Assembly (NCBI RefSeq): GCF_001708965.1
Contig: NZ_LVJW01000006.1
Coordinates: forward strand, 1,591,970 to 1,655,969
Direction of reading: 5' to 3'
Origin: Candidatus Thiodiazotropha endoloripes
Lineage (GTDB): Bacteria; Pseudomonadota; Gammaproteobacteria; Chromatiales; Chromatiaceae
Length of the DNA stretch: 64,000 nucleotides
The translations under genes were made by a program, and so were the position numbers. The number at the start of each line of letters is the position of its first letter. The stretch's first letter is position 1. Positions 1 through 64,000 of this stretch are shown one piece after another. The notes under the pieces are model-generated. The model did not search any database. It was not told the origin of the DNA and saw only the letters and a program-made list of their open reading frames with translations.

Positions 1-1778
1 TAGGCAGGCATCCCCATATAGGTCTCGAACAGACTTATCACCGGTATCAACGCCTTCGGCTGTTTACCTTCCAGTACTTCAACCCAAACGGAATCACCAA
101 TCTGAACATCCAGCTTCTCTGCCAGCCTGGTCGAGAGAATCAAGCCTTCCGGAGGTATGGTGACGACGGCTCCCTGAGCATCATAGATTCGCTGCAGTCG
201 CGGATTGTCGGTGACTCCCTCGATGCCGCCACGATGGCTCAGGTGTCCCGCCTTCAGATCAGCGCTCTTGCTTCTCATCGGTTCAGCCGCCAATACCCCG
301 GGCAGGCGGCGGATCTCACGCAGTGTTTGATCCGACTGGCTTTCGACCAGACCGACAGTCATGTCCTGTCGCTGTGTCTGGTGGAACTGAACCTCGATGA
401 TCTCTTCGATGGCATCGATCCATTGCAGTGCCATCACCATCACGGATACCGACAGGGCGATGCCGATGCTGGTCAGCAGTGACCTCCACGGGGAGCGCAT
501 GATCTGTCGCAGTATGATCCGGGTCGGTTGATCGAGCCACAAACCGAAACGGCTTTGAGAGAAGCGGCTGCTGCGATACATCGGGGGTGCCGGTGGGCTC
601 ATCGCTTCCGCCGGCGGCAGAGTTGCCGCATGTCTGACGGCACCAAGTGAGCCTGCCAGGGCGGCAATCAGACTGACCGCCGCGCCGATCGCGAAGACCC
701 CTGGATCGGGACGGAAAATCAGTAATGGGAAGCGAAACAGGTCGGCATAGATTTCGGTGTTGACCCGACCCAGCCAGGCACCCAGCAGCCAACCCAGAAC
801 AATGCCGACACCACACATCGCCATTACCATCTTGGTGTAGTGCCAGGCGACCTGCCAGTTGCTGTAACCGAAGGCCTTCATCAGACCGATTTCGCTCCGG
901 TCGGTGGCGATCAGGCGGCTCATGACCATATTGCCGAGAAACGCTGCAACTGCAAGAAAGATGGTGGGGAGAATGGTCGACATGGTTTTCAGCTGCTCGA
1001 TCTCATTCATCAGAAACCAGTTTGAAATCTGGTTTTTGCGGGCGATCGCACCATGGCTGCCATAGGCTTCGAGGAGTCGGTCAAGTTTGACGATGATCTG
1101 CTCGGGGCTGCTGTCGTGCAGTAGCCCCAGACTGACTTCATTGAAGGCCCCCTCCAGATCATAAGCGGCAGCCAGGGCCTCCCGGCCCATCCACATCACC
1201 CCGAAACGTTTGTCGTCCGGCATCAAGGCGCCTGGCCCCATGGTATAGATGAATTCAGGGGAGAGGGCGATGCCTACCACGGTGAGGCTGCGTTGGTGGC
1301 CGTTCATCAGGGCTTTGAGCTGATCGCCGAGTTGCAGATCGTGGGCCTCGGCAAACGGTTCGTTCAGCACCACTTCATCCGGATGATCCAGGCTGACCAG
1401 CCGGCCCGATCTCAGTACCAGGTTGTTGAGCAGCGGCTCCCCCTGTTCGGGAATGGAGACCAGTTGACCGATCACCGGCTCTTCGAATCCATCGATGGAG
1501 AGGGTGGCCATCTGTTTGATTCTGTCCTCCACCGAGCGGACCCCGGGGAGTGTGCTGATCTGATTCACCAGTCGGCGCGGGGCGCGCTTCACGTTGGCAA
1601 AGACATCGGCAAAACGCTGCCTCTCGTAATAGGCTGTAGCGGTCTGTTGGAGTGCCTGCAATGCTGACAGGGACATTACCAGAACCGCCACACCGGAAGC
1701 GATTACTACCGCAATTGCCAATACCTGTCCCTTCAGCTTCCACAGGTTGCGTATCAGTTTTAGATTAAGGGCACGCAT
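1..1778 (-). CDS. FtsX-like ABC transporter permease (C-terminus beyond window)
   Basis: Inner-membrane permease of the MacB/FtsX type, cut by the left window edge so that about 592 N-terminal residues are visible. It starts MRALNLKLIRNLWKLKGQ and has a membrane segment at about residues 18-38. A large periplasmic domain follows, then a group of membrane segments from about 257 to 385. A second half opens with another membrane segment near 430 (LLTSIGIALSVMVMAL) and a second periplasmic domain. Such two-half FtsX permeases usually run near 780-800 residues, so roughly 200 should be missing. Its ATG lies 7 nt after the stop of the ATPase gene, so the two form one unit. FtsX exporters move lipoproteins, lipids or peptides out of the inner membrane; the substrate here is not readable. 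Confidence 0.88.
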   Translation of the reverse strand, partial: MRALNLKLIRNLWKLKGQVLAIAVVIASGVAVLVMSLSALQALQQTATAYYERQRFADVFANVKRAPRRLVNQISTLPGVRSVEDRIKQMATLSIDGFEEPVIGQLVSIPEQGEPLLNNLVLRSGRLVSLDHPDEVVLNEPFAEAHDLQLGDQLKALMNGHQRSLTVVGIALSPEFIYTMGPGALMPDDKRFGVMWMGREALAAAYDLEGAFNEVSLGLLHDSSPEQIIVKLDRLLEAYGSHGAIARKNQISNWFLMNEIEQLKTMSTILPTIFLAVAAFLGNMVMSRLIATDRSEIGLMKAFGYSNWQVAWHYTKMVMAMCGVGIVLGWLLGAWLGRVNTEIYADLFRFPLLIFRPDPGVFAIGAAVSLIAALAGSLGAVRHAATLPPAEAMSPPAPPMYRSSRFSQSRFGLWLDQPTRIILRQIMRSPWRSLLTSIGIALSVSVMVMALQWIDAIEEIIEVQFHQTQRQDMTVGLVESQSDQTLREIRRLPGVLAAEPMRSKSADLKAGHLSHRGGIEGVTDNPRLQRIYDAQGAVVTIPPEGLILSTRLAEKLDVQIGDSVWVEVLEGKQPKALIPVISLFETYMGMPA

Positions 1779-1785
1779 GATTCTG

Positions 1786-2517
<732 letters not shown>

Positions 2518-2627
2518 GACTTACTCCATGTCATGGAAGTATAGCTCAGCGCAGGGTTTGCCGATGACGAGATGGATCCCCTTCAGCCTCAGCATACCTG
2601 GCTGCAGTATGAGGTCAATTACTGCTC

Positions 2628-2852
2628 TCAGTTACCGCTTTTGTCCTCAATGGCATTTTGCTCCTGCTTCGGTTTACGCCAGGCGGCAAACAGCAGGGTG
2701 AGCAGGCCAAGTATCAGTTCATCGGCAAAAGGGATCATGTCGGGAATCACAAGATCGAGTAGAAACAGCGTCCCGGTAAGCAGAAACAGCTGGCGGAAGC
2801 GCAGCCGGTCCGCAAACTTGAGAATCGCAGCAATGATTGGTACCGAGTGCAT
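2628..2852 (-). CDS. DUF6116-like small membrane protein
   Basis: A 74-residue protein with two hydrophobic segments (about residues 19-37 and 44-58) and a charged tail rich in Lys and Gln. The sequence around IPFADELILGLLTLLFAAW resembles the DUF6116 family of small gammaproteobacterial inner-membrane proteins. The function of that family is not known to me. It lies on the same strand as the ABC exporter, 110 nt upstream of the ATPase gene. No clear ribosome site precedes the ATG, so the exact start is uncertain. Confidence 0.65.
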   Translation of the reverse strand: MHSVPIIAAILKFADRLRFRQLFLLTGTLFLLDLVIPDMIPFADELILGLLTLLFAAWRKPKQEQNAIEDKSGN

Positions 2853-3347
2853 AGGCGTTACCCGAAACTGTTTGGCAAGTTTGAATATAAGGCAGTCTGT
2901 TCCACATCCAGGTTCAATACTCTAACGGTTAAGTCGAATTGTCGAGTTTCCCAGCCTCGATTCACGCTGTATGGGTCAATCTCGTTAGCTGTATCGGGTT
3001 TGCGTGTAGGGGTATTACTACCCTCCAAAAGTAGGGTATCACCCCATAATAAAAAAACATGAGTCTTGTTAGGGTTTTGTTACTGTTTCACAAAAAGTAA
3101 CAAGTACGCTATGGGGTCCGATGGGTAGTAAACTGCTCGCTGGGATTCCGGGGGATAGCGGTGAGACAAGTGAGGATGGATGGGGTGGTCTGTGTCGTAC
3201 AGACAACAATAAGAAGGGATTGGCGTGATCGACATATTCTCAGGCAGTATGTATGTCGATCACGGATAATTCCCATGGCATCTCCTGCAGAATGAGTGAT
3301 TTGGTTTGCCTCAGAGTACCCGACCTGATTGACACTGACTGTGTTCT
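2853..3347. other. Intergenic region with inverted repeats
   Basis: No convincing gene is seen. The stretch holds a cluster of inverted repeats at 3009-3045, listed separately, and a second inverted repeat at 3077-3101 (TGTTACT and AGTAACA arms around an 11-nt loop). The open frame on the minus strand from 3423 to 3109 shows no family features and looks accidental. Confidence 0.5.
3009..3045. promoter_or_regulatory. Cluster of inverted repeats, possible regulator-binding sites
   Basis: Three alternating half-sites appear: AGGGGTA, then TACCCT, then TAGGGTA, flanked by outer GGGG and CCCC. They form two overlapping inverted repeats and one long imperfect palindrome. The reverse of the first half-site, TACCCCT, fits the NarL-type heptamer consensus, but the others deviate from it. 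This could be the operator of a LuxR/NarL-family regulator or just a stem-loop. Either the small membrane gene (minus strand) or the distant cytochrome-porin gene (plus strand) could be the target. Confidence 0.3.
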
Positions 3348-3511
3348 TAATACCAGGCACATGTGTGCTTTGTTTTGTCTTTGCCAAGAGACGACTCCTC
3401 TCCATCTGATTTGATGACCGCAACGATCACCTCCGCACCAGGTGGATCGTCGCTGGTGAATTCCGGGTTGTTTTTGGCGCGTTGCTGATCATTGTTACCT
3501 GAAGGGTATTT
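3348..3511 (-). pseudogene. Possible gene remnant (C-terminal fragment, unrecognised)
   Basis: An open frame of about 53 codons ends in TAA and has no start codon. An in-frame stop lies immediately upstream of it. The coding-like stretch includes NNPEFTSDDPPGAEVIVAVI and shows strong GC bias at third codon positions, unlike the surrounding DNA. It reads like the C-terminal end of a protein whose 5' part has been lost. I do not recognise the family. The alternative is a chance open frame. Confidence 0.3.
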
Positions 3512-3567
3512 TCAATGGTACTCAACAGATCAGGCCTGGTCGTTTAGCTTTCTAATGGGAGAATTCG

Positions 3568-4830
3568 ATGAGTCAGAATCTTGTGAACCTGCATCGTTAT
3601 GCGATGTGCCTGTTGCTGCTGCTGGGGGGATTTTCAGTCAGCAATCAAGCCGAGGCGGTACCGGCCTTTGCCCGCCAGACGAGCATGCCTTGCACAGCCT
3701 GCCATTTTCAGCAATTTCCAGCGCTTAACTCGTTTGGCCGTTCATTCAGATCCGGTGGCTACACCCTGACCGGTGGGCAGGGGATGATCGAAGGGGACGA
3801 CATCTCTCTGCCTTTGATGCTCAACGCCTCTGTGATTACCAAACTCAGATACCAGAAGACCAACGGCAACACAGATGAAGGATCCGATCATGGTCAGATC
3901 GAATGGCCGGATGAGGCGGCTCTGCTGGTCGGTGGTAAGCTGGCCAAGGATGCAGGCTTCCTGATGGAGCTCGGGCTGACCGACGCCAACTCCTTCCTCT
4001 CCACCAAAGTTCACTTCAATGTAGCCAAAGCCGGTGCAACCCAGTTGAGTGCGATTCCTTTCTCCACTGATGGACTGGGCTCGGCTTACGGTTTCGAGCT
4101 GCTCAATACCGGCGCGCAACGTTCACAACGTCCAATCGAAGAGCGCAAAGGCTTCAGCGCCGCTCAGGCTCTGGGTCTGGGAAGCGGTGAAGCGACCGGT
4201 ATCGCCCTGGTCGCGTCCGGACACAACTATTTCGTCAACTACACCCCCTGGACACCGGGTTGGGAAGAGAACAACATGACCGTGAAACCTTCCGGTCTGG
4301 CCCACTATATCCGGGCGGCCTATACCCCGTTCATCGGTAGTTGGGACACCGGTTTCGGTGTTCAGGTCTGGACCGGTGATGCGGAAACCAGGAATCACGG
4401 TGAGGATACTGTCATCCCGACCGATGGCTGGGTCATCGATGCGCAGGCGCAGGGCAATGTGGGGAATATGCCTCTGGGTGTTTATGGCAGCTATGGTCAA
4501 TGCGAAGGCACCGATGCCGCCAACAGCGGTTTGACTCATTTTGCCGACAGCGGATTTTGTAATGGTGCGGATGATGCGGATTCATTTGCCATCCTTGGAC
4601 AATTGGGACTGCTGCCAAACAAGGCGAATGTATTTCTCGCCTATCGGACTTTGGATGACGGCTCGGATAACGACAACAAGTTCAACGCCACAACCGTTGG
4701 TGGCAACTATATGTTCTCGCAAAACATCCGCTTCGAGCTCTACTATGTCAAAGAGAGTGGCAGCGGTATCGATTCGCGTCCCGATGAGCGTGACAGCAAG
4801 TGGATGTTTCAACTGTTTGCCGGTTATTAA
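3568..4830 (+). CDS. Cyc2-like fused monohaem cytochrome c-outer membrane porin
   Basis: A 420-residue exported protein. A signal peptide ends near residue 30 (QAEA), followed at once by a short haem domain with one CTACH motif (Cys42, Cys45, His46) in the context FARQTSMPCTACHFQQ. The rest (about 350 residues) alternates short hydrophobic and aromatic strands with Gly/Asn/Asp-rich turns and ends in FQLFAGY with a terminal aromatic residue, as outer-membrane beta-barrels do. This build is that of Cyc2, the fused cytochrome-porin that takes electrons from Fe(II) at the cell surface. Related proteins of unknown substrate also occur in bacteria not known to oxidise iron. GGGAGA precedes the ATG. 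A dihaem cytochrome gene follows 87 nt later. Iron as substrate is an inference. Confidence 0.75.
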   Translation: MSQNLVNLHRYAMCLLLLLGGFSVSNQAEAVPAFARQTSMPCTACHFQQFPALNSFGRSFRSGGYTLTGGQGMIEGDDISLPLMLNASVITKLRYQKTNGNTDEGSDHGQIEWPDEAALLVGGKLAKDAGFLMELGLTDANSFLSTKVHFNVAKAGATQLSAIPFSTDGLGSAYGFELLNTGAQRSQRPIEERKGFSAAQALGLGSGEATGIALVASGHNYFVNYTPWTPGWEENNMTVKPSGLAHYIRAAYTPFIGSWDTGFGVQVWTGDAETRNHGEDTVIPTDGWVIDAQAQGNVGNMPLGVYGSYGQCEGTDAANSGLTHFADSGFCNGADDADSFAILGQLGLLPNKANVFLAYRTLDDGSDNDNKFNATTVGGNYMFSQNIRFELYYVKESGSGIDSRPDERDSKWMFQLFAGY

Positions 4831-4917
4831 TCGGCTGACGCTGTATCGGTCGCAGAATCCATACCCAGACAACGCCACCATACAGGTGGCGTGAGAGAAC
4901 CAATTGAGGAAAGACTC

Positions 4918-5565
4918 ATGAGTAGAATTGTTACCAGAGTGGTCAAGATTGCCGCAGTGTTCAGCCTGTTTTGTCTGACCCTGTCTGCGGCTAACGCAGG
5001 CAGTGCCTATGAAGGATATTCCCTGTTCAATCAAACCTGCTTCCTGTGCCATGGTACCAGCGGCAAAGGGGATGGCCCGCTGGCCGGCAAACTGGATATG
5101 TCACCATCGGATCTCACCAGCGATGGCAAGACAGACGATGAACGCTTGTTCGGTCTGATCAAAGGCACCATCGCACATGGTTCAGAGAAAAGTGCGATGC
5201 CCAAGTGGGGGCTGGCGATGCCGGAGAATCAGATCCGTTCACTGATGACCTATATCCGTTTTCTGCAGAACAGCAAGCACGCTCTGCCAGGGGATCCGGA
5301 ATTGGGTCACGATGTCTATATGTCGCGCTGTGTTGCCTGCCACGGTCGTGGTGGCATGGGGGATGGTCCGTTGACAGAACTGCTGACCATGAATGCTCAG
5401 AATCTCACCGATGCCAGTGAGCTGAACAAGCATCCGAACAGTGAGCTGATGAATATAATTACCAATGGAACGCCAGGTAACACCCTGATGCCTGGCTGGA
5501 AAGGCATACTTTCAGAAGAGGAGATAGCCGGTGTGCTCAGCTATGTCCGCCTGCTGGCCAAGTAA
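4918..5565 (+). CDS. Dihaem cytochrome c (tandem class I domains)
   Basis: A periplasmic protein of 215 residues with a signal peptide ending near AANA (about residue 27). Two similar cytochrome c domains follow, with haem motifs CFLCH (41-45) and CVACH (138-142). Each is followed by a Gly-rich GDGPL stretch, and the likely axial Met ligands lie in SAMPKWG and TLMPGWKG. The two halves look like an internal duplication. ATG at 4918 is preferred over an upstream in-frame start because TTGAGGA lies before it. The position directly after the cytochrome-porin gene suggests it carries electrons from the porin across the periplasm to an oxidase or to the bc1 complex. Confidence 0.88.
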   Translation: MSRIVTRVVKIAAVFSLFCLTLSAANAGSAYEGYSLFNQTCFLCHGTSGKGDGPLAGKLDMSPSDLTSDGKTDDERLFGLIKGTIAHGSEKSAMPKWGLAMPENQIRSLMTYIRFLQNSKHALPGDPELGHDVYMSRCVACHGRGGMGDGPLTELLTMNAQNLTDASELNKHPNSELMNIITNGTPGNTLMPGWKGILSEEEIAGVLSYVRLLAK

Positions 5566-5587
5566 CCCATATTAATCCGAACCGATC

Positions 5588-5614
5588 GGCAGCCTGCATC
5601 GCTTGCAGGTTGCC
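5588..5614. terminator. Hairpin between convergent genes
   Basis: GGCA-CCTGCA pairs with TGCAGG-TGCC around a TCGC loop, with small mismatches. It lies 23 nt after the dihaem cytochrome stop and before the convergent lipoprotein gene. There is no long T run, so it is a weak terminator at best. Confidence 0.4.
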
Positions 5615-5670
5615 GGACTTCTCCCTTCAATTCTCTGTTCCAGCCTTTGCAGGCGCATAAGCAGCTACGC

Positions 5671-6252
5671 TCAGAGCTCATTGAGTATCCTTTTTCTTGT
5701 CGCACGATACTCCTCTTCACTGATCACAGCCTCACTTCGAAGGTTTTCCAGTCTCTGCAGGCGTGCCTTGATACTGGGATTGGCTGGCTGGGTTTCAGCT
5801 GTTGCGGGTTCCACCGGTTTGACCTGCTGCTCAGGCGGCTGTGCAGTAACGGGCTGTCTGCTCGGTTGTTGCGCCGGGGCGGTTTCGACTGTAGCTGAAC
5901 CTTTACTCTGTTCAGCGCCATCTTCGCAGTTCAGTTTGACCTGTAAACCCTTTGAGAAATCCTGATATTTGATCCGCTGGCTGAATGCCTCGCAGGTCGG
6001 TTTGCGGATCACGATTTTGCCGTACAGTTCGGCTTTACCCGCGTCGTAGGCGGCGGGATAGAGCTGATTCTGGGTGACTTCCAGAGGGGTGACGCCCAGG
6101 GCTTCGTCCAGTATGTAGACCGTTGCACCACTCGGCTGAGTTTCAATGCGCAGCGGCATCTCGCCGGATACCCCGCCAATACCGGTGCAGGCTGGAAGTT
6201 GTGTGATCAGCAGTATCGGTGCTGCCAAACGGGTCAATGTTTGCTTCGGCAT
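5671..6252 (-). CDS. PEGA-domain lipoprotein with C-terminal SHOCT-like motif
   Basis: A lipoprotein of 193 residues. The signal sequence ends in the lipobox LPAC (Cys near residue 22). A PEGA-like segment follows (TQPSGATVYI...GVTPLEV), then a Pro/Gln/Glu-rich linker, and the C-terminus (RLQRLENLR...ISEEEYRATRKRIL) matches the SHOCT pattern of short oligomerising tails. PEGA domains are common in surface or envelope proteins. The start is unclear: ATG at 6252 gives the cleanest signal sequence, while a TTG at 6264 in the same frame would add four residues. No partner is visible; the gene converges with the cytochrome gene. Confidence 0.75.
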   Translation of the reverse strand: MPKQTLTRLAAPILLITQLPACTGIGGVSGEMPLRIETQPSGATVYILDEALGVTPLEVTQNQLYPAAYDAGKAELYGKIVIRKPTCEAFSQRIKYQDFSKGLQVKLNCEDGAEQSKGSATVETAPAQQPSRQPVTAQPPEQQVKPVEPATAETQPANPSIKARLQRLENLRSEAVISEEEYRATRKRILNEL

Positions 6253-6596
6253 AGGGAAATCCAATCGGTCTCTGTGTCTCTGTTCTGGTTATTGTTGGTG
6301 ACTGTTTGTTGCGTATGGCGGTGGTTTCTCACTTGCCGCAACTCCCCCCGGTCACCGCGATGAGTATATAGCATGTCTGTTCGCTTGGCAGTCCACGCTT
6401 CCTTTCAGGTTTGATTTCTTAACCCTTAATTAACACTTAAGTTACTGTTCACACTTTGAAAAAAGAACGCTTGGGATTAAGTTTCGTTTAAGTTTCACGA
6501 GCTAGTTTAAGGTCAAAGGATGAAAACGACCTGGTGCACAAACGCCATAGTGGCAATTTAAAGTTGAGCCCGTTGATGCGGTCTCAGGAGGTATTT
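6253..6596. other. Intergenic region between divergent genes
   Basis: This is a divergent promoter region, AT-rich from 6410 to 6530. It contains the 11-bp direct repeats listed at 6477-6498 and a related TTAAGTTACTGTTCAC stretch just upstream. No gene is seen. Confidence 0.5.
6477..6498 (+). promoter_or_regulatory. Two adjacent 11-bp direct repeats (OmpR/PhoB-like spacing)
   Basis: TTAAGTTTCGT is followed directly by TTAAGTTTCAC, matching at 9 of 11 positions. Tandem sites one helical turn apart are typical for OmpR/PhoB-family response regulators. They lie about 100 nt upstream of the secreted protein gene at 6597. The regulator is unknown and no promoter boxes could be fixed with confidence. 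Confidence 0.35.
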
Positions 6597-7064
6597 ATGA
6601 AACATTTCATGTTTATGATTCAGAGCATTTTGGTTCTGGTATTCGGCATGACTCAAGTCTCTTTTCTCTATGCAGAATCCCTGGATTCCAAGCAGGCAGT
6701 GGGTGTCCCCTATGCACCTGATACTCTGGTCATGGTTGAAAAAGTGATCGCTATCGATGCCGATGGGCAGGCTCATACCCTCTACCAGGAAGAGGAGGGT
6801 CGGGTCTATCGACTGGATAATGTCAATCAGGTGGTGCATGACCTGAATGCCCGCGGGATCAAATCGAAAGGCAATTTTCACTCCCTGCAGGCCGTGCTGG
6901 CTCAGCGGGTCTTCGTGATGGGTAAGAACAATCAGCCCTATCCGGCCGAGCGGTCTGAGGTGGGTATCCCTGAAACCTATCGGTTGGCGGTAGAGAATCT
7001 GCGGGTAACCAAAGACCGGATAACCGCGATCTACACCACCAACTGTAACGGCCTGTCGATCTGA
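6597..7064 (+). CDS. Secreted protein of unknown function
   Basis: A protein of 155 residues with a signal peptide (MKHFMFMIQSILVLVFGMTQ, cleavage near the following YA-E). The mature part has no Cys pair or known motif apart from two short strands and one late Cys in TTNCNGL. The start at 6597 is chosen because a perfect AGGAGGT lies 6 nt upstream; an upstream in-frame ATG at 6534 would bury this signal sequence. I do not recognise the family. It is a single-gene unit bounded by a strong hairpin. Confidence 0.7.
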   Translation: MKHFMFMIQSILVLVFGMTQVSFLYAESLDSKQAVGVPYAPDTLVMVEKVIAIDADGQAHTLYQEEEGRVYRLDNVNQVVHDLNARGIKSKGNFHSLQAVLAQRVFVMGKNNQPYPAERSEVGIPETYRLAVENLRVTKDRITAIYTTNCNGLSI

Positions 7065-7099
7065 TCAACCCTGAGTTCGACGTAGTCGGAAGAGCCCTG

Positions 7100-7135
7100 T
7101 TTGGGGCAGTCGACCGCTTTGGTCGACTGTCCAAA
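7100..7135. terminator. Strong bidirectional hairpin
   Basis: The arms TTTGGGGCAGTCGACC and GGTCGACTGTCCAAA form a stem of about 15 bp with a single bulge and a GCTTT loop. A-rich and T-rich flanks on both sides allow it to end transcription from both strands, between the converging genes at 6597 and 7152. Confidence 0.7.
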
Positions 7136-7151
7136 ACGAAGTCGGATTGGC

Positions 7152-7862
7152 TTACTCAGCGCACAAATTGAAGGATTTTATCAGGCTCTCTTGCAGGATC
7201 GGCAGGGCATGGGCATCCAGCGCCTGGTAGGCAGCTTTGGTAATATGGGAGTAATCCTCGGTGTAGTAGCCAACCTTTCTGTTCCCCTCTTCGTTGGTCA
7301 TCACCTTTTCAATGTCCAGCATCGGGAATCCCATCTGATTCGCGTAGATCCTGACCCGCTCATTCACAGCCATGACATTGGTGCTGATGTAGTCCTGGAA
7401 GCTCTGCTTTCCGCGGATGTTGTTGATCCACCTTACCAGCGTATCCATGAATGAGTCAGGTAGACCCATGGTGATTTCTGTTGCCATTACCGGTGTGATA
7501 CCGGCCTGCTGGGCGGTTTCCGCCATCGCTTTGACATTTTGAAAGGCAGCCTCCCCAGTCTGATCGGCAACCTCTCTTGGGTGGTTGGAAAAATCGTTGA
7601 TGTATCCCCAGATGATGACAGCTTTGGGTTTGCTGGCGAGCAAATCCTGTTCAAATCGATCACGAACTTCACTTGAAACTGCACCGTTGACTCCGGTGTT
7701 GGTCACTTTCAGGCAATCCACCTGACTGATCGGCCAGGCTTTGGCGTATGAAGCGCCGGTGATCAACAGGTTTGCTTGTGGTTCAGTGATACTGACCTCC
7801 TGGGCCTGGAGAAGCATCGGCGTAAATAGCAGGGTCAGGATCGTTACTCGAAAGGATTTCAT
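7152..7862 (-). CDS. Exported SGNH/GDSL-family hydrolase
   Basis: A protein of 236 residues with a signal peptide (start MKSFRVTILTLLF, cleavage near LQAQ). The SGNH blocks are visible: block I is LLITGASYAKAW, with Ser in a GAS context instead of the usual GDS; block III is WGYIND with the Asn; block V is DYSH with the Asp/His pair near the C-terminus. This family hydrolyses esters or acyl groups on lipids and carbohydrates; the substrate is unknown. ATG at 7862 is chosen for its GGGAG ribosome site and the clean signal peptide. The open frame extends to 8108, but that part shows no protein-like features. Confidence 0.75.
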   Translation of the reverse strand: MKSFRVTILTLLFTPMLLQAQEVSITEPQANLLITGASYAKAWPISQVDCLKVTNTGVNGAVSSEVRDRFEQDLLASKPKAVIIWGYINDFSNHPREVADQTGEAAFQNVKAMAETAQQAGITPVMATEITMGLPDSFMDTLVRWINNIRGKQSFQDYISTNVMAVNERVRIYANQMGFPMLDIEKVMTNEEGNRKVGYYTEDYSHITKAAYQALDAHALPILQESLIKSFNLCAE

Positions 7863-8198
7863 CGGGCTATTGGCTCCCATGGGTCGGTTTGTGAAATATG
7901 AGTGACCATTGAATGTTCTGCTGGTCTTCCCTGTGATCTGTTTTTTGCCGGTTAGTTTATTGCAATCATCCAGCGACGCAACAGTGCGTGTTGAGATATG
8001 TGTAATCCGGGGCGGTTTGGGTCTTGCTGCGGAGCCTGAACAAATTATGCTTCCGTCTGCAGGGCAGGAGAGATCAGTTGTGGGCCCCGTGGCAGGGCAA
8101 GCCTGCAACGGTTTGAAGAGTGTCGAGTTTCTTTACAAAACCTCATAAGAACTAAAGGAATAAATACATAACACCCTGAAATTAATGGTATTAATATG
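7863..8198. other. Intergenic region
   Basis: Divergent intergenic DNA between the SGNH hydrolase and the PEP-CTERM gene. Short open frames here show no family features. It turns AT-rich from 8140 towards the promoter at 8200-8216. Confidence 0.5.
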
Positions 8199-8199
8199 T

Positions 8200-8216
8200 T
8201 AGGCATACTATTTGCA
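8200..8216 (+). promoter_or_regulatory. Sigma-54-type -24/-12 promoter
   Basis: GG at 8202-8203 and GC at 8214-8215 are exactly 10 nt apart within AGGCATACTATTTGCA. This matches the -24 element GGCAY and the -12 element TTGCA of RpoN promoters. Transcription would begin near 8227, giving a leader of about 28 nt with a GGACGGAG ribosome site. PEP-CTERM genes are known in several proteobacteria to be switched on by the PrsK/PrsR-RpoN system, which fits the gene it precedes. Confidence 0.6.
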
Positions 8217-8254
8217 TTTGCTTACGGAAAGTTATTGGACGGAGTCTACATTCG

Positions 8255-8947
8255 ATGGGTAAAAAAAGCTGGTATCTTTCTATTGCGCTGCTCTTCACGA
8301 GCCTGTTTGCAGCGCATTCACAAGCTGCTCTGATCGATCAGGGTGGTGGACTGATCTATGATACCGTGCTGGACGTCACCTGGCTTCAGGACGCTTCCTC
8401 CTACAAGGTCACCTATGAAAATGGTGAGCAGGATGCAGGTAAGCTGAACTACAATGACGCCTCTGCCTGGGTCGATAGCCTGGTCTATGAGGATACGGTT
8501 CGTGGCGTTGTATATGATGATTGGCGTCTGCCCACCACCTTTACACCCAGTGATGGGACCTGGTACGACGAAACCGGCCTGAGCAGTGAGTTGGCCTTTA
8601 TGTACTATGTCAATCTGGGCTATCCGGCGATCATCGCCGAGGCAGGGCAGGATCCTGCAGAGATACCCAATCCGACCTCCAGCAACTACAACCCCTTTCA
8701 AAATCTGCAATACCGGGGTTACTGGTCTGAAACCACCGTGGCCGGCAACGATCAGATGGCCTACTTCCTGCACTTTCACCTGGGTATTCAGGGTGCAACC
8801 AGTGTAGATGGGGATGAGCTGCGTGTCTGGGCGGTCAGGGATGGCAATGTCACTGCCGTACCGGCACCTCCTGCACTGCTGCTGTTACTCTCCGGTCTGG
8901 TGATGATGAGGTTCTTCAAGCGCGACAAAACCATGGCCGAGTCGTAG
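8255..8947 (+). CDS. DUF1566/Lcl-type protein with PEP-CTERM-like sorting signal
   Basis: An exported protein of 230 residues with a signal peptide ending near SQAA (about residue 24). The body resembles the DUF1566 (Lcl C-terminal) fold: DVTWLQDA near the start, NYNDASAWVDSL, DDWRLPT and a final LRVWAVRDG. The last 30 residues are AVPAPPALLLLLSGLVMM followed by RFFKRDK. This is a proline motif, a membrane helix and basic residues, the layout of PEP-CTERM/VPxPA signals handled by an exosortase. The protein is probably sorted to the cell surface or released matrix. No exosortase gene is in the window. The gene stands alone between a sigma-54-like promoter and a strong terminator. Confidence 0.85.
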   Translation: MGKKSWYLSIALLFTSLFAAHSQAALIDQGGGLIYDTVLDVTWLQDASSYKVTYENGEQDAGKLNYNDASAWVDSLVYEDTVRGVVYDDWRLPTTFTPSDGTWYDETGLSSELAFMYYVNLGYPAIIAEAGQDPAEIPNPTSSNYNPFQNLQYRGYWSETTVAGNDQMAYFLHFHLGIQGATSVDGDELRVWAVRDGNVTAVPAPPALLLLLSGLVMMRFFKRDKTMAES

Positions 8948-8978
8948 TTTCTCAACACTCCACAGAGTTAGGATGATT

Positions 8979-9009
8979 GCGCCCTGTTCTGCAGGGCGCT
9001 TTTTTTTTT
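8979..9009 (+). terminator. Rho-independent terminator
   Basis: GCGCCCTG and CAGGGCGC form an 8-bp GC-rich stem with a TTCTG loop, followed by ten T residues. It ends the PEP-CTERM gene. Confidence 0.92.
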
Positions 9010-9109
9010 GCAGAGTGCCGATGGAGTCTGTTGGCCACTGAAAATAGAGCGATCGGCTCTCAATCGGCTGTGCCTGATGTGGGTGTTGCGGGTAAGTCGA
9101 GGTGTGAGA

Positions 9110-9186
9110 TGGCGCGCCCGACAGGATTTGAACCTGTGACCCCCGCCTTCGGAGGGCGGTACTCTATCCAGCTGAGCTACGGGCGC
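9110..9186 (-). tRNA. tRNA-Arg (anticodon CCG)
   Basis: Read on the minus strand, the acceptor arms GCGCCCG and CGGGCGC pair perfectly. The D-arm AGCTCAGCTGGATAGAG follows, the anticodon arm CCGCC-CTCCGAA-GGCGG places CCG in the loop, and the T-arm ACAGG-TTCAAAT-CCTGT follows. The CCA end is encoded. It reads CGG arginine codons. Confidence 0.95.
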
Positions 9187-9409
9187 TGAGGTGCTGCAAC
9201 TCTCCGCAGCGCGGTGATTACAGCGATGCGTAGTTTAGCCCTCCCGGGAGGTGTCGTCCAACCCTGTTCGCTCTTTTTTTCATCCACGGGTATAATCGCC
9301 GGGTTTTTCGGAATGCCCATTGTTAACAGGCCCTAATAGGCCATGCTCAGGGCTTGAAGCAAGTCCATGAACAAGGCGTGCGGCGCAATCGATTGAAATA
9401 CGGAGGATT

Positions 9410-9946
9410 ATGCCCGTGAGTATCCATGTTGTAACTAAGTCTGGTGTGTTGACAGGTGTGGCTGTCGCATCGCTGCTGGTTTCTGCCCAGCTTTTCGCAG
9501 AAGAGCGTCCAGAGGTTCTGGAACGAATTGCCCCGATCGGCAAGGTGGCTGTTGAAGGTGCCGCAAAGCCTGCTGAGGCTGCGCCTGCAGCGGCTGCCGA
9601 GAGTGCGCCTGCCGCCACAGAAACAGCGGCCGCGCCGGCCGCCGAGGCCGCCCCGGCTGAAGAAGCTGCACCTGCTGCTGCTCCGGCTGCACCAACTGGT
9701 GATGCGCTGGCCGTCGCCACCACCTCCGGTTGCATGGCCTGTCACCAGGTCGAGACCAAGGTGGTCGGTCCAGCCTATAAAGAGGTAGCCGCTAAATACA
9801 AAGGTGACGCTGGAGCGGTTGATACGCTGGTCGCGAAAGTCAAGGCCGGTGGTGTCGGTACCTGGGGACAGATTCCCATGCCGCCCAACGCCCATGTCTC
9901 GGATGAGAACATCCGCGTCGTTGTGGAGTGGATCCTGAGTATGTGA
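9410..9946 (+). CDS. Cytochrome c5-type monohaem cytochrome with Ala/Pro-rich linker
   Basis: A protein of 178 residues with an N-terminal membrane anchor or signal (about 11-30). The segment ERIAPIGKVAVEG is typical of the cytochrome c5 family. About 50 residues almost entirely of Ala, Pro and Glu form a flexible arm, and the class I haem domain has CMACH (Cys108, Cys111, His112) and a likely Met ligand in IPMPPN. The long linker suggests a tethered electron shuttle between inner-membrane complexes. GGAGG lies only 3 nt before the ATG, so a GTG two codons downstream (9416) may be the true start. Highly Ala-rich open frames on the opposite strand are shadows of the linker. Confidence 0.87.
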   Translation: MPVSIHVVTKSGVLTGVAVASLLVSAQLFAEERPEVLERIAPIGKVAVEGAAKPAEAAPAAAAESAPAATETAAAPAAEAAPAEEAAPAAAPAAPTGDALAVATTSGCMACHQVETKVVGPAYKEVAAKYKGDAGAVDTLVAKVKAGGVGTWGQIPMPPNAHVSDENIRVVVEWILSM

Positions 9947-9955
9947 TGAAAGCGT

Positions 9956-9983
9956 CCGGCAGCCACAGTTGTGTGGTTGTCGG
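9956..9983. terminator. Hairpin between convergent genes
   Basis: CCGGCAGCCACA and TGTGGTTGTCGG pair with one mismatch around a short loop, placed between the cytochrome stop and the rep stop. No T run follows on the plus strand. Confidence 0.45.
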
Positions 9984-9988
9984 GCAGT

Positions 9989-11992
9989 TCAACTGAGCAT
10001 CGATTTCAGATTGGCCAGATGGGCCGATCCCCGCGCCTGCTGCTCCTCCTTGCTGAGCTTGTTGCCTCGGCCCTCCCAAACCAGGTCCTCTTCCGGTAGC
10101 TCCTGCAGAAAGCGGCTCGGCTCTCCGGCAACCATTTCACCGAAACGTTTGCGTTTACTGGCATAGCTCATGGTCAGGGTGCGTTGCGCCCGGGTGATGC
10201 CCACGTAGGCCAGCCTGCGCTCCTCTTCGATGTTGTCCTCTTCGATGCTGCTGCGATGGGGTAGCAACTCCTCCTCCATGCCGACCAGGAAAACATGGGG
10301 GAACTCCAGTCCTTTGGCCGCGTGCAGGGTCATCAGGTGGACCTGATCCTGTTCGCCTTCATCCTCCTGACGCTGCAGCATGTCCATCAGCGTCAGATGG
10401 TTGACCATCTCCGCCAGGGTCTTCTCCTGCAGTTCACCATGCTGTAGGGCTTTCAACCAGTCCATCAGATCGGTGACATTCTCCATCCGTGCCTCGGCGA
10501 TGCCGTCACTGCTGGCATTCTCTTTCAGCCAGCCCAGGTAGTCGATCTCTTCGATCAGGGCGCGGAAGGCCGCTGCCGGATCCGAGTCAGCCTTTTGCGC
10601 ATGGTGTTGGATCAGTTGGGAAAAGTGCTGCAGGCGCTCATAGGGGCGACTGCTGAGCAGGCTCTTCAGACCAATCTCTTCGCAAGCGGGCAGCAAGGCG
10701 CTGCCACGCTGCTGGGCATACTCGGCAAGTTTCTCCAGGGTGGTCGGACCGATCTCCCGGCGCGGGGTGTTGACGATGCGCAAAAAGGCGCTGTCATCGG
10801 TGGGATTGGCCAGCAGTCGCAGATAGGCCATGCCGTCTTTGACTTCGGTGCGGGAGAAGAAAGAGGTACCGCCACTGAGAAAATAGGCAATGTTATGGCT
10901 GCGCAGGGCCTTCTCGAACAGTTTCGCCTGATGATTACCCCGGTAGAGAATGGCGCAATCCCGGTTGTTGACCTTGGCGGTGAACTTCAGGTGGATGATT
11001 TCCGATACCACCCGCTCTGCCTCCTGGGCCTCATTGGGGCAGACCAGGACTCGCAACTCCGGGCCAAGGCCGAGCTCACTCCAGAGCTTCTTTTCAAACA
11101 CATGGGGGTTCTTGCTGATCAGCTGGTTGGCAGATCTGAGGATGCGGCCACTGGAGCGATAGTTCTGCTCCAGCTTGATCAGTTTCAGGGTTGGGAAATC
11201 GGCCTGCAGACGGGCCAGGTTTTCCGGCCGGGCGCCTCGCCAGGCATAGATCGATTGATCGTCGTCCCCCACCACGGTGAACGCAGCCCTTACCCCGGCC
11301 AACAGTTTGACCAGCTCATATTGGGCCTGATTGGTGTCCTGGTACTCATCCACCAGCAGATAGCGGATCCGGTCCTGCCACTGATCGAGTACCTGGGGAT
11401 GGCTGCGAAACAGACTTACCGGCAGTAGGATCAGGTCGTCGAAATCGACCGCGTTGAAGGCCTTCAGACTGCGCTGATAGGCCGCGTAGAGAAGTGCCTG
11501 CCCCTGTTGCAGATCGTTTTCCGCCTGCTGCAGGGCCTGCTCCGGAGTGATCAGGTCGTTTTTCCAGGCGGATATGGTCCACTGGGCGGCGTTCACCACC
11601 GAGTCGTCCCCCAGGTTCTGTTTGCGTAACAGATCCTTAAGCAGTCCGGCGCTGTCCTGTTGGTCAAAGATCGAGAAGCCCGACCGATAGCCCAACCTCT
11701 TCAGCTCCTGACGGACGATGTTCAATCCCAGATTGTGAAAGGTGGAGATTCGCGGAAGTTGCTGTTGATGATCACCCAGAGTTTTGGCGACCCGCGCTTT
11801 CATCTCCCGGGCCGCCTTGTTGGTGAAGGTGACCGCGGTGATCTGCTGCGGGTTGAGTCCGCAGCGCTTGATCAGGTAGCTGATCTTGGCGGTGATGACC
11901 CGGGTTTTTCCGCTGCCGGCCCCCGCCAATACCAGTAGCGGTGTGTCGATATAGTTGACCGCTTGCTGTTGTCTTGGGTTGAGGTCGGACAT
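9989..11992 (-). CDS. rep: ATP-dependent DNA helicase Rep
   Basis: A superfamily 1A 3'-5' helicase of 667 residues that helps replication forks past bound proteins. Visible motifs are the Q-motif LNPRQQQAV, Walker A AGAGSGKT (near 22-29), Ia TFTNKAAREM, Walker B LLVDEYQDTN, motif III VVGDDDQSIYAWRGA, motif IV QNYRSSGRI, motif V LMTLHAAKGLEF and motif VI YVGITRAQR. Length and the NYIDTPLLVLAGAGS start fit Rep better than UvrD (about 720 residues). It is a single gene, convergent with the cytochrome gene and divergent from the LOG-family gene. Confidence 0.95.
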   Translation of the reverse strand: MSDLNPRQQQAVNYIDTPLLVLAGAGSGKTRVITAKISYLIKRCGLNPQQITAVTFTNKAAREMKARVAKTLGDHQQQLPRISTFHNLGLNIVRQELKRLGYRSGFSIFDQQDSAGLLKDLLRKQNLGDDSVVNAAQWTISAWKNDLITPEQALQQAENDLQQGQALLYAAYQRSLKAFNAVDFDDLILLPVSLFRSHPQVLDQWQDRIRYLLVDEYQDTNQAQYELVKLLAGVRAAFTVVGDDDQSIYAWRGARPENLARLQADFPTLKLIKLEQNYRSSGRILRSANQLISKNPHVFEKKLWSELGLGPELRVLVCPNEAQEAERVVSEIIHLKFTAKVNNRDCAILYRGNHQAKLFEKALRSHNIAYFLSGGTSFFSRTEVKDGMAYLRLLANPTDDSAFLRIVNTPRREIGPTTLEKLAEYAQQRGSALLPACEEIGLKSLLSSRPYERLQHFSQLIQHHAQKADSDPAAAFRALIEEIDYLGWLKENASSDGIAEARMENVTDLMDWLKALQHGELQEKTLAEMVNHLTLMDMLQRQEDEGEQDQVHLMTLHAAKGLEFPHVFLVGMEEELLPHRSSIEEDNIEEERRLAYVGITRAQRTLTMSYASKRKRFGEMVAGEPSRFLQELPEEDLVWEGRGNKLSKEEQQARGSAHLANLKSMLS

Positions 11993-12156
11993 TTAACGGT
12001 GGTCTTTACGGCTGCTGGACAGAGGCGAAAGGGTACGCAGTGGCGTTATCGATTTCAACACTGGCGTCAATGCCTGATATGATGGGTAGGGCAGGGCTGG
12101 TTTCGGCAAACTGCGATAAAGAGCCCTGTAAGCGTCCAGAAAAAAGAAGAGATTTC

Positions 12157-12879
12157 ATGGTAATAACACAAGACAGACGCCGCAATCCCCGGGGTGGCGC
12201 AGAGGGTCAGCTGACCCGTGAATCCTGGCGTGTTTTTCAGATCATGGCCGAATTTGTCGAGGGTTTCGAGCAGCTGGCTCAGATCAGCCCTTCGGTGAGT
12301 TTTTTCGGCTCGGCAAGAACGCCACGGGACCATCCTCACTACGCCCTGGCGGAAGAGATTGCCCGGTTGCTCTCCGACAGTGGATTCTCCGTGGTCAGCG
12401 GTGGAGGGCCCGGCATCATGGAGGCCGCCAACAAGGGGGCCTTTGAGGGGAAGTCCACCAGCATCGGGCTGAATATCCAGCTGCCGATGGAGCAGTCCGG
12501 TAATCCCTATCAGGATATCTCGCTCAACTTCCGTCACTTTTTTGCCCGCAAGGTGATGTTCGTCAAGCACGCCTCTGCCTATGTGGTGCTGCCGGGCGGG
12601 TTTGGAACCCTGGATGAGATGGCTGAGATCCTGACCCTTGTGCAGACCGGCAAAACCCGTAAGATCCCGATCATCCTGGTGGATGGCAAGTTCTGGGGTG
12701 GGCTGCTGGATTGGTTTCGCGATACGCTCTGCCCCGCCGGCACCATCGACCAGGAAGACCTGGATCTGGTGCAGGTCTGCGAACAGCCGCAACAGGTTGT
12801 GGATGCCATCTTCAACCACTACGAAACACGACGCTTCGAGCCCTCTCCTGCGGAGCAGGAGATACTGCTTGAGCTGTAA
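12157..12879 (+). CDS. LOG-family protein (TIGR00730-type Rossmann fold)
   Basis: A cytoplasmic protein of 240 residues with the two signatures of the LOG/lysine-decarboxylase-like fold: VVSGGGPGIMEAANKGA and PGGFGTLDEMAE. Proteins of this family cleave nucleoside 5'-monophosphates to base plus ribose 5-phosphate (cytokinin-activating type, or PpnN-type in nucleotide turnover). The catalytic Arg and Glu context (RKVMFVKHA, PGGFGTLDE) is intact. ATG at 12157 is chosen since AAGAGA precedes it and the upstream extension to 12040 shows no conservation-like features. The next gene starts 22 nt downstream. Confidence 0.85.
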   Translation: MVITQDRRRNPRGGAEGQLTRESWRVFQIMAEFVEGFEQLAQISPSVSFFGSARTPRDHPHYALAEEIARLLSDSGFSVVSGGGPGIMEAANKGAFEGKSTSIGLNIQLPMEQSGNPYQDISLNFRHFFARKVMFVKHASAYVVLPGGFGTLDEMAEILTLVQTGKTRKIPIILVDGKFWGGLLDWFRDTLCPAGTIDQEDLDLVQVCEQPQQVVDAIFNHYETRRFEPSPAEQEILLEL

Positions 12880-12901
12880 TAATCTCCCATGGAGGGAGGA
12901 C

Positions 12902-13249
12902 ATGATGAACAAGCTGAATCTCCTGGTCAAAGCCCTGTTGAGTGTCGCGCTGCTCTCTGGTCTGCCGCTCTACGCTGAGGATCAGGCAGTACCTGAGCCA
13001 CCGGAGCTGCCCCTGCCCGAGGTGATCGTCGACGGTGAAGTGATCGAGCCCGATATCACCATCATCAAACGGGATGAGGGTACGATTACCGAATACCGGG
13101 TCAATGGCCAGCTCTATATGGTGAAGATTCAGCCGGACAACGGGCCTGCCTACTACATGAGCGACCGGGATGGGGATGGGGAGTTCGATTCCCGCTCCAA
13201 CGACCCGACCGATATTTCCGTACCCCAATGGATACTGCTGCGCTGGTGA
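12902..13249 (+). CDS. DUF2782 family exported protein
   Basis: A protein of 115 residues with a signal peptide (cleavage near LYAE, about residue 25) and a Pro/Glu-rich start. A compact domain containing ITIIKRDEGTITEYRVNGQL and a C-terminal PQWILLRW fits DUF2782. The function is unknown; this family is common in Gammaproteobacteria, often near DNA polymerase I. GGAGGGAGGA directly precedes two adjacent ATG codons, so the second (12905) may be used. The TRAP small subunit gene starts 10 nt downstream, suggesting co-transcription. Confidence 0.8.
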   Translation: MMNKLNLLVKALLSVALLSGLPLYAEDQAVPEPPELPLPEVIVDGEVIEPDITIIKRDEGTITEYRVNGQLYMVKIQPDNGPAYYMSDRDGDGEFDSRSNDPTDISVPQWILLRW

Positions 13250-13259
13250 TCGGGGTTTG

Positions 13260-13805
13260 ATGAGTCATTTTCTAGCAACCATCGAAAAATTTGCCCGGGG
13301 ATTCGACCAGATCAATGAAAGACTGGGGCAGGCGATATCCTGGTTGAGCCTGTTGATGGTGCTGGTTACGGTGGCCGTGGTGGTACTGCGCTACGTTTTT
13401 CAGCTTGGCTGGATCTGGTTGCAGGAGTCGGTCACCTTCATGCATGCGGCCCTGTTTCTGGTGGGGGCCGCCTACACCCTCAAGCACGAAGGTCATGTGC
13501 GGGTCGATATCATCTACCGCAAGTTCTCCGAGCGAGGCCGGGCCTGGGTCGATCTGATCGGTACCCTGACCCTGCTGCTGCCGGTCTGTCTGTTCATTTT
13601 CTATATCAGCTGGGACTACGTGGCCAAATCCTGGGCGCTCTTTGAGGGCTCCAGGGAGGTCGGCGGGCTGGAGGGTGTGTTTCTGCTGAAGAGTCTGATC
13701 CTGGTGATGGCGGTGTTACTGGTGCTGCAGGGGATCTCCCTGGCGGTACGCAGTCTGAGTCAGCTCCTGGGGCAGGGGGAAGCCCCTGCCGAAGGTGACG
13801 GGTGA
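13260..13805 (+). CDS. TRAP transporter small permease (DctQ-type)
   Basis: An inner-membrane protein of 181 residues with four hydrophobic segments (about residues 24-46, 58-76, 95-116 and 138-160). The DctQ-family signature is around WIWLQESVTFMHAALFLVGA and KHEGHVRVDI. It partners with the large permease just downstream, whose ATG overlaps this stop codon (TGATG). TRAP systems import organic acids with a periplasmic binding protein, using the Na+ or H+ gradient. No binding protein gene is adjacent. Confidence 0.92.
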   Translation: MSHFLATIEKFARGFDQINERLGQAISWLSLLMVLVTVAVVVLRYVFQLGWIWLQESVTFMHAALFLVGAAYTLKHEGHVRVDIIYRKFSERGRAWVDLIGTLTLLLPVCLFIFYISWDYVAKSWALFEGSREVGGLEGVFLLKSLILVMAVLLVLQGISLAVRSLSQLLGQGEAPAEGDG

Positions 13806-15184
13806 TGGCTGAATATCTTCCTCTGGTTCTGTTCCTGCTGGTCTGCCTGGTGCTGCTGTTCGGCTACCCGGTGGCTTTCTCCCTGGGCGGCACCTCGCTG
13901 GCCTTTGCCTGGCTGGGGACCTATACCGGACACTTCGATGATGCCTTTCTGCAGGCGCTGCCGAATCGGCTCTACGGCATCATGACCAATGAGACTTTGA
14001 TCGCGGTGCCCCTGTTCGTCTTCATGGGAGTGATGTTGGAGCGCTCCAGGGTGGCGGAGAATCTGCTCGATACCATGGCCAGTCTGTTTGGTACGCTGCG
14101 TGGTGGGCTCGGTATCTCGGTAACCATCGTCGGTATGCTGCTGGCCGCCAGTACCGGTATCGTCGGTGCGACAGTGGTGACTATGGGGCTGCTGTCACTG
14201 CCGACCATGCTCAAGCGTAATTATGATCCGGCCATCTCCTGTGGGGTGATCTGCGCTGCCGGCACCCTCGGCCAGATCATTCCCCCATCGATCATACTGG
14301 TACTGCTCGGGGATGTACTCTCGGCGGCTTATCAGCAGGCCCAGCTCGACATGGGGATCTTTTCACCGGACACGGTCTCGGTCGGCGATCTGTTTGTCGG
14401 TGCACTGCTGCCAGGGCTGATGCTGGTGCTGCTCTACCTGCTCTATATTATTTTCGTCGCCGTGGTGAAGCCGGCATCGGTGCCGGCGATCCCTGTCGAT
14501 GAGAAGCTGGAGAAGGGAGCCTTGCTGACCAAGACATTGAAAGTCCTGCTGCCACCGCTGTTGTTGATCGTTGCCGTGCTCGGCTCGATTCTTGGTGGTC
14601 TGGCGACGCCAACCGAAGCCGCTTCGGTGGGTGCGATCGGCGCCATGCTACTGGCCTTCAGTCAAAGGCAACTCAATCTGAAAACCCTCAAAGAGGTGGT
14701 TACCGGCACAACCAAAGTCACCAGCATGGTGTTCATGATCTTCATCGGCGCCTCACTCTTCTCCTTGGTGTTTCGTGGTTTCGGTGGCGATGAGGTGGTG
14801 ACCGAGTTGCTGACCGATCTGCCGGGTGGAGTGGTCGGTGCGATGGTCGTGGTGATGCTGGTGATGTTCCTGCTGGGGTTTATCCTCGACTTCATCGAGA
14901 TCACCTTTGTGGTGGTGCCGATCGTTGGGCCAATCCTGTTGGCGATGGGATTGGATCCGGTCTGGCTTGGGGTGATGATCGCCATCAATCTGCAGACCTC
15001 GTTTCTCACCCCGCCTTTCGGTTTCGCTCTGTTCTATCTGCGTGGTGTGGCGCCAAAGCAGATCTCCACCACGGCCATCTATCGCGGCGTGGCACCGTTC
15101 ATTGTCATTCAGCTGCTGATGCTCGGCCTGTTGGCCTACTGGCCGCAATTGGCTACCTGGCTGCCGGACGTGGTCTACGGCTGA
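13805..15184 (+). CDS. TRAP transporter large permease (DctM-type)
   Basis: An inner-membrane protein of 459 residues with 11-13 predicted hydrophobic segments. Family motifs include PLFVFMGVMLERS, the GxxLAASTGIVGATVVTMG stretch, CAAGTLGQIIPPSI, ATPTEAASVGAIGA and the C-terminal LQTSFLTPPFGFALFYLRG. It forms the transport core with the DctQ subunit. The longer extracytoplasmic stretch after LLGDVLSAAYQQAQ (about residues 172-198) is typical of the larger-loop DctM subgroup. ATG at 13805 is preferred over a GTG one codon earlier. The substrate is unknown since the binding protein is missing locally. Confidence 0.94.
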   Translation: MAEYLPLVLFLLVCLVLLFGYPVAFSLGGTSLAFAWLGTYTGHFDDAFLQALPNRLYGIMTNETLIAVPLFVFMGVMLERSRVAENLLDTMASLFGTLRGGLGISVTIVGMLLAASTGIVGATVVTMGLLSLPTMLKRNYDPAISCGVICAAGTLGQIIPPSIILVLLGDVLSAAYQQAQLDMGIFSPDTVSVGDLFVGALLPGLMLVLLYLLYIIFVAVVKPASVPAIPVDEKLEKGALLTKTLKVLLPPLLLIVAVLGSILGGLATPTEAASVGAIGAMLLAFSQRQLNLKTLKEVVTGTTKVTSMVFMIFIGASLFSLVFRGFGGDEVVTELLTDLPGGVVGAMVVVMLVMFLLGFILDFIEITFVVVPIVGPILLAMGLDPVWLGVMIAINLQTSFLTPPFGFALFYLRGVAPKQISTTAIYRGVAPFIVIQLLMLGLLAYWPQLATWLPDVVYG

Positions 15185-15247
15185 GGCAGAACTGATCATC
15201 AAAACATCTTATTGAATTGCTCAATTAATTACTTGTGAGGCGTGATT

Positions 15248-15553
15248 ATGGGTTTTGAAAGAATCATGGGGCTGAATGTCACGGATGATGAGGCGTATCA
15301 AAAGTATCGTGAGGAGATGGAGCCGATATTGAACTCAATCGGCGCCGCCTTCGGTTACGATTTCAAGATTGCTGAAGTGTTACGTTCAAAAACCGATCAA
15401 CCGATCAACCGGGTCTTTACCATCGATTTTCCAAATCGAGCAGTGATGCAAGCGTTCTTTGAACGGCCTGACTACCTGGCGATCAAGCAGCGCCATCTGG
15501 ATGGTGCGATCAACAGTAAAACGGTGATTGCCCTGCATGAGACGGATGCGTGA
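15248..15553 (+). CDS. DUF1330 family protein
   Basis: A small cytoplasmic protein of 101 residues with the ferredoxin-like alpha/beta pattern of DUF1330: DEAYQKYREEMEPIL, then VFTIDFPNRAVMQAFFERPDY and KQRHLDGAINSKTVIAL. The biochemical role of the family is unknown; it is related to dimeric alpha-beta barrel proteins. GAGG lies 7 nt before the chosen ATG. It stands 63 nt after the TRAP genes and could be in their transcript. Confidence 0.8.
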   Translation: MGFERIMGLNVTDDEAYQKYREEMEPILNSIGAAFGYDFKIAEVLRSKTDQPINRVFTIDFPNRAVMQAFFERPDYLAIKQRHLDGAINSKTVIALHETDA

Positions 15554-15959
15554 ACCGATCGTTCGCTCCCTTGTGAATTTATTAATCACTGCAGGATTAA
15601 TTTCAGAGTTTTCCTGATAATCACGTTAGACTCATGCACTGACTAGATACTTGGTGAATGAGTCCGAGGATTGAATGGATTTCTTGTTTCGTGCTTCTGA
15701 TCCAGCCTGTGTTGGAATGATGGTGAGCATTCGTTGCTGGATTATTTAACTGCAAATAAACACGAATCATAGTGGCTACAAATGTTGCATCGATGTCCAA
15801 TTGAATTGTCATCCTTGCCTGCCGGATTGACAGTTATGTCATAAACCGGTGTTACAATTTTATCTCCAGATCCTGAGAATCCTGAATGACTACCATCATG
15901 GGCTCCTGATTCATCAGTCAGGGGATCCTTCTTCTTATTGCAAAGAGGCCGGCACAAAA
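15554..15959. other. Intergenic region
   Basis: AT-rich and without a recognisable gene. It presumably holds the promoter of the Met-rich gene at 15960, but no boxes could be placed with confidence. Confidence 0.4.
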
Positions 15960-16394
15960 ATGAATATCAAGGACAAAAAGATCAACTGGGGTGTGGTCAG
16001 TGTGGTGATCGGTTCCTGGCTCGGTGCAATGATCATGTTGTTGGTGATGTATGACATGATGCTATCCATGCGGGCCATGCGTGGTCACATGGGGGATATG
16101 TCTCACGATATGCGTGAGATGAAGGTCAGTATGAATGGCATGGGGGAGAAGATATCCCTGATGTCCAAGGATATGAAAATCATGAGCCATGAGTTTGTCG
16201 AAGTGGATCAACATATGTCGGATATGTACAAACTGATGGCGGATGATCTGGATGCCATGCGCCAGAGCATGCAGGTGATGACGCCATCGGTTGCTACCAT
16301 GGGGCCAACCATGAATCGCATGGGCAGCGATATGAACCGGGGTGTCGACTCCTTTACCAGTCCCGGTAACTATATGTGGAATATGATGCGTTGA
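15960..16394 (+). CDS. Methionine-rich membrane-anchored coiled-coil protein
   Basis: A protein of 144 residues with about 30 methionines. One membrane helix (about residues 12-32, VVSVVIGSWLGAMIMLLVMY) is followed by a long helical region of MxxM repeats that reads like a heptad coiled coil (residues 35-115), then a Pro/Gly-containing tail SPGNYMWNMMR. The helix leaves the coil on the periplasmic or cytoplasmic side; orientation is unclear. I do not recognise the family. Met-rich exported proteins can bind Cu(I), but that is speculation here. ATG at 15960 is chosen because residues upstream of it do not look protein-like. The last 13 codons are the start of the tandem duplication at 16354-17365. 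Confidence 0.6.
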   Translation: MNIKDKKINWGVVSVVIGSWLGAMIMLLVMYDMMLSMRAMRGHMGDMSHDMREMKVSMNGMGEKISLMSKDMKIMSHEFVEVDQHMSDMYKLMADDLDAMRQSMQVMTPSVATMGPTMNRMGSDMNRGVDSFTSPGNYMWNMMR

Positions 16395-17365
16395 CTGTTT
16401 GATTAAGTCCGCTAATAAAAACAAATGGGTGGGGATATAAACTCCCCTCTCCCCTTGCGGGAGAGGGGCTTATTTCGCGATTGACGTCCACTAGCGTTAT
16501 ATCAAAAACCTGAAGCTCAGGAAGTTACACGATTACCAGTTCCGGTAGCTATACGTGGAATATGATGCGTTAAGTGTTTTGATTGAGTCCATAAATAAGC
16601 GCATATTGGTGGGGATATAAACTCCCCTCTCCCCTTGCGGGAGAGGGGCCGGGGGAGAGGGGGAGAATCGGCACTTTGATCTTCATAAGAACTCGATGCG
16701 TTTTTTACCTGACTCCACGGATTCACTATTTTTAGCCAGGTGAAACGCTTCGCGTACACCCTCTCCCCAACCCCTCTCCCATCAAGGGAGAGGGGCTTAT
16801 TTCGCGATTGACGTCCACTAGCGTTATATCAAAAATCTGAAGCTCAGGAAGTTACACGATTACCAGTCCCGGTAACTATATGTGGAATATGATGCGTTGA
16901 CTGTTTGATTAAGTCCGCTAATAAAAACAAATGGGTGGGGATATAAACTCCCCTCTCCCCTTGCGGGAGAGGGGCTTATTTCGCGATTGACGTCCACTAG
17001 CGTTATATCAAAAACCTGAAGCTCAGGAAGTTACACGATTACCAGTTCCGGTAGCTATACGTGGAATATGATGCGTTAAGTGTTTTGATTGAGTCCATAA
17101 ATAAGCGCATATTGGTGGGGATATAAACTCCCCTCTCCCCTTGCGGGAGAGGGGCCGGGGGAGAGGGGGAGAATCGGCACTTTGATCTTCATAAGAACTC
17201 GATGCGTTTTTTACCTGACTCCACGGATTCACTATTTTTAGCCAGGTGAAACGCTTCGCGTACACCCTCTCCCCAACCCCTCTCCCATCAAGGGAGAGGG
17301 GCTTATTTCGCGATTGACATCCACTAGCGTTATATCAAAAACCTGAAGCTCAGGAAGTTACGCGA
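16354..17365 (+). repeat. 506-bp tandem duplication, two nearly identical copies
   Basis: Copy 1 (16354-16859) and copy 2 (16860-17365) have the same length and differ at only about three positions seen (near 16836, 17320 and 17362). Each copy contains two versions of a shorter block. The block is the 3' end of the Met-rich gene (TTACCAGT.CCGGTA.CTATA.GTGGAATATGATGCG), followed by a GGTGGGGATATAAACT box and a GC-rich hairpin. The 3' end of the gene therefore occurs four times (starting near 16354, 16533, 16860 and 17039), with spacing 179, 327, 179. A conserved TTATTTCGCGATTGAC...GAAGTTAC segment also occurs four times. Open frames inside on the minus strand are identical copies of each other and are not genes. 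Confidence 0.95.
16444..17301. repeat. Family of six GC-rich hairpins
   Basis: Four copies of CCCCTCTCCC-CTTGC-GGGAGAGGGG (near 16444, 16624, 16950 and 17130) and two of CCCCTCTCCC-ATCAA-GGGAGAGGGG (near 16770 and 17276). All form 10-bp perfect stems. Two of the first type are followed by a second GGGGGAGAGGGGG arm. They resemble the short palindromic dispersed repeats found between genes in many proteobacterial genomes, and could stop transcription or shield the 3' end of the Met-rich mRNA. Confidence 0.85.
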
Positions 17366-17399
17366 TTGATATTCGCATTCATTTGTGGAGTTAAGATAA

Positions 17400-18008
17400 T
17401 TAAACCGAGAGTGCCTGCAACAGGGCCTTCAGTGCCTGCCCGCGATGGCTCAGGCTGTTCTTGGTCTGCGGCTCCAGTTGTGCCGAACTGCAGTCATGGG
17501 TGGGGACATAAAATATGGGGTCGTATCCAAATCCGTTCTCGCCTTGCGGTTCAAAAAGAATTCGGCCCTCCCAACTGCCCTGGCAGATGATAGGGGTCGG
17601 ATCTTCCGCGTGACGCATGTAGACCATCAGGCATTGGAAGCGGGCTGTGCGTCTCTCTTCCGGTATATCTTCGATGTGGCTCAGCAGTTTCTGCAGATTC
17701 TCTTCGTCAGAGGCCCCCGCTCCTGCGAAGCGGGCTGAGTAGATGCCGGGTGCCCCATTCAGTGCGTCGACCTCGATACCCGAGTCGTCTGCGATGGCCG
17801 GCAGGCCACTCAGACTCGATGCATGGCGGGCCTTCTTGATGGCGTTTTCAACAAAACTGAGACCATCTTCAATGGCGTCCGGAATATTGAAATCCTTTTG
17901 TGGTACAACGGTAATCTGTTCGCTGGCCAATAGCTGATTGATCTCCCTGACTTTGCCCGCATTGTTACTGGCCAGTACGATCCGTTCACCTGAATGATGT
18001 CCTGTCAT
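17400..18008 (-). CDS. rdgB: RdgB/HAM1 non-canonical purine NTP pyrophosphatase
   Basis: A cytoplasmic enzyme of 202 residues that hydrolyses dITP, ITP and XTP to monophosphates, keeping deaminated purines out of DNA and RNA. Motifs: VLASNNAGKVREI at the start, the metal-binding IADDSGIEVDALNGAPGIYSAR, and the substrate-specificity stretch GENGFGYDPIFY followed by KNSLSHRGQALK. The length is normal for the family. It lies downstream of rph on the same strand, a common pairing. The 3' end abuts the tandem-repeat region. Confidence 0.96.
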   Translation of the reverse strand: MTGHHSGERIVLASNNAGKVREINQLLASEQITVVPQKDFNIPDAIEDGLSFVENAIKKARHASSLSGLPAIADDSGIEVDALNGAPGIYSARFAGAGASDEENLQKLLSHIEDIPEERRTARFQCLMVYMRHAEDPTPIICQGSWEGRILFEPQGENGFGYDPIFYVPTHDCSSAQLEPQTKNSLSHRGQALKALLQALSV

Positions 18009-18166
18009 TTCACTCTACCTGTTTCTCTGATTTGACTGCACTGTTAGTGTTGGTGATCACTCTGGTAAACGCCATCCCTGAATCCAGACTCTTAACCGAT
18101 AAGCTTGAATTGAAGCTTAACAGGAGGCGAGATCACAGACCCGGAGGGCACCACGCACCCCCAGGT

Positions 18167-18883
18167 TTAACCACCCAGCGCCTGTTTCTGAATCTGGCAG
18201 ATCTGTTGAATGCCCTGGTCTGCCAGATCCAGCATGGCATTCAACTCTTCGCGGCTGTAGGTATCGCCTTCTGCGGTTCCCTGCACCTCGATGAACCCCT
18301 GATTTTCATTCATCACCACGTTCATGTCGGTTTCGGCATTGGAGTCTTCCGCGTAGTCCAGATCCAGTACCGGGGTACCCTGGTAAATGCCCACCGAGAC
18401 GGAGGCCACCATACCCAGCAACGGACTCTGTTCCAGCAGTCCTGCCGCACGGGTATGTTCAATGGCATCGACCAGCGCGACACAGGCGCCGGTAATGGAA
18501 GCGGTTCGGGTGCCGCCATCGGCCTGGATGACATCGCAATCCAGGGTGATGGTTCTTTCGCCCAACGCTTTCAGATCCACGGCGGCACGCAGCGAGCGTC
18601 CGATCAATCGCTGTATCTCCTGGGTTCTGCCGCTCTGCTTACCCCGGGCAGCCTCACGACCCATGCGATCGGTGGTCGACCTCGGGAGCATGCCATACTC
18701 GGCGGTGATCCAGCCTTGGCCCGCGCCCTTGAGAAATCTGGGTACAGATTCATCGACGCTGGCGGTACAGAGTACCTGGGTGTCGCCAAAGCAGACCAGG
18801 ACGGATCCTTCAGCATGCTTGGTAAAGTTACGGGTGATGCTGATCTCTCTCAGCTGATCGGGTTGGCGTCCGGAAGGTCTCAT
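18167..18883 (-). CDS. rph: Ribonuclease PH
   Basis: A phosphorolytic 3'-5' exoribonuclease of 238 residues that trims tRNA 3' ends, acting as a hexamer in the cytoplasm. Family features are [33 protein letters not shown], the phosphate-site stretch [33 protein letters not shown] and [16 protein letters not shown]. It is full length, with no sign of the frameshift known from E. coli K-12. rdgB follows 158 nt downstream. Confidence 0.97.
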
Positions 18884-19042
18884 GTCGCTCCTTAAGGGAT
18901 TGAAGGCCGTTGTGATTGTCGGGGCGCTATTATGGTTGAATGAAATGGAGATGTCAGCCTAGTTGCTATTGGACCGGCAATCAAATGGCTGACTCGCTGC
19001 GGATGGTTTGAGTCGGTGCCCGGAGATAAGGGAGATTCCGTT

Positions 19043-19735
19043 TCAAGTCAGTCTGAATTGATCCGAGTTTGAAATATCCTTGATCAGGTCAGCGTTATCG
19101 TTACCTGGGCTGTTTACGGCACGGCTGACCGGGTAGTGATCAACCTCACCGGGCGCCGCCTGTCTCAACAGGGGCAGCAGTTGCTCCTTTGTCTGTACCT
19201 GGGGATCCAGCCAACAGTCGAAATCCTCAGGTTGGAGAATGATCGGCATACGGTCATGAATCGGCGCCACATCCTGATTCGCCTCGCCGACCAGAATGGT
19301 GCAGGAGTCGATCTCCCGGCCCGATTGATCCTGCCAGTGCTCATAGAGACCGGCCAGAGCGAACATCGGTTGGCTGGTTGGGCGGAAGCAGTAGGGCTGC
19401 TTGATGTTGTTCTCTTTTTTCCATTCGAAAAAGCCGCTGCAGGGAATCAGGCAGCGTCGGTATTTGAAGGCGGCACGGTAGGCCGGTTTGCTGTGCACCG
19501 TCTCAGCCCGGGCGTTGATCGTTTTGTAGCCGATCTTTTCATCCTTGGCCCAGAAGGGGATCAGGCCCCAATGAAAACCGCCCAGAACTCGCGCTCCGTT
19601 CGGTGCTGCCACCGCCAGGATATCCTGGGAAGGAGCGATATTGTATCTGGGTTTGAGGGAGATGGTTGAGGCTTCCAGGGAGAAGTAGCCTTCCAGCTCA
19701 TCCATCATCACATCGAGGTAGAATCTGCCGCACAT
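19043..19735 (-). CDS. yedK: SRAP domain protein (YedK/HMCES family)
   Basis: A protein of 230 residues that covalently caps abasic sites in single-stranded DNA. Hallmarks are the catalytic Cys2 after Met removal (MCGRFYL), PRYNIAPSQ, WGLIPFWAKD, INARAETV, RCLIPCSGFFEWK (active-site Glu) and HDRMPIIL (active-site His). All key residues are present. It is 14 nt downstream of yjgR and probably co-transcribed with it. The last 15 residues look like a poorly ordered tail. Confidence 0.95.
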   Translation of the reverse strand: MCGRFYLDVMMDELEGYFSLEASTISLKPRYNIAPSQDILAVAAPNGARVLGGFHWGLIPFWAKDEKIGYKTINARAETVHSKPAYRAAFKYRRCLIPCSGFFEWKKENNIKQPYCFRPTSQPMFALAGLYEHWQDQSGREIDSCTILVGEANQDVAPIHDRMPIILQPEDFDCWLDPQVQTKEQLLPLLRQAAPGEVDHYPVSRAVNSPGNDNADLIKDISNSDQFRLT

Positions 19736-19749
19736 GGTGTTAGCAGGTC

Positions 19750-21231
19750 CTAGCCTTTCCCCATGATCGAGCCGAGGATGCCGCGAATGATCTGCTTGCC
19801 CAGCCTGGAACCGATCGCCCGGGCGATCGATTTGGCAAACGCCTCACCAACCCCCTGTCTTCTTGAACCGCCGCTGCGACTCTTGCTGCGCTTGGCCTGT
19901 TTCTCCTGTTCCTCGGATTTGGCCTGCTCCTCGCGACGCTTGATCAGCTCCTCTTCCCGTTTTTTCAACAGTTCATAGGCGGACTCCCGATCGACCGCCT
20001 CGCCATATTTCGATTTCAGCGGCGAACGAGCGAGGATCTTTTTGCGCTCTGCTTCACTGACCGGGCCGAACTGGGAGCGGGGTGGGGACATCAGGGTCTT
20101 CTCCACCATGCTTGGCACACCCTTTTCATCCAGGGTGGAGATCAGGGCTTCACCGACGCCCAGATTGCTGATCATCTCTTCGGTGTCGAAGGCCGGGTTC
20201 TCACGGAAGGTCTCTGCCGCCGCTTTCACCGCTTTTCTGTCCTTCGGGGTGAAGGCCCGCAGGGCGTGCTGGATACGGTTACCCAGTTGACCGATGACCT
20301 GATCCGGCACATCGTTGGGATACTGGGTGACAAAAAACACCCCGACCCCCTTGGAGCGGATCAGCCGCACCACCTGGGTGATCTTCTCCAGCAGCGCCTT
20401 CGGCGCATGGCTGAACAGCAGGTGGGCTTCGTCAAAAAAGAACACCAGCTTTGGCAGATCCGCATCTCCCCGTTCCGGCAGCTCCTCCATCAGTTCGGAG
20501 AGCAGCCAGAGCAGAAAGGTGGCGTAGATACGGGGTGAGTGATAAAGGGTTGTAGCATCGAGAATGCTCACCACCCCCCGGCCGGAGAAGTCGTTCTGCA
20601 TCAGATCCTCGATGTGCAGTGCCGGTTCGCCGAAGAAGATTTCACCCCCCGCCTCCTCCAGGGTCAGCAGGCGTCGCAGAATGGCCGTCACGCTCTGCCG
20701 GGAGACCCGGCCATATTCCCGTTCCAGATCCTTGGCGTTGTCCGCAACCCAGTTGAGCATGGCACGCAGATCTTTCAGGTCGAGCAGCAGCAGCCCTTCG
20801 TCATCCGCCAGGCTGAAGGCGATCTGCAGCACGCCCTCCTGGGTCTCGTTGAGTTCCAGCAGATTGGCCAGCAGGGTCGGGCCCATTTCCGAGACCGTCG
20901 TACGAACCGAATGTCCCTGTTTGCCGAACACATCCCAGAAGAGTACCGGGCAGGGCTCGAAGTCGTGCGCATCGATCTTGATATAGTCGAGTCGTTCGGT
21001 GATCTTCGGGTGAGCCTTGCCGGCACCGGCAAGACCGGAGAGATCCCCTTTCACATCCGCGGTAAATACCGGTACGCCGAGGCGGGAGAAGGATTCCGCC
21101 AATACTTGAAGGGTTACGGTTTTGCCGGTTCCGGTGGCTCCTGTGATCAGGCCGTGACGGTTCGCCATCCCGGCGTTGAGCACTATCTGTCGATCACCAT
21201 TGCCACCGAGCAGAATGTTATTGTTGGTCAT
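19750..21231 (-). CDS. yjgR: DUF853/HerA-like ATPase YjgR
   Basis: A protein of 493 residues of the HerA-FtsK ATPase superfamily. Walker A is ITGATGTGKTVT (near 29-40), Walker B is KLVFFFDEAHLLF, and the arginine-finger region is GNRIQHALRAFTPKD. After a Lys/Glu-rich charged helix (about 415-460), the C-terminus is glycine-rich (GSRLGKQIIRGILGSIMGKG), as in this family. The cellular role is not established; a DNA-linked motor function is inferred from the superfamily. The divergent DUF2780 gene starts about 200 nt away on the plus strand. Confidence 0.92.
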   Translation of the reverse strand: MTNNNILLGGNGDRQIVLNAGMANRHGLITGATGTGKTVTLQVLAESFSRLGVPVFTADVKGDLSGLAGAGKAHPKITERLDYIKIDAHDFEPCPVLFWDVFGKQGHSVRTTVSEMGPTLLANLLELNETQEGVLQIAFSLADDEGLLLLDLKDLRAMLNWVADNAKDLEREYGRVSRQSVTAILRRLLTLEEAGGEIFFGEPALHIEDLMQNDFSGRGVVSILDATTLYHSPRIYATFLLWLLSELMEELPERGDADLPKLVFFFDEAHLLFSHAPKALLEKITQVVRLIRSKGVGVFFVTQYPNDVPDQVIGQLGNRIQHALRAFTPKDRKAVKAAAETFRENPAFDTEEMISNLGVGEALISTLDEKGVPSMVEKTLMSPPRSQFGPVSEAERKKILARSPLKSKYGEAVDRESAYELLKKREEELIKRREEQAKSEEQEKQAKRSKSRSGGSRRQGVGEAFAKSIARAIGSRLGKQIIRGILGSIMGKG

Positions 21232-21428
21232 GTTGCTGGTCCTGAGATAGTTGACAAAGATTTACCTTCAGTACTGGTCTATCTTCGGGTTTGGGGTAGA
21301 CTCTGTGAAGCATACCGCCTTTGGAAATCGCTATACTTATACGCTGATGACAATTCATTGATCAAGCGGGATTGTGATTTCTTTATGGCTCAACAACGAC
21401 AACCTTGTGGATCACGGGGGAAATAACA

Positions 21429-21821
21429 ATGATGGAATTGGTACAACAACTGATATCGGGTGCCGGTGTTAGTCAAGAGCAGGCTGAGGGTGGCGCGGGT
21501 CTGCTGTTCGGTCTGGTGAAAGATCAGCTCTCTTCCGGAGACTTCAGTCAGGTCACGAATGCGGTCCCCGGAATCGAGTCTCTGATCGATGCCGCCCCCA
21601 GTGAAGACTCAGGTGGTCTGGGTGGCTTGCTTGGTGGTGTGGCCTCCGCAATCGGTGGTGAACAGTTGGGCAATATGGCTTCGCTGGCCAGCGGTTTTTC
21701 CAAGCTCGATCTGGATGCTGGGATGATCGGCAAGTTCGTTCCGATCGTACTCTCTTTTCTGCAATCACAGGGTGGCGACGGTCTCTCCGATCTGGTAGCC
21801 AAGGTACTGCAAGGGGATTGA
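21429..21821 (+). CDS. DUF2780 family protein
   Basis: A protein of 130 residues. The start ELVQQLISGAGVSQEQAEGGAGLLFGLVK, with a spaced helical pattern, matches DUF2780 (VcgC/VcgE). A Gly/Ser-rich middle (about 60-90) and a helical end follow. There is no signal peptide. The function of the family is unknown. GGGGGA precedes two adjacent ATG codons. It is 10 nt upstream of the metallopeptidase gene and likely in one operon with it and the GlsB-like gene. Confidence 0.8.
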   Translation: MMELVQQLISGAGVSQEQAEGGAGLLFGLVKDQLSSGDFSQVTNAVPGIESLIDAAPSEDSGGLGGLLGGVASAIGGEQLGNMASLASGFSKLDLDAGMIGKFVPIVLSFLQSQGGDGLSDLVAKVLQGD

Positions 21822-21831
21822 GGAACAGCTC

Positions 21832-22752
21832 ATGCGCTGGCGTGGACAACGAAAAAGCAGCAATGTGGAAGATCGCCGGGGAATGCGTTCCCCCTCACCC
21901 CTGGGATTGGGGGGAGGCGGTGGCGGACTACTCAATCTGCTGCCAATGGTCTTCAAACTGTTTGGTGTCAAAGGCGGTATCGTCGCGGTTCTGGCAATCG
22001 GTGCCTATGGTCTGCTGAGTGGTAATCTGGGCAGCATGCTGGGTGGCGGTTCCGGTGGTGAGAATCTCTCCACCGGTGGCGGTCAGCCGGTCAAGCAGAG
22101 TGCACAAGAGCAGGAGCTGGTGAAGTTCGTCTCGGTGGTGCTGGCTGATACGGAAGATACCTGGCATCAGCTGTTCCGCAAGATGGGTTCCGAATACAAG
22201 GAGCCCAATCTGGTGCTGTTCCGTGGCGCCACCAAGACAGCCTGCGGCTTCGGTCAGGCGGCGATGGGCCCCTTCTACTGTCCTGGTGACCATAAAGTCT
22301 ATATCGACCTCAGCTTCTTTGATGATCTGAAAAAGCGTTTCAAGGCGCCGGGTGATTTTGCCCAGGCCTATGTGATTGCCCATGAAGTCGGCCACCATGT
22401 GCAAACCCTCTTGGGGATCTCGAAAGAGGTGCATAAAGCGAAGGCTTCACTGAGTGAAGTGGAGGGCAACAAGCTGTCGGTCCGGCAGGAGTTGCAGGCA
22501 GACTGTTTTGCCGGGATCTGGGCCTTCAACGCCGATCGCTCCCGTCAGTTGCTTGAGTCCGGGGATATCGAAGAGGGGCTGACCGCCGCCAGCGCCATCG
22601 GCGATGATCGATTGCAGAAGCAGTCCAAGGGGTATGTCAGTCCGGACTCCTTTACCCATGGAAGCTCAGCCCAGCGTGTGAAGTGGTTTCAGGTGGGCTT
22701 TCAGAACGGTGACCTGAAAAAATGCGATACTTTTGCCGTGAGCCGGCTGTAA
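21832..22752 (+). CDS. YpfJ/KPN_02809-family neutral zinc metallopeptidase
   Basis: A protein of 306 residues with one N-terminal membrane segment (about 48-64, GIVAVLAIGAYGLLSGN) after a Gly-rich stretch. A catalytic domain contains the zinc motif HEVGHH and a downstream RQELQADCFAGIWA that supplies the third ligand. Probable disulfide cysteines lie in TACGFGQAAMGPFYCPGD. The peptidase domain most likely faces the periplasm. This family (zinc_peptidase, DUF2342-unrelated) is widespread; natural substrates are not known. It is probably co-transcribed with the DUF2780 gene upstream. Confidence 0.9.
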   Translation: MRWRGQRKSSNVEDRRGMRSPSPLGLGGGGGGLLNLLPMVFKLFGVKGGIVAVLAIGAYGLLSGNLGSMLGGGSGGENLSTGGGQPVKQSAQEQELVKFVSVVLADTEDTWHQLFRKMGSEYKEPNLVLFRGATKTACGFGQAAMGPFYCPGDHKVYIDLSFFDDLKKRFKAPGDFAQAYVIAHEVGHHVQTLLGISKEVHKAKASLSEVEGNKLSVRQELQADCFAGIWAFNADRSRQLLESGDIEEGLTAASAIGDDRLQKQSKGYVSPDSFTHGSSAQRVKWFQVGFQNGDLKKCDTFAVSRL

Positions 22753-22786
22753 ACGGTTGCCCGGTAGTCGATGAGGAGTGGATGAG

Positions 22787-23074
22787 ATGGGGATAATTTC
22801 TTGGGTGATTCTGGGGCTGATCGCTGGTGCATTGGCCAAATGGCTGATGCCGGGCAAGGATGGCGGCGGCATTTTCGTCACCATGCTGCTGGGTATCGCC
22901 GGCGCTCTGGTAGGCGGTTACATCGGTGAATTTCTGGGGATCGGCAACTCAGGTGGATTGAGTCTCAGCAATATCCTCACCGCAACGGCAGGCGCCTTCC
23001 TGATTCTTTTTGCCTATCGGCTGGTCAAGCAGTCGGGTGGTGAGTCGGCTGAGGGATCGACCGGGGAAGAGTGA
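22787..23074 (+). CDS. GlsB/YeaQ/YmgE family membrane protein
   Basis: A protein of 95 residues with three hydrophobic glycine-rich helices, starting MGIISWVILGLIAGALAKW and containing LLGIAGALVGGYIG. These are the signature of the transglycosylase-associated (DUF1269-independent) small membrane family often induced by envelope stress. ATG at 22787 follows a GAGGAG site; a GTG at 22778 is less likely. It is the last gene of the three-gene envelope cluster. Confidence 0.9.
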   Translation: MGIISWVILGLIAGALAKWLMPGKDGGGIFVTMLLGIAGALVGGYIGEFLGIGNSGGLSLSNILTATAGAFLILFAYRLVKQSGGESAEGSTGEE

Positions 23075-23106
23075 TCCGGCGACCGGCTTGAGCAGAAAGA
23101 CTCAGC

Positions 23107-23994
23107 TCACTCCTCATCCAGGTCGTCGACCATCTTGCGCAGATCCTCGATCGCCTGGCTGACATCGACACTCTCTTCGGGGTGATCCAGGATGCCCCGG
23201 TTCTTTTTCGCCAGCGACATACTGAAATCGGCAGGCGTCAGCTTGGCCTCACTCGCCCGCCAACGCAGAGCAACCACTGTGACGTTATCGCTCTCTGGGT
23301 TGCTTTTTGTCTCGGCCTGTTTGGCAAGCTCACTGATATTGTTCAGCAGTGGCGCGCTGTTTTTATAGAGGTTGTCCACCATCGGCCGTTCCGGCAGGGG
23401 ACCCCAGAAACCATCGCTGCAGAGTAACACCACATCACCCTGTTTCAGATCATGGGGGCCACTGAGTTCGGCAACCGGCCGGTTGCTGTTTCCACCCAGG
23501 CAGCGGGTGACATAGTTGCGGAATTTGTGGGTATGCACCTGGGCTGCCGAGATCAAGCCCTGCTGCCGCAGATGTTCCACATAGGAGTGGTCGTCGGTGC
23601 GCAGGTGGATCACGCCGTCACGCATGATGTAGAGACGGCTGTCGCCGATGTGCGCCCAGTAGGCGGTGTCTTCCTGTACAAGACAGAGCACGCCGGTAGT
23701 CCGGGGTTCGATGGGTGGCTCCTGCCGATCGCCGAAGGCGGTGATCTGCTGGTGGCTCATCTCCATCAGTCCGGAGAGAAAAAAGCGTGGATTGGAGATC
23801 GGCTTGCGGCTGGTGAGGAAGGCCTTGCGGGCGTTATCCATGAGGATTTGCGCCGCCATCTCCCCTTTGGGGTGGCCGCCCATACCGTCGGCCAGGGCAA
23901 GCAGAATGGCATCCGGGGCTTCCATGATCAGACAGCGATCCTGGTTCATCGAGCGATTGCCGATCAGGCTGCATTGGGCTGTTTCATACTTCAC
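23107..23994 (-). CDS. PP2C-family protein serine/threonine phosphatase
   Basis: A cytoplasmic Mn/Mg-dependent phosphatase of 295 residues. PP2C motifs are NRSMNQDRC, LALADGMGGHPKGEMAA with the metal-binding Asp, AHIGDSRLYIMRDG, LLCSDGFWGPL and ESDNVTVVALRW. A C-terminal acidic extension of about 45 residues (VDDLDEE end) follows the domain. Its start overlaps the stop of the upstream kinase gene by four bases, so both are translated together and should act on the same targets. Confidence 0.94.
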   Translation of the reverse strand: MKYETAQCSLIGNRSMNQDRCLIMEAPDAILLALADGMGGHPKGEMAAQILMDNARKAFLTSRKPISNPRFFLSGLMEMSHQQITAFGDRQEPPIEPRTTGVLCLVQEDTAYWAHIGDSRLYIMRDGVIHLRTDDHSYVEHLRQQGLISAAQVHTHKFRNYVTRCLGGNSNRPVAELSGPHDLKQGDVVLLCSDGFWGPLPERPMVDNLYKNSAPLLNNISELAKQAETKSNPESDNVTVVALRWRASEAKLTPADFSMSLAKKNRGILDHPEESVDVSQAIEDLRKMVDDLDEE

Positions 23995-24920
23995 GAGATC
24001 GCCCTCTTCTCATCGAGCAGTTCGGAGAGCGAACTTTCGGATTCGACCGGGTTGTTGCTTTGCAGGGCATCCAGCAGCTCCCGGGCATTTTGCGGGCGCT
24101 TCTCGTAGCCGATCTCCATCGCCCAGTCGATCGCTTCCAGCATTGCGGCAGGGTAGCGTCGGCGGTAGATGCGTGCGGCGGGTTTCAGCTTCTCTTTGGC
24201 GTGTCGTTCGATGGCCGAGGGGGGCGCCTTGCCGTCGAGGCAGGCGCGCATGCTGGCACCAATGGCATACACATCGCTCCAGGGGCCGACATTTCCGGAT
24301 TGGTAGTACTGCTCGACCGGGGAGAAGCCGGTGGTTACCACCCGGCCTGTGCGGGTGCCCTCATTGCGCACTTCATGGACCGCGCCGAAATCGAGCAGTA
24401 GTGGGTTGCCCCCGGTGCGCAGATGGATATTGCTCGGCTTGATGTCGAGATGCAGCAGATTGCGTGAATGGATCTGACTCAGCGCATCGAGGATCGGAGG
24501 AAACACCGTCATGATGAAGCGGGTACTCAGACTGCCGCTGCGCTTTTTGATGTAGCTGGCCAGGTTTTTACCCCGTTCGTGGTCCATCACCAGGTAGCCG
24601 GTGTTGTTGGCCAGGAAGAAGCCTCTCACCTGGACGATATTGGGATGACGCAGCGAGGCCAGCACCTTCGCCTCCTGATAGAACAGGCGCAGACTGCGGT
24701 TGAAGTTGTCGACCTGTTTCTCCTCAAGGGGCATCACCTTGCCATTGCTGGCCCGGCGGGCGAGTTTTTTCGGCAGGAACTCCTTGATGATCACCTCATC
24801 CTGGGTGTCTTCATCCTCAGCAAGATAGATCAGACTGAAGCCACCGCTGGCGACCACTTTCATGATGACATAGCAGTCAATCTCAGTGCCTTCCGGCATG
24901 CTGTCTCGAAGCTTATCCAT
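23991..24920 (-). CDS. Serine/threonine protein kinase
   Basis: A protein of 309 residues with a eukaryotic-type kinase domain over most of its length. Visible are the glycine loop ASGGFSLIYL, the catalytic Lys in VIIKEFLP, HLDIKPSNIHL (HRD replaced by HLD, with Asp, Lys and Asn kept), LLDFGAV (DFG) and the activation-loop stretch TTGFSPVEQYY. There is no membrane segment or sensor domain, so it is a soluble kinase. It pairs with the PP2C phosphatase. The promoter should lie in the 390-bp gap shared with yicC. The targets are unknown. Confidence 0.94.
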   Translation of the reverse strand: MDKLRDSMPEGTEIDCYVIMKVVASGGFSLIYLAEDEDTQDEVIIKEFLPKKLARRASNGKVMPLEEKQVDNFNRSLRLFYQEAKVLASLRHPNIVQVRGFFLANNTGYLVMDHERGKNLASYIKKRSGSLSTRFIMTVFPPILDALSQIHSRNLLHLDIKPSNIHLRTGGNPLLLDFGAVHEVRNEGTRTGRVVTTGFSPVEQYYQSGNVGPWSDVYAIGASMRACLDGKAPPSAIERHAKEKLKPAARIYRRRYPAAMLEAIDWAMEIGYEKRPQNARELLDALQSNNPVESESSLSELLDEKRAIS

Positions 24921-25313
24921 TTAGGTCCCGTACTGGTTAATCTCGGCTGGTTTGCTATCCATCATCTCACTGATTATAAGGCCTTTTAATAGAATTACTC
25001 CTGTTCTTACCGGATTTGTGCCCTGCCGGTCGGTAAAAAAGTGATTTTCATCAAAAAATTCTTATGCCGGGGGAGGCAGGCAGCACCAGCGATAGTGTCC
25101 AGTTCCAGATAGCGGCCTATTCGCTGAAATCTGAAATCATTTGCCGCCGAAAGGTGATTTTTTTAACCCAAATCACAGCAGATCGCTTATGATAGATGAG
25201 TTACAACCGCATGGCCGGGTGCCATTCAAAGCCGCTGGATCCGTCCAAAACGATCTGGCAGAACCCGGGCCAGGCCGCCAGCCGAATCAACCAGAAAGAT
25301 CAGGCAGACCAAT
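24921..25313. other. Divergent promoter region (kinase / yicC)
   Basis: No gene is seen. The middle (24990-25200) is AT-rich with several T and A runs. It must hold promoters for both flanking transcripts, but none could be fixed by eye. Confidence 0.45.
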
Positions 25314-26180
25314 ATGATCAGCAGTATGACCGCCTTCGCAAGGGAAGAGTATCGAGGTGAACTGGGCAACATGAGTTGGGAGATCCGCTCAGTCAATCAC
25401 CGCTACCTGGAGGCATTTCTGCGTTTACCTGAAGAGCTCAGGGCCCTGGAGCCGAACATCCGGGAGCGTCTCAACAATCGTCTTGGGCGGGGAAAACTCG
25501 ATGTCAGTCTGAAGTACAAAGCGGGCACGAGCGGCGATGCCTCCCTCTGCATCAACCAGCGACTGGTCGAGCAGTTGATCGACGTGGACCAGCAGCTGGC
25601 CGATATGATCGAACTGGATCCCAGCATGCGCTCCGGTGACCTGCTGCGCTGGCCTGGTGTGCTGGAGGAGGAAGAGCGGGACTACACGCCGGTCAAGGTG
25701 CAGGCGATGCAGCTTTTGGAGACCGCCCTCGACAGCCTGATCGACAACCGGTTACGGGAAGGGGAGCGGTTGGGAGAAATCATCGGTTTGCGCTGCGATG
25801 CCCTGGCTTCGGAAGTGGGTCGGGTAAGGGGCTTGATGCCGGATGTGCTGGAGTCGGTGCGCAGCCGGATCAAAGACCGTCTCAATGAAGTGATGGAAGA
25901 GCTGGATGAATCCCGGGTCGAGCAGGAGATGGTGCTGTTGGCCCAACGCCTCGACGTGGATGAAGAGCTGGATCGCCTCGAGACCCATATCGAAGAGGTA
26001 AGGCGGGTGCTGGAATCCGATGAGCCGATCGGACGGCGGCTCGATTTTCTGATGCAGGAGCTCAACCGTGAGGCCAACACACTCACCTCCAAATCGAATA
26101 GTGTCGATGTGACACGTTCGGCGGTGGAGATGAAAGTACTGATCGAACAGATGCGCGAGCAGGTGCAGAATTTAGAGTAG
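25314..26180 (+). CDS. yicC: YicC family endoribonuclease
   Basis: A cytoplasmic protein of 288 residues. It starts MISSMTAFAREE, contains WEIRSVNHRYLEAFLRLPEELR, and has the C-terminal helical domain QEMVLLAQRLDVDEELDRLE with the final NTLTSKSNSVDVTRSAVEMK. YicC proteins cleave RNA and affect stationary-phase survival and sRNA stability. The start fits the family exactly. In many Gammaproteobacteria yicC lies next to rph or gmk; here rph is 6 kb away with a kinase and envelope genes in between. Confidence 0.95.
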   Translation: MISSMTAFAREEYRGELGNMSWEIRSVNHRYLEAFLRLPEELRALEPNIRERLNNRLGRGKLDVSLKYKAGTSGDASLCINQRLVEQLIDVDQQLADMIELDPSMRSGDLLRWPGVLEEEERDYTPVKVQAMQLLETALDSLIDNRLREGERLGEIIGLRCDALASEVGRVRGLMPDVLESVRSRIKDRLNEVMEELDESRVEQEMVLLAQRLDVDEELDRLETHIEEVRRVLESDEPIGRRLDFLMQELNREANTLTSKSNSVDVTRSAVEMKVLIEQMREQVQNLE

Positions 26181-26622
26181 CCCTGTTTGTAATCGGATTC
26201 TTTCTGTTCCAGGCTTGTCAGCACGAACCGGCTATCTGTATGAGCGGTGTGCCTGTACTAAGCTACTCAGCCTTTGGTGCCTTACCCTAAGATCTATCCG
26301 GACGTGATGCTCATTGAACCCCTGCTCCTCACAGAGGTCAATTGGATTGGCAAAGAGCGATATATTTCCTTTAGGAATTGCGTGTTTTCTTTGCTACATC
26401 AACTGCCTATTATCTTTCTAACAGTTTAAAACTTTTATCGATTACTGATCTGGCGTCGGTGTGTGAATCAAATTTCACATCAGCTCGATTGATGAACTGA
26501 CCAGACCAGACCCCAATCAATCCCGCCAGTAGATCAATTTGTACACACGGTTATGTTTACTCTTGGGTTGAAATCCATCGACCGATTGACTCAGAGAGCA
26601 TGCCAACGGAGAGACCACAGCC
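26181..26622. other. Intergenic region upstream of folE
   Basis: No gene is seen. The part from 26350 to 26560 is AT-rich and probably holds the folE promoter. A short inverted repeat TGTGAA/TTCACA lies at 26461-26479. Confidence 0.45.
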
Positions 26623-27297
26623 ATGCTCAACAAACCTCTACGTCTTACCAAACAACCAAAAATAAGTGACGAAGCAGCCTTAGTGCGTGATGCATTGATC
26701 GAGCATGGCCTCGAAACACCGATGTTCGATAATGGCATGAGCCAGGATCAGAAGTACGATCGAATCCGGGATCTGATGAGTGAAGTGATGCAGACACTCG
26801 GTCTCGACCTGTCGGACGACAGCCTGATCGAGACACCCCACAGAATTGCCAAGATGTATATCCATGAGATCTTTTCCGGTCTCGACTACAGCCATTTCCC
26901 CAAGATCACCCTGATCGATAACAAGATGGGCTCGGATGAGATGATCTCAGTCGAGGAGATCGACCTGACCAGTACCTGCGAACACCACTTCATCACCATC
27001 GACGGCAAGGTGAAGGTGGCCTATCTACCCTCAGCGAGCCTCATTGGTCTGTCAAAGATCAACCGGATCGTACGTTTTTTTGCACAGCGGCCCCAGGTAC
27101 AGGAGCGCCTCACCCGGCAGATACTGGTTGCTCTGCAGACGCTGCTGGATACCGAGGATGTGGCGGTCTCCATCGAAGCCACCCATTACTGCGTAAAGGC
27201 CAGAGGAGTGATGGACAGTAGTTCACACACCAGAACCAAAGCGCTTGGAGGCAGTTTCAAACAAGACCCCTACCTGCGTGCAGAGTTTTTGGCATAA
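26623..27297 (+). CDS. folE: GTP cyclohydrolase I
   Basis: An enzyme of 224 residues that converts GTP to 7,8-dihydroneopterin triphosphate, the first step of folate and related pterin synthesis, as a decamer with Zn. Motifs are [33 protein letters not shown] with the Zn-binding Cys and His, [22 protein letters not shown] and [12 protein letters not shown] with the second Zn Cys. All are intact. The N-terminal extension of about 25 residues is slightly longer than minimal. It is a single-gene unit. Confidence 0.97.
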
Positions 27298-27453
27298 AAA
27301 AGAGTCTGCAACCGAGAATGCGGAATGGCGGTTAGCAACAAAGATTTGTAATTAAGATAAAGACAGATGGGGAAGGTGCATTTCAGCGAAAATGGTGCGG
27401 ACCTGAATCCCCGGATTCCCTTCCCGGGATAGTCAGAATCGACAATCAGTGAA

Positions 27454-27972
27454 TCAATTAACGGCCATTTTGGCTATCGCACTCTCAACAGTCTTGTTGA
27501 GTTTGGCGATCGATTTCGTCATCACTTTCGCAACCTTGGGCTCCAGCATAGAACTCATCATCTCAAAGTTCATACGTGAGATAACAACCGTACCATCCTG
27601 CTTGCCATAGACGGAGAGACCACATGGCATCATGGCGGAGACGTAACGGGTCTCATCGGCAGCCAACAGTGGTACGGCATTCTTACCGCTGGTCAGCTTG
27701 AAGATCACCAGTCCACCGGGAACCTCCACCCCTTTTTTCGCCAGGCGAGTGCCTAAGTTGATTTCAGCAATCAGTTTCCAGCCGTCGTCCTTCAACTGCT
27801 GCCTGACGATATCCAGCGCCTTATTGTAGTCATGTTGGATGGTCTGTTCGACCACAATAGCAGGTGTATCAGTTGGATCGTCTTGATCTCCGGACTCAGC
27901 CGAAAAGGCGAAAGTTGTGTTAAAAGAGAATAGGGCGCCGAGCAGTGCAGCGGTGAAAGTGGGATTTTTCAT
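27454..27972 (-). CDS. Exported DUF302 domain protein
   Basis: A protein of 172 residues with a signal peptide (cleavage near FAFSAES, about residue 24). A DUF302-type domain includes VPLLAADETRYVSAMMPCGLSVY and VVISRMNFEMMSSM. The fold binds small molecules or participates in sulfur and haem metabolism in some bacteria; the role here is unknown. ATG at 27972 gives the clean signal peptide; the open frame extends to 28038 without plausible residues. It converges with folE. Confidence 0.8.
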   Translation of the reverse strand: MKNPTFTAALLGALFSFNTTFAFSAESGDQDDPTDTPAIVVEQTIQHDYNKALDIVRQQLKDDGWKLIAEINLGTRLAKKGVEVPGGLVIFKLTSGKNAVPLLAADETRYVSAMMPCGLSVYGKQDGTVVISRMNFEMMSSMLEPKVAKVMTKSIAKLNKTVESAIAKMAVN

Positions 27973-28667
27973 GAGTAGTACTACCTGAGAATGGTTAAGT
28001 AAAGTGCGAATAGTGTCGGATGGGGCTGATACACACATTGAAAAAACTCAATCCCCTTATGAATAGTCAGGGTATGCGGCCGACATAGGCCCAGTCGCTG
28101 AAGTAACGGATGATTAGTCTGTTAGGGGAAGGAAATGATTGGTGTTAATGCAGCAAGGCACTGTTATGTATGGGATATCTTGCTTTTTACAGTACATTCA
28201 CTAGAAAGGGGGTATTCAAGCAACGATCCATTAACATGGAAGCATCTCTTTGTGGAAATAGAGGAATCGATCGAACCGCACAAGCCAACGGTAATCTCTG
28301 TTTACCCTCTCTTCAAACGAATCATTCAATTGATAGATCAAAATCTGTCTGGGAATCTATTACCCGAGAGGCGGTAGCAGTACTTCATCCTCTTGTTCGT
28401 CATTCTCTTGAAGCAACCCCTTACAAAATACTTACTTCCTGTGCCTAATAGTGAGTAGTGAAATGTTTGACACTAAGTGGAATGTACAACCAGGATTAAG
28501 ATAGTTTTTTAAATAAAACAGATTGTTAGTGAGGAGTTTAAGTAAGATTGATCTTGAAATATTGATCAGGCAGTCAAACAAGAACATTTGTAGTACTATC
28601 GGTGTGTTAACGCATTATATGTGCCGTCCACATAATCAACAGTTAGGTTACAAAAGAGATTATATTT
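27973..28667. other. AT-rich intergenic region at left edge of accessory block
   Basis: A 695-bp gap. Two overlapping open frames (28135-28448) have no ribosome site and no protein-like composition, so I do not call them. Base composition drops towards AT from about 28130 and stays so to 32050, which marks a likely boundary of acquired DNA. A stem ATTATATGTG/CACATAAT near 28614-28635 precedes GTTAGGT; see the cassette finding. Confidence 0.5.
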
Positions 28668-29300
28668 ATGAGCGGATGTTGTGACGGAGGATGTTCAGTA
28701 AATGCCCTTCAAGAAGAGCGACAACGAGGAACACTTAAAACTGTCTTAGGCATCAATGCTATCATGTTTATCGTGATAGTTGGTGCTGCCATATACGGTG
28801 ATTCTACGGCGTTACTTGCCAATAGCTTTGATAATTTCGGTGATGCTCTTACTTATGCATTAAGCTTATTTGCTATTTCTCGTGGCAATAATATGAAAGC
28901 TAAGGTTGCCTTTTTTAAAGGTGTACTTATTCTTTTGGCAGCAATAATTGTAACAACCCAAATCATTTACAAACTTTTTGTTCCAGGCGTACCTGTTTTC
29001 GAGGCAATGGGTATCTTCGGCATTCTAAGTCTTATTGCAAATTCTATATGTCTTTTTCTTCTTTGGCGTCATCGCCATGAAGATGTGAATATGAGTTCAG
29101 TATGGGCATGCTCGCGAAATGACATTGCCTCAGATCTTTCAGTAATTATTGCTGCCGGAGCTGTTTGGTTATCAGGGTCAGGCTGGCCTGATATAATTGT
29201 AGCGTTAGTACTTGTAATTCTATTGTATCGCTCAGCGTTTCGCGTTATTTCCTCAGCAAAAGCTGAGCTACACAATTCAACTATACTAACCGATTATTGA
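28668..29300 (+). CDS. Cation diffusion facilitator family transporter
   Basis: An inner-membrane protein of 210 residues with about six hydrophobic segments. It starts with a Cys-rich MSGCCDGGCS. Metal-site residues of the CDF family are visible in LLANSFDNFGDALTYA (two Asp four residues apart) and in RNDIASDLSV (Asn/Asp and Asp). It stops directly after the sixth segment and so lacks the usual cytoplasmic C-terminal domain of about 90 residues. That short form exists in the family. It probably exports Zn, Cd or Co. AT-rich codon use differs from the window average. Confidence 0.85.
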   Translation: MSGCCDGGCSVNALQEERQRGTLKTVLGINAIMFIVIVGAAIYGDSTALLANSFDNFGDALTYALSLFAISRGNNMKAKVAFFKGVLILLAAIIVTTQIIYKLFVPGVPVFEAMGIFGILSLIANSICLFLLWRHRHEDVNMSSVWACSRNDIASDLSVIIAAGAVWLSGSGWPDIIVALVLVILLYRSAFRVISSAKAELHNSTILTDY

Positions 29301-29330
29301 AAGCGTTGAGTATTTAAGAGATAGAGCTGC

Positions 29331-29774
29331 ATGAGATCGTATTGCTATCGAGAAATGTGTCCTGGTGAAGAACAGATGGTTTGCGCTTTGGTGGCACAGG
29401 TTTTTAAGGAATATATGGCTTCAGTTTATCGCCAATCCAGAGGCACTGAAAGTGCGTATGCAGTCTGATGGCTTTGTGCTGGTGGCGGTACAAGATGATA
29501 CAATTGTTGGTATGTTAGAGTTTTGTCCTCCAAATATGGTAGCTCTGCTGTTTGTGACCGTCAGGCATCAAGGTATAGCAAAAAACTATTGGCTCGTTCA
29601 CTAGATAAGGCATCTATTTCAGACCCGAATCTATCAAAACTCATAGTGCATTCCTCACCATATGTCGAGCCAATCTACCAAAAGATGGGTTTTTACATAA
29701 CTGGAAGCGTAGAAACAGATAGTGGAATTACCTATATCTCTATGGAACTCTTACTTCAGCACGAAAATACCTGA
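29331..29774 (+). pseudogene. GNAT acetyltransferase broken by two frameshifts
   Basis: One acetyltransferase is spread over three frames. Frame one starts at 29331 (MRSYCYREMCPGEEQMVCAL...VFKEYMA). Frame two carries ANPEALKVRMQSDGFVLVAV and VGMLEF, then MVALLFVTVRHQGIAK. Frame three carries KLLARSLDKA...IVHSSPYVEPIYQKMGFY and ends at 29774. Together these give the full order of a GNAT domain, including the acetyl-CoA loop region (near RHQGIAK) and the final YxxxGF element. The gene is not functional unless frameshifting or sequencing errors explain the breaks. It lies in the AT-rich block. Confidence 0.8.
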
Positions 29775-29870
29775 AAAAAATCTCAACAACGATTAAGATT
29801 TGTTCACTCGTCTGACGCTATCACGCAAGCGGTTTACTGAGCGTTATGCAGATACTGATTGAGGTGCGAT

Positions 29871-30728
29871 ATGAATAGAGTCCTTATAGCAGGAGCCACA
29901 GGTTACTTGGGCGGATATATTGCCAAAGAGCTTGTGAAATTGTCATATCCTGTCAGAGCGCTTGTGCGCAATCCTGAAAAACTAAAACAAAACAAGATTG
30001 AAGTAACTGAAATAGTTCAGTCAGAAATAACCCGGCCTGATTCTATCAAAGATTGCTGTAAAAATATTGATGTAGTCATTTCTACAGTAGGTATCACACG
30101 GCAAAAAGAAGGCCTCACCTATATGGATGTGGACTATCAGGCAAATATGAATCTTTTGCAGGAAGCAAAAAAGCACGGAGTAAAAAAGTTCATTTATATT
30201 TCTGTTTTAAATGGGGAGAATCTTAGAGATTTGAAAATATGTGAAGCAAAAGAGCTGTTCGTCAAACAGCTGATAGAGTCAGGATTGGATTACTGCATCA
30301 TTCGCCCAAATGGATTTTTCTCAGACATGACTGAGTTTTATAAAATGGCAACAAAAGGCCGAGTCTATCTATTCGGTGATGGTGAGCTGAAAACGAACCC
30401 GATACATGGCGAGGATCTGGCTGCAGTCTGTATTGAAGCTATTCAAAAGCCTGATCAGGAAATCAAGGTCGGCGGGCCCGAAACCTTATCTCATAATGAG
30501 ATTGCAACGGTAGCCTTTGATGCGCTGGGTATCAAACCGAAAATAACTCATATTCCAAATTGGGTGCGCGTTGTTACTCTCAAAATTGTTAGATTATTTA
30601 CTGGGAGCAAAGTGTATGGACCAATCGAATTCTTTATGACAGTTATGGCGATGGATATGGTTGCACCTGAGTATGGAAGACATACATTAAGAGAATATTT
30701 TACTAACCTGAATCAAGTAAATAGATAA
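29871..30728 (+). CDS. NAD(P)-binding SDR-family protein (NmrA-like, atypical SDR)
   Basis: A cytoplasmic protein of 285 residues. The N-terminal Rossmann motif is GATGYLGGYIA, then NIDVVISTVGITR and VKKFIYISV. The classic YxxxK catalytic pair is not evident, as usual for atypical a5 SDR or NmrA-like proteins that bind NAD(P) and act as redox sensors or reductases. The C-terminal half (INPNGFFSDM-like region and helix-rich end) follows the family. GAGG lies 6 nt before the ATG. Low-GC codon use ties it to the block. Confidence 0.85.
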   Translation: MNRVLIAGATGYLGGYIAKELVKLSYPVRALVRNPEKLKQNKIEVTEIVQSEITRPDSIKDCCKNIDVVISTVGITRQKEGLTYMDVDYQANMNLLQEAKKHGVKKFIYISVLNGENLRDLKICEAKELFVKQLIESGLDYCIIRPNGFFSDMTEFYKMATKGRVYLFGDGELKTNPIHGEDLAAVCIEAIQKPDQEIKVGGPETLSHNEIATVAFDALGIKPKITHIPNWVRVVTLKIVRLFTGSKVYGPIEFFMTVMAMDMVAPEYGRHTLREYFTNLNQVNR

Positions 30729-30854
30729 CAAATTACTACACAAGGATTGTCAGCATTGATAATCTATCAAGCTGTAAACTAAAAAATACTATCTACTTTA
30801 TATCAATAAGTCATTTAAAAACATGTATATTCACGCTTCCAATGACGGTGACCA

Positions 30855-31226
30855 ATGATAAAGCAAGTTTTGTTATTACGAATCAGTTATTGGCTTGCTG
30901 CAGTTGCGGACTTTGCTGTCGCGATATTAGTGTGGATACCTGAAAGGATGGGGGTAACTGAAACAGTCTATCCAATGGGGCTCGCATCTGCAGTAATCCT
31001 CTCATGGGCCGTACTTTTATTGATGGCCGATAGAAAACCTTTGGAAAGAAGGTGGATACTAATACCAACGATTCTTGTCGTTGCATTGTTAGCTATCACA
31101 CGAACTCTATTTTCACAGGATGGCGCTATTGAGTTTAGTATTGTTCTGCTTCTTTTTGCAATTGCACTGATCATCTTTATGGCTTATAGCTACTACTACG
31201 CTGGTAAATATCAAGCAAGTAACTAG
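30855..31226 (+). CDS. Small integral membrane protein
   Basis: A protein of 123 residues with four hydrophobic helices (about 9-27, 40-57, 67-83 and 91-113). No motif for a known family was recognised. It lies in the AT-rich block with 126 nt to the SDR gene and no terminator between. AT-rich coding biases suggest transfer. Confidence 0.65.
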   Translation: MIKQVLLLRISYWLAAVADFAVAILVWIPERMGVTETVYPMGLASAVILSWAVLLLMADRKPLERRWILIPTILVVALLAITRTLFSQDGAIEFSIVLLLFAIALIIFMAYSYYYAGKYQASN

Positions 31227-31334
31227 CCTTATATTAAAATACACATAACAACTCTCCCGTTTGGACGCACATTTCGCTGCGTTTCATTTGCTTCGCGCAG
31301 CTTTAACCTTGCTTTTCTAGAAAAGGAGACGCCA

Positions 31335-31769
31335 ATGATTATTACGATAGGTATAATCACAATCATCTTGGGTCTGATTGGCTGGGTCGGGCAAACATTG
31401 GCAGTTTTTAATAATGAATTGGCCACGAAGCTCGGGCTTTCTGAAACTGAAGAAGTAATGGACCCTACGATGCTTGCTTTCGAACGATTCAGCATGGGCA
31501 TCATGGATTTTTTGCTCATGTGGATTCTTCCCCTATCAGGATATTTGATGATTATTGGCAATGAGTGGTGGCCTGTGCTTGCGCTCGTTGGGGGAGCCGT
31601 TTATTTGTACATACCAGGCTGTTTCAGCATCACCAGAATTGTGTTGGGAAAGCGTGGGTTAAAGATTGGAACTCGTTCGGCGCTGATAACCGCCTATGTT
31701 CTCGCTGTACTTTGGACTGTAGACGCCTTGGTAATGATGAGTTTGGCAGTCAAAGCGTTGAACTTGTAA
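31335..31769 (+). CDS. Small integral membrane protein
   Basis: A protein of 144 residues with an N-terminal helix (about 2-24) and further helices at about 53-73, 77-96 and 110-138. AGGAG lies 7 nt before the ATG. No family was recognised. A loop with ETEEVMDPTMLAFE separates the first and second helices. It is the last gene of the AT-rich block. Confidence 0.65.
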   Translation: MIITIGIITIILGLIGWVGQTLAVFNNELATKLGLSETEEVMDPTMLAFERFSMGIMDFLLMWILPLSGYLMIIGNEWWPVLALVGGAVYLYIPGCFSITRIVLGKRGLKIGTRSALITAYVLAVLWTVDALVMMSLAVKALNL

Positions 31770-32073
31770 TAAATACCAAAAATCACTAAAGATGCTTTCA
31801 AGGCGCTCCTACGGTTGAATCATTACTGCGCCAATAAGTATTATGGTGTTAGCGAAATAAGCTGGAACTTTATAGTGGCTAGACTTTTCGCTCGTGCTCC
31901 TCTTTTTGCTATAGAAGCAAATACTAATTGTTGTAGATCAAAGCAAAATTCCAGTTTAGTAACAATATAGAGATCTGACGCATTATTGACCTATCCAGCG
32001 ACAAAATAGGTCATTTCTATCGCGACCCTGCAGTAGATACGCGATATCTAATTTCACACCAGGGAGCGAACTC
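31770..32073. other. Intergenic region at right edge of accessory block
   Basis: No gene is seen. It is AT-rich up to about 32010, then gradually takes on the composition of the resident DNA. It presumably holds the promoter of the pentapeptide gene. Confidence 0.4.
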
Positions 32074-32601
32074 ATGAGAAAACTTAACTGTACTGATAGC
32101 ATCTACTTAGTAGTCATAACGGCTTCTATGTTCTGGGTCTCACAGGTTATGGCCTGGACCGACAACATTACAGAAACCGCTTATGTCAATTCGATCTGCA
32201 AACTGGAGCCGGAAGCCCAATGTTCCTGGGCTATCCTGATTGATACCAAGGCGCCGGGTGTTGATATGCATGAATCCTCGCTGGCCTCCGCCCGTCTTGA
32301 TCGCTCCAATTTCGAACGCGCAAACTTTTCCCGCTCAATCTTTCAGTTGGCGAATCTCAAGGATACCAATCTGATGTTAAGCAATCTGGAGCATGCCCAC
32401 ATGCATGGTGTAAATCTGCAGAATGCCAATCTGATGTTGGCCAATCTGACCGGTGCCAGCCTGTTTGATGCGGACCTCAGTGGCGCCGATCTGCGTGGGG
32501 CGAACCTGCAGGGGGCTATTTTGATCAAGGCGAAATTTGATCATGCCATCTGGACGGATGGAAGGATCTGTGCTGAAGGCTCTATTGGTCAATGCAATTA
32601 G
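32074..32601 (+). CDS. Exported pentapeptide-repeat protein
   Basis: A protein of 175 residues with a signal peptide (cleavage near QVMA, about residue 27). About 18 tandem five-residue repeats of the A(D/N)LxX kind follow, from about residue 72 to 160 (LDRSNFERANFSRSIF..., LFDADLSGADLRGANL). These form a right-handed beta-helix. Two Cys in the N-terminal cap (ICKLEPEAQC) and two near the end (ICAEGSIGQC) could form disulfides. The function is unknown; some members imitate DNA, but an exported one is more likely structural. Confidence 0.88.
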   Translation: MRKLNCTDSIYLVVITASMFWVSQVMAWTDNITETAYVNSICKLEPEAQCSWAILIDTKAPGVDMHESSLASARLDRSNFERANFSRSIFQLANLKDTNLMLSNLEHAHMHGVNLQNANLMLANLTGASLFDADLSGADLRGANLQGAILIKAKFDHAIWTDGRICAEGSIGQCN

Positions 32602-32669
32602 GTCTGATCTGACTGTATGAACAGCGCTACCCGTCTGGTTTCGGATAAGGTTTCGACTGTTTTCTATCG

Positions 32670-32693
32670 GTAGCAACTGCTTGCAGTTGCTAC
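32670..32693. terminator. Perfect hairpin after pentapeptide gene
   Basis: GTAGCAACTGC and GCAGTTGCTAC are perfectly complementary with a TT centre, so the stem has 11 bp. T residues before the stem and the lack of a T run after it make it better suited to the minus strand. It may be a terminator or a small repeat. Confidence 0.55.
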
Positions 32694-32782
32694 TCAACAG
32701 CCAAATAACCCCAAGCTCTCCAGCGTTGAAAACAGGCTCCGATTGATCAATATAATGGATTAAAACAAGTTTGGAGAGAGCC

Positions 32783-33085
32783 ATGAGTTTCATCACGCCT
32801 GTCGCCCTGTTGTCAGCACTAGCCTCCTGGGGGTTTCTGATCATGACATTTGTGAATCTGCTCTCAGGGCATTTTGATACCCGTACCTGTCAGACAGAGT
32901 GTGTCAGCAACTACTACTTTATCTCGGCAGCATTTGGCCTGGCGGCAGTAGCACTGGCAACCTTCTCTGTCATTCGGTCAGGTTTTACTCTTGGTCAGAT
33001 CATCAGTTGGCTGTTTGCCGTTTCACCAATTGCCATTGTGATGGCCATTTTCACGGTTGGTTATCTGGGTACAGCTGGCCACTAG
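32783..33085 (+). CDS. Small integral membrane protein
   Basis: A protein of 100 residues with three hydrophobic helices (about 5-27, 40-63 and 70-92). A Cys pair lies in the loop after helix one (TRTCQTECVSN). GGAGAG precedes the chosen ATG, and an in-frame start four codons upstream is less likely. No family was recognised. It converges with the lipoprotein gene at 33108. Confidence 0.65.
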   Translation: MSFITPVALLSALASWGFLIMTFVNLLSGHFDTRTCQTECVSNYYFISAAFGLAAVALATFSVIRSGFTLGQIISWLFAVSPIAIVMAIFTVGYLGTAGH

Positions 33086-33107
33086 GCAACGCAGAAACAG
33101 TGATAGG

Positions 33108-33575
33108 TCAATGCAGCTCTTGCAGGTTGAACTGTTCTGCAATTGCTTCACTGCACTCATCCTCCGACGCTCTCATTTTGAGCGGGATTCCGGACGGTGA
33201 GATGCAATTAATGGTGACCATCTGATCAGCTTCAATGCCGACGACACGCATCACCCGCATGGGGTTGTAGCTGTAACTGAGGTCGATCACCGCCAGTTGT
33301 TTGTCACCCATCCACTCATAGCGTCCCACCGCCTGGGGTTTGCTGATGCGCTCCGCCGCCGGGATGTTGTTCCGGTCGTACGCCTGGCTGAGGCTCAGCT
33401 TGGCACCCTCCCTGACCTCATCGACCAACTGTTGCAGAAAGCTCTGACCGAAGGAGTTTTGGGTCAATCCATCCGCTGGTTGTCTGCTGACCTTGACGTT
33501 TGATGGGGTTGGAGCAAAGTCACAACTGCTTAAAGTCAGACTGAGAGTCAGGATGACGAGTGGAGTGCGGGGCAT
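33108..33575 (-). CDS. Lipoprotein of unknown function
   Basis: A protein of 155 residues. The signal sequence ends with the lipobox LSSC (Cys near 18). The mature part contains QQLVDEVREGAKLSLSQAYDR and a C-terminal beta-rich section with two Cys (TINCISPSG, EDECSEAI), possibly disulfide-bonded. The family was not recognised. ATG at 33575 is preferred (AAGGA upstream) over a TTG at 33593. No operon partner is visible. Confidence 0.7.
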   Translation of the reverse strand: MPRTPLVILTLSLTLSSCDFAPTPSNVKVSRQPADGLTQNSFGQSFLQQLVDEVREGAKLSLSQAYDRNNIPAAERISKPQAVGRYEWMGDKQLAVIDLSYSYNPMRVMRVVGIEADQMVTINCISPSGIPLKMRASEDECSEAIAEQFNLQELH

Positions 33576-33710
33576 GGTGTGTCCTTTGTACAACTACTGA
33601 CACTATTCTAACTTGGAATCGGGCGTGACAAGAAGTCGAGTCGGAACCCGGCCAAAACGTGGATTCAGGTTGCGGTCCCAGGTCTGTGGATTGTTACTGG
33701 TGAGCTCGGC

Positions 33711-36700
33711 TCAGTGTACGGCGGACTTGTCCGGTGTGATGATCTCGTTCAGGACTTCAGCCAATGGCCTTGGTTTGCCGAAGTGGTAGCCCTGTCCGTA
33801 ATCGACACCCATATGTTTCAACGCCATAGCGGTCGTCTCATCCGAGACAAATTCCGCGATTACCCGTTTTTCCATGAAATGGGCGATTTCGGTAATCGAG
33901 CTGATCATCGCATAATCCGCCGGTTTGTTGAGAATCTCCCGCACGAAGATGCCATCGATTTTGACGTAGTCCACCGGGAAATCCTTCAGGTATGAGAAAG
34001 AGGCGTAACCGGAGCCGAAATCGTCCAGGGAGAATGCGCAGCCGAGTTCACGGATCTCATTGATGGCGGCTGCCGTATCGCTGATATCCCCAACCAGGGC
34101 CGTTTCGGTGATCTCAAAACCAAAATGTTTGGTCTCCAGAGAGGTGTCTTTGATGCGCTCGATCAGCAACCGCTTGAAGTCCAGGTCCCCGAGGGATTTG
34201 CCGGAGAGGTTGATGGAGAAGCTCTGTCCGTCGGGGAGTTGGTTGGCAAAGGGTTCCAGCTGTTTGAAAAAGGCCTCCACCACCCAACGATCCACATCCC
34301 GCATCAAATCATAGGTTTCCGCTGCCTCGATGAAGCCCTGGGGTGACATGATTTCACCGTTTTCATTGCGTACCCGTAGCAGGATCTCATGATGGTGCGA
34401 TGTCAGTTGGTTGGATTGCAGGGGGACGATCGGTTGAACAAACAGCTCCAAGCGACCTTTGGCCAACGCCTCTTTGATGGCGGGTAGGGATTCCACCAAC
34501 TGCTGGCGCTGCTGATAGACCGAATCGCTCTTCAGGTAGATGCGGGTACAGTTACCGCCGCCCTGTTTGGCCATGTTGCAGGCAGCCAGTGCGGCTTGCA
34601 TCAGTTTGTCCGCTTTTTGGTCGCTGCTGTCGATTTCAACGATACCGACACTGGCGGTGGTCGGAATCATACGCCCTTGCCAATCAAATGCAGTCTCATC
34701 AATCGTCTGACGCAGCATCTCTGCGGCCTGATAGCCGGCCTCCAGACTCTCCTGCTTCAAAAGCAGCGAGAATTCATCGTCACCAATACGACCCAAAGCA
34801 CCACCTTCCGGCAGATAGCTGAGCAGGATGTCAGTGACGGTCTGTAACAGCTTGTCTCCCCCCTCGAATCCGCACAGATCGTTCACTACCTGAAATCTGT
34901 CCAGGTCGATCTGCAGCAGGATGCCGCTGTCTGTCTCTGTCTGATTGAGGTATTTGCTCACTTCAGCTTCGAAAGCCCGACGGTTGTAGAGCCCGGTGAG
35001 CGAATCGATCTCGGATTCCTGTTTGAAGTCACTGTAACTGTTGGCAAGCATGGTTTCGATGGTGCGTTCCACGATCGGTTTGGCGGAAGACTCCATCACC
35101 CTGATCTGTTGATCGGCAAAGCGGCTTGCCAGCCTGTCCAGGGATTCATCGAGTGCTTTGAAACCATCCCCGTCGACCAGCAGATAGCGGTCTGTTTGCG
35201 GATTTTTCCAGGCCAGACTGAGGACATTGAGCTGGCCTTTCTGATTCTGTTTGACCAACCAGGTATCCAGTTCGATCTTGTTCACCGTGTGGCGCCACTG
35301 AACGTCTGTCCTGGACTGGCCATGGTCCGCATGATCAATGTTCATGCCTTGAAAATAGTGGTGAAGATAGGCTTCGTTTACTTCGATCCGCAGGTCGGGG
35401 AACTGGTCGCCTTCCGCGCCGATCTCGAGCAGTCGTTGTAACTCCTGTTCGAATGACTTGGCCTGTTCGGCGTAGATCGGATAGTCCGTGAAGCCTTTGC
35501 GAATCATCGTCATCATCGCCTGTTGCTGCTTGGTGGTCAGCTGATGTTTTCCTGGTTTATCCGAAAAGATTCGATGCAGCAGCTCAACGATCTGCAGATA
35601 GCCTTGCCAACCTTTCTCATCCGCTTTTTCCAGGACTGCGGTCTGTACCATCAGATTGACCCAGCCGAAGCGAAACAGTTTGTCGACGATCGGTGAGATG
35701 GTCTGGTTGAGCAGGGCCTTTGAGAGTGCCTGGTAGGTAGTCAACTGCGCCCGCCGGAGTTTTTCATCCTTGAGGCAGCGGGAGATCGAGAGTTTTCGGT
35801 TGGCTTCGAAACGGCTGCGTTGTTCGCTCAACAGTCGCTCCAGTTCACTGCTGACCTCATCCACGTGATTGAACTTGCCGCTCTCCACGGCTTCGGTCAT
35901 CTTGATCAGCTGCTGAGTATCCCGGTCACGCAGTAACGAATGTTGATTTCCCCGATTGACATAGGGTTTCAGACATTCGATGGTATCGAGCAGCCGTCTT
36001 ACCGGATGGTCGCTGTTCTCCAGCAGGCTGGTATCCTGCAGTACCGCTTCGATGATGAGAAATTTAAGACTGCCCATCAGCTCCCGTAACTGATCGGTAA
36101 TCAATGGATCCTCACTCAGGGTGGCGACCAGCTCCTCACCGGCACCGATTGCCGCCCGAGCTTCAGCAGAGAGCTGGATCGGCTTTGAGCTCTCCTCCTG
36201 AATCATGTTCTCGATCTGCTGTTGCAGGGTGGCGGCCTGAAGTCTTGAGAGGGAGGCCAGGCTGGTCATGACCTCCTTGCGTTCATCGTCCGACATGCCT
36301 TGGGTTGGTTCCTGGGCGTCACTGTCGGGGTGGAGGTTACTGAGTTTGCTCAGATGGTCGATCGGGGTGTTTTGGATGCTAGGCGCGTCACTGCTTTTGA
36401 TGATTGTCCACGCACCCTGGGCTTGGTTTTCAAGGCCATCGATGTGGGCTTTGTTAATCTGTTTCAACAGATTTTCGTAGAAGCGGTTCAAGCCATTCAG
36501 CAGGGTGCTGCGAAATGCAATCAGTAATATGCGTGTGATTTTGGTATCGAACTGATAACCGTCCAGTATATTTTTAAAGATGGTCAGCAGGCTGATTGGG
36601 GCGATCGGATTGAGTTCGTTGTGTACGTTGCTGTGGCAGAGGTGGCTGAGGGCGGTCTCGATATGGTAGAGCGGACGGGAGACCTCGGATTCGGCCCGAC

Positions 36701-37427
36701 GGGCCACATCATTGACCAGAATCCAGGTTTCTATCTCCTGGGTCTCTACCAGGGACAATTCAGGGTTGTTGTCTGAGCTTGCGGCGGCTTCAATTGCGTT
36801 GCCTTCAATAAGATCGTTAAACCCATGTTCAAATTGTTCGATGAACTCTTGATTGAGTTTGCGTTGGTCCTTTTCCAGGCTGTTGAGCGCGAAAAAGAGA
36901 CCGGACTGCTCCTGGGGGTCGACCGTATCAAAAATGACTTTTTGCAGCTCCTTTTGAGCAACCGAGAAAAAATCGTTTAAACCGTGCTCCAGATAGGGTT
37001 TTGTCAGTTTCTTGATCTGATTCAGCAGATCCTGCTGCTGTTTTGGATCGTGATGTCGATCTGCAACCCTGATCTCCGAGTCGGGGCCGGGTGCCTGGTT
37101 GTGGGAGTAGAGCGACTCATAAAGTTTGATACCGCTGTCGTTTGTGAAAGAGAGCCCCAGGCCGCCATGGTCGAAATAGACAACCCGTGCCGGTACCTGT
37201 TGAGACTCCTGCGGGACATTGAGAAGGATCTCTTCCCGGTCGGCTTCCGAGATGTAGCCGTGGGGCAGGGCCTCATTGAGCCGGGTATCGCTGCAGCATA
37301 GATAGACGCCGCCACGGGAAAAGTTGAGCATCCGGCAGTCATCAAAGCTCTCGGATTGATATTCGATTACCACAGGAATATCAATTTTCAAGCGTGGGTG
37401 GCGGCGGCGATTCCTTTGATCTTTCAA
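33711..37427 (-). CDS. PilZ-DUF1631-GGDEF-EAL c-di-GMP signalling protein
   Basis: A very large cytoplasmic protein (1238 residues). An N-terminal PilZ domain (RRRHPRLKI and NFSRGGVYL, the c-di-GMP-binding pattern) is followed by a long helical DUF1631 region (about 140-790). A GGDEF domain starts at about 812 (DSLTGLYNRRAF) and its signature at about 884 reads RIGDDEF, so the second Gly is Asp. The EAL domain has EILLR at about 1014 instead of EAL. INLSGKSL, FEITETALV, SLDDFGSGYA (about 1137) and VKIDG are kept, so phosphodiesterase activity is plausible while cyclase activity is doubtful. It starts with a TTG preceded by AAGGA. Confidence 0.9.
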   Translation of the reverse strand: MKDQRNRRRHPRLKIDIPVVIEYQSESFDDCRMLNFSRGGVYLCCSDTRLNEALPHGYISEADREEILLNVPQESQQVPARVVYFDHGGLGLSFTNDSGIKLYESLYSHNQAPGPDSEIRVADRHHDPKQQQDLLNQIKKLTKPYLEHGLNDFFSVAQKELQKVIFDTVDPQEQSGLFFALNSLEKDQRKLNQEFIEQFEHGFNDLIEGNAIEAAASSDNNPELSLVETQEIETWILVNDVARRAESEVSRPLYHIETALSHLCHSNVHNELNPIAPISLLTIFKNILDGYQFDTKITRILLIAFRSTLLNGLNRFYENLLKQINKAHIDGLENQAQGAWTIIKSSDAPSIQNTPIDHLSKLSNLHPDSDAQEPTQGMSDDERKEVMTSLASLSRLQAATLQQQIENMIQEESSKPIQLSAEARAAIGAGEELVATLSEDPLITDQLRELMGSLKFLIIEAVLQDTSLLENSDHPVRRLLDTIECLKPYVNRGNQHSLLRDRDTQQLIKMTEAVESGKFNHVDEVSSELERLLSEQRSRFEANRKLSISRCLKDEKLRRAQLTTYQALSKALLNQTISPIVDKLFRFGWVNLMVQTAVLEKADEKGWQGYLQIVELLHRIFSDKPGKHQLTTKQQQAMMTMIRKGFTDYPIYAEQAKSFEQELQRLLEIGAEGDQFPDLRIEVNEAYLHHYFQGMNIDHADHGQSRTDVQWRHTVNKIELDTWLVKQNQKGQLNVLSLAWKNPQTDRYLLVDGDGFKALDESLDRLASRFADQQIRVMESSAKPIVERTIETMLANSYSDFKQESEIDSLTGLYNRRAFEAEVSKYLNQTETDSGILLQIDLDRFQVVNDLCGFEGGDKLLQTVTDILLSYLPEGGALGRIGDDEFSLLLKQESLEAGYQAAEMLRQTIDETAFDWQGRMIPTTASVGIVEIDSSDQKADKLMQAALAACNMAKQGGGNCTRIYLKSDSVYQQRQQLVESLPAIKEALAKGRLELFVQPIVPLQSNQLTSHHHEILLRVRNENGEIMSPQGFIEAAETYDLMRDVDRWVVEAFFKQLEPFANQLPDGQSFSINLSGKSLGDLDFKRLLIERIKDTSLETKHFGFEITETALVGDISDTAAAINEIRELGCAFSLDDFGSGYASFSYLKDFPVDYVKIDGIFVREILNKPADYAMISSITEIAHFMEKRVIAEFVSDETTAMALKHMGVDYGQGYHFGKPRPLAEVLNEIITPDKSAVH

Positions 37428-37767
37428 AGCTGTTGTCCTTTGGCGTTAAGTCCATTTAATCCTTAGTGGTATTAGGGGTAAGCGGTTTGCTGTTGTTGAT
37501 CCCTAAATTAACTATAGGGTTATCGGCAGCGTGTGTGTTTGGCTTTAGTCAATGGATGGCGTACTGATTGGGGGAATTGTTAAATTATGTTCTGTTATGA
37601 GCGGCTTGTATGGATCCAAAACAACCGCCCCTGATCCATTCAAGGTTGGCAATGGATGGATCGAAAGCGCAGAATAGTGGTCAGTTTTAATGTCAGAAAC
37701 CTGGGGCCTCTGAACAGATCCCATCACTAAAACCAAAACTGACAACCTGTGGACCTGTCTCAATACC
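37428..37767. other. Divergent promoter region
   Basis: A 340-bp gap between the GGDEF-EAL gene (minus) and the M48 peptidase gene (plus). AT-rich in 37430-37600. No gene, riboswitch-like fold or strong promoter was recognised. Confidence 0.4.
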
Positions 37768-39247
<1,480 letters not shown>

Positions 39248-39318
39248 CAGGTTCAAGGATTGGATCTCGACCCCACAAGCTATACTATAGCGACCCTAAT
39301 TTTGAACCGGGACTGACA

Positions 39319-40668
39319 ATGGCCGGAAAACTCTACATCAAAACCTTCGGTTGCCAGATGAATGAATACGATTCATCACGCATGGCGGATGGCCTGCGCG
39401 TGGCCGCCGGACTGGAGCTGACGGAGAATCCGGAAGAGGCGGATGTGCTGCTGCTCAATACCTGTTCGATCCGGGAAAAGGCGCAGGAGAAGGTCTTCTC
39501 CCAGCTGGGGCGCTGGCGTCCCTGGAAAGAGCGCAATCCCGCCCTGATTATCGGTGTGGGGGGGTGCGTGGCCAGCCAGGAGGGTGACGCAATTCGTCAG
39601 CGCGCCCCCTATGTGGATCTGGTTTTCGGCCCTCAGACCCTGCACAGACTGCCGGAGATGGTGCAGCAGGTGCGCCGGGAGCATGCCCCTCTGGTCGATG
39701 TCAGCTTCCCGGAGATCGAGAAGTTCGACCGGCTGCCGGAGCCCCGTGCCGAAGGACCGACCGCCTATGTCTCGGTGATGGAGGGGTGTTCCAAATACTG
39801 CACCTACTGCGTGGTGCCCTTTACCCGCGGTGAGGAGATCAGTCGCCCGTTCGACGATGTGATCGCCGAAGTGGCCGGACTGGCCGGGCAGGGAGTGAGG
39901 GAGATCCATCTGCTGGGGCAGAACGTGAATGCCTATCGGGGAGAGATGCATGAGGGGGGCGAGGCCGATCTGGCGCTGCTGATCGAGTATGTGGCCGCCA
40001 TCGAGGGTGTCGAGCGTATCCGCTTCACCACTTCCCATCCGGTTGAGTTTTCCGACAGCCTGATCGATGTCTACGCTCAGGTACCCGAACTGGTGAGTTT
40101 TCTCCATCTGCCGGTTCAGTCCGGTTCCGACCGGGTGCTGGCGATGATGAAGCGGGGCCATATGGCGGTGGAGTACAAGGCCAGGATTGCCCGGCTGCGC
40201 AAGGTGCGTCCCGATATCACCATCTCATCCGATTTCATCGTCGGTTTTCCCGGCGAGACCGAGGCGGATTTCGAGCAGACCCTGAAACTGATTGAGGAGG
40301 TCGGATTCGATCACTCCTACAGCTTCATCTACAGTCGTCGGCCGGGCACCCCGGCGGCGGATCTGCCCGATGATGTGCCGCTGGAGGTCAAGCAGCAGCG
40401 CCTGGAGCGGCTGCAACAGCTGATCAATACCCAGGCGCAGCGGATCAGTCGCCAGATGGTGGGTACCACCCAGCGGATTCTGGTGGAGCGGCCGGCGAAA
40501 AAGGATCCGTCTCAACTGGCGGGTCGCACTGAGAACAACCGGGTGGTCAACTTCACCGCCCCCGCTGATCTGATCGGTCAGTTTGTCGAGGTGCGGATTA
40601 CCGAGGCACTGCCCAACTCCCTGCGTGGCGAGTGGTTGGGACAGCTCAAGGAAAGCGCCGTTGGCTGA
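39319..40668 (+). CDS. miaB: tRNA-2-methylthio-N6-isopentenyladenosine synthase MiaB
   Basis: A radical-SAM enzyme of 449 residues that adds the methylthio group at position 37 of tRNAs reading UNN codons. The N-terminal UPF0004 domain holds Cys of the auxiliary cluster ([27 protein letters not shown]). The radical SAM motif is CSKYCTYC. The C-terminal TRAM domain follows from about 380 (GTTQRILVE...TENNRVVNF). It is the first gene of the block miaB-ybeZ-ybeY-corC with the next start overlapping its stop codon. Confidence 0.97.
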
Positions 40669-41635
40669 ACACCCTGACTCCCTGGATCTGGCCCTGGAGC
40701 CGGCCGACAACACCCGATTGGCCAATGTCTGCGGTCAACTGGATGAACACCTGCGGCTGATCGAAAGACGCCTCGGCATCGAGATCAACAACCGTGGCAA
40801 CCAGTTTCGTCTGATCGGTGAGAAGCACGCCATTCAGGCCGGTGAGCAGGTGCTGAACGATCTCTATCGCGCCGCCTCGAACGAACAGCTCGAACCGCAG
40901 CGGGTACATCTTTTCCTGCAGCAGGCAGGGGTGGATGAGCTGCTGGATCAGAATCGGGGCAGCGACCTGCCGGAGACAGTGATCAAGACCCGTCGGGGTC
41001 TGGTGCGTCCCCGGGGTGCGAATCAGAAAGAGTACCTGCACAAGGTGCTGACCCACGATATCAATTTCGGTGTCGGCCCGGCCGGTACCGGTAAAACCTA
41101 TCTGGCGGTGGCCAGTGCGGTGGATGCCCTGGAGCGGGATCAGGTCAGACGTATCCTGCTGGTCAGGCCGGCCGTGGAGGCTGGCGAGCGACTGGGCTTT
41201 CTGCCGGGTGATCTGTCACAGAAAATCGATCCCTATCTGCGTCCGCTCTACGATGCGCTCTACGAGATGCTCGGTTTTGAAAAGGTCGCCAAGCTGGTGG
41301 AGCGTAACATCATCGAGATTGCCCCATTAGCCTACATGCGTGGGCGTACCCTCAACGAGTCCTTTGTGATTCTGGATGAGGCGCAAAACACCACTCCCGA
41401 GCAGATGAAAATGTTTCTGACCCGGATCGGTTTCGGCTCCACCGCTGTGATAACCGGCGATGTGACCCAGATCGATCTGCCCAGAGGTCAGCAGTCGGGA
41501 TTACGCCAGGTGACCGAGGTTCTGGCCCATGTCGAGGGGATCAGCTTTACCTTTTTCAACGCACGGGATGTGGTGCGCCATCCGGTGGTGCAGCGGGTCG
41601 TGCGCGCCTACGACGAGTTCGATCAGCGTAACTGA
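40661..41635 (+). CDS. ybeZ: PhoH-family ATPase YbeZ
   Basis: A cytoplasmic protein of 324 residues, an ATPase linked to RNA processing with YbeY. An N-terminal KH-like region is followed by Walker [31 protein letters not shown] and Walker [22 protein letters not shown]. The start is inferred: a TTG at 40661 overlaps the miaB stop and AAGGAAAG lies about 8 nt before it; no ATG fits. The gene is followed closely by ybeY. Confidence 0.94.
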
Positions 41636-41643
41636 CCACCCCC

Positions 41644-42108
41644 ATGAGCAACTTCAAGTTGGAGATACAACGGATTGTCGAGGATTCGGAGGCCAGCCCC
41701 TCAGATCGGCAACTGTCTGCCTGGGCCGAGGCCGCCTTGGGCGAATCCGACCACCAGGTGGAGATGGTGATCCGCATCGTCGATGAGTCGGAGAGTCGGC
41801 AGCTGAACCGGGACTATCGAGGCATGGACAAGCCGACCAATGTCCTCTCATTTCCATTTGAATCGCCGCCGGAAGTCGCGCTTCCGCTGCTTGGCGACCT
41901 GGTGATATGTGCCCCTGTGGTCTCAGCAGAGGCGCGTCAACAGAACAAAACCCTAGAGGCCCACTGGGCGCATATGGTGGTTCACGGCACCCTTCACCTG
42001 CAGGGTTATGACCACCAGGATGATCAACAGGCGCAATTGATGGAAGATAAGGAACGACAGATCCTTCAGGCGCTCAATTTTTCCAATCCATACACAGATG
42101 AGAAGTAA
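41644..42108 (+). CDS. ybeY: Endoribonuclease YbeY (rRNA maturation factor)
   Basis: A zinc-dependent single-strand endoribonuclease of 154 residues for 16S rRNA 3'-end maturation and ribosome quality control. The zinc motif [11 protein letters not shown] is intact. [14 protein letters not shown] and [11 protein letters not shown] are family signatures. Its stop overlaps the corC start (TAATG), so translation is coupled. Confidence 0.97.
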
Positions 42109-42725
42109 TGAACAGCGAAGACCGATCAGGTAACGGTTCCTCCAATCGTTGGCTGGAACGCATCAGCCGAATGTTTGGCAGCGAACCGCAAGACAAGGAA
42201 GAGATCTACAATCTGCTGAAGGAGGCGAGTGAGCGGGAGTTGCTCGATGATGACGCCCTGAGCATGATGGAAGGGGCGATGCTGGTCTCCGAGCGGCGGG
42301 CCAGGGACGTGATGACCCCAAGGGCCAAACTGGAGGTGGTGCGGGCGGCTGATGACCTGGACGAGGTATTGCGGGTCGCCATCGATTCGGCCCACTCCCG
42401 GATGCCGGTGATCGGCGAGGATGTGGATGAGGTGCTGGGAATGCTGCTGTCCAAGGATCTGCTGCCATTCTTTCAGAAACAGCAGCGGGATCGCTTCGAT
42501 ATCAATGAAGTGATGCGTGAGGCGTTGTTCGTGCCTGAAGCGATGCGTCTCAATCAACTTTTAAAGAATCTGAAAAAGAGCCGTAATCACATGGCAGTGG
42601 TTGTCGACGAATATGGTTCCACGGCTGGTGTGGTGACCCTGGAAGATCTGCTTGAACAGATCGTCGGCGAGATTGAGGATGAGCACGATATCCCGGAGGA
42701 AGATGAGGTAAACCCAGTCACCTGA
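42108..42725 (+). CDS. CorC-like CBS-domain protein lacking the C-terminal domain
   Basis: A protein of 205 residues. The N-terminus and the CBS pair (RARDVMTPRAKLEVV..., HSRMPVIGEDVDEVLGMLLSKDLL, VVDEYGSTAGVVTLEDLLEQIVGEIEDEHD) match CorC/YbeX. Family members run to about 280-290 residues with a CorC_HlyC (transporter-associated) domain after the EIEDE motif. Here the frame ends 12 codons after it, and the 117 nt to hemerythrin shows no remnant. CorC is associated with magnesium/cobalt efflux and with ribosome homeostasis in this operon. The loss may be real or lineage-specific. Confidence 0.88.
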   Translation: MNSEDRSGNGSSNRWLERISRMFGSEPQDKEEIYNLLKEASERELLDDDALSMMEGAMLVSERRARDVMTPRAKLEVVRAADDLDEVLRVAIDSAHSRMPVIGEDVDEVLGMLLSKDLLPFFQKQQRDRFDINEVMREALFVPEAMRLNQLLKNLKKSRNHMAVVVDEYGSTAGVVTLEDLLEQIVGEIEDEHDIPEEDEVNPVT

Positions 42726-42841
42726 TAGTTAACGCTCAGGGGTTAAATGATTGCCGGATTATTACCAGGTATCGGTCAAGGATGCGTCGGCTTAGGGCTA
42801 TGCTTTAGGTATCAGTGGTGTGTCAGTAAGAGGGAATGACC

Positions 42842-43285
42842 ATGATCAACATTGAGTGGCACCATGAGTATGAAATCGGTAATGAGCGGATCGATTTCGA
42901 GCATAGGATTTTTCTGGGTTTGATCAGTGATGCATCCCTGGCCCTGGATCTCAATCTGGATCGCCAGCGTATCCTCCAGCACCTTGAAGAGGTTAAACAA
43001 TACGCCATTTTTCACTTCATAAGTGAAGAGAATATCATGCTCGATATCGACTATCCGGAACTGCAAACCCACCAACAAGAGCATCAGGTGTTACTTGCCC
43101 GCTTGACCGATAAAATACACCAGTATCGAAACGAGGTGCTCGATCTGGAGGCGATCGTTGAATTCCTGTTTGAATGGTTCGCCCTGCATACCACTCAGGT
43201 CGATACCCGGATCGGGCATTATCTGAAGTCATCCAATAAAACTGCTGCGTTTCCGTTTCCTCCGCAGACTTTAAGGGGCCACTGA
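42842..43285 (+). CDS. Bacteriohemerythrin
   Basis: A cytoplasmic di-iron O2-binding protein of 147 residues. Hemerythrin ligand motifs: WHHEYEIGNERIDFEHR with the first His, HFISEENIM with His and Glu, THQQEHQ and FALHTTQVD with His and Asp. ATG at 42842 follows GAGGG at proper spacing; an ATG two codons earlier is too close to it. The gene is inserted between corC and lnt. It may store or sense oxygen. Confidence 0.92.
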   Translation: MINIEWHHEYEIGNERIDFEHRIFLGLISDASLALDLNLDRQRILQHLEEVKQYAIFHFISEENIMLDIDYPELQTHQQEHQVLLARLTDKIHQYRNEVLDLEAIVEFLFEWFALHTTQVDTRIGHYLKSSNKTAAFPFPPQTLRGH

Positions 43286-43451
43286 GTATTTTATGAAGCG
43301 ACAGATTGCCGCCAAAACAGAACGCTTGGGTAGGACACGAAGTGATGGAATTTGTACCATGAATCGGCGTGCTATAAGCGACACTCTGTACGGCTCAAAA
43401 GCCAACAGGGGCTGCTTGGAAATCTTGCAGGAGCCCACCAGCAGGTAGTGC

Positions 43452-44963
43452 ATGAATGATCCTGGTATGAGCCGTTTGCTGTTACGCACACCTGCTGTTT
43501 TCGCTGCCCTGGCCGGTGGATTGACCACCCTGGCCTTTGCACCCTTCGATCTCTGGATCATAGCAGTGCTGGGTCCGATGCTGCTGTTTCTGATCTGGCA
43601 GAAGAGCGCTGGCCCCACTTTCAAGAGCGGTTTTTTCTACGGCTTCGGATTGCTCGGCACAGGCGTCTCCTGGCTCTATGTCAGCATTGCCCAGTTCGGT
43701 GAACTGGGTTGGCTGTTTCCGCTGATCATTACCCTGGGATTCATCCTTGTAATCTCCCTCTACTACGGTCTTGTCGGCTGGCTGGCCGGGCGATTTCATG
43801 GTTTCAGCGCAGGCCATAAACTGGCTCTGATCTATCCGGCTCTCTGGGTATTGATGGAGTGGTTCCGGGGCTGGTTTTTAACCGGCTTTCCCTGGTTGCA
43901 GCCCGGCTACTCCCAACTCGATTCGCCGCTTGCCGGATATGCCCCGTTGCTGGGTGTGCTGGGGGTGAGCTGGATGGTGATTCTCAGCGCGGGACTGCTC
44001 AGCTGTCTGTTGACCTGTAGGGTCGGTCGGCCGTGGCGGGTGACTGCGCTGGCGCTGATCTGGCTGGCAGGCTGGTGGTTCACGGATATCGAATGGAGTC
44101 GGCCCGCCGGCGAGCCCTTATCGGTGGCGCTGATCCAGGGCAACATTCCACAGGCGCAAAAGTGGCTGCCGGAGCAGTTGTCGCCAAGTCTGGTGCTGTA
44201 TGCCAACCTGACCAAGGAGAACCTGGACAGGGATCTGATCATCTGGCCGGAGACGGCGGTTTCAGCCTTTCAGTTTCAGGTGGAAGAGGCTTTTATCGTA
44301 CCCCTGGAGAGGCGTGTCAGGGAGTCGGGTTCCAATCTGGTGTTCGGTGTGGTGCAGATGGACCAGCAGCGGGATAACTACTACAACGCCCTGGTCTCCC
44401 TGGGCAACGAGGAGCGCGACCACTACTACAAAGGTCATCTGGTGCCGTTCACCGAATATCTGCCGCTGAAGTCCCTGCTGTGGCCTCTGGTGGATCTGTT
44501 CACCATCCCGATGTCGGATTTCTCGGCACGACAGGCACGCAAACCATTGATGCGGGTTGGCGATCATACGGTGGGTATGTCGATCTGTTATGAGGATGCT
44601 TTCGGTAGCGAAATGATCCAGGCACTGCCTGAGGCGGCCTATCTGATCAATGTCAGCAACGATGCCTGGTTCGGTGACTCACTGGCCCCTCATCAACATC
44701 TGCAGATCGCCCGCATGCGCGCCCTGGAGAGCAGTCGCTATCTGTTACGATCGACCAATACCGGTGTCTCGGCGATCATTGCGCCGAGTGGCAAACTTGG
44801 GGCTGTCTCACCGCTGCTCGAAGAGGATGTCCTGCAAGGTGAGATTGTGCCCTTGAGTGGTCAAACCCCATATGCCCGGATTGGCAATCCGGCAGTTCTG
44901 CTGCTGTTACTGATGAGCCTGATTCCGGCCTTGGTTGGGGGCATTGCAAAGCGTGGTCGCTGA
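43452..44963 (+). CDS. lnt: Apolipoprotein N-acyltransferase
   Basis: An inner-membrane enzyme of 503 residues that adds the third acyl chain to lipoproteins on the periplasmic side. Several N-terminal helices (about residues 15-200) are followed by a nitrilase-like domain. The catalytic triad is visible: Glu in IWPETAVSAF, Lys in YYKGHLVPFTEYLPL, and Cys in MSICYEDAFG. A last helix lies at the C-terminus. It normally lies right after corC; hemerythrin separates the two here. Confidence 0.97.
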   Translation: MNDPGMSRLLLRTPAVFAALAGGLTTLAFAPFDLWIIAVLGPMLLFLIWQKSAGPTFKSGFFYGFGLLGTGVSWLYVSIAQFGELGWLFPLIITLGFILVISLYYGLVGWLAGRFHGFSAGHKLALIYPALWVLMEWFRGWFLTGFPWLQPGYSQLDSPLAGYAPLLGVLGVSWMVILSAGLLSCLLTCRVGRPWRVTALALIWLAGWWFTDIEWSRPAGEPLSVALIQGNIPQAQKWLPEQLSPSLVLYANLTKENLDRDLIIWPETAVSAFQFQVEEAFIVPLERRVRESGSNLVFGVVQMDQQRDNYYNALVSLGNEERDHYYKGHLVPFTEYLPLKSLLWPLVDLFTIPMSDFSARQARKPLMRVGDHTVGMSICYEDAFGSEMIQALPEAAYLINVSNDAWFGDSLAPHQHLQIARMRALESSRYLLRSTNTGVSAIIAPSGKLGAVSPLLEEDVLQGEIVPLSGQTPYARIGNPAVLLLLLMSLIPALVGGIAKRGR

Positions 44964-45102
44964 CCGGTTCAGGATTGGAAAAACGATTGGTTAAATTTGA
45001 GAATCACCACCGGATGACGAAGGTTCAAAAGCGTAATCTATTGTGATTGAATTAGCGTTAACAGGCCTTAGGGCCAGCAACTGACTACCCTTTGATTGAC
45101 AC

Positions 45103-45873
45103 ATGAAAAAACGTGTTTTGATTACCGGTGCTTCATCCGGGTTCGGTGAAGCTTGTGCACGCCGCTTCTCTGAGGCTGGTGATGATCTGGTGCTATGCGC
45201 CAGGCGAATGGATCGATTGCAGGCTCTGAGTGAGGAGCTCTCCGGCCAGTCTGAAGTGGTGATCCAGACCCTGGATGTGACCGATCCACAGGCGGTGGAA
45301 GGTTTCCTCGATGCGCTGCCGGAAGCGAGTCGGGAGATTGATGTGCTGGTCAATAATGCGGGATTGGCGTTGGGGTTGCAGCCCGCACACGAAGCGGACC
45401 TGCAGGATTGGCAGACAATGGTGGATACCAATATCAAGGGATTGATGCATATGACCCGGCTGATCCTGCCAGGTATGGTGCAGCGACGCCGGGGGCACAT
45501 TATCAATATCGGTTCGGTGGCCGGCAGCTGGCCCTATCCGGGTGGTAATGCCTATGGGGCGACCAAGGCGTTCGTGCAGCAGTTCAGCCGTGGTCTGAAG
45601 GCGGATCTGGTCGGCACCCCGCTGCGGGTAACCAATATCGAACCTGGGCTGGCAGAGACCGAGTTTTCCCTGGTGCGCATGAAAGGTGATGCGCAACAGG
45701 CTGCCGATGTCTATCAGGGTACCCAGCCTCTGACCGGGCCGGATATCGCTGAAATCGTCTACTGGGTCACGGCAGTGCCGCCCCATGTCAATATCAATGC
45801 CTTGGAAGTGATGCCCGTTTGTCAGGCGTGGAGTCCTTTTGCAGTTGACCGGACGCTGGGTGACGATCTTTGA
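45103..45873 (+). CDS. SDR family oxidoreductase (YdfG-like)
   Basis: A cytoplasmic protein of 256 residues. The classic SDR motifs are TGASSGFGEACARRF, VLVNNAGLALG, the catalytic Ser in IGSVAGSWPYPGGNAYGATKAF, with Tyr and Lys four residues apart (YGATK). The sequence resembles YdfG, an NADP-dependent 3-hydroxy acid/malonic semialdehyde reductase, in EPGLAETEF. The next gene starts on the stop codon. Confidence 0.9.
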   Translation: MKKRVLITGASSGFGEACARRFSEAGDDLVLCARRMDRLQALSEELSGQSEVVIQTLDVTDPQAVEGFLDALPEASREIDVLVNNAGLALGLQPAHEADLQDWQTMVDTNIKGLMHMTRLILPGMVQRRRGHIINIGSVAGSWPYPGGNAYGATKAFVQQFSRGLKADLVGTPLRVTNIEPGLAETEFSLVRMKGDAQQAADVYQGTQPLTGPDIAEIVYWVTAVPPHVNINALEVMPVCQAWSPFAVDRTLGDDL

Positions 45874-46373
45874 AGGCACTGATCAGCGCAGCAATCGAAC
45901 TCTGTCTGTTACGGCGGAGTCCCCAGGATCTTCCGGCTTCCTCCGTTCTGTTGTGGATTACCGCCATACTGAATCTGCTGGCCGGGGTCTTGATGTTGAT
46001 GGATGCGGATTCGAGTCCGGCAAAGGCGATTGGCCAGACCCTGTTCGAATTGGCTCTGATGATGAGTGCCTTGTACGCCGCTCTGCTGCTGAATGGGCGA
46101 CTGGAGCGATTCATCCAGTCGGCAACCGCGCTGATGATGTGTGGCTTTCTGCTGGGTATGTTGGCACTGCCTCTGATCGCCTGGGGTAAACAGAACCAGT
46201 CTGCAGAAGCCGGTATTCTGTTCCTGGTGGTATTTGCCTGGGGTGTGGTTGTGATCGGTCATATCCTCAGACACACCTTTGAGTTCTCGCTCAATGTTGG
46301 GATCGCCATCGCATTGCTCTATACCCTGCTTGCCGGTACTCTGGTGGCTCTGATCTTTCCGGTAACTGGCTGA
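45870..46373 (+). CDS. Polytopic membrane protein of unknown function
   Basis: A protein of 167 residues with five hydrophobic helices (about 23-42, 54-75, 84-104, 114-131 and 138-163). It starts with a TTG that overlaps the stop codon of the SDR gene (TTTGA), and its own stop overlaps the mpl ATG (TGATG), so all three genes are translated in a chain. No family was recognised with confidence. A Yip1-like membrane protein is a possibility. Confidence 0.7.
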   Translation: MKALISAAIELCLLRRSPQDLPASSVLLWITAILNLLAGVLMLMDADSSPAKAIGQTLFELALMMSALYAALLLNGRLERFIQSATALMMCGFLLGMLALPLIAWGKQNQSAEAGILFLVVFAWGVVVIGHILRHTFEFSLNVGIAIALLYTLLAGTLVALIFPVTG

Positions 46374-47728
46374 TGCATCTACATATCCTTGGAATCTGCG
46401 GGACCTTCATGGGGGGCATCGCACTATTGGCGAGGGCGCTTGGCCATCAGGTCAGTGGTTCCGATGCCAATGTCTATCCGCCGATGAGCACCCAGCTGGA
46501 ACAGGCTGGCATCAAACTGATGGAGGGGTTCGAAGCGGAACAGTTGCAGCCGGCGCCGGATGTGGTGGTCGTGGGCAATGCCATGTCACGGGGAAATCCG
46601 GCGGTGGAGTATATGCTCGATCAGGGCCTGGTCTATACCTCCGGGCCCCAGTGGCTGGCCGAACATGTGTTGCAGGATCGCTGGGTGCTGGCTGTTGCGG
46701 GTACCCATGGTAAAACCAGTACCTCCAGCCTGCTCGCCTGGATTCTGCAGGAGGCGGGGCTGGAGCCCGGCTTTCTGATTGGCGGCGTACCGGAGAATTT
46801 CGGCGTCTCCGCACGCCTGGGAAACCCCCCCTTCTTCGTGGTCGAGGCGGATGAGTACGATACCGCTTTTTTCGACAAACGCTCGAAGTTTGTCCACTAC
46901 AGATCCCGAACCCTGGTGCTGAACAACCTGGAGTTCGATCATGCGGATATCTTCGATGATCTGGCAATGATTCAACGTCAGTTTCACCATCTGGTGAGGA
47001 CTGTCCCTGCCCAGGGTCTGATTATCTGCCCGAGTCGTGATCAAGCCCTGGACGAGGTGATCGGGATGGGCGCCTGGACACCGATTGAACGCTTTGACCC
47101 GATCGAAGAGACGGATTGGCATGGGGTCAATGCGACGCCGGATGGACAGGCTTTCGATGTGGTTTGCGATAACAAGCCACAGGGTCGTGTCGAATGGGAT
47201 CTGCTGGGTCAGCATAATCTGGCCAATGCCCTGGCGGCGATTGCTGCAGCCCGTCATGCCGGGGTTCCTCCCAGTGTCTCGATAGCAGCGCTGTCGAGTT
47301 TCAAGAACGTTAAACGGCGCATGGAACTGCGTGGAGAGGTGGCCGGTATCAGGGTCTATGATGACTTCGCACACCATCCCACCGCCATCGAGACCACCTT
47401 GGACGGTTTGCGTAAACGGGTTGGTGAGGCACGCATCATTGCGCTGCTTGAGCCCCGCTCAAACACCATGAAGCAGGATATCCATACCGGGCGTCTGAGT
47501 GGTTCACTCGAAGCGGCTGACCGAATTCTGCTGTTTGCCCCACAGGATCTGCAGTGGGATGCCGCTGCCGTGATGGCCCCGCTGGGTGACCGGGCAGAGG
47601 TGTTTCAGACAACCCAGGGGATGGTTGAGCGGGTAAAGGCGATGGCTGAACCGGGTGACCATGTCCTGGTGATGAGTAATGGCGGATTCGAAGCGATTCA
47701 TCAACGCTTGCTGGATGCTTTACAATAG
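46373..47728 (+). CDS. mpl: UDP-N-acetylmuramate:murein tripeptide ligase Mpl
   Basis: A Mur-ligase of 451 residues that recycles the tripeptide L-Ala-D-Glu-mesoDAP from cell-wall turnover onto UDP-MurNAc. Motifs are HILGICGTFMGGIALLARALG (nucleotide-binding N-terminus), the P-loop AGTHGKTSTSS, VVEADEYDTAFFDKRSKF (typical of Mpl rather than MurC), NNLEFDHADIF and YDDFAHHPTAIETTL. The length is normal. The UbiX gene follows directly. Confidence 0.97.
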   Translation: MHLHILGICGTFMGGIALLARALGHQVSGSDANVYPPMSTQLEQAGIKLMEGFEAEQLQPAPDVVVVGNAMSRGNPAVEYMLDQGLVYTSGPQWLAEHVLQDRWVLAVAGTHGKTSTSSLLAWILQEAGLEPGFLIGGVPENFGVSARLGNPPFFVVEADEYDTAFFDKRSKFVHYRSRTLVLNNLEFDHADIFDDLAMIQRQFHHLVRTVPAQGLIICPSRDQALDEVIGMGAWTPIERFDPIEETDWHGVNATPDGQAFDVVCDNKPQGRVEWDLLGQHNLANALAAIAAARHAGVPPSVSIAALSSFKNVKRRMELRGEVAGIRVYDDFAHHPTAIETTLDGLRKRVGEARIIALLEPRSNTMKQDIHTGRLSGSLEAADRILLFAPQDLQWDAAAVMAPLGDRAEVFQTTQGMVERVKAMAEPGDHVLVMSNGGFEAIHQRLLDALQ

Positions 47729-47733
47729 TGTCT

Positions 47734-48345
47734 ATGAGTATCGAGACCAATCCTATTGCGGTGGCGATTACCGGGGCGTCCGGCAGTGCCTATGCGCTGC
47801 GCCTTATCGAATCCCTGCTGCAGGCGGGTGAGCCACTCTATCTGATGGTCAGTCAGGCCGCGCAAGTGGTGTTGCGAATGGAGTCCGGCCTGGAGTTGCC
47901 TTCCCAGCCTGCAGAGATTCAGAGAATACTCTGTGAGCGATTCAATGCCACAGCGGAACAGCTGCAGGTGTTTGGTCGACAGCAGTGGATGGCGCCGGTA
48001 GCCAGTGGCTCCAATCCTCCCAGGGCGATGGTGGTCTGTCCCTGCACCGTGGGAGCCCTCTCCGCGATTGCCTGTGGCGCCAGCAACGATCTGATGGAAC
48101 GGGCGGCCGATGTGGTGCTGAAAGAGCGACGTAAATTGATTCTGGTGGTCAGGGAGACCCCCTTTTCAGAGATCCATCTGGAAAATATGCTGAAACTGAG
48201 TCGTATGGGGGCGGTGATCATGCCGGCCAATCCAGGCTTCTACCATAATCCGCAACGTGTTGAGGATATCGTTGACTTCATGGTGTCACGCATTCTCGAT
48301 CAGCTGGGTGTGGAGAACCGCCTCTCCCCGAGATGGGGAGAGTAG
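47734..48345 (+). CDS. ubiX: Flavin prenyltransferase UbiX
   Basis: An enzyme of 203 residues that attaches a dimethylallyl group to FMN, making the cofactor for UbiD decarboxylase in ubiquinone synthesis. Motifs are ITGASGSAYALRL, WMAPVASGSNPPRAMVVCPCTVGALSAIACGASNDL, KERRKLILVVRETPFSEIHLENM and PGFYHNPQ. A GTG at 47728 overlapping the mpl stop (TAGTG) could be the start in place of the ATG at 47734. It may be co-transcribed with mpl. Confidence 0.96.
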   Translation: MSIETNPIAVAITGASGSAYALRLIESLLQAGEPLYLMVSQAAQVVLRMESGLELPSQPAEIQRILCERFNATAEQLQVFGRQQWMAPVASGSNPPRAMVVCPCTVGALSAIACGASNDLMERAADVVLKERRKLILVVRETPFSEIHLENMLKLSRMGAVIMPANPGFYHNPQRVEDIVDFMVSRILDQLGVENRLSPRWGE

Positions 48346-48351
48346 CGGGGA

Positions 48352-48660
48352 TTACTGAGCTTTCAGGTAAGCGGCAATCTGCTCAGCCTGGGCTTGACTG
48401 ATGTTGGGGAATGCGGGCATCAGTTGACCGCCATTGATGATCTTCGCAGAGATCTCCTCCGGGCTTGCCTCACTGTCTGCGAGTTTGAGGAGCAGTCCGA
48501 ACTTGCCCTGACCATTCTCACCATGGCAGCTTGCACAGGCGTTGGCATAGATATCCATGCCATCCATGCCGGTGATGGGTTTGAAATCGTTCGAGTCACT
48601 GCATCCGCTGAGCGACAGGGCCAGTAGGCTGACACCTGACAGGTAAGTCGTTTTCTTCAT
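48352..48660 (-). CDS. Monohaem cytochrome c lipoprotein
   Basis: A protein of 102 residues. The signal sequence ends in the lipobox LSGC (Cys20). A class I cytochrome domain follows with CASCH (Cys42, Cys45, His46), G.GQGKFG and a probable Met ligand in GQLMPAFPN. It is anchored in a membrane facing the periplasm and likely passes electrons between a donor and a terminal enzyme. It converges with ubiX (6 nt between the stops) and has no operon partner. Confidence 0.92.
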   Translation of the reverse strand: MKKTTYLSGVSLLALSLSGCSDSNDFKPITGMDGMDIYANACASCHGENGQGKFGLLLKLADSEASPEEISAKIINGGQLMPAFPNISQAQAEQIAAYLKAQ

Positions 48661-49164
48661 CTTGAAACCTCTGAATCAAATAAGCGCTGTTCTGCTACAT
48701 TCATGTTTGGCTGAGCCATTAAATTATTATTAACCCGACTGTTTATAAGTTTGTGTAAGCAGCCGACGGCGCAGATAGTACTTTTTTTCAACTGCCAGGG
48801 ATAGGCTGGGGCTGCTTCAGGGGCGAGTGGTTTAAGGATTCAGTGAATAGGGTCAAACATTTCGCATTGGTTACAATTTTGTCATCCCAGTAGAGTGCTT
48901 CGACGACTGAAAGAGACGTTATGTTGTGCAGGATCAGTAATTGGTGGGGCATGGCCCCACCAAATACGCTTTGAATAAACACAATGAAGCGCCTTGGTGC
49001 TTACTGAGCCACGATCCGTTTTAATGTTGATGGTCGGGTTAGTAATCAGGTGAAGCATCGCCATGCTCATCGAATAAGCGCAGACGCACTGATTTTTCCG
49101 GACAGCTTTGTCATCTCACGTAGAGTGTTTCGACGACTGAAAGAGACGTTTATGTTGTTCAGGA
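48661..49164. other. Intergenic region with direct repeat and hairpin
   Basis: No gene is seen in this 504-bp stretch between two minus-strand genes. It contains the first copy of a roughly 60-bp direct repeat and a perfect hairpin, both listed separately. The promoter for the lipoprotein cytochrome lies in the AT-rich part at 48690-48760. Confidence 0.6.
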
Positions 49165-49167
49165 TCA
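48878..49167. repeat. Pair of ~60-bp direct repeats 229 bp apart
   Basis: Copy one at 48878-48937 and copy two at 49107-49167 share TTTGTCATC..., GTAGAGTG.TTCGACGACTGAAAGAGACG and TATGTTGT.CAGGATCAG, differing at a handful of positions. The second copy ends exactly on the stop codon of the diguanylate cyclase gene. The first copy therefore looks like the surviving 3' flank of a second, deleted gene copy. Confidence 0.85.
48941..48963. terminator. Perfect hairpin next to repeat copy one
   Basis: TTGGTGGGGC and GCCCCACCAA form a 10-bp stem with an ATG loop. It starts 4 nt after repeat copy one. In minus-strand orientation it could be the terminator of the diguanylate cyclase transcript, but no T run follows. 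Confidence 0.5.
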
Positions 49168-51504
49168 GAAGACCGTGCTGCGGTTGCGTCCCTTCTGCTT
49201 GGATTCGTAGAGGGCGCTGTCAACCCTTTTCAGCAGGGAGTGAATGTTGTCTGAGGGCCTGACCACACTGGCGCCAAAGCTGGCCGTGATAGAGCCGACC
49301 CCTTCATGTTCATACTGTTGTACGGCATTGCGCAGGGATTCAACCAGGGATCTCAGCTCTTTGGTGTCGATTAACGGTGCGATGATCATAAACTCTTCAC
49401 CACCCCAACGGGCCAGAACATCGGATTTACGAATTCTCCCGTTTAAAAGATCAACGGTGTTTATTAATACCTTGTCCCCCATGTCGTGGCCGTATGTGTC
49501 GTTGATCTTTTTGAAGTGGTCCAGATCGAACATGATCAAGCCGAAACGGTTGTTGGTCAGGCTGGCCCAGGCGATCTGATTTTTCAGCTCTTCATCGAAT
49601 TTCATGCGATTGTAGATCTGGGTCAGCCGGTCTGTTTCAGCGATGTGCTGCAGTTGCTTCTCCATCTCCACCGTCTCGGTGATATCCCGATGCGACTCGA
49701 TGATCTGAACGATATTTTCTCCACTGTCATCGAATATGGGGGTGGCCCGGACATCCACATGGATGATGTTGCCCTGATGGTCATAGTGTTTATGGACCAC
49801 CGATACGGCGGTTCTCTTCTCCATGATCTGCTTGATTGGGCAGGGATCCAACTGGCCTCTGCACGGATTACTGCGCTTGTGCGAAAGGCGATAGCAGGTT
49901 ATCTCGGGATCAATGGCTTGACCATTGTTATAAAGATCGAGTGCCGACTGATTGATTAGTTTCAGTTCGTGGCTGTCGATGTCGATGACCATGGTTGGAT
50001 CGGGTATGGTGTCGACCACTTTCTGGATATAGTCCCGGGATTGGGTAAGGCGCTCCTCTGCCTCTTTCAGTGGGGTGACATCATTGATATGGACATAGAA
50101 GCCGGTCAATTTTCCCAGTTTGTCGCGGATCGCATGGACTGTTTCCTGTATCCATCGACTTCGCTTGTTGCGCCCGACAATCAGGTAGGGGGAGTGGCTG
50201 AATGAATTCGATCCTTTGTTCTCGGCCTCCAACGTCTCCTGAGTATATTTTTCCAGGTAGCGACTGTCGATCATGCTGGAGTAAGTGACCTTGCCTGACG
50301 CGAAGTAATCGGCATCGTAATCGAGTAACTCTTCGATATTGGATGAGATAAACTCAATCGGCCAGCCGATTTCATTGCGTAACTTGGCGATGACGCCGGG
50401 ACTGTTCAGAAAAAGTTCGTGTTCATAGGATATATTGCGATTCAACTCCTGAATCTGTCGCTCATGAGCCTGCCGTTTTTCCCTGTGCCACAAAGCCACG
50501 CCCAGTATGATTGCAAACAGGAAGAAGCTCAACAGCAGCAGTGGTATGGTTTTAGAGAGCTCTCTCCAGAGTTTTACCTCGATCAGTTGATTGGGAACAT
50601 GCAGCATCAACCACAAGCAGCTGTTACATTTTGATGCAGCTTCGTTGTTCCCGGATGGATCGATCTGATTGTAGGTATAGAGACCCATTTGATTGAGCAG
50701 TTGGCCCTGCTTGTTGTTCTGGGTGGCTTGCCAGGCAGTCTCGTGCTCCAGGGAGACTCTTGACTGCGGGCTGTCGGGAAACATGAATCCCCAGTCATTG
50801 GCGGCATTGGGGCTGACCAGGCTATACCCCTGCCAGTTGAGCAGCAAAGCATGCCCCGAATAGCTGGCGGTAACACGGCGAAACTTATCCAGCAGATTTT
50901 TTGCAAGATAGTTGATGATGATCACCCCGTCAGGCTGGCCGTCATGGCGGTTGACCCGGGTACTGAAGCGGATTGTTGGTTTCAGCGGCAGTTCGATCTG
51001 TTTCCTTTCTATGTTCAGATCGAGTAGTGAGTTCCAGATCTCTCCGCTGGGGGTGTTGATGGCCTCGATGAAGTAGTAGCGATGGCGTTTCGACTGCAAT
51101 TTCTGCTCGGGTGTGGCGGCCGCTTTTTGATTGCTGTAGTTGATCCTTATGGTCTCCTGCCCCTGATCGTCGAGAAAACGAATCTGATCATATCGCGCTC
51201 TCTGTTCCGCTACGGATATCCATAACTCCTGCAGCTCATTGATCACATTTCTGGGTTTGATGAGGCTATCCAGTTGATGCAGTTTGTAGTGCTCTGTCAG
51301 CAGTTTCAGGTCTGAGTGAATTTCCGCAAATGACAAGTTGAGTTGGTCTCTCACCTGGCCGGCGAGAATATTGGATTCAAGCTTTAACTCACTTGTTACC
51401 CGGTCCATGGTCTGATTGTGGATCATCCAGAAGGTCAGACTGGTCAAAACGCCCAATGGAATAAGAAACAGAAGATAGTAGCGGATGAATCTGCCGATGT
51501 TCAT
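49165..51504 (-). CDS. Membrane-bound dCache-PAS-PAS diguanylate cyclase
   Basis: A protein of 779 residues. The N-terminal membrane helix (about 9-28) is followed by a periplasmic Cache-type sensor (about 30-310), a second helix (about 315-335, LLLLSFFLFAIILG), PAS regions at about 360-490 and 490-610, and a GGDEF domain (DRLTQIYNRMKF to C-terminus) with intact WGGEEFM near 699. It should synthesise c-di-GMP in response to a periplasmic ligand. A Cys-rich HKRSNPCRGQLDPCPIKQI segment in the second PAS could bind a metal or cofactor. Its ATG overlaps the stop of the upstream sensor gene (ATGA), so both are co-translated. Confidence 0.92.
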   Translation of the reverse strand: MNIGRFIRYYLLFLIPLGVLTSLTFWMIHNQTMDRVTSELKLESNILAGQVRDQLNLSFAEIHSDLKLLTEHYKLHQLDSLIKPRNVINELQELWISVAEQRARYDQIRFLDDQGQETIRINYSNQKAAATPEQKLQSKRHRYYFIEAINTPSGEIWNSLLDLNIERKQIELPLKPTIRFSTRVNRHDGQPDGVIIINYLAKNLLDKFRRVTASYSGHALLLNWQGYSLVSPNAANDWGFMFPDSPQSRVSLEHETAWQATQNNKQGQLLNQMGLYTYNQIDPSGNNEAASKCNSCLWLMLHVPNQLIEVKLWRELSKTIPLLLLSFFLFAIILGVALWHREKRQAHERQIQELNRNISYEHELFLNSPGVIAKLRNEIGWPIEFISSNIEELLDYDADYFASGKVTYSSMIDSRYLEKYTQETLEAENKGSNSFSHSPYLIVGRNKRSRWIQETVHAIRDKLGKLTGFYVHINDVTPLKEAEERLTQSRDYIQKVVDTIPDPTMVIDIDSHELKLINQSALDLYNNGQAIDPEITCYRLSHKRSNPCRGQLDPCPIKQIMEKRTAVSVVHKHYDHQGNIIHVDVRATPIFDDSGENIVQIIESHRDITETVEMEKQLQHIAETDRLTQIYNRMKFDEELKNQIAWASLTNNRFGLIMFDLDHFKKINDTYGHDMGDKVLINTVDLLNGRIRKSDVLARWGGEEFMIIAPLIDTKELRSLVESLRNAVQQYEHEGVGSITASFGASVVRPSDNIHSLLKRVDSALYESKQKGRNRSTVF

Positions 51505-53324
51505 GGGGCCGTTTGAGGCGATTCGGATTGTGGCTGATCAGAGGTCACTGCATGAAGAACGATGACTGCACCGTCTACCATATCACCCTTCATGATCGGT
51601 GTGCTGGTATACTCAATCTGCAGTGGATTGCCATCCTTGTTCCAAATGGTGTCCCGTTCTCCATGACGGGTCTCCCCACTCTTCAACACATCCAGAATCG
51701 GTGAATGGCCGGAAATTGTATCTATGTTGCCCTCACTGGCGTGGTTACCCAGGCTGCGACTCTCTTCGCCGATCATCTCTGCGACTTCGTATCCCAACAG
51801 TTCCGCAGCCGCCGGATTGACGAATGTATACCTGGCTTCACTATCGAGGCCGATGATGCCGTCGCCGGCGATATTGAGGATCAGCTCTTTCTGCTGTTGA
51901 GCGAGATGACTTTCGGCTTCGAGCTTTTTGTATTGATCGATGTCATCGATTACGGCGACCAGATAATCGACTTGTTTATTGGCATCCGGTTTTGTGGAGA
52001 GGGAGAGCTGGATCCATTTTTTTTGCCCATTTGAGCAGTTGATGCGCAGCTGTAACGACGTGCTGGAGAGCTTGTTTTTGCAGAGTTGATCAATTGCTTT
52101 GATGCAGGTCGGAAGATCGCTGCTGTAGAGGATGTCTTTCAGATTGATATCCTGCAGCAGCTGCTTGTCGAGTGAAATGATATCGCAGAGTTTCTGATTC
52201 ATCTGCAAAAAACGCCCGGATGGGGTGACATGGGCTAATCCTACCGCGGCTTTTTCAAATGTGGCCAACTGGGCTTCGCGGCTGAGTTCCAGGGTCGTTC
52301 TGTGTTCGGACAAGCTGCGGTTGAGGCGGATGATCCTGAAGCTGAGAGCGGCAATGGATAGCAGTACGATCAGTGTCAGCAGGTACCAATGCCAATGTTG
52401 AAGCAGGCTTTTGAAGAATTTTTCATCGATCTGCATGTCATAGGGCGGCAGTGCTAACAGCCTTAGCAGATCGTCAACCGGCTGATAGTTTTCCGGGATG
52501 GTCCAGCCGAGTATGTTGGCATCGGTTGTCGCCGGATGATCCTCCGGCATGCTTAGCAGTGTAATGGCAACCTTGCGCGCCAATTCCAAAGGGGTGTGCG
52601 ACAGCATCGCCAATGGCCACTCCGGGTATAGGGGCGTACTGATCCGATAGGGAAAGTGGTTGAATTTCTTGGGCGAAAGTACCCGGAGGCTGGTGATATC
52701 CAACAGGCCCTCATTGGACATCCTCTCAAGGGTATCCGTCCTGACAATGCCCGCATCGGCTTTGCGCTGCTGAATTGCGTTGACTACCGCATCATGGGTA
52801 TTGAGGAACATCAGGGAGGCGAAGTCCCAGCGGTCCAGGTCAGCGTACAGCAGTTCACGTTGGGCCATATTCCAGCCGCCTAACGAAGTGGGATGTACGG
52901 CGGCAACCCGATGGTTTTTCAGGTCGGTCAGGTTCTGGATCTCTGGATTGTCGGCCAGGGTGAAAATCACGCTGCCGAATTTGGAGCTGCCAGTCTCGGA
53001 TGAGAGTTCATTAACCAGTGTGAGGATACGTCGTGCGCCATAGCTGACGGACAGATCGACGTAGATCCCGGAGTTGACGATGACAAAATCGACCAGTCGG
53101 TTTTTAACGATGATCGGAATATCGTCAAAACCCATCGGTATGATGGTAAATTTATACTCGGGCAGTTGTTCCGACAGGTAGGCAGCGGTCGCATCCCAGC
53201 GTTGATGGCTTTTTTCATAGCCGCGTTTCGCCAGCACCCCGATGTTTACCTCGGTAGCATCAGCCCAAGCATTGGAACTGATGATCAGCAGGCAAAACAG
53301 TAGGCTCAGTGACCTGATCGCCAT
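51501..53324 (-). CDS. PhnD-type periplasmic binding domain fused to PAS sensor module
   Basis: A protein of about 607 residues. After a signal (cleavage near NAWA), a PhnD/phosphonate-type substrate-binding domain spans about 25-290 (EVNIGVLAKRGYEKSHQRW, VAAVHPTSLGGWNMAQ). One membrane helix lies at about 311-330 (WYLLTLIVLLSIAALSFRI), then two PAS domains (about 345-460 and 475-600). No kinase, GGDEF or other output domain follows. The downstream cyclase gene overlaps by four bases and probably supplies the output. The start is uncertain: ATG at 53324 fits the signal sequence; a TTG at 53378 extends it. PhnD-type sensors are often fused to histidine kinases; not so here. Confidence 0.85.
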   Translation of the reverse strand: MAIRSLSLLFCLLIISSNAWADATEVNIGVLAKRGYEKSHQRWDATAAYLSEQLPEYKFTIIPMGFDDIPIIVKNRLVDFVIVNSGIYVDLSVSYGARRILTLVNELSSETGSSKFGSVIFTLADNPEIQNLTDLKNHRVAAVHPTSLGGWNMAQRELLYADLDRWDFASLMFLNTHDAVVNAIQQRKADAGIVRTDTLERMSNEGLLDITSLRVLSPKKFNHFPYRISTPLYPEWPLAMLSHTPLELARKVAITLLSMPEDHPATTDANILGWTIPENYQPVDDLLRLLALPPYDMQIDEKFFKSLLQHWHWYLLTLIVLLSIAALSFRIIRLNRSLSEHRTTLELSREAQLATFEKAAVGLAHVTPSGRFLQMNQKLCDIISLDKQLLQDINLKDILYSSDLPTCIKAIDQLCKNKLSSTSLQLRINCSNGQKKWIQLSLSTKPDANKQVDYLVAVIDDIDQYKKLEAESHLAQQQKELILNIAGDGIIGLDSEARYTFVNPAAAELLGYEVAEMIGEESRSLGNHASEGNIDTISGHSPILDVLKSGETRHGERDTIWNKDGNPLQIEYTSTPIMKGDMVDGAVIVLHAVTSDQPQSESPQTAP

Positions 53325-53546
53325 GGCTAGTTTGGTTGTGGATAAAGCAGGGATCACACTATTGCCTACGCTCAACAATCTTTAATTGAATTATAGTTCT
53401 TCCGGACTCTCTACTTAAGCGGCAGCTCTGCAGCTGGCTTTAATCACCGGGGTAGAGGGGGTTGCTTGGTTTGAGATTGTGAAATTCTTTAAATTCATAT
53501 GGTTGCAGTTAAATGGCCATGGCGTTCTCGGGTGATCTGAAGTCTG

Positions 53547-55532
53547 CTAATTGACAAACAGTAACAAAGTACCCAGAGCAGAATCTGAATAGTGGCTTAG
53601 TCCGTCAGCTGATTTCTGATCATTCAGAAATCGGGATCTCGCCAGTTGGAAATCCGCTTCTGTTCTGGGAACCACCAGTATACCGAAAGAGATATCGGCC
53701 TGTTGACTCGATACATTTCCCACATACAGCGGCTTGTCTGGGGAGTCGATAGAAATCGGGGTGCTCCATAAGCGCATCACCAAACGTCTGTCGCTGGCAA
53801 GGTTTTTCACCATCACCAACACCTCATGTCTGGCATCGTGTACATGGGGCAGCAGCGGAAGTCCGGTGAGCGGAGTGCTGGGGGAGAGGAGTTTTAACGC
53901 GTTGCTCCAGTCGAGCATTTCAGCTGATTGCCAGCCCTGGCGCTGAAGCTGTTGCTGCATGATCTGCAGATCACCGGCATATTGCAGATTCAACGGATGG
54001 TTGCCTTCACCCCGTATGTCGTGCCGGTGGGTCGGGATATCCAGCTGGCCTGATAGCCAGAGTTGTTGAGATACCGTCTGATTCGTTGTGGCTTGTTGCT
54101 GATAGGGTTTCAGCTTTTCCGGTAACTGCCATGTCTGGAAAGTGAGGTAGAGGGCCAGGGTTGTCAAGCTGGCGACAACAATCGCGATGTGGCGGGACTC
54201 CACGCTCACATGGCGGGCATAGGCGATACCAAGCAGGGCAAGCCAGGCCAGTCCCAGGGTTATGCTGCCGAAGACGTCGGTTATCCAGTGAACCCCCAGA
54301 TAGAGTCTTGACAGGGCAACCGCACCAACCAGGGCGGCGGCGATGCTGTAGGGCAGCCAGCGCCAGTCGTGACTCAATCCTCTGGCAACCATGATCGAGA
54401 GAAAGCCATACAGTGTGACACTGCGTAACACATGGGCGCTGGGAAACGACCAGGGCCCCAGGGTTGAAGGGGCGGATTCCGGCCTGGGGATTTGCAACCC
54501 GTACTTCAGCAGCAGCGGTGCAAGCATGCCGAAGCCGATGGCGGCGAGCAGGTAATTGAGGGTGCGGTAGTGTCCTTGCAGGATCAACAGGATGGCTGAC
54601 ACAACACCAATAATGATGATGGTGGAGAGGTCTCCCAGGCTGGTCAGCAGGTAGAGAAACTGATCGCCCCAGGGGGTACGCAGACTCTGCAGACCGTTGT
54701 GGATGATCTCATTGGCGGATTGCATCAGTGTGCCGCCGACCATCGCACCGAGCAGTAACATGAACAGCAGTGCGGCCAGCAACAGCAAGGTCGCGAGAAA
54801 GGCCAGGCCTTTGGCTTCAGGGTGATTGGGATCTGCTAATGCTGCAGAGATTGAGCGGAATCCCCGGTGGCGCTGTCCCCAGTCGAAACCCCACTGGACG
54901 ATATCCCTGGCATGGGGCTGCAGCAGGCGGAACAGGGTGTGAGCCAGCTTGAAAAGCCCCCAGGCCAACACCAGCATCAGCAACAGCAGAATCACCAGCC
55001 GGAAGGTAACCTCGGAGGCGAGTTCAAGGGAGGCGCCGAAAACAATTCCAGGCAGCAGATAGGCTGGCGCCCAGACCAGTGCCGAGCTGAGATTGGCGAG
55101 CAGAAAGCGCATCGGCGACATGCCCATCATCCCCGCAACCAGCGGAATGATCGCTCTAACCGGCCCGAAGAAGCGCCCAATGGCAACGCTCTTGCCGCCA
55201 TACTTCTCGAAGAATCTGATGCCTCGGTGGAGGGTTTCGGGGTGTCGGCTGAACGGCCATATCTGCCGCAGGCCATCCTGGTAGTGTCGGCCGAGCCAGA
55301 AACTGAGACTGTCACCGGCGACTGCACCAGCCACCGCCCACCAGAAAACCGGCCAAAACTGCAGCGTGCCGGTCGCGATGAGTGCGCCAAAGCCGAACAT
55401 GGCGATCACGCCGGGGACCAGCAGGCCGACGATGGCCACAGATTCCGAAAAGGCCACTAAAAAAACCGTCAGGCCGGCCCAAAAGGGATTCTCAGCGATC
55501 CAGGCCAGCAGGGTGCTGAACAGCTCACCCAT
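53547..55532 (-). CDS. DedA-PAP2 phosphatase-LssY-like fusion membrane protein
   Basis: A protein of 661 residues. An N-terminal DedA/SNARE-associated domain (about 1-200, with GLLVPGVIAMFGFGALIA and IGRFFGPVRAIIPLVAG) is followed by a PAP2 domain (about 230-440). Its acid phosphatase motifs KYGLQIPRP, PSAHVLRS (Ala for the usual Gly) and SRLYLGVHWITDV are visible. A soluble C-terminal LssY-like domain (about 470-661) follows. It is likely an inner-membrane lipid phosphatase plus lipid scramblase-like module. This three-part arrangement occurs in other Proteobacteria. Confidence 0.92.
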   Translation of the reverse strand: MGELFSTLLAWIAENPFWAGLTVFLVAFSESVAIVGLLVPGVIAMFGFGALIATGTLQFWPVFWWAVAGAVAGDSLSFWLGRHYQDGLRQIWPFSRHPETLHRGIRFFEKYGGKSVAIGRFFGPVRAIIPLVAGMMGMSPMRFLLANLSSALVWAPAYLLPGIVFGASLELASEVTFRLVILLLLMLVLAWGLFKLAHTLFRLLQPHARDIVQWGFDWGQRHRGFRSISAALADPNHPEAKGLAFLATLLLLAALLFMLLLGAMVGGTLMQSANEIIHNGLQSLRTPWGDQFLYLLTSLGDLSTIIIIGVVSAILLILQGHYRTLNYLLAAIGFGMLAPLLLKYGLQIPRPESAPSTLGPWSFPSAHVLRSVTLYGFLSIMVARGLSHDWRWLPYSIAAALVGAVALSRLYLGVHWITDVFGSITLGLAWLALLGIAYARHVSVESRHIAIVVASLTTLALYLTFQTWQLPEKLKPYQQQATTNQTVSQQLWLSGQLDIPTHRHDIRGEGNHPLNLQYAGDLQIMQQQLQRQGWQSAEMLDWSNALKLLSPSTPLTGLPLLPHVHDARHEVLVMVKNLASDRRLVMRLWSTPISIDSPDKPLYVGNVSSQQADISFGILVVPRTEADFQLARSRFLNDQKSADGLSHYSDSALGTLLLFVN

Positions 55533-55567
55533 CGCACTGCAGGTCCGGCTGGTGGTTCGGTCGCTGG

Positions 55568-55771
55568 CTATTCACTCTGCAGATGCTGTTCACGCTCCTT
55601 CTGATACTCCTGGTAACTCTGCTTTTGCTCGTCACAGGCCCGGCTGTCCAGCTGCTCCATACACTGCCGATGGCGTTGGGATTCCAGCGCCTCGTAAGTT
55701 ACCAGTTTCGCACGCTCTGTGGAGCAGCCGCCGAGCTGGATCAGGGTCAATACGAGCAGCAGACGGACCAT
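55568..55771 (-). CDS. Small lipoprotein
   Basis: A protein of 67 residues. The lipobox LGGC ends the signal sequence (Cys16). The mature part is short, helical and charged (Glu/Gln/Arg/Lys-rich), with two Cys (RHRQCMEQLDSRACDEQ) that could pair. No family was recognised. It starts 2 nt after the hemL stop and so is co-transcribed with hemL; the DedA gene follows. Confidence 0.75.
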   Translation of the reverse strand: MVRLLLVLTLIQLGGCSTERAKLVTYEALESQRHRQCMEQLDSRACDEQKQSYQEYQKEREQHLQSE

Positions 55772-55773
55772 GG

Positions 55774-57060
55774 TTATCCGGCAAGGCTTTGGAACGCGCC
55801 AGCGGCCGCCTCGATGGTAGCTTTCAGATCCTCATCAGTATGGGCCTCGGAGACGAAACCGGCCTCGAACGCGGATGGCGCCAGGTAGATACCCCGATCG
55901 AGTATGGCATGGTAAAAGGCTTTGAAACGGTTCTGGTCGCAGGCCATGGCGCCCTGGAAATCATCGACCTTTTCCTGGTCGGTGAAAAACAGGCCGAACA
56001 TCCCGCCCACGTGGTTTTCCGCCAGTGGGATACCGGCGGATTTGGCTTCCGCCATGATACCGGATACCAGCGCCTCAACCTTGGCTGAGAGACGATCATA
56101 AAATCCCGACTCAGAGATCAGTTCCAGGGTTTTCAGGCCCGCGGTCATGGCTACCGGGTTACCGGACAGGGTGCCGGCCTGATAGACCGGACCCAGCGGT
56201 GCGATCTGCTGCATGATATCGAGTCTGCCACCGAAGGCACCGACCGGCATACCGCCGCCGATGACTTTGCCAAGGGTGGTCAGGTCCGGTTTGATGCCGT
56301 ATACCGCCTGGGCGCCGCCGAGGGCTACCCGAAAGCCGGTCATCACCTCATCGAAGATCAGTACTGCGCCATATTCGTCACACACCTCCCGCAGGGTTGG
56401 CAGGAAGCCGGCTTGCGGAGGGATGCAGTTCATATTGCCGGCCACCGGTTCCACAATGATTGCAGCAATCTGCTCACCATACTGCTTGAAGGCGTCCCTC
56501 ACCTGTTCGCTGCTGTTATAGGTCAGGGTCAGGGTGTGCTCCGCCAGACTTGCGGGGACGCCGGGTGATGAGGGTTCACCCAGGGTCAGCATACCGGAGC
56601 CGGCCTTGACCAGCAGGGAGTCGGAGTGGCCGTGGTAGCAACCCTCGAATTTGACGATTTTGTCGCGGCCGGTAAATCCTCGGGCCAGGCGTATGGCGGA
56701 CATGGTGGCTTCGGTGCCTGAGCTGACCATGCGCACCAGCTCCATGCTGGGGACCAGCTCACAGACCCGGTCGGCCATCTCTGTTTCCAGCTCGGTTGGT
56801 GCGCCGAAGCTGAGCCCCTTGTTGATCACTGAGGAGACCGCTTCAATCACCTCGTGGTGGGAGTGGCCCAGAATCATCGGCCCCCAGGAACCCACGTAGT
56901 CGATGTAACGTTTTCCTTCCGGATCGTAGAGATAGGGACCTGCCGCGCAGTCGACGAATACCGGGTCTCCACCAACCCCGTTAAAGGCTCTGACCGGGGA
57001 GTTCACGCCTCCCGGGATATGTTGTTTTGCACGACCAAAGAGTTCCTCAGAACGACTCAT
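55774..57060 (-). CDS. hemL: Glutamate-1-semialdehyde 2,1-aminomutase
   Basis: A PLP-dependent enzyme of 428 residues that makes 5-aminolevulinate in the C5 tetrapyrrole pathway. It starts [26 protein letters not shown]. The PLP Lys lies in [18 protein letters not shown]. Further signatures are [49 protein letters not shown] and [11 protein letters not shown]. The 5' end overlaps the thiE 3' end by 14 nt. It supplies haem for the many cytochromes here. Confidence 0.97.
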
Positions 57061-57703
57061 TATTATTCTCCTGCGGCGAAAATAGGGCACTCAGGCGACG
57101 GCTTGCTGCCTCGATATCCGGTTGTCCGAAGACAGCCTCGATGACGGCCAGCATATCGGCGCCTGCAGCGATCAGTTGGGCGCCATTCTCATGGGTAATG
57201 CCGCCGATGGCAACCAGTGGTTTGCGAATTGTCTCTCTTGCAGATGCCAACAGCTCGGGATCCGCCGATACGGCATCGGGTTTGGTCCGGGATGGAAAGA
57301 AGCGTCCGAAGGCGACGTAATCGGCACCCTTCTCTGCCGCTTCACTGGCCAGTTCCAGACGGTTGTAGCATGAGACACCGATTACCGCTGTTGGGCCAAG
57401 GCGCGCTCTGGCTTCTGACAGGGTGGCATCCTCACGTCCGAGATGGACCCCATGGGCTTTGCTGGCCAGGGCCAGTTCAATGTCATCGTTGATGATCAAC
57501 AGGGCATTGGCTCGTTCGCACAGCTTGAGAATTTCGCGAACCTGCATTTCACAGCCGGTCCGCTGCTGGCGTTTGTCTCGGTACTGGATGATCCGCGCCC
57601 CACCTGTCAGCGCCGCTTCCACCTGTTGAAGAATTCGCTCTGGTGGGCAGAGCTGGCGATCGGTAATGGCGTAGAGTCCGCGGTATCTGTCTGTTTCGCT
57701 CAT
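57047..57703 (-). CDS. thiE: Thiamine-phosphate synthase
   Basis: An enzyme of 218 residues that joins hydroxymethylpyrimidine diphosphate to the thiazole phosphate. TIM-barrel motifs: [70 protein letters not shown], and [25 protein letters not shown]. It overlaps thiD by four bases (ATGA) and hemL by 14, so the three are translated in a chain. Confidence 0.96.
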
Positions 57704-58521
57704 CGGCTGTTATTTGAAAGGGTTTCAAACCAGCGGTTTGGTATGGATTGACAGCGGCCGGTGCGATAACCCTTCTGCAGGCAGTTCCAGCTGTAGTCGA
57801 GTGCAGTCTGGGTGGCATTTTCGAGGGACTGACCACGACCGATACTGGCCGCCAGTGCAGCCGCCAGAGTGCAGCCGGATCCATGATACTCACCGGGCAG
57901 GCGGGGATATTGCCTGATCATGGTCTGCTTGTCAGCTCGATAAAGACGATTGATGACCCGGTTCGGATCACTCTCATCATGGGTTCCCGTAATCAACACC
58001 GAGCCGCAACCCAGTTGCAGCAGTATCTCTGCATGCTGATCCAGGCCGGCCGAACTGCCGCCGGCGGAGAGGCGGGCGGCTTCCACCGTATTGGGAGTGA
58101 TCAGCCGGCATAATGGCAGTAGCTCCTCACGGATCTTGTCAAGCAGTTGCTCACTGGCGAGCTCACTACCGCCACCTGCTGCCAATACCGGATCGAGGAT
58201 CACAGGGATCTGAGGAGAGGCCTTGAGCAGTCTGATTACCCCATCGGCGGCCTGGGAGCTGCCGAGCAGGCCGATCTTGATGGCTGAGACCGAACAATCA
58301 TCCAATACGGCCTTACACTGAGCTGTGAGGTGCTCTGCGGCCAATGGAATCAACTGGCTGACATTGCAGCTGTCCTGTACGGTCAGACAGGTTATAGCGG
58401 TTGCCGGATGACAGCCATTGGCGCCAATCGCTTCAATGTCCGCCTGAATGCCGGCACCTCCACCCGGGTCGTGTCCACCGATGGCCAGTACCACCGGACG
58501 ATGTTCGGTCTTGCTATGCAT
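57700..58521 (-). CDS. thiD: Hydroxymethylpyrimidine/phosphomethylpyrimidine kinase
   Basis: An enzyme of 273 residues that phosphorylates HMP and HMP-P in thiamine synthesis. Motifs are VLAIGGHDPGGGAGIQADIEA, NGCHPATAITCLTVQ, KIGLLGSSQAADGVI, VILDPVLAAGGG, LITPNTVEAARLS, and the anion-hole region GEYHGSGCTLAAALAA. ATG at 58521 is chosen over an in-frame upstream start at 58578 because residues before it do not resemble the family. Confidence 0.95.
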   Translation of the reverse strand: MHSKTEHRPVVLAIGGHDPGGGAGIQADIEAIGANGCHPATAITCLTVQDSCNVSQLIPLAAEHLTAQCKAVLDDCSVSAIKIGLLGSSQAADGVIRLLKASPQIPVILDPVLAAGGGSELASEQLLDKIREELLPLCRLITPNTVEAARLSAGGSSAGLDQHAEILLQLGCGSVLITGTHDESDPNRVINRLYRADKQTMIRQYPRLPGEYHGSGCTLAAALAASIGRGQSLENATQTALDYSWNCLQKGYRTGRCQSIPNRWFETLSNNSR

Positions 58522-58853
58522 TCGACTATTGTATCCCTTTTTTTCCAGAAACAGGCACTTATCCCGGAAGATTGCCATTTGCCCATTAGCCAGGTAGATT
58601 GCGCTCCGTTTTACGTGAATCCAGCAATTCTGAGTCAGGCTTGGCAGTTTTGCTGAAAGGCAGCCTATATATTTTATTTATCAAACTGCCCAGGGAGATT
58701 AAGGGTTTTTCCTAGGATTGATCGTGATCACTGCTAGAATCTGGTATGTGCGACATACCAAAGTACCATGCAGCTGTCTCTCAAAGAGATCAGGAAAAGA
58801 TCTCCAGGTACAAACAAGGAAGATGTAGCAAGAATAGCTGTGAGGAAGAGACT
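58522..58853. other. Divergent promoter region (thiD / DUF5063 gene)
   Basis: No gene is seen. An inverted repeat GGCAGTTT/AAACTGCC spans 58643-58690, and a hairpin GGTATGT-GCG-ACATACC lies at 58743-58759. No TPP riboswitch hallmark (CTGAGA...ACCTGA) was found in front of thiD. Confidence 0.5.
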
Positions 58854-59330
58854 ATGAGTCCAAATATACAAAAACTCGAAACGTTGGCTAGGCGATATTG
58901 TGAGTTGGTCGAATCGTTGAATGACGGCAATACTGAATGGTTACAGGAGGTAGCCGGTCTATTACCCCGTCTGCATGAGGCGGTGAACGCGTTGAATCTG
59001 CCAACACCCCGAAACACCCACTATACGGCTGCCGATCTGGATGCCCGGTTTGAACTCTACACATTCCTAAGAACCCTGTTGGGAGAGAGAGACGGCTATT
59101 GGATGGAATTTGACGTGGCCGGTGACGGGCAGAGCATGAGTGGCAGTCTGGCCGATGATCTGACCGATATCTACTGTGAGCTCAAGAGCGGACTGAATCT
59201 GCTCGATGGTGAGCCGGAACAGGCGGTTGAGGGATGGCATAAGGGTTTTCACCTGCACTGGGGGCAGCACCTGTTGGACGCGGAGCGTCATCTGTTTGAG
59301 TTGAACGCAAGAAACCAGCTTGCGATGTAG
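58854..59330 (+). CDS. DUF5063 family protein
   Basis: A cytoplasmic protein of 158 residues of a helical family. Features are IQKLETLARRYCELVESL at the start, ELYTFLRTLLGERDGYWMEFD in the middle, and ADDLTDIYCELKSGLNLL with FHLHWGQHLLDAERHL near the end, matching DUF5063. The function is unknown. ATG at 58854 follows GAGGAAGAG; an in-frame upstream ATG at 58746 lies in a hairpin region and is less likely. Confidence 0.75.
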   Translation: MSPNIQKLETLARRYCELVESLNDGNTEWLQEVAGLLPRLHEAVNALNLPTPRNTHYTAADLDARFELYTFLRTLLGERDGYWMEFDVAGDGQSMSGSLADDLTDIYCELKSGLNLLDGEPEQAVEGWHKGFHLHWGQHLLDAERHLFELNARNQLAM

Positions 59331-59440
59331 ATCTGCGCCAGGCCGGTAAAAACCAACTTATATTCTAAGTTAATTAGCAATGGAGCTGGTTTTCTTGGTA
59401 ATATGCTCCCTATACAGACCGAATTTCCAGGAGATATGGC

Positions 59441-59809
59441 ATGAGTTCAAATGCCCTGACAGAGAGTGATTTGACCCTGACCGGAACGGCTCAGAGCAAA
59501 ATGGGTGAGCTTTTTCAACAGGTTGACGACAATATTCAGGGAGTGCGCGTATTTGCTACCCCGGGTGGCTGCAGCGGAATCAGCTTCGGCATGACTTTCA
59601 GCGATGAGATCAACGACAATGACGGAGTATTGGATTGTGATGGTTTCAAAGTCATCGTCGATGACGGCACCATGCAGTACCTGAAGGGTGTTGAGATCGA
59701 TTTTGTCGATCAGGGCGATGGCAATGCCAGCTTCGTATTCAACAATCTGCAGCCAGTTGGCGGTGGTTGTGGCACCTGTGGTTCATCCAGTGGCGGTGGC
59801 TGCGGCTAA
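59441..59809 (+). CDS. A-type Fe-S carrier-like protein (HesB/IscA family, atypical C-terminus)
   Basis: A protein of 122 residues. The HesB fold starts with LTLTGTAQSKMGELFQ; the first conserved Cys is in TPGGCSGISFGM (Cys44). IscA/ErpA proteins end CGCGxSF; here the end is GGGCGTCGSSSGGGCG, so the Cys pair is CxxC (Cys110 and Cys113) plus a last Cys121, and the body also carries Cys66. Fe-S or iron binding is likely but the geometry differs. AGGAGA precedes the ATG. A strong terminator follows, so it is monocistronic. Confidence 0.85.
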   Translation: MSSNALTESDLTLTGTAQSKMGELFQQVDDNIQGVRVFATPGGCSGISFGMTFSDEINDNDGVLDCDGFKVIVDDGTMQYLKGVEIDFVDQGDGNASFVFNNLQPVGGGCGTCGSSSGGGCG

Positions 59810-59829
59810 ACCGCACTGGATTTTATGAA

Positions 59830-59870
59830 AATACCGCGCCCGGATGAGCATCCGGGCGCGGTATTTTTTT
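59830..59870 (+). terminator. Rho-independent terminator
   Basis: AATACCGCGCCCGGATG and CATCCGGGCGCGGTATT form a 17-bp perfect stem with a two-base loop, followed by six or more T residues. It ends the A-type protein transcript. Confidence 0.95.
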
Positions 59871-60013
59871 GCCCCATTTCCGGCCCCGCTGGTATGCTTG
59901 CTCTGTTTTTAATGGTGTAATCAGGCAGAATTGATACAACAGACAATTACATCTTGCTCAATTAAATCAATGAGTAATTGGCTGCCAAAGGCTTTTTGCC
60001 TGATATTCCAGTT

Positions 60014-60160
60014 ATGATTAATCGTGTAACCCAGTTGCCCATGATCGGGGCTGCGGATCGTCTCTCGATCCTGTCAGGGCTTGCAGTGAGCGGTGTTGCC
60101 TTCTCAAAGGCCGCAACGTCGGACAAGGGCATACTTGAAGCCCATATCGATCTGAATTAA
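60014..60160 (+). CDS. Possible small protein (48 residues)
   Basis: An open frame from ATG at 60014 starts MINRVTQLPMIGAADRLSIL and ends DKGILEAHIDLN. It has a Ser/Ala-rich weakly hydrophobic middle and no clear ribosome site. It may be a real small protein or a chance frame in the gap between the terminator and the FAD oxidoreductase gene. Confidence 0.25.
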   Translation: MINRVTQLPMIGAADRLSILSGLAVSGVAFSKAATSDKGILEAHIDLN

Positions 60161-60246
60161 AGACAGGCCCTGTATGGCTGAAAGTAAACATTTGATCGCC
60201 GGGTTACTGAGGTGCCGGGTGGCATAACCGAGGTAAGTGTGGAGTC

Positions 60247-61446
60247 ATGAAACCTGGAGCAGTCGATCTGTTGATCATCGGGGCCGGTATTGGTGGTTTG
60301 GGTCTGGCACAGATGGCCAGAAGATATGGCTTGAAATCCTTGGTTCTGGAAGCCGGCAGCCATATCGGCGGGGCGATAAACTCACACTATTTTCAAACCG
60401 AGGATGGTGATTACTGGGCAGAGCTGGGTGGACACACCTGCTACAACAGCTATGGCAATCTGCTTCAGCTGTTGGAAGAGGCGGGCCAGTTGGACAGTCT
60501 GGTACCCAAGCTCAAATTGCCCTACCGCATGCTGGTGGGGGATCGTCTCCATTCGATTCCCTCTCAGCTCAATCTCTTTGAGCTGCTCGGGGTTCTGCCC
60601 CGTCTGTGGGTAAGTCATAAGGCCGGTAAATCCGTAAAGGACTATTTCGGAGGTATCATCGGCAGTCGCAACTATCGCCAGGTGCTTGGCCCGGCGCTGG
60701 ATGCTGTGGTCTGTCAACCGTCCAGTGATTTTCCGGCGGAATCCCTGTTTCGTAAAAAACCGAGACGCAAAGAGGTGATCCGCAGCTATACGGGGGCCAG
60801 TGGCCTACAGTCCTTCATCGATGCCGTATCATCGGGACTCGAAATTCGTACCCAATCCCCTGTAACCCGGATCGAAAGAATGAGTGATCGCTATCTGGTT
60901 GAGGTGGAGGGCGGTGAGCCGGTACAGGCTGATCGATTGGCATTGGCTGTCGCACCGGATATCGCCTCCGGTTTATTGGCCGCACTGATGCCTGAGCTCG
61001 CCTGCCATCTGGCCGAGATCGAGATGGCTGAGATCGACAGTCAGGCCGTACTGATCAAATCCGACTCGTTTGAGCTCGAACCGCTGGCCGGGATCATCGC
61101 CCAACAGGATGATTTCTACTCAGTGGTTTCCAGGGATCCGGTGCCGGATGACAACTATCGTGCCTTTACATTTCATTTCAAACCCGATGCTCTGGATGAA
61201 GTGGGACGCCTTGGCTGCATTGCCCGGGTGCTGGGGATCGAACCGGCTGACATCATCGAGAGTGCCAGCTACCGTAATCGCCTGCCTTCGCTTCGCTTGG
61301 GCCACTACGAGCGAATCAGTTTGATCGATCAGCAGCTGAAAGGGCATACCCTGGCTTTGACCGGCAACTGGTTTAGTGGCGTGTCGATTGAAGACACTCT
61401 GATCCGCTCGAACGACGAGTGTCAGAGACTCTGTAAAAACTATTGA
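60247..61446 (+). CDS. FAD-dependent oxidoreductase (protoporphyrinogen oxidase/amine oxidase-like)
   Basis: A protein of 399 residues with the FAD Rossmann motif LLIIGAGIGGLGLAQMARR and VLEAGSHIGG, then ELGGHTCYN. The C-terminal FAD motif is TGNWFSGVSIEDTL. The body resembles the NAD(P)/FAD-binding flavin amine oxidase and HemG/HemY-type proteins. The actual substrate is not clear. GGAG precedes the ATG. Tetrapyrrole relevance would be suggested only by hemL 4 kb away. It converges with the DUF4126 gene. Confidence 0.85.
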   Translation: MKPGAVDLLIIGAGIGGLGLAQMARRYGLKSLVLEAGSHIGGAINSHYFQTEDGDYWAELGGHTCYNSYGNLLQLLEEAGQLDSLVPKLKLPYRMLVGDRLHSIPSQLNLFELLGVLPRLWVSHKAGKSVKDYFGGIIGSRNYRQVLGPALDAVVCQPSSDFPAESLFRKKPRRKEVIRSYTGASGLQSFIDAVSSGLEIRTQSPVTRIERMSDRYLVEVEGGEPVQADRLALAVAPDIASGLLAALMPELACHLAEIEMAEIDSQAVLIKSDSFELEPLAGIIAQQDDFYSVVSRDPVPDDNYRAFTFHFKPDALDEVGRLGCIARVLGIEPADIIESASYRNRLPSLRLGHYERISLIDQQLKGHTLALTGNWFSGVSIEDTLIRSNDECQRLCKNY

Positions 61447-61454
61447 GGCTGAGC

Positions 61455-62153
61455 CTACTTATGGCTACCGTTATCGGCGCTGCTGGCCGCATGGAACAGG
61501 GATTTCAGGGTTTCTGAGCGGCCTTCGGTCATATTCGTCTGAGTGCTTTTCTCTGTCCCATTGAAGAAAGCGCTGATCCGTTGGTAGAGGCTCTTCAAGG
61601 CGCGCCACAACTTGGGCATCAGCCAGATCAACAGGGCGACGAAAACGATGAACATCGCCAGGAATGCCAGCGGATAGTTGAGTGCCGCCCAGAGTGCACC
61701 GATCACAGCCAGGTCTTCTGCAATCGAAGCGGTCCAGTTGGTGACCGGTTCAGGTGAGGTATTGATCAGCAGTCTTGAGCCGGACTTGGTGAAGTGACTG
61801 CCTGCGGCAACGGTTCCACCTACCAGGGCGGCGGCCAGTTCTGCGCTCTGGCTGACATCGATACCACTGGCAGCGCCGGCTGCCAGCAGGGCGCCGGCAG
61901 GGATGCGGATGAAGGTATGGATGGCATCCCAGCCACTGTCCACACCAGGAGTCTTGTCGGCAAAAAACTCGATGAAATACATCATCCCCGCCACACCCAG
62001 AACCAGCGGGTCACTGAGAGCTTCCAGTCCGGGAGGCAGCACAACATGCCCAGTCAGGCTGAGGTAGCCCAGGACAAGGATGGCTGCATACAGATTGATG
62101 CCGGCTGCCCAGCTGGCACCAAGCACGAGTGCCAGGGTGTCGATGGTTTCCAT
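61455..62153 (-). CDS. DUF4126 family membrane protein
   Basis: An inner-membrane protein of 232 residues with five to six hydrophobic helices. Signatures: LGASWAAGINLYAAIL, GVAGMMYFIEFFADKTPGVDSGWD and GAASGIDVSQSAELAAALVGG-rich segments. The C-terminal 40 residues are soluble and charged. The family's function is not known. ATG at 62153 is chosen because the longer open frame (to 62213) runs into the palindrome. It converges with the FAD gene. Confidence 0.88.
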   Translation of the reverse strand: METIDTLALVLGASWAAGINLYAAILVLGYLSLTGHVVLPPGLEALSDPLVLGVAGMMYFIEFFADKTPGVDSGWDAIHTFIRIPAGALLAAGAASGIDVSQSAELAAALVGGTVAAGSHFTKSGSRLLINTSPEPVTNWTASIAEDLAVIGALWAALNYPLAFLAMFIVFVALLIWLMPKLWRALKSLYQRISAFFNGTEKSTQTNMTEGRSETLKSLFHAASSADNGSHK

Positions 62154-62179
62154 AACTCGATAATCTCGGTCGTTGCGTA

Positions 62180-62238
62180 CTAGGGGCCTGTTAACACGAA
62201 TCCAATCGGCCAATTGGATTCGTGTTAACAGGCCCTAG
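62180..62238. repeat. Long near-perfect palindrome between divergent genes
   Basis: The left arm (62180-62206) and right arm (62213-62238) are complementary over 26 bp with one extra G in the left arm and a six-base loop, CGGCCA. The right arm contains TGTTAACAGGCCCTA, which also occurs at 9321-9335 upstream of the c5-type cytochrome gene. It lies between the divergent starts of the DUF4126 and argC genes. Confidence 0.95.
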
Positions 62239-62466
62239 ATATAATGTGATACCTAATGGTGTGATTTTCCACACCCGGGTGGCGTTTTGTACATCGTTTT
62301 CACCCCAAGTTCACAAATGTTTAGGATTTTGCCCCGCTTTACTTTTTCTTTGTTTACTCAGAGCTTATGATTGCGCTTCTGGTAATCAACTATCCTGTTG
62401 AGTCAGGATGCGGATATTCAACTGATTGTGTTTTTAGCCGGATGATTTCGGTTTCTAGGTAAGAGT

Positions 62467-63498
62467 ATGATTAAAGTAGGAATAATTGGCGGAACAGGCT
62501 ATACCGGCGTGGAGCTTCTCAGGCTGCTGAGCGCCCATCCACAGGCGCAACTGAAAGTTATTACCTCCCGCTCGGAAGCGGGACGTGCGGTCGCTGATCT
62601 GTTCCCCAATCTGCGTGGTCATACCGAACTGGCCTATGTGGAACCGGATCCGGCCTATTTCGACGAGTGCGATCTGGTGTTTTTCGCGACCCCGAACGGG
62701 GTGGCTATGAAACAGGTACCTGAGCTGTTGCAGCGGGGAATCCGGATTATCGATCTGGCCGCGGATTTTCGAATCAAGGATCAGCCGACATGGGAGCACT
62801 GGTACGGAATGTCCCATGCCTGCCCGGAGCAGCTGGAATCGGCGGTCTATGGCCTGCCTGAGTTACATCGGGAGGCGATCAGATCCGCCTCGCTGGTAGC
62901 CAATCCCGGATGCTACCCGACCGCTGTGCTATTGGGCTTTCTGCCACTCATTGAGAATGGCTTGGTGGATATCGATCATCTGATTGCTGATGCCAAATCA
63001 GGCGTGAGCGGTGCCGGCCGTACAGCCAATGTGGGGACCCTGATGGGTGAGGTGGGGGAGAGCTTCAAAGCCTATGCCATTCCCGGTCATCGGCATCAAC
63101 CCGAGATCAGTCAGACGCTGAAGCAACTGGCCGACAAGCCCGTTCAGTTCACCTTTGTGCCCCATTTGGTGCCGATGATCCGGGGTATCGAAGCCACCCT
63201 GTATGCCCGCCTCAAAGTGACGGAGACCGATCTGCAGGCGCTCTACGAGAGCCGTTATGCCGACGAGCCGTTCGTGGATGTGCTGCAGGCTGGATCTCAT
63301 CCGGAGACCCGCAGTGTACGTGGTTCGAATCACTGTCGAATCGCCATCCATCGTCCGCTGGATGGGGAGGTGGTGGTGGTCAGCTCGGTGATTGACAATC
63401 TGGTCAAGGGAGCCGCCGGACAAGCTGTTCAGAATATGAACCTGATGTTCGGTTTGGCGGAAAACTGTGGATTGGAACAGGTAGCCCTGCTGCCCTAA
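62467..63498 (+). CDS. argC: N-acetyl-gamma-glutamyl-phosphate reductase
   Basis: An enzyme of 343 residues for the third step of arginine synthesis, NADPH-dependent. Motifs: [16 protein letters not shown] (NADP binding), [11 protein letters not shown], the catalytic Cys in [25 protein letters not shown] and [11 protein letters not shown] with the catalytic His. It is the first gene of a two-gene plus-strand unit whose second member runs off the window. Confidence 0.97.
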
Positions 63499-63501
63499 AC
63501 A

Positions 63502-64000
63502 ATGAGTATCGATAAGAAATATCGTGTCCCAAAGATCGTTGCAGCCCACCAGCGAACGCCGGTTTGGCTGCGGGTCGGTCTGCTGTTGCTGGTTCTTGGT
63601 GGTGTGGCCGGCCTGGCCTACCAGCAGGGTGGCAACGGCATAGCGGAAGGGTTGGCCCGCCTGCAGTCCGGTGGCAAGGACAGGGTGACCGATCTTGAGA
63701 TGGAGCGAAACGAGTTGAAGCGGGAACTGGAGATGGTCAGGCAGGCGGCCGAGGTGGACCGGGAAGCCCTGCTGGCGATCAAGGATCAGATCAAAACCAT
63801 GCAGAGCGAACGACTCAAGATGGAAGAGGAGCTGGCATTTCTCCGGGGTATCGTCTCCACCTCCTCTAAAAAACAGGTATTACGGATCCAGAATTTTAAG
63901 TTACAGCAAGGCCTTGAAGCGCAACAGTACGTCTATAAATATACCGTTAGCCAGGTGATCAACAGCGGCTCTGTGGTGAAGGGAAAGATCGAAATGACCA
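63502..64000 (+). CDS. Membrane-anchored coiled-coil protein, partial (DUF6776-like)
   Basis: Only 166 residues are visible; the 3' part is outside. A short basic N-terminus is followed by one membrane helix (about 23-41, LRVGLLLLVLGGVAGLAY), then a coiled coil (about 57-115, rich in Glu, Lys and Leu heptads) and the start of a globular domain (VLRIQNFKLQQG). This matches the pattern of the DUF6776 family located after argC in Gammaproteobacteria. The ATG lies 3 nt after the argC stop, so both are co-transcribed. Confidence 0.75.
   Translation, partial: MSIDKKYRVPKIVAAHQRTPVWLRVGLLLLVLGGVAGLAYQQGGNGIAEGLARLQSGGKDRVTDLEMERNELKRELEMVRQAAEVDREALLAIKDQIKTMQSERLKMEEELAFLRGIVSTSSKKQVLRIQNFKLQQGLEAQQYVYKYTVSQVINSGSVVKGKIEMT

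Follow-up and report, generated by a model that had tools for sequence, protein, structure and literature searches.

A cyc2 gene of a lucinid clam symbiont adjoins genes for a dihaem cytochrome c and a PEGA-SHOCT lipoprotein

Results

A cytochrome-porin of the Cyc2 family

At positions 3568-4830 of the window, as we call the whole 64,000-nucleotide stretch of DNA that was analysed, lies a forward-strand open reading frame with an ATG start and a product of 420 amino acids. The gene, cyc2, would encode an outer-membrane cytochrome-porin that its sequence, homologues, tree position and structural model place in the Cluster 1 type. The protein contains AVPAFARQTSMPCTACHFQQFPALNSFGR, has exactly one CXXCH and ends in QLFAGY, the last residue being Tyr; the signal peptide and its AEA cleavage site were called by inspection only. 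Residues 30-38, AVPAFARQT (3655-3681), match the Cyc2 motif AXPXFAR[Q/K][T/Y], and residues 42-46, CTACH (3691-3705), are the single haem-binding site, with a PXL four residues later. Cyc2 proteins have been delimited by this motif, a CXXCH, a PXL, a barrel of 16 strands and a length of 365 aa or more (PMC8406198), and the window protein displays the motif, the single CXXCH with its PXL and the length (420 against at least 365 aa). CTACH is separated from PAL by four residues in the window and in the Gallionella and Mariprofundaceae rows of our alignment, and by three in 18 of the 19 remoter, outer rows of the tree described below. A perfect 13-bp inverted repeat was observed at 3224-3264, in the long stretch 5' of cyc2.

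The long chain that follows the haem domain has no Pfam family over cut-off (Porin_4 is sub-threshold, with 21.3 bits against a cut-off of 27), and the protein has no NCBIfam match. Residues 86-419 (3823-4824) were assigned to a β-barrel because of the full-length homologues and an AlphaFold2 model with Foldseek matches to porins. The model (pLDDT 82.4, pTM 0.81) has a barrel of 16-17 strands and a weakly modelled haem domain (mean pLDDT 41-54 over residues 21-50), and its best porin match has an E-value of 4.5e-11, with TM-scores of about 0.4-0.5 by query length. The matches comprise OmpT, Omp32, OprP and OprO, which have 16 strands, and also MOMP and AlgE, which have 18. The model accords with the fused, 16-stranded barrel expected of a Cyc2, and the protein is predicted to lie in the outer membrane. 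An earlier reading of this DNA from its letters (the sequence-only reading) had described a Cyc2-like cytochrome-porin in which a single CTACH follows the signal peptide and the last residue is aromatic, and had named a barrel of 14-18 strands as the structural feature to look for; the gene and its model agree with it on each of these points.

The protein belongs to the Cyc2 tree

We searched genome contigs with a 9-row alignment (A1) and checked the 497 pattern matches with tblastn (E ≤ 1e-3). A relative is encoded at 401 of the 497, a degree of homology that excludes a chance occurrence of the pattern, and the best 80 of the 401 were retained. By tblastn, a Gallionella match (L065) shows 37% across residues 8-402 and a Mariprofundaceae MAG match (L084) 27% across residues 28-420 (E 2e-26). 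In a tree of 78 rows, from which L032, L044 and L082 were left out for their short or broken frames and L068 for want of a called frame, the window falls with Gallionella and Mariprofundaceae in a clade of 58 rows (99/97); outside it stand 19 remoter Cyc2-like rows (99/98) and L077b, on a very long branch. The program warned of joined long branches, the Mariprofundaceae rows among them. We read the 58-row clade as Cluster 1, the neutrophile type, on a set of genome-contig rows that does not include the characterised PV-1, A. ferrooxidans and Leptospirillum reference proteins.

Conserved positions point the same way. The window keeps 18 of the 27 barrel columns that are invariant in six Gallionella/Zetaproteobacteria rows, against a mean of 7.2 for the 19 outer rows. 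Counted over all conserved columns the difference is less clear (39 of 52 against an outer mean of 26.5), because the haem domain is common to all rows. The tree and the barrel model together rule out a soluble cytochrome or a non-Cyc2 relative. Placement in a clade of soluble cytochromes was the phylogenetic outcome that would have spoken against the sequence-only reading, and the protein falls instead within the Cyc2 tree; the same reading had left open whether this was Cyc2 itself or a related protein with a different substrate, a choice that motif and tree now turn towards the Cluster 1 type.

Other gene arrangements were seen around the outer-type genes. A one-haem ORF follows the Cyc2-like gene at L087 (7278-7769), L092 (7504-8139), L095 (7403-7933) and L102 (7382-7858), loci of three Bacteroidota and BMS3Abin03, in a pairing that differs from the window's. 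Separately, L077 carries tandem Cyc2-type genes (5588-7027 and 7460-9148), the second of them very divergent.

A dihaem cytochrome c gene directly follows cyc2

The next gene on the same strand (4918-5565) encodes a dihaem cytochrome c of 215 aa with two class I domains, which we class as CcoP-like. Its ATG at 4918, chosen by comparison with relatives, stands 87 bases after the end of cyc2, and a GTG at 4891 (ORF 4891-5565) is also possible as a start. The product has CXXCH sites encoded at 5038-5052 and 5329-5343 and matches both Cytochrome_CBB3 and Cytochrom_C over two stretches each, as expected from the sequence-only reading, which had paired the porin with a dihaem c of two class I domains. 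We infer that the two genes are co-transcribed. Promoter and terminator scans returned sites in numbers below the mean of shuffles. A hairpin with an 8-bp perfect stem lies between the genes (4872-4892, forward strand; fold z-score −2.05 in the window), and the case for its conservation is weak, with z-scores from −2.60 to +0.20 in seven sequences.

In a 20-row alignment of the dihaem protein both CXXCH are invariant, and each domain has one conserved Met (M94 nearly invariant, M191 invariant), as in His/Met class I cytochromes. The top profile match is CcoP, from cbb3 oxidases (5.2e-17), with c4 (8uf3) at 3.1e-5; the best Foldseek match is 6h5l_B, a cytochrome of a Kuenenia complex, and c4 comes at rank 20. 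An identification as Cyc1/c4 is unsupported by these rankings, and the protein appears nearer to CcoP than to c4/Cyc1 in a comparison that AfCyc1 itself stands outside.

The dihaem gene lies directly after cyc2 in 30 of the best 80 of the 401 loci, all within one gammaproteobacterial branch. Its open frame begins within 100 bases past the end of cyc2, or overlaps it, in 28 of the 30; at the other two the cyc2 frame is broken. It does not follow cyc2 at the remaining 50 of the 80 loci, among which L068 (no cyc2 frame) and L082 (no downstream sequence) are not judgeable. Weak matches to the dihaem protein occur in one-haem ORFs at L069 (E 6e-9, 5.2 kb off) and L091 (E 1e-7, just upstream of cyc2). 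At L090 a two-CXXCH ORF (7352-8017) follows an outer-type Cyc2-like gene and does not match the window dihaem at E 1e-3.

Some loci within the branch have no adjoining dihaem gene: L054, L062 (with L154 on the same contig), L153 and L157. The tree implies two state changes for its 29 dihaem rows, because L054 and L062 nest among them without the gene. A wider sample of the class gave a match at 1e-20 in 35 of 369 genomes. From it we took 12 further loci (11 genomes), the best-scoring besides G000 and G009, which both have the full set; neither the dihaem nor the PEGA gene was found at any of the 12, L160 having only 147 bases downstream and not being judgeable, L153 having 1.3 kb and L154 lying on the L062 contig. 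L153 and L157 fall inside the gammaproteobacterial branch in a quick tree that left out the 19 outer rows, L077b and 10 near-duplicates. The notion that the dihaem gene marks the whole gammaproteobacterial branch is weakened by this count of none in 12, and the exceptions make the pairing a branch trait with exceptions and no general rule for Cyc2.

A convergent gene encodes a PEGA-SHOCT lipoprotein

About 100 bases beyond the dihaem gene, and convergent with it, domain searches, alignment and locus comparison identified a reverse-strand gene (5671-6252) whose product would be a lipoprotein that combines a PEGA domain with a SHOCT-like C-terminus. Its start is ATG 6252, with TTG 6264 also possible; Cys22 is conserved and the lipobox was recognised by inspection. 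In an alignment of 15 members PEGA is matched by 14 and SHOCT by 14 (E 0.01), the window's own protein matching PEGA over cut-off and SHOCT weakly. At E 1e-3 the gene was found, again downstream and in convergent orientation, at 26 of the 30 loci with the dihaem gene, the four without it being L046, L050, L051 and L053. Outside the branch it was encountered at one locus, L074, where a PEGA-SHOCT type C-terminus (8931-9200) lies 1.66 kb from a dihaem-less Cyc2 gene, with a transposase-like ORF between them.

We also compared the flanks of 17 branch loci, taking ORFs of 130 aa or more at a threshold of E 1e-15 and leaving aside cyc2 and the dihaem gene. In each of eight lucinid-symbiont loci just one flanking ORF is shared with the tubeworm-symbiont loci L038 and L041, and in the two pairs examined for its position, L029/L038 and L031/L038, this ORF sits where the lipoprotein gene lies. 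The sequence-only reading had recognised the pair correctly, but it described a two-gene unit and missed the PEGA-SHOCT gene, the conservation across the branch and the dihaem paralog reported below.

The three genes are present or absent together

We surveyed 56 relatives, 22 genomes of the genus and 34 of other genera, counting the dihaem gene at 320 bits or more. In 19 of the 22 Thiodiazotropha genomes cyc2, the dihaem gene and the lipoprotein gene stand side by side, and all three are absent from the same three others, one of which (G017) has a 49-bit dihaem match with stops. The 19 are not independent events, because the genomes are related, and the set is dispensable, since three genomes of the genus are without the whole of it. 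The full set occurs in none of the 34 genomes of other genera: the Cyc2-like matches of G041 and G055 fall in the N-terminal part of the profile, a dihaem paralog (238 bits) is present in G027, and in G029 the end of the lipoprotein profile is matched at 28 bits. A profile search (E 1e-5) found no second Cyc2 in the window's own genome, and across the genus the profile marks one copy per genome, that of G001 being in two pieces.

The cyc2 frame is unbroken in 17 of the 22 genomes. It is broken at G001:C3 54887-56112 (L016/L025) and at G011:C247 (L008), where the dihaem and lipoprotein frames are unbroken; both are draft assemblies, in which assembly error and decay of cyc2 are indistinguishable. 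The dN/dS ratios are 0.046-0.094 for cyc2 (estimable in six of seven comparisons) and 0.125-0.231 for the dihaem gene (four of seven), with synonymous sites near saturation except in the closest pair; they indicate that purifying selection keeps both genes. A relic of a free-living past, no longer in use by the symbiont, could account for the three genomes without the set and the two broken frames, but we consider it very unlikely, given dN/dS ratios well below 1, the 17 unbroken frames and the presence or absence of the three genes together.

Host genome and a second possible conduit

The window's genome (4.46 Mb, near-complete) is that of "Candidatus Thiodiazotropha", a sulfur-oxidising symbiont of lucinid clams; tblastn of contigs gave the symbiont of Stewartia floridana (99%) and Ca. 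Thiodiazotropha endoloripes (98%) as the best named matches of the locus. SoxB scores 885.6 bits against a curated cut-off of 550, in keeping with the sulfur-oxidising background that the sequence-only reading had thought probable and, rightly, non-acidic, and there are four genes of the COX1 family, which can include NO reductases. Published work on T. endoloripes describes oxidases of the aa3 and cbb3 types, a Sox and a reverse Dsr pathway, and the ability to use oxygen and nitrate as acceptors (PMC6872982). Elsewhere in the window, a monohaem class I cytochrome c follows a long Ala/Pro/Glu-rich stretch, possibly a flexible tether, at 9410-9946, and GC falls to 0.40 at 28001-32000 against 0.51-0.58 in the remaining blocks.

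A paralog of the dihaem protein (228 bits) is encoded on contig C3 of the same genome, in what may be a second extracellular electron conduit (L116, G000:C3:1436000-1449000, 5816-12963, minus strand). This cluster encodes two trihaem c7-type cytochromes, a 671-aa protein of barrel-like look with no family assigned, an NHL protein, an 11-CXXCH cytochrome and the dihaem paralog, whose C-terminal extension has sub-threshold matches to SixA-type phosphatases. Four of five further genomes of the genus have a similar cluster (L118, L119, L120 and L122), and L121 differs. A 27-row dihaem tree puts the cyc2-linked rows on one side of a branch (100/99) and five conduit-linked rows in another group (93/90). 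That one carrier family is attached to two candidate conduits of the outer membrane favours a role as periplasmic acceptor of the electrons that enter through them; this would most likely be the function of the dihaem cytochrome.

Discussion

A probable inward path for electrons

Our results are consistent with an inward electron path whose outer-membrane entry is the Cyc2 system. A soluble one-electron donor, most likely Fe(II), would reduce the single haem of Cyc2, in its small N-terminal domain. From there the electron would pass to the product of the next gene, the dihaem cytochrome c of the periplasm, and on to the respiratory chain, through an oxidase or bc1, while the PEGA-SHOCT lipoprotein would probably help to position the complex at the outer membrane or keep it there. 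We regard this reading, with Fe(II) as the leading donor and the lipoprotein as a helper, as probable on balance. Contacts among the partners are presumed in it, and the path might serve free-living cells, cells within the host, or both.

It is the protein family that makes Fe(II) the likeliest donor. The three function-tested Cyc2 proteins, one per cluster, all oxidise iron, that of Mariprofundus (208 mV) among them (PMC8406198). Fe(II) also supported the growth of Sulfuriferula, sulfur oxidisers whose cyc2 belongs to Cluster 2 (PMC12285272). The same conduit could nevertheless take electrons from solids or partners (iron sulfide minerals, cells or an electrode) and not from dissolved Fe(II). 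On general grounds free Fe(II) should be scarce in a sulfide-rich habitat, the genome has a second, Uet-like cluster with its own dihaem paralog, and Ca. Tenderia expresses its cyc2 differently at two cathode potentials, more highly at one of them (PMC5371394), a response that is a precedent for the inward path as well. A single haem in a 16-strand barrel, on the other hand, predicts a dissolved donor (PMC8406198), and we hold such other donors to be possible but unlikely.

In mangrove sediments where Thiodiazotropha is active, cyc2 was lowly expressed, with transcripts only from Gammaproteobacteria (4.94 TPM; PMC12400630), which counts against an energetic role in sediments. Low expression would suit a protective or sensory Cyc2, one that yields little energy but clears Fe(II) or a sulfur species from the cell surface or signals the redox state; likewise, the zetaproteobacterial epibionts of a vent shrimp have been suggested to shield their host from Fe(II) (PMC5566968). 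A respiratory path, however, accords better than a sensor with the presence of a linked electron carrier in the periplasm, and we judge this explanation improbable.

The direction of flow would be inward in the path that we favour, yet direction cannot be read from sequence and dihaem carriers can, as is generally known, run both ways, so that the pair might export electrons to an external acceptor. Against such export speak the iron oxidation by all three tested Cyc2 proteins and the oxygen and nitrate that T. endoloripes can use as acceptors, and we give it very little credence.

A more elaborate form of the inward path can be imagined, in which cytochrome-porin, CcoP-like acceptor and a lipid-anchored PEGA-SHOCT tether or assembler would make up a dedicated three-part system of chemosynthetic animal symbionts, giving 'sulfur' symbionts a second lithotrophic source of electrons in dissolved or sulfide-bound iron, with the same carrier family draining the Uet-like conduit. 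This we put forward as a tentative and rather doubtful proposal; if true, both entry points at the outer membrane would feed into a single periplasmic line.

Implications for sulfur symbioses

The gene set hints that the symbionts of lucinid clams and vestimentiferan tubeworms, model hosts for the study of sulfur symbiosis, may also live on iron or outside electrons; a set of iron-oxidase type makes the use of iron or extracellular electrons directly testable. The dihaem and PEGA-SHOCT genes supply candidates for the periplasmic electron taker and for the other members of the complex, a step of the neutrophilic Cyc2 pathway that is still unsettled. Since Cyc2 has been used to date iron oxidation (PMC12442345), its function in symbionts also bears on that dating. 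The premise there that Ca. Thiodiazotropha is only seen with lucinids fits uneasily with the Thiodiazotropha MAGs active in mangrove sediment (PMC12400630).

Comparison with known systems

Cyc2 in such symbionts is already known. Orthologs in lucinid endosymbionts have been reported, iron oxidation there not being shown (PMC12442345), as have Cyc2-like genes in tubeworm endosymbionts (PMC5566968); in all likelihood those reports concern this very gene in such organisms, and for the lucinid symbionts the single profile copy in each genome of the genus makes the identity with the window gene very probable. The gene neighbourhood is unreported as far as we found: we saw no description of the genes next to cyc2 in those two papers and, in the open-licence literature searched, no account of the cyc2-dihaem-PEGA-SHOCT set and no paper joining Cyc2 and PEGA. 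The pairing singled out by the sequence-only reading is real, but its novelty was overstated, symbiont Cyc2 and the cyc2-cyc1 order having both been published.

That order, cyc2 beside cyc1, is the classic one of the rus operon (PMC10654088), and cyc1 is a dihaem cytochrome gene (PMC7029218), so the Acidithiobacillus operon resembles the window in having cyc2 and then a gene for a periplasmic dihaem cytochrome. It differs in that Cyc1 is of the c4 type (PMC10654088), whereas the window dihaem is CcoP-like, and in its further genes: the cyc2 neighbours examined here include genes for an ABC transporter, the PEGA-SHOCT protein and a GDSL lipase-like protein, and no rusticyanin, cup, cox, c4 or oxidase gene was among them.

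With the Cyc2 of Cluster 1 (Mariprofundus ferrooxydans PV-1, Gallionellaceae, Chlorobium) the window protein shares the signal peptide, AXPXFAR[QK][TY], CXXCH and PXL, a similar length, the 16-17-strand barrel and the placement in the tree. Its host, in contrast, is a sulfur-oxidising symbiont, and the dihaem and PEGA-SHOCT genes that are usual in its branch were not found at the Gallionella loci L065, L066 and L072 and the Mariprofundaceae/Zetaproteobacteria loci L083-L086. Finally, the second cluster of this genome, likened by arrangement alone, resembles the Uet conduit of Ca. Tenderia and some Gallionella (PMC10734462) in its 11-haem, trihaem, NHL and barrel-like proteins, and differs from it in ending with a paralog of the Cyc2-linked dihaem cytochrome that carries a SixA-like extension.
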